Shown here piece by piece: positions 1 to 10,269 of a stretch of DNA of 10,269 nt. The stretch covers positions 1 through 10,269 of the forward strand of contig DFKM01000219.1 in assembly GCA_002373555.1 (NCBI GenBank), read 5' to 3'. The first letter of the stretch is position 1, and each line of letters starts with the position of its first letter. The notes under the pieces were generated by a model that did not search any database, was not told the DNA's origin, and was given only the letters and a program-made list of their open reading frames with translations. The translations under genes were made by a program, and so were the position numbers. Source of the DNA: Lachnospiraceae bacterium UBA3645. Lineage in GTDB: Bacteria; Bacillota; Clostridia; Lachnospirales; Lachnospiraceae.

Positions 1-234
1 ATCGCCATGGACTTCTGGGCCAGTGTCGAGCATCAGCTCAAATACAAAAAATCGATCCCGAACGAATCCGAGATCGTACAGGAACTGACCGAATGCGCGG
101 ATGTCATCGCCCAGACCGACCGCAAGATGATGGAGCTGCGGGATAAGATAGACGCTGCGGAACATGCTTCTCCTGACGGAGGCGTCGATTCCATCATGGA
201 TAAGCTGTCCAAATTTGCCATACCGACGATCTGA
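1..234 (+). CDS. C-terminal fragment of a small alarmone synthetase (GTP pyrophosphokinase, RelA/SpoT-type)
   Basis: Partial gene entering from the left edge; the reading frame is open from base 1 (I-A before the first Met) and ends at TGA 232-234, so 77 residues are visible. The start of the fragment, around AMDFWASVEHQLKYK, matches the conserved segment that follows the synthetase core in RelA/SpoT-domain proteins such as RelQ/YjbM and RelP/YwaC, where it reads roughly IRTIAMDFWASLEHxLKYK. The rest is a helical tail (ECADVIAQTDRKMMELRDKI) as in small, single-domain synthetases. Known of the family: cytosolic transfer of pyrophosphate from ATP to GDP/GTP, making (p)ppGpp in stress. The catalytic residues lie outside the window, so activity cannot be judged. 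A strong hairpin follows directly, so this is the last gene of its transcript. It could also be the end of a longer protein, but the length after the motif fits the small class. Confidence 0.85.
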   Translation: MAMDFWASVEHQLKYKKSIPNESEIVQELTECADVIAQTDRKMMELRDKIDAAEHASPDGGVDSIMDKLSKFAIPTI

Positions 235-259
235 ACCGCTCGTCTCCCGTTATCAAAGA

Positions 260-307
260 ACGGGCATCTCATCCATGATCCATGGGAGGAGATGCCCGTC
301 TTTTTTT
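260..307 (+). terminator. Rho-independent terminator after the alarmone synthetase gene
   Basis: An 11-bp perfect stem (260-270 with 289-299, ACGGGCATCTC/GAGATGCCCGT) with an inner CCATG/CATGG stem is followed by C and seven T (301-307). The T run is on the plus strand, so it ends transcription from the left. Its last bases overlap the stop codon of the convergent larC; no T run exists on the minus side. Confidence 0.9.
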
Positions 308-1616
308 ACTTATTCAGCATTCTGTAGAGGTCCTGCAGCGGAATTCCTTCTCTTTCCGCAATGGCTTTCAGGTCTTCATATTCCGGATAAGCCTTCTCAA
401 TTCCATCAATAGAGCATATCTTCACCCGTACAGGCCCGTACGGCGTATCTACTGTCTCCGTTCTGCGAACCATAACCGTGCGCTGCATGGTCATCCTGCG
501 GATGCCGATCGTGGTCGTTTCCGCGAAAATGATGTTTTGAAGCTTCCCGCAGACAGCTTCATCACAGATCACATTGATCTGATATCCCGGACGGTTCTTC
601 TTCATGAAGACAGGCGTGAAATGCACATCCCGGGCGCCGGCTTTCATCAGCTTCTCCATCAGATATCCCAGAAATTCACCGGAGCAGTCGTCCAGATTGC
701 TTTCCAGCTTGACGATCGTATCGCCCTGCGCCGTTCCGGACGCAGCATTGTCATCCGCGTCAATCACAAAAGCTCTCACAAATCCGGGTCTGTTATACTC
801 GCGTTTGCCGGCGCCGAGACCGGTCTTCAGGATCCGGTATGCCTCCGGCAGCTGATCACATGTTCTGACAGCGGCTGCGATCGCCGCGCCGGTCGGCGTC
901 ACCAGTTCGCCCCGGACATTCACGGGGATCAGTTTCAGGCCTTCCGCTTCAGCAATATTCGCGACCGCCGGCACCGGTACGGGAATGATGCCGTGCTGAC
1001 ACCGGACCGTTCCGTGACCTTCGCAGAGTCCCGTAACGATGACATCTTCTATTCCGAGATCGTCAAACAGAACAGCCGCAGCTACGACATCGACAATCGA
1101 ATCCACTGCACCGACTTCATGAAAATGCACTTCCTCGACCGGTTTCCCGTGGGCTTTGCTCTCCGCCCGTGCAACGATCATGAAGATCTTCTTTGCAAGT
1201 GCGTTTGCGCCGGGCGTAAGATCTCCTGCATCAATGATGTCAAAGATCTCCTTCACGCCGCGGTGCTCATGGTGATGATGGTGATGCTCGTGGTCATGAT
1301 GATGCTCGTGATCATGATGGTGCTCATGGTCGTGATGGTGCTCATGGTCGTGCTCATGCTCTTCGTTCTCGTGCCCATACAGATATTCCATATCATGATC
1401 ATGATTCTCGTGGTCATGGTCCAGGATCACGTCAAAATCGCAGCAGTCCAGTCCCGCTTTGCTCTTTCTGCTGATCCTGATCTCATATCCCGAAAGCGGC
1501 AGCGAAGCAAGCGCTGCCTTCAGTTTTTCTTCATTTCCGCCGAGATCCAGAAGCGCTGCCACTGTCATATCCCCGCTGATACCGGATTCACATTCCAGAT
1601 ATAAAAGCCTTCCCAT
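306..1616 (-). CDS. larC: LarC, pyridinium-3,5-bisthiocarboxylate mononucleotide nickel chelatase (nickel insertion protein)
   Basis: 436 residues from ATG 1616, chosen because GGAGG sits 5 bases upstream (GGAGGTTGTTATG); the frame stays open for 72 more codons upstream but that stretch crosses a terminator and promoter. Family marks: N-terminal YLECESGISGDM (6-17), HFHEVGAVDSIVD (about 165-180), LESNLDDCSGE, then FTPVFMKKNRPGY and TTTIGIRR near the C-terminus. LarC proteins use CTP to place nickel into the NPN cofactor of lactate racemase and related LarA enzymes, in the cytosol. Residues 66-118 are extremely His-rich (27 His), as in other nickel chaperones, and contain four tandem DHEHHH units. 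In Lactobacillus plantarum the protein is split into larC1/larC2 joined by frameshifting; here it is one uninterrupted frame. No larA, larB or larE is in the window. Own promoter upstream. Confidence 0.93.
   Translation of the reverse strand: MGRLLYLECESGISGDMTVAALLDLGGNEEKLKAALASLPLSGYEIRISRKSKAGLDCCDFDVILDHDHENHDHDMEYLYGHENEEHEHDHEHHHDHEHHHDHEHHHDHEHHHHHHEHRGVKEIFDIIDAGDLTPGANALAKKIFMIVARAESKAHGKPVEEVHFHEVGAVDSIVDVVAAAVLFDDLGIEDVIVTGLCEGHGTVRCQHGIIPVPVPAVANIAEAEGLKLIPVNVRGELVTPTGAAIAAAVRTCDQLPEAYRILKTGLGAGKREYNRPGFVRAFVIDADDNAASGTAQGDTIVKLESNLDDCSGEFLGYLMEKLMKAGARDVHFTPVFMKKNRPGYQINVICDEAVCGKLQNIIFAETTTIGIRRMTMQRTVMVRRTETVDTPYGPVRVKICSIDGIEKAYPEYEDLKAIAEREGIPLQDLYRMLNK
1278..1349 (-). repeat. 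In-frame tandem repeat (4 x 18 bp, DHEHHH) in the His-rich loop of larC
   Basis: Residues 90-113 of LarC are four exact copies of Asp-His-Glu-His-His-His. At DNA level the units differ by synonymous CAT/CAC and GAC/GAT changes, so the protein repeat is better conserved than the DNA. An 18-bp unit can vary in number without a frameshift. Likely a nickel storage or handling tract (inference from other His-rich nickel proteins). Confidence 0.85.
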
Positions 1617-1641
1617 AACAACCTCCGTAATCGTTTGTGCT

Positions 1642-1670
1642 ATTTTACACTTATCGGGAATAATGCGCAA
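1642..1670 (-). promoter_or_regulatory. Sigma-A-type promoter of larC
   Basis: On the minus strand -35 TTGCGC (1665-1670), a 17-base spacer and -10 TAAAAT (1642-1647). The -10 matches 5 of 6 consensus bases. It lies just past the terminator of the DUF2325 gene, so larC is probably its own transcription unit with a leader of about 20 bases. Confidence 0.6.
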
Positions 1671-1672
1671 GC

Positions 1673-1701
1673 AAAAAGACTGCCGGCAAACGGCAGTCTT
1701 T
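1673..1701 (-). terminator. Rho-independent terminator after the DUF2325 gene
   Basis: A perfect 11-bp stem, AAAGACTGCCG (1675-1685) with CGGCAGTCTTT (1691-1701), has a 5-base loop and ends in five T on the minus strand. It begins 22 bases after the DUF2325 stop codon and marks the end of the DUF3793-flavodoxin-DUF2325 unit. Confidence 0.92.
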
Positions 1702-1723
1702 CCGGATTCAGATGATTCGAATA

Positions 1724-2011
1724 TCAGCCCGCCTGCAGAGCCTCCTCCAGGATCTCGTTCAGCGCGGTGCCGCTGCTGGTGTGACATCTCACGATGTTCG
1801 TACGCGTTTTGTCCATATCGGACAATGCGCATTTGACCATCTTGTGAGAGACCGTGTTGGTAAACAGGATCAGCAGGTCCGGCGAACCGATCTGCGCGGA
1901 CAGATTGGCTGCCATCTGCGTAAAGACCTTCGCTTTGCAGTTGTGCGATTTGCAGATTTTCTTATATTGGCTGACCATTCTGTCATGGCCGCCGACAATG
2001 ACTACGCTCAT
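1724..2011 (-). CDS. DUF2325 family small protein
   Basis: 95 residues from ATG 2011, with AGGAGG 6 bases upstream (AGGAGGTATCTATG). The family marks are visible along the whole length: VVIVGGHDRM at 3-12, the LLILFTNTVSHKMV block in the middle and RCHTSSGTAL near the C-terminus. It is therefore complete and of the usual size for a single-domain DUF2325 protein. The molecular function of the family is not known to me; the Gly-rich start and alternating beta/alpha pattern suggest a small Rossmann-like fold (inference). It is the third gene after DUF3793 and flavodoxin, 77 bases behind the flavodoxin stop, with no terminator in that gap, so co-transcription is likely. A clear terminator follows it. 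No signal peptide or membrane segment, so cytosolic. Confidence 0.88.
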   Translation of the reverse strand: MSVVIVGGHDRMVSQYKKICKSHNCKAKVFTQMAANLSAQIGSPDLLILFTNTVSHKMVKCALSDMDKTRTNIVRCHTSSGTALNEILEEALQAG

Positions 2012-2088
2012 AGATACCTCCTGGCGCCCTGCGCGTCCAAGCTGTGGTGAACAGTAAACGTTTTATAATAATTGCTCCCGTGTCCGGA

Positions 2089-2511
2089 TCAGGCTTCCGC
2101 CATGGCCTTGCCGAGCGCTCTGCATGCCTCCAGCGCATCATCGTCCGGATATTCATTCGCGATCAGGCCTTCCCCGCCGATCACTGCGGCTCCGGCATTC
2201 GCTGTACGCTCGACCCAGTCACGCATCCACTGGCCGTCTCCCCAGCCGTAGGATCCGAACAGAGCGACCTTCTTGCCCGCGAGAGATCCTTCCAGTTCTG
2301 TGAAGAGCGGTTCCACGACAGACTCTTCAAGCACTTCATCGCCCATGGCCGGGCAGCCAAGCGCCAGAACAGCTTCTCCCGCAAGATCTGCAGCGGAAAT
2401 ATTTTCCATATCCAGAAGCTCGGCTTCCTTGCCGGCTGCCTGAATTCCTTCTGCGACAGCTTCCGCCATGGCCTGTGTATTTCCGCCCTGTGACCAGTAT
2501 GCAACTTTCAT
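2089..2511 (-). CDS. Short-chain flavodoxin
   Basis: 140 residues, the normal size for a short-chain flavodoxin. The start ATG 2511 has AAGGAGG 9 bases upstream. The FMN phosphate loop is SQGGNT at 7-12 following the first strand (KVAYW), and the second and third FMN-contact strands are recognisable as ALGCPAMG and VALFGSYGWGDGQWM, with an aromatic GWGDG loop typical for stacking on the flavin. Function in the family: a soluble FMN one-electron carrier that replaces ferredoxin, often induced when iron is scarce. It lies 66 bases behind the DUF3793 gene, on the same strand. From memory, flavodoxin and DUF3793 are repeated neighbours in Clostridia, often near ferrous iron transport genes. A small 5-bp hairpin (ACTCT/AGAGT, 2550-2563) lies in the gap upstream but lacks a T run and is not a terminator. 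Confidence 0.93.
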   Translation of the reverse strand: MKVAYWSQGGNTQAMAEAVAEGIQAAGKEAELLDMENISAADLAGEAVLALGCPAMGDEVLEESVVEPLFTELEGSLAGKKVALFGSYGWGDGQWMRDWVERTANAGAAVIGGEGLIANEYPDDDALEACRALGKAMAEA

Positions 2512-2577
2512 TTTCCATATCCTCCTTGGACTGTATATCTTCTTTGATAACTCTTTGCAGAGTATTATCCGTTTTGA

Positions 2578-3201
2578 TCATGCTGCTGTTCCGGCGTATC
2601 TGTCCCGTTTCTTTTTATAGAGACGGATGATCTCCGGAAGACTCCTCCCGGCATGCAGAAGCCGGATCATTGTATCGCTCGCTCTGTTGTATGCATCAAA
2701 CAGCTTTTTCTTCGCTTCGGCATCTGCATATACCTTCCAGTAACCGGCCATGAGGAAATGCTGGCCCCGGTTCCTGATGAAACCGCGCACGTCCTCTTCC
2801 GGATAGCCGAGAAAAACACCCATTTCATGCGGAAAAACGCATCTGCCGTTCCTGCATTCCGCATATCTGTTCGCCAGTTCGGTCAGAATCCCGGAAACAG
2901 AACATCCCGTATAACCTTCTTCGCGCAGGATCCGGAGATTCGCCTCCTGCATCAGGCAGGCCTCCAGATCGGCTTCCCTGTACAGCAGCAGCGACACTCT
3001 GTTTCCCATTCGGCCAAGTTCAAAGCAGGTGATATCCGTTTCCGCAAGGAGATTTAAAAGCGAATTCTCACAGGAAGCGGGGAGCATCATCAGATTCGAT
3101 ACTTTCAGACCTGTGATCAGCGGTGCGCACTGCACGGCGGTCTGCCATTCCAGTCCCTGTCGGTCCATGCTGTTTGCTAGTTCCAGTACATCGCGGCTCA
3201 T
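2578..3201 (-). CDS. DUF3793 family protein
   Basis: 207 residues from ATG 3201; GAGG lies 8 bases upstream (AGAGGAAACTAAATG) and a consensus promoter precedes it. The recognisable DUF3793 pattern is CAPLITGLKVSNLM (25-38), an internal NRVSLLLYR strand, then FPHEMGVFLGYPEEDVRGFI and the GYWKVYxD block, followed by a Lys/Arg-rich helical C-terminus. Function is not established. The CPHE/FPHEMGxFLGYP block is the most conserved and could form a metal or cofactor site (inference). No signal peptide and no membrane segment. As first gene of a unit with flavodoxin and DUF2325, it probably serves in redox or iron homeostasis, an association by neighbourhood only. Confidence in the family is good, in the role low. 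Confidence 0.87.
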   Translation of the reverse strand: MSRDVLELANSMDRQGLEWQTAVQCAPLITGLKVSNLMMLPASCENSLLNLLAETDITCFELGRMGNRVSLLLYREADLEACLMQEANLRILREEGYTGCSVSGILTELANRYAECRNGRCVFPHEMGVFLGYPEEDVRGFIRNRGQHFLMAGYWKVYADAEAKKKLFDAYNRASDTMIRLLHAGRSLPEIIRLYKKKRDRYAGTAA

Positions 3202-3221
3202 TTAGTTTCCTCTACTTTATA

Positions 3222-3235
3222 TTAGTATTAACTAA
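3222..3235. promoter_or_regulatory. Candidate DtxR-family (metal-dependent repressor) operator
   Basis: TTAGTATTAACTAA is an inverted repeat, TTAGT-N4-ACTAA. Known DtxR/IdeR boxes carry TTAG and CTAA half-sites, and the spacing TTAG-N6-CTAA here equals one of the half-site pairings in TTAGGTTAGCCTAACCTAA. It covers about +3 to +16 relative to the predicted start of transcription for the DUF3793-flavodoxin unit, a good place for repression. The regulator is not in the window. Confidence 0.4.
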
Positions 3236-3244
3236 CCATAGCGG

Positions 3245-3273
3245 ATTATACATCTCTAATCTTAGTCTGTCAA
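3245..3273 (-). promoter_or_regulatory. Perfect consensus promoter of the DUF3793-flavodoxin-DUF2325 unit
   Basis: Minus strand: TTGACA (3268-3273), exactly 17 bases, TATAAT (3245-3250). Both hexamers are 6/6. Expected transcription start near 3238, giving a leader of about 37 bases to ATG 3201. A promoter this strong normally needs repression, in keeping with the palindrome just downstream. Confidence 0.88.
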
Positions 3274-3347
3274 CACTTACTTTTGGGTCCGTCTAATTCG
3301 GCTGTCCGCCGTGATCCTTTATCTGATTTCTGATCAGGACAAAGAAG

Positions 3348-3375
3348 TTGCCTATTTCCCGGACTTTTGTATAAT
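3348..3375 (+). promoter_or_regulatory. Promoter of the Ser/Arg-repeat membrane protein gene
   Basis: Plus strand: -35 TTGCCT (3348-3353), 16-base spacer, -10 TATAAT (3370-3375). Leader of about 60 bases to ATG 3443, with no evident structure. The 240 bases between the divergent genes (3202-3442) hold this promoter, the opposite promoter and operator, and nothing else I can name; a stretch GGCTGTCCGCC at 3300-3310 resembles part of the palindrome at 4587-4673. Confidence 0.7.
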
Positions 3376-3442
3376 AAAAGCAAAGACATCGATGCATTTC
3401 TGACCGATCCGGTTTCCCAACGAGAAAGAACGAGGTACGATT

Positions 3443-4585
3443 ATGCCGCCCAGAGGACACAGTTCCAGTTCGAGAAGTTCCAGTTCGCGCAGCTCGAGCT
3501 CGCGCAGTTCAAGTTCGCGCAGTTCCAGCTCCAGAAGTTCAAGTTCACATTCTTCAAGCTCGAGAAGTTCCGGTTCGCGCAGTTCATTCAGTTCATCCCG
3601 CAGCTCCGCCTCCCGCTCCACCGGCAGCTTTTCCCGTACATCCCGTGCGGCCGGCACCGGACTAGCCGGCGGTGCGCTCTTCTCCCGCGGACCGTCCGGA
3701 CATTCCTCCACCAGCCGGACAAGCCGTTCCGTCACCCGGCCCATGAAGCCGAGATTCAACCAGCCGAAGGGATATCGTCCGACCGGTTCCGGCAGCCCCT
3801 CCTACCATTACGGCCGTCGGCATGACTACATCTTCTATCCTGTTGCCTGGACGGATTCGGAGACCGGTACGTATTATGAGAAGGGCTATTATGATGAGAA
3901 CGGCCGCCGCTACGACAATGTTTCCTTCGAAAAAAACGGCAAGTTCGAAAATGTCGTCTGCAAGTGTCAGTATTGCGGTCAGGAAACCGTTCTTGATCTG
4001 ACCTCGGAAGAAACGGCGAACAAAGCCCTGCAGTGTCCGGCCTGCGGTGCGCCGATGTCCATCTCTTCGGAGCTGGACGAATATGACAGCACGGAAGGCC
4101 GGATTCCCTATTCGCCCGAGGTTACCCGCCAGGGCGGTACCAGAAAGCGCAGTCATCTGAAAACGATCCTCATTGTCATTGCCGTGCTGGTGGGACTCGG
4201 AATATATGGAAGTACGCTTTCCAACGATGAAGAATCCTATGACAGCGGCCAGACGATTACGAATACAGCCGATGACAGCATTGTTCTTACGCAGACTTCC
4301 GATCATGCTTATACGGAAAACGGTTCCGCAAACGACAAGGAACTTGTCTGGGACGATGAGACCGGAAGCTATTACGATGCCTCCACGGAATGCTGGGTTT
4401 GGTATAATACGGATGTCGATCCGGCTGTCTGGCAGTACTGGTATGAAGGGATCTCCTCGGACTACGGTGATTTCGGCTGGATGGAGCACGATGCCGAAGG
4501 CTGGTGGATCGAAGAATCCGCCGGCAACTGGGTCGCGCTGCCATCCCAATATGACACATCGAATCTCTGGTATATAGAAGACTGA
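3443..4585 (+). CDS. Unrecognised membrane protein: Ser/Arg repeats, zinc-ribbon-like motif, one transmembrane helix, Trp-rich C-terminus
   Basis: 380 residues from ATG 3443 (GAGG 7 bases upstream). Order of parts: residues 6-50, a five-residue repeat of mostly R-S-S-S-S; 51-110, Ser/Arg/Gly-rich and probably unfolded; 125-170, a Tyr-rich folded stretch (TGTYYEKGYYDENGRRY); CQYCG (175-179) and CPACG (198-202), two CxxC pairs as in zinc ribbons; 241-260, one hydrophobic helix (TILIVIAVLVGLGIYG) after the basic TRKRSHLK, so the N-terminal part should be inside and the C-terminal part outside; 300-380, acidic with about ten Trp in DDETGSYYDA- and EHDAEGWWIE-like units. There is no signal peptide. 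I know of similar hypothetical proteins in Lachnospiraceae only by general impression and assign no function. Stands alone, divergent from the flavodoxin unit. Confidence 0.85.
   Translation: MPPRGHSSSSRSSSSRSSSSRSSSSRSSSSRSSSSHSSSSRSSGSRSSFSSSRSSASRSTGSFSRTSRAAGTGLAGGALFSRGPSGHSSTSRTSRSVTRPMKPRFNQPKGYRPTGSGSPSYHYGRRHDYIFYPVAWTDSETGTYYEKGYYDENGRRYDNVSFEKNGKFENVVCKCQYCGQETVLDLTSEETANKALQCPACGAPMSISSELDEYDSTEGRIPYSPEVTRQGGTRKRSHLKTILIVIAVLVGLGIYGSTLSNDEESYDSGQTITNTADDSIVLTQTSDHAYTENGSANDKELVWDDETGSYYDASTECWVWYNTDVDPAVWQYWYEGISSDYGDFGWMEHDAEGWWIEESAGNWVALPSQYDTSNLWYIED
3458..3592 (+). repeat. 15-bp tandem repeat encoding (R/H)SSSS
   Basis: About nine units, residues 6-50, with H or R at every fifth position (6, 11, 16, 21, 26, 31, 36, 41, 46). 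Units use AGTTC, AGCTC and TCGCGC variants, so they have drifted at synonymous sites. The repeat keeps all three forward frames open and makes an antisense frame of Glu-Leu repeats, both of which are artefacts. Confidence 0.85.
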
Positions 4586-4586
4586 T

Positions 4587-4673
4587 GAAACAGCGGACAG
4601 CCCATGGGGACAGGTTCCGCGGGTTATTTCCGATAACCCGCAGAACCTGTCCCCATGGGCTGTCCGCTGTTTC
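4587..4673. repeat. Long palindromic hairpin element with GGGGACAGGTTC core
   Basis: Arms 4587-4627 and 4633-4673 pair in 40 of 41 positions (only C4618/A4642 fails) around a 5-base loop TTCCG. The outer GAAGAC (4577-4582) and GTCTTC (4674-4679) extend the pairing past a 4-base bulge. It fills the whole space between two convergent genes and touches both stop codons. There is no T run, so it is not a standard terminator, although it may stop or protect both transcripts. The GGGGACAGGTTC and GAACCTGTCCCC ends recall REP-like palindromes associated with Y1 (IS200-type/RAYT) transposases (memory, not verified). Confidence 0.8.
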
Positions 4674-4677
4674 GTCT

Positions 4678-5598
4678 TCATATCCCCTGCAGATCAAATG
4701 CAGGGATAAAACTCTCCAGATATGTTCCGCCCTCCTGGCGGAACCCCTTCTCCACGCCGATCCTGGCAGCGAAATCCAGCACCTTTTCATAGGCCTGCTC
4801 ACTAACCCGGCCTGCCAGTTCCGGATACTTCTCTCCGATCCCCGGCATCGGTGTATACTGATTCATGATGCTGATATAAATCCTGTTTCCATACGTGACA
4901 TGGAGATACCGGATCACTCTCTTTGCATTTCCGGTCTGCCCCGGCAGCACCAGGTGTCTGACGATCACCCCGCGCTTCATCATGCCGCGGTCATCAAACA
5001 CCGGCACACCCGCCTGCCGCACCATTTCCGCCAGCGCTTCCTTCGCCCGTTCCGGATAATCCGGACATCTCGAGTACCTGGCCGCAGGTTCCGGATCGAT
5101 ATATTTGAAATCCGGAAGCCATATGTCGACCAGGCCGTCCAGCATCTGCAGCGTCCTGACAGATTCATATCCGCTGCTGTTATAAACAACGGGTATCCCG
5201 AGTCCTTTTTTCTTTGCCGACTCCAGTGCTTTCACGACGGACGGTACATAATGCACTGCGGTCACAAGGTTGATATTGTTGGCCTTCTGTTCCTGCAATT
5301 CCAGAAAAATATCTGCAAGCCGGTCCGTATCGATCACCCGCCCGGCATGATTTCCCGAGATCTCCCGGTTCTGGCAGAACACACATCCCAGCGGACATCC
5401 CGAGAAAAAGACCGTCCCGGATCCTTCCTTCCCGGAAATGCACGGTTCTTCCCAGAAGTGCAAAGCAGCACGGGCTGCAGTGATCTCTGCACCCATGCCG
5501 CAGGCACCGTATATACCGTGCAGCCGGTCTGCTCCGCAGTTTCGCGGGCAGAGGCGGCAGCACCGGTATTCATCTTCAATCGTCAAATACGCCCTCAT
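4678..5598 (-). CDS. PflX-like radical SAM protein (pyruvate formate-lyase activase homologue, COG1313 type)
   Basis: 306 residues. The radical SAM [4Fe-4S] motif is CPLGCVFC (C68, C72, C75) in a GTVFFSGCPLGCVFCQN context. The N-terminus has a second Cys set, CRLCPRNCG to GACG (C14, C17, C21, C33), the signature of the PflX group. Further on are NLVTAVHYVP, VYNSSGYES, the WLPDFKY strand and a late HLVLPG, also as in this group. Chemistry: reductive SAM cleavage by a radical mechanism; the substrate of the PflX group is not established. It starts at ATG 5598 inside the end of the MBL gene (23-base overlap), so the two are translationally coupled. The ATG has only a weak GATGGA ahead of it; a TTG four codons later has GAGGG 5 bases upstream and is a real alternative. 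The gene ends at the long palindrome. Confidence 0.87.
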   Translation of the reverse strand: MRAYLTIEDEYRCCRLCPRNCGADRLHGIYGACGMGAEITAARAALHFWEEPCISGKEGSGTVFFSGCPLGCVFCQNREISGNHAGRVIDTDRLADIFLELQEQKANNINLVTAVHYVPSVVKALESAKKKGLGIPVVYNSSGYESVRTLQMLDGLVDIWLPDFKYIDPEPAARYSRCPDYPERAKEALAEMVRQAGVPVFDDRGMMKRGVIVRHLVLPGQTGNAKRVIRYLHVTYGNRIYISIMNQYTPMPGIGEKYPELAGRVSEQAYEKVLDFAARIGVEKGFRQEGGTYLESFIPAFDLQGI

Positions 5599-6490
5599 AA
5601 TATTCCATCAGATGGGTCTCTGCGAACATAGCCGCGCCCTGTTCGGGAGTGAAGTTCAGGAAATCTTCGAATCCCGTGCGCAGTTCCGTAAGATATCTGT
5701 GCCATTCGGTCGGATCGATAAAGGGATTGCCGGCTTCGCCTTTCTTCCTGCGTTCGTTCTTCTGATATTCATCGCTGTGGAAAGGATGGTTACCGAGCAT
5801 GATGTCGACCTTCTCATCCCATACCTTCTCGATGGATTCCACGAAAACGCGCTGCATGGAGAGCGGCTGTCCGAACTTCTTCAGGCCTTCTGTGGAAAGA
5901 GAACCGTAGCCGGAACCGCCGTAGATACCGACACGGAGCGTCTCGCCGTCCACATCCATCTCCCAGAAATGGGACATGACGCCGATGGTATGTCCGGGCG
6001 TCAGCACGCATTTCATCTTCACATTGCCGAACTCCAGTACATCGCCGTCTTCCAGCATGACATCGGGTGTAAAGGGCTCATTGTACGGGCCGAGACCTGC
6101 ATCCAGTCTCTTCGTCCGCTCGGGATTTGCAAGCATATCTTCCGTATCGACTCTGCCCATGTAAGTCTTTGCGCCCGTTCTGGCGACCAGCGCCTGAATG
6201 CAGCCGTAATGATCGGTATGTGCATGCGAGCAGACGATCCACTTCAGATCACAGATATTAAAGCCCAGCTTCTGAATGTTGATCAGCAGTCCCGGATATC
6301 CCGATGCGGCCGGAACATCCAGAAGAAGCAGCCCGTCACCGGTATCGATCAGGTGGGATGCGCACCACAGATTGCCCACATAATACAGATTTCCGGCGAT
6401 CTGAAAAGGATCCCTGTCGATCAGATAAGGACGTGCTTTCTGTTCTTCCGTAGGCATCATGTTGCCGAAACGAATATACTTTGTTGCCAA
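5576..6490 (-). CDS. Metallo-beta-lactamase-fold hydrolase, B3-like zinc ligands
   Basis: 304 residues from TTG 6490. I prefer this start over ATG 6535 because AAAGGGG lies 8 bases before the TTG, while the ATG has no ribosome site and would lie at the very 5' end of the transcript from the promoter at 6544-6572. The ligand set is complete: SHAHTDHYG (H89, H91, D93, H94), TPGHTIG (H167) and GNHPFHSD (H235). It is the order seen in class B3-like MBL proteins, with two zinc ions expected. The early part carries YYVGNLWCASHLIDTGDGLL, the typical first strands of the fold. No signal peptide, so a cytosolic hydrolase and not a secreted lactamase. The substrate is unknown. It is coupled to the PflX-like gene by a 23-base overlap, which suggests a joint pathway. 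Confidence 0.88.
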   Translation of the reverse strand: MATKYIRFGNMMPTEEQKARPYLIDRDPFQIAGNLYYVGNLWCASHLIDTGDGLLLLDVPAASGYPGLLINIQKLGFNICDLKWIVCSHAHTDHYGCIQALVARTGAKTYMGRVDTEDMLANPERTKRLDAGLGPYNEPFTPDVMLEDGDVLEFGNVKMKCVLTPGHTIGVMSHFWEMDVDGETLRVGIYGGSGYGSLSTEGLKKFGQPLSMQRVFVESIEKVWDEKVDIMLGNHPFHSDEYQKNERRKKGEAGNPFIDPTEWHRYLTELRTGFEDFLNFTPEQGAAMFAETHLMEYYEGVFDD

Positions 6491-6543
6491 TTTCTTTACC
6501 CCTTTCTTTGAAAACGGATCTTTCAATGCTTCCATATGACGAT

Positions 6544-6572
6544 ATTATATATCTGCAGTCCGGATTTCACAA
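6544..6572 (-). promoter_or_regulatory. Promoter of the MBL - radical SAM unit
   Basis: Minus strand: TTGTGA (6567-6572), 17 bases, TATAAT (6544-6549; 6/6). The start of transcription would be about 6537, two bases from ATG 6535 and some 47 bases before TTG 6490, which supports the TTG as start codon. An inverted repeat CTTTT-TGC-AAAAG (6575-6587) adjoins the -35 box and could be an operator. Confidence 0.7.
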
Positions 6573-6644
6573 TGCTTTTTGCAAAAGATGATAAGATAGT
6601 GCAAATAAGTTTGCCGCATCCTATGGATTTTTCCGTTATTTCAT

Positions 6645-6652
6645 TATACAAT
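6645..6652 (+). promoter_or_regulatory. Possible -10 element of the EutQ-like gene
   Basis: TATACAAT in an AT-rich stretch, about 80 bases before the gene. At 17 bases upstream only TGGATT is found, so no good -35 exists. The intergenic 6536-6686 holds this, the opposite promoter and the CTTTT/AAAAG repeat. Confidence 0.3.
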
Positions 6653-6686
6653 AATGCTGAACAGACCGGAAGTTTCCGGAGAAAGG

Positions 6687-6740
6687 ATGGAACAGATATC
6701 CTGTGGGTATCCGTCCCGTACAGAAAGCAATGGCATATGA
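6687..6740 (+). other. Possible 17-codon leader ORF before the EutQ-like gene
   Basis: ATG 6687 has a well-spaced GGAG five bases upstream (GGAGAAAGGATG) and opens a frame of 17 codons, MEQISCGYPSRTESNGI, ending at TGA 6738-6740. That stop lies 8 bases past ATG 6730 of the EutQ-like gene, in another frame, the geometry of translational coupling. It may be a leader peptide, chance, or a trace of a one-base indel in the start of the gene. Confidence 0.3.
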
Positions 6741-7173
6741 CAGCAGAGAAATGGAACAGCTGATCCAGGCAGTCACCAGATCGGTCATGCAGCGTCTTGC
6801 GGAATCCGATCCTTTAAAACAGAAGGATCCCAGCGGTGTTCTGAAAGTCGCCGCGCAATCCGTAAAATGCGAGCCTTTCCAGGGACGGAATGACGTGCGC
6901 CTGAAAGACATCGTCACGCTCGAGGAATCGCCCCGCATCGGCGCCGGCATCATGGAAGTCGACCATGCGGATTTTCCCTGGACGCTCACCTATGACGAAT
7001 TTGATTACATCATCGAAGGAACGCTGGAGATCGAAGTGGACGGCCGCGTGATCTCGGGAAGCGCCGGCGATATCCTGCACATCCCGAAGAACACAGCGAT
7101 CCATTTCCGCTCTCCCGGCTACACAAGATTCGCCTACTTCGTATATCCCGCAGACTGGGAAAGTCAGAAATGA
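6730..7173 (+). CDS. EutQ-like cupin protein, orphan
   Basis: 147 residues from ATG 6730; GTG 6703 and ATG 6751 are also in frame, and none has a good ribosome site of its own. The C-terminal cupin matches the EutQ pattern closely: FPWTLTYDEFDYIIEGTLEI, then GSAGDILHIPKNTAIHF and YFVYPADWE at the end. The family has a cupin fold; EutQ of Salmonella is linked to the ethanolamine microcompartment and was reported to act as an acetate kinase. The N-terminus (MEQLIQAVTRSVMQRLAE) is a short amphipathic helix followed by a polar linker, similar in form to peptides that direct enzymes into microcompartments. No shell gene or other eut gene is in the window, so the role is open; a stand-alone sugar- or metabolite-binding cupin is possible. 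Confidence 0.85.
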   Translation: MAYDSREMEQLIQAVTRSVMQRLAESDPLKQKDPSGVLKVAAQSVKCEPFQGRNDVRLKDIVTLEESPRIGAGIMEVDHADFPWTLTYDEFDYIIEGTLEIEVDGRVISGSAGDILHIPKNTAIHFRSPGYTRFAYFVYPADWESQK

Positions 7174-7216
7174 CGCCCCTGTCAGGAATCTGTCCGCTGC
7201 GACCGGTATAAATGCA

Positions 7217-7265
7217 AAAGACGTCTCTCCGGGTAATCACTCCCGTAAGAGACGTCTTTATTTTT
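7217..7265. terminator. Bidirectional rho-independent terminator
   Basis: A perfect 12-bp stem (7217-7228 with 7248-7259, AAAGACGTCTCT) and an inner CGGG/CCCG stem (7230-7233 with 7242-7245). It ends in A and TTTTT on the plus strand and in TTTT-GC-ATTT on the minus strand. It serves the EutQ-like gene (+) and the convergent XRE-HisKA-REC gene (-). Confidence 0.92.
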
Positions 7266-7299
7266 ATCCGCCGGAGACCAGACACCACGACCCGAACAA

Positions 7300-8214
7300 T
7301 CAGAATTCTCCGTACAGATATTGCTTCATGGTCTCGAAAAGCCTGTCGATAAAGATCGGCTTTTCGGCGAATGCATTCATTCCCGCATCAAGCGCCGCAC
7401 TCCTGTCTTTATCATAGACATTCGCGCTCATGGCTACGATCGGCGTGGATGCCTTTGCCGGATCAGTCATCTGTCGGATCCTTCTCGTCGCCTCGATCCC
7501 GTCCATATCCGGCATCATGATATCCATCAGGATCAGATCATAATAGCCTGCCGGGGCCTCTTCCACCATCTGCACGCAGACAGCGCCGTTCTCGGCGAAC
7601 TCGACCAGCACGCCGGTCTGTCCCAGGATCTCACCGGCGATCTCGCGGTTCAGCCGGATATCCTCTGCGACCAGGACACGTTTTCCGGAAAAATCATAAG
7701 GTATACGCTCGCTGCCTGTCTTGCCGGCACGCTCGCCAAGATATTCTCCCAGCTCATGCACATTGGACGGATAGCCTCTGACCAGAGTCTCTCCGCTGTC
7801 CCTATAGGTGACGCGCATCAGTTCATCAATTGACCGCAGCAGGTATTCTCCCGAGATCCGTATGCTCTCCAGATACCGTCCGAGCTTTGCTTCGTCATGC
7901 TTATTGCGCTCCGCCAGATCCACACAGCCGAGGATCATATGCAGCGGTGTACGGATATCGTGCGACATTTCAAAGATCTTTAAAAGTCTGGACGGCTGCC
8001 CGTCATTGACGCTCTCGCCAAGCAGATCGTTGGCCGTCACACCCAGAAGATCCGCCAGTCTCGGGATCAGGGTTATGTCCGGATAAGAAACATCACGCTC
8101 CCATTTCGAAACAGCCTTGTCCGTGACGCCGAGCCTGTCGGCGAGCGCGGCCTGGGTCATCCCGTTCTGTCTCCGGAGGGAGCGTATAAAGGTTCCGAAT
8201 GTTCTATTTTTCAC
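7300..8214 (-). CDS. XRE DNA-binding / HisKA / receiver fusion protein without a kinase ATPase domain
   Basis: 304 residues from GTG 8214 (GGGAGG, 9 bases upstream). Parts: 4-66, a Cro/C1-type helix-turn-helix (TQAALADRLGVTDKAVSKWE); about 76-140, a histidine-kinase dimerisation helix pair with H-box SHDIRTPL (H85); 141-177, a linker; 178-302, a complete receiver domain with acidic pocket E184-D185, phospho-acceptor D231 in LILMDIMMPDMDG, S263 and K285. No N, G1, F or G2 boxes exist anywhere, so there is no HATPase_c domain; only 37 residues lie where it should be. The gene is intact, with good start, promoter and terminator, so this is not a visible frameshift. It cannot autophosphorylate by itself. 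It likely receives phosphate in trans and could pass it between H85 and D231, as a phosphorelay node that binds DNA directly (inference). It follows thiT on the same strand with no terminator between. Confidence 0.9.
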   Translation of the reverse strand: MKNRTFGTFIRSLRRQNGMTQAALADRLGVTDKAVSKWERDVSYPDITLIPRLADLLGVTANDLLGESVNDGQPSRLLKIFEMSHDIRTPLHMILGCVDLAERNKHDEAKLGRYLESIRISGEYLLRSIDELMRVTYRDSGETLVRGYPSNVHELGEYLGERAGKTGSERIPYDFSGKRVLVAEDIRLNREIAGEILGQTGVLVEFAENGAVCVQMVEEAPAGYYDLILMDIMMPDMDGIEATRRIRQMTDPAKASTPIVAMSANVYDKDRSAALDAGMNAFAEKPIFIDRLFETMKQYLYGEF

Positions 8215-8226
8215 CTGTATGCACCT

Positions 8227-8264
8227 CCCGCATACAAGATACCATGAATCCGTGCGGGAAACAA
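8227..8264 (-). promoter_or_regulatory. Promoter and candidate operator of the XRE-HisKA-REC gene
   Basis: Minus strand: -35 TTGTTT (8259-8264), 17 bases, -10 TATCTT (8236-8241). The -10 is framed by an inverted repeat CCCGCA (8227-8232) and TGCGGG (8253-8258) with a 20-base gap, a possible autoregulatory site for the XRE domain. The left half also overlaps the ribosome binding site. Confidence 0.45.
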
Positions 8265-8289
8265 TCTACGGTTGGTTTACATAGTCCGC

Positions 8290-8946
8290 TCACTCCACAG
8301 CCAGTCTGCGAACCTGTGCAAGCGCATTCTTCATGGCGGGGATGTTGATCACGATCAGTGTCAGCACGGCTTCCAGACCGAGATACATGAAGTTATAGAC
8401 GATCGGATAGACCGGGGCCAGAGCCTTCGGGAAATTCTCCGGCATATAGGACATCCAGTAGAAATATCCTGCCATGCTGGCGAATACACCACGGCCGATC
8501 ACGCCGGCAATATAGCCGATCGTCAGACCGTTCTTTCTGTTCGCGAAAAATCCGGCGATGCCGAGCGCGCCAAATGCGAGCAGATAATCACAGCAGACCT
8601 GGAAAAAAGTCAGGAAATACGGTTCCTGAATGAACTGCAGGATTCCATAGGCCAGGCCGACCAGAATGCCGGTCCCGGCGCCGTACCAGTTCGCGATCAG
8701 AACGATGAACAGCATGGAGAGCAGTGTGACAGCGCCGCCGAAGGGCAGCTTGATCAGCTGGATGTAAGAAGTGACAAAGGCCAGGGCAATGCCCATGCCG
8801 CAGAAAGCGAGCTGTTTCGGCGTGAACTTCTGTTTCCTTGTGAACTTTCCGGCAAGGACCGAACCGATGATCACAGCAGCGATCCCGGCAATGATAAATG
8901 CGGCGTATCCGGCGGTCGTCAGCCCGCCATCAGGTGTAACAAACAT
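8290..8946 (-). CDS. thiT: ThiT, thiamine-binding S component of an energy-coupling-factor transporter
   Basis: 218 residues from ATG 8946; AAGGAGGT lies 7 bases upstream. The frame is open for 25 codons more upstream, but these lie in the riboswitch leader. Typical features: hydrophobic throughout with about seven membrane segments; LPFGGAVTLLSM after the second segment, matching the PxGGSVTLxSM loop of ThiT; and the YNFMYLGLEA stretch near the end, matching the Tyr/Asn/Glu thiamine-binding helix. The core of ThiT has six segments; an extra N-terminal segment (about 10-35) precedes it here. It captures thiamine at the membrane and works with a shared EcfT-EcfA-EcfA' module, which is not in the window. 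The TPP riboswitch upstream fits this substrate exactly. The next gene on the strand is XRE-HisKA-REC, 75 bases on, with no terminator. Confidence 0.92.
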   Translation of the reverse strand: MFVTPDGGLTTAGYAAFIIAGIAAVIIGSVLAGKFTRKQKFTPKQLAFCGMGIALAFVTSYIQLIKLPFGGAVTLLSMLFIVLIANWYGAGTGILVGLAYGILQFIQEPYFLTFFQVCCDYLLAFGALGIAGFFANRKNGLTIGYIAGVIGRGVFASMAGYFYWMSYMPENFPKALAPVYPIVYNFMYLGLEAVLTLIVINIPAMKNALAQVRRLAVE

Positions 8947-8975
8947 AAAAAATACCTCCTTTTTCTGCAAGGAGG
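8947..8975 (-). promoter_or_regulatory. Expression platform of the TPP riboswitch: hairpin hiding the ribosome site of thiT
   Basis: On the minus strand CCTCCTT (8969-8975) pairs perfectly with AAGGAGG (8955-8961) across a 7-base loop. The second arm is the Shine-Dalgarno itself. The hairpin is followed by TA and six T directly before ATG 8946, so it could act as sequestering stem, as terminator, or both. Confidence 0.75.
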
Positions 8976-9029
8976 CAATGATGCTCGGAAATCTGTCTGC
9001 CGCATGCAATGCATATGACAAAGACAGTA

Positions 9030-9130
9030 CTCTGCGTCCCTATCGCCGGTATTACCCGGATCAGGTTCAAAGGGTCTGTTCTCAGCCCTGCCGGGACGGT
9101 CCGGCTGGTTGGGCACCCCCTCTGGCTGTT
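9030..9130 (-). promoter_or_regulatory. TPP (thiamine pyrophosphate) riboswitch aptamer
   Basis: Minus strand, 5' to 3': GGGGTGCCC (9111-9119), a GC-rich P3 hairpin, CTGAGA (9080-9085), ACCCTTTGAACCTGATC (9059-9075) and GGGTAATACCGGCG (9044-9057), then ATAGGGA. These are all conserved THI-box elements, in order. It is the classic element upstream of thiamine genes and lies about 100 bases before thiT, which should be shut off when TPP is high. Confidence 0.97.
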
Positions 9131-9172
9131 AATTGATTAATTGTATTTTTTTGATGTTAAAAGGTTTTCTGT

Positions 9173-9186
9173 TCTGAGATCTCAGA
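9173..9186. repeat. 14-bp perfect palindrome
   Basis: TCTGAGATCTCAGA is its own reverse complement. It stands in the gene-free junction, upstream of the thiT leader on the minus strand. It might be an operator or mark the breakpoint; nothing else supports either. Confidence 0.5.
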
Positions 9187-9222
9187 GACGCTGAAGCCTG
9201 AAGGTTTGTTGAATTCCGCTAA

Positions 9223-9255
9223 GGTTCGCCGGCTACCGCAGCAGCGCGGCGAACC
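9223..9255. repeat. GC-rich hairpin downstream of the lipoprotein gene
   Basis: GGTTCGCCG (9223-9231) pairs perfectly with CGGCGAACC (9247-9255) around 15 bases. There is no T run on either side. It is 40 bases past the lipoprotein stop, so it may end or stabilise that transcript, or be a repeat element. Confidence 0.6.
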
Positions 9256-9294
9256 CTGGCAGTGTCTATATCTATATTTTGAGCTTGGCGTATA

Positions 9295-10083
9295 TTATTT
9301 CTTATAGGTCAAGAAGAAGCGGTCGGCCGTGGAATAAAGCATACGCTCCACTTTTTCGCCTTTCTCTTTGCCGCAGGCGTCTTTCTCGCGGACCGTTTCA
9401 AACATGGAACCTTTGTTCACATTGATAATCTGCGACACATAGAAATTGTCGTCAACATGCACCTTCTTGCCGTGCACGCCAATCTTGTAGGTGATGTAGT
9501 TGCCGAAAGTGACGGGACTTGTCTCCTGCGTGAAGGAGGTGCCGGCAGACTTGCCCTTGCGCGGCGTGTCTTTGACACCACAAAGCTCGCTGACGGCAGA
9601 GAGGATATGGTATTCGGAGACATATTTGGTAGCATGGGGAGGGACAACCACGATGGAACGCTCGGTCGACGAGGTGGCGTTGGTAGAGGTGGAGCTGGCC
9701 GTCGACGAGACGTCGACAGACTTTTTTCCTTTCTCCTTCTTGGAGCTGGCCGTGGTCTGCGATTTGGTCTGGGTCCATTCACGGGCCTTGTAATAGTCGT
9801 TGGCATTGCCGTTGAGCACGAAGAAGCTCTCGGTCAGGTCGACATACATTACGGAATCGGTCTTGTTGGTAATCCAGAATCCGGCATCGCCTTCTTGGGC
9901 AAAGAAGAAATAGCGCACGATGCAATTGGCATCTTCATGGGTAAGATAGCCATCCTTCATCTGGCACTGCTCGGCGTTGTTGGGCAGCGTCTGATAGACC
10001 TGATAATAAGTCTGCTTGGAACATCCAGTCAGAAAGACGCCGGTAACGGCCATAGCTGCTAAAATCTTGGTAATTTTTTTCAT
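9295..10083 (-). CDS. Bacteroidota-type surface lipoprotein of unknown function
   Basis: 262 residues from ATG 10083. The N-terminus is a lipoprotein signal: MKKITK, a hydrophobic core, and the lipobox LTGC with C21 as lipidated residue. The mature protein begins CSKQTYYQVYQT; this (T/R)YYQVY start, the ITNKTDSVMYVDLTESFFVLNG stretch (71-92) and NDYYKAREW (95-103) are familiar from hypothetical proteins of Bacteroides and Prevotella. Residues 104-145 are a Ser/Thr/Lys linker (TASSKKEKGKK), followed by a second beta-rich part from IVVVPPHATKYVSEYHIL. Upstream is AT-rich (GTTATAGATCTATACTTATG) without any Shine-Dalgarno sequence, as usual in Bacteroidota and unlike every left-hand gene. Probably membrane anchored and facing the periplasm or surface. 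No function known to me. The preceding gene ends 33 bases upstream on the same strand. Confidence 0.85.
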   Translation of the reverse strand: MKKITKILAAMAVTGVFLTGCSKQTYYQVYQTLPNNAEQCQMKDGYLTHEDANCIVRYFFFAQEGDAGFWITNKTDSVMYVDLTESFFVLNGNANDYYKAREWTQTKSQTTASSKKEKGKKSVDVSSTASSTSTNATSSTERSIVVVPPHATKYVSEYHILSAVSELCGVKDTPRKGKSAGTSFTQETSPVTFGNYITYKIGVHGKKVHVDDNFYVSQIINVNKGSMFETVREKDACGKEKGEKVERMLYSTADRFFLTYKK

Positions 10084-10116
10084 AAGTATAGATCTATAAC
10101 GTTAATAAAAAGGGGT

Positions 10117-10269
10117 TCAATTCACTCGCTGATAATATTTCCACCAGAGTTCGGGCACCTCGTTGCGCTGTGCCTGCTCGTAGTCGGCATAGGTGCAGGG
10201 CACCAGTAGGTGACGCTTGTACTGCTCCTGCTGCTCGCCATTGTAGGGCACCTCCATCCACCAGCGGTC
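10117..10269 (-). CDS. C-terminal fragment of an unidentified Bacteroidota-type protein
   Basis: A frame open from the right edge to TGA (10117-10119) shows 50 residues beginning DRWWMEVPYNGEQQEQ and ending ELWWKYYQRVN. The Trp pairs, RHLLVPCTYADY and NEVPELWW give it a clear protein-like composition with G/C-ending codons as in the lipoprotein gene, and no comparable frame is open on the other strand. From memory the tail resembles the end of arginase/formiminoglutamase-family proteins of Bacteroidota, but I cannot support that with catalytic residues, which lie outside. It is on the same strand as the lipoprotein gene and 33 bases before it, so the two may share a transcript. Confidence 0.65.
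   Translation of the reverse strand, partial: DRWWMEVPYNGEQQEQYKRHLLVPCTYADYEQAQRNEVPELWWKYYQRVN

Follow-up and report, generated by a model that had tools for sequence, protein, structure and literature searches.

The window, by which we mean the whole 10,269-nucleotide stretch of DNA analyzed, carries on its minus strand a regulator gene (7300..8214) with GGGAGG ahead of a GTG start and a full reading frame of 304 codons. The encoded protein joins a Cro/C1-type helix-turn-helix (HTH) domain (residues 10-63, 8026..8187; HTH_3, E 6.9e-14), a HisKA/DHp hairpin (residues 83-140, 7795..7968; HisKA, E 2.8e-9) and a receiver (residues 180-295, 7330..7677; Response_reg, E 2.1e-23), all on the minus strand. 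Each of the three Pfam matches lies above its curated cut-off, which confirms the earlier note in its claim that an intact gene places a Cro/C1 HTH, HisKA and a complete receiver on one chain. H85 (7960-7962), E184, D185, D231 (7522-7524), S263 and K285 sit at the positions it had given, and T89 (7948-7950), H92 (7939-7941) and F282 (7369-7371) are further residues of the hairpin and receiver. The linker (residues 141-177, 7684..7794, minus strand), which takes the place of HATPase_c in a hybrid kinase, matched no family; neither there nor elsewhere in the protein was any HATPase-type match found at E<=1, and the same kind of domain scan detected HATPase_c in a control hybrid kinase (E 1.2e-26). 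The linker of about 37 residues without HATPase boxes is thus as described before. In the AlphaFold2 model of the monomer (pLDDT 80.9, pTM 0.66), a five-helix HTH is followed by a two-helix hairpin (76-103/108-136), a linker of low pLDDT and a (beta-alpha)5 receiver. By its domains and residues, the protein has the HTH_3 fold and recognition helix of an XRE/Cro-C1 regulator of the TDKAVSKWER type, the acidic pair, acceptor Asp, S/T and K of a response-regulator receiver, and the aromatic switch residue of response regulators on beta 5 (F282). The HATPase_c domain of a hybrid kinase, between HisKA and REC, is missing.

Between the regulator gene and a convergent eutQ-like gene lies a hairpin (7205..7275; z-score -5.88 with the minus strand folded), which was not called by a simple terminator scan but is likely a bidirectional terminator, as had been proposed. 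On the other side, a TPP riboswitch (9019-9130, minus strand; RF00059, 61.6 bits against a gathering score of 54.3) stands ahead of a thiT-like gene (9021-8290), with the regulator gene next and behind its own promoter. No partner kinase was found among the scanned genes of the window. Elsewhere, positions 4584-4676 form a near-perfect palindrome of 93 bp that matches its reverse complement at 90% identity, has a fold of about -91 kcal/mol, and draws microRNA family matches that fall below their gathering scores and are probably due to the hairpin shape. The gene at 5576-6535 (minus strand) codes for a metallo-beta-lactamase-fold protein that resembles subclass B3 models but reaches the curated cut-off for none of the NCBIfam models shown, and on these profile scores it should not be called a beta-lactamase.

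Three protein searches, which list the best 120 of 2751, 648 and 565 matches among candidates up to 1.75x the query length, gave 287 different proteins, the window's own included, with 262 of them 280-320 residues long. When these were rescanned individually at E<=0.1, HTH_3 and HisKA were each found in 287/287 and Response_reg in 286/287. No precomputed domain list of the 287 listed homologues, read by eye, includes HATPase_c (PF02518), nor is this domain among the 25 commonest families of the rescan, in which it could go unshown in at most 2/144 and 3/143 relatives. A private deletion, which would have shown as homologues that all carry an ATPase domain, fails as a reading among these relatives. 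By domain content, HTH-HisKA-REC without HATPase_c is a conserved family. In an alignment of 301 sequences (the 287 proteins and 14 genome loci) the linker varies from 1 to 163 residues, most commonly 37 (105/301) or 24 (65/301); one protein, P0287, lacks both the linker and helix 2 of the DHp, its HTH and first helix continuing directly into the receiver. T31 and K33-R40 of the HTH are invariant across 140 aligned rows.

Full-length members occur in metagenome-assembled genomes (MAGs) named Lachnospiraceae, Ruminococcaceae, Oscillospiraceae, Clostridiales and Solobacterium, although MAG names may be wrong. Their spread is patchy: the gene is present in 5/61 relatives, all within the genus (5/11), in 3/397 genomes of the family (E<=1e-45) and in 1/391 of the class (E<=1e-60), with G000 included in each count and no more than five candidates scored for each genome in the family and class scans. 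The copy in G009 has one in-frame stop. ORF clustering across 16 loci, in which the regulator gene itself is absent from the ORFs chosen at L102 and L022, showed no gene family that stays beside the regulator gene. Conserved neighbors were consequently dropped as a clue to function, the clustering giving at best pairs and one family at three loci; ThiT and eutQ-like neighbors are common to genus members only. Carriage on plasmids or phages was likewise rejected, as no record in either collection had one place covering 80% of the query. Among the open-licence papers listed by literature searches, none described an HTH-HisKA-REC protein without HATPase. The architecture is a variant of the DNA-binding response regulator, and one not found described in the open-licence literature searched.

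The two potential phosphate acceptors behave very differently across the family. Position 85 holds H in 139 of the 301 sequences, followed by R (68), A (56), S (12), P (8), Q (7), K (7), D (2), T (1) and one gap, so that it is not His in 162/301. These counts carry a sampling bias, since members without H85 served as the second and third queries: the His is kept in 112/120 rows from the first query, 18/95 new rows from the second and 2/70 new rows from the third. The same position is not His in 7/14 genome-borne members, a count that leaves out L013 (on the same contig as L100), L023 (partial) and L096 (internal stop). D231, by comparison, is D in all 300 sequences with a letter there, D185 is kept in 300/301, K285 in 299/300 and F282 in 299/300. 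A FastTree tree was built from 299 rows, leaving out column 85 as well as P0183 (a fragment) and P0287 (the natural deletion). On it, the minimum number of changes between H and non-H at position 85 is 14, and it is 0 for both D231 and D86. For context, published figures give the His as missing in 0.9% of HisKA domains, 722 of 76,471 (PMC12632262). As judged by this alignment, the DHp acceptor His is dispensable in the family, but the receiver acceptor Asp is not. With H85 lost repeatedly and D231 invariant, much of the family must be able to get phosphate to D231 by a route that does not use H85. The earlier view of H85 as the obligatory phosphate entry is thus unsupported, given at least 14 changes at that position. 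Of the one-chain phosphorelay proposed with it, the part that stands is that HTH and receiver share a chain; relay through H85 is unsupported as a family mechanism.

The rest of the DHp core is nearly fixed (D86 301/301, R88 300/301, P90 301/301, H92 293/301), with T89 in 205/301. T89 is kept in 138/139 members that bear H85 versus 66/160 of the others, though counted by independent pairs the linkage is not significant (2.3 the same way versus 0.0, of 9). According to excerpts of PMC3510030, a T or N at the place of T89 is needed for phosphatase activity in HisKA proteins, and the acidic residue beside the His is needed for kinase activity. D86, the counterpart of that kinase-only acidic residue, is invariant in a family without a kinase domain. 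The window copy retains both H85 and T89, which leaves room for a phosphatase or back-transfer role there; from these residues, its DHp may take part in phosphate chemistry, be it as phosphatase, in back-transfer or even in relay. Since H85 and T89 occur together in 138/139 members, the DHp may exceed a scaffold role in the window's subgroup. In a coevolution analysis (mean-field DCA, Neff 146), pairs between DHp and REC make up 25 of the top 100, with about 19 expected from pair numbers, an uninformative difference.

For comparison, the hybrid kinase on C57 was used to align 30 kinases encoded in genomes of the relatives (the count omits L109_5, a second ORF without H-box). The H-box His is present in 29/30 of these controls versus 139/301 family sequences, and the H+7 residue is Asn in 30/30 versus His in 293/301. 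At the receiver switch position the controls have H in 27, Y in 2 and F in 1 (the L133 row may be misplaced), as against F in 299/300 of the regulator family. According to PMC9981736, regulators of the CtrA type conserve the aromatic residue of the S/T-Y/F switch on beta 5, whereas it varies in the receivers of CckA-type kinases; the same paper assigns other hybrid kinases to another profile, and the beta-5 aromatic rule is therefore not universal. In this respect the family receiver looks like the receiver of a regulator, and in the aligned sequences the differences at H+7 and at the switch position together indicate one consistent shift that followed the loss of the ATPase domain. The C57 kinase, in which HisKA, HATPase_c and REC are all confirmed, is the best non-self match by E-value in the genome (39% over residues 162-297), and the L025 kinase matches regulator residues 67-300 at 44%. 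Because of these similarities, a hybrid kinase would be the source of the DHp and receiver. Hybrid histidine kinases of the HisKA-HATPase_c-REC type, such as a 489-residue protein of the same genome (L105:5024-6493, minus strand), have a similar DHp and receiver, whereas the regulator has no ATPase domain, carries an HTH in front, belongs to a family in which H85 is dispensable, and differs in H+7 (His, not Asn) and in the receiver switch (Phe, not His). Two of the proteins encountered are unusual in themselves: a hybrid-kinase-like protein in G012 (L131), with Arg in place of the H-box His, is possibly a pseudo-kinase, and a 972-residue hybrid kinase (L025:4273-7188, plus strand) has an amino acid permease domain ahead of HisKA-HATPase_c-REC.

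The promoter of the regulator gene was not detected by a consensus scan, and was seen as TTGTTT-17-TATCTT through comparison of 15 upstream regions (the window and 14 loci). All 15 contain GTAAACCAnnnGTCGATTG or a variant of it about 45-75 bp ahead of the likely start, although the start used is off in a few rows. GTAAACCAnnnGTCGATTG lies 20 bases ahead of a TATnnT-like -10, and its TTG is therefore that of the -35. In the window, on the minus strand, the -35 hexamer TTGTTT is at 8259..8264 and the -10 hexamer TATCTT, with a TGn extension and after a 17-bp spacer, at 8236..8241. The promoter claimed in the earlier note is thereby located, and the hairpin beyond the gene remains its likely terminator. 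The exact 8-mer GTAAACCA is present in 10/15 upstream regions, with variants by eye in the remaining five. The likely operator, GTAAACCAACCGTAGATTG (8262..8280, minus strand), includes an imperfect dyad (8263-8277) and overlaps the -35, which suggests repression. The promoter-shaped pattern with fixed spacing precedes the regulator's own gene in 16/16 carrier genomes scanned, with no mismatch in 10, one in 2 and two in 4; the match in the window is exact, and 0.17 chance matches would be expected at 3 mismatches. The window gene therefore has ahead of it a predicted site shared across carriers, and a dyad in the gene's own promoter fits the earlier suggestion that a dimer places two HTH domains on an operator, with the dimer itself a matter of inference.

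The predicted operator extends beyond the carriers. A matrix built from 17 sites scored at least 12 upstream of 39/57 other XRE genes with a [TS]DKA[VI]S[KR]WE helix, versus 0/57 for reversed upstream and 0/53 for downstream sequences, with medians of 16.1, -3.4 and -4.7, respectively, and a limit of 12 that was chosen after seeing the scores. These genes, which include 2 near-duplicates and 53 with downstream sequence, came from 57 of the 65 loci L028-L092, fetched by HTH similarity, the other 8 having no qualifying gene. Many of these genes have a site of the form TAAAC[CT]nnnnGTCGGTTG, which resembles the dyad AACCGACnGTCGGTT. Among 397 genomes of the family, the promoter-shaped pattern at up to 1 mismatch occurs in 17, versus 3 reversed-control hits, and only G000 of the 17 had the regulator in a scan that scored five candidates per genome, so the operator also occurs beyond the carriers. 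Among the 16 sites in genomes other than G000, two (L239 and L251) precede XRE genes with a TDKAVSKWER helix, one (L242) precedes an apparently broken gene of this kind, three (L240, L244 and L249) are inside long ORFs, and the rest precede varied genes or nothing clear. In the 6 non-carrier genomes of the genus the long pattern was found in 0/6 at up to 2 mismatches and in four at 3, and a shorter pattern without the -10 matched 4/6 at up to 2 mismatches. On the pattern of these matches, the predicted operator is likely tied to the TDKAVSKWER helix type and to the regulator's own gene.

Few further targets emerged. In three species of the same genus (G000, G003 and G004), the sole other exact promoter-shaped site precedes a putative RNA of about 75 nt (L156 in G000, L157 in G004, L162 in G003), which consists of a conserved core, GTCCTCTTnTnAATCCCGCTTGCCCGG, a GC-rich stem and T-rich sequence. 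The core was found in 3/22 genomes and in none of the other 13 carriers. Fold z-scores are -2.51 (G000), 0.36 (G004) and -1.83 (G003), and the fold alone is therefore not compelling. In the terminator stem, which a simple terminator scan did not call, 2/12 pairs are changed on both sides and another two are broken in one cell each; four cells are broken in the leader helix, and the covariation term is slightly unfavorable (+0.78). A T-box leader follows the putative RNA in all three species, and in G000 it has its own promoter (TTGACA-17-TAAAAT), which makes the short RNA look as if it were transcribed separately. Base-pairing to ribosome-binding sites is conceivable for its CCUC stretch, which resembles an anti-Shine-Dalgarno sequence. 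In streptococci such pairing has been proposed for the csRNAs under CiaR, according to excerpts of PMC3091779; CiaR is a response regulator that drives short RNAs with anti-Shine-Dalgarno stretches and a terminator, a possible parallel. Set against CiaR as the same excerpts present it, the protein architecture and operator here are different, and the counterpart is one putative RNA in 3/22 genomes, seen as sequence only. In G807, a paralogue from the regulator family that has R at position 85 stands behind the second exact site; this genome has two paralogues, G807:C142 and G807:C205 (L202 and L015), one with R and the other with S at that position, each behind an exact operator pattern. We rejected rtcB as a general second target, since only 2/6 carriers with rtcB (G004, G009, G809, G810, G811 and G812) have a good near-site, namely L185 in G009 (1 mismatch) and L210 in G810 (3 mismatches). 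The near-site is very weak in G809, and none was found in the other three rtcB carriers or in two non-carriers with rtcB. The rtcB-like RNA ligase genes of the two carriers are a lead only, suggested by these near-sites.

In our assessment the protein is probably an autoregulated DNA-binding response regulator, made from an ATPase-less hybrid kinase and an XRE HTH, dimerized by its DHp and switched by phosphorylation of the receiver. The architecture, its conservation, the dyad site in its own promoter, and the invariant Asp with its aromatic switch come directly from comparison of sequences, and from them we infer DHp pairing, DNA binding, repression, and phosphorylation of D231 and its source. 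The starting point would be a hybrid histidine kinase from which the ATPase domain disappeared and to which an XRE HTH was added. Two chains would pair through their DHp hairpins, and the two HTHs would sit on the dyad over the gene's own -35, blocking RNA polymerase. D231 would be phosphorylated by a kinase in trans or by acetyl phosphate, shifting the receiver (S263-F282) on the DHp scaffold and changing DNA binding. In copies with H85 and T89, the window's included, the DHp may dephosphorylate D231, making a self-resetting switch. Candidate targets are the gene itself and, in G000, G003 and G004, also the putative RNA. Somewhat against the odds, a fuller version may hold, in which the DHp, once the ATPase was gone, turned into a dimer clamp and receiver dock whose phosphatase or back-transfer activity was kept or shed by lineage, the receiver gained its aromatic switch, and the result is a self-limiting phospho-switch on an XRE operator with a small RNA as the only other evident target in the nearest species.

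Other readings explain parts of these data. It is unlikely that the protein is a phosphorelay node in which H85, in the manner of DHp-type phosphotransferases, takes phosphate from the receiver of another hybrid kinase and hands it on to D231 within its own chain: hybrid kinases are present in the genome, and the window copy has H85 with the T89 that nearly always accompanies it, but half of the genome-borne members lack this His and its repeated switching leaves D231 untouched. A distinctly unlikely alternative makes a hybrid kinase the direct partner through mixed DHp dimers, with the kinase ATPase supplying the phosphate or the kinase being inhibited. The nearly invariant DHp core motif is consistent with it, as is a C57-kinase match (E<=1e-50) in 5/5 genus genomes with the gene versus 1/6 without (one-sided Fisher p 0.013, or 0.024 without G000), a co-occurrence that is suggestive only, from 11 mostly incomplete genomes, with a threshold not set beforehand and a query kinase from G000. 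The His at H+7, where all control kinases have Asn, argues against such mixing, as the DHp interface has therefore diverged.

That the operator is common to plain XRE proteins would suit an ordinary XRE autorepressor with a bulky tail, its receiver a constitutive protein-protein module for which phosphorylation is irrelevant; we consider this very unlikely in view of five receiver residues and a switch aromatic that are near-invariant. A decaying remnant or chimeric assembly is hardly credible. The interrupted copy in G009 and the partial DHp of P0287 could be taken as signs of it, but 287 fetched relatives have the same domains and conserved residues, and the promoter and operator are conserved.

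Each part of such a regulator has counterparts. The XRE/Cro-C1 regulators with a TDKAVSKWER helix, such as the proteins with an HTH and a hydrophobic tail in L028, L029 and L031, share its HTH and the operator motif over their own -35, but by eye none of 12 XRE sequences has a receiver. Canonical DNA-binding response regulators of the OmpR and NarL types combine, like it, a catalytically complete receiver, switch aromatic included, with a DNA-binding output on the same chain; here, the HTH is N-terminal and of XRE type, and a DHp hairpin stands between output and receiver. The DHp-type phosphotransferases Spo0B and ChpT and the pseudo-kinase DivL likewise have a DHp fold without working kinase activity, but they are not known to bind DNA, and Spo0B and ChpT need their His, a residue that is present in the window copy but in only 139/301 members of the family.

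The family amounts to a natural experiment in taking a histidine kinase apart. Its members could help to distinguish the roles of the DHp as acceptor, phosphatase, dimerizer and receiver dock, and they could show, residue by residue, what is required for a kinase receiver to become the receiver of a regulator. The link between the predicted operator and a common XRE helix type may also make the regulons of unstudied gut regulators easier to predict.
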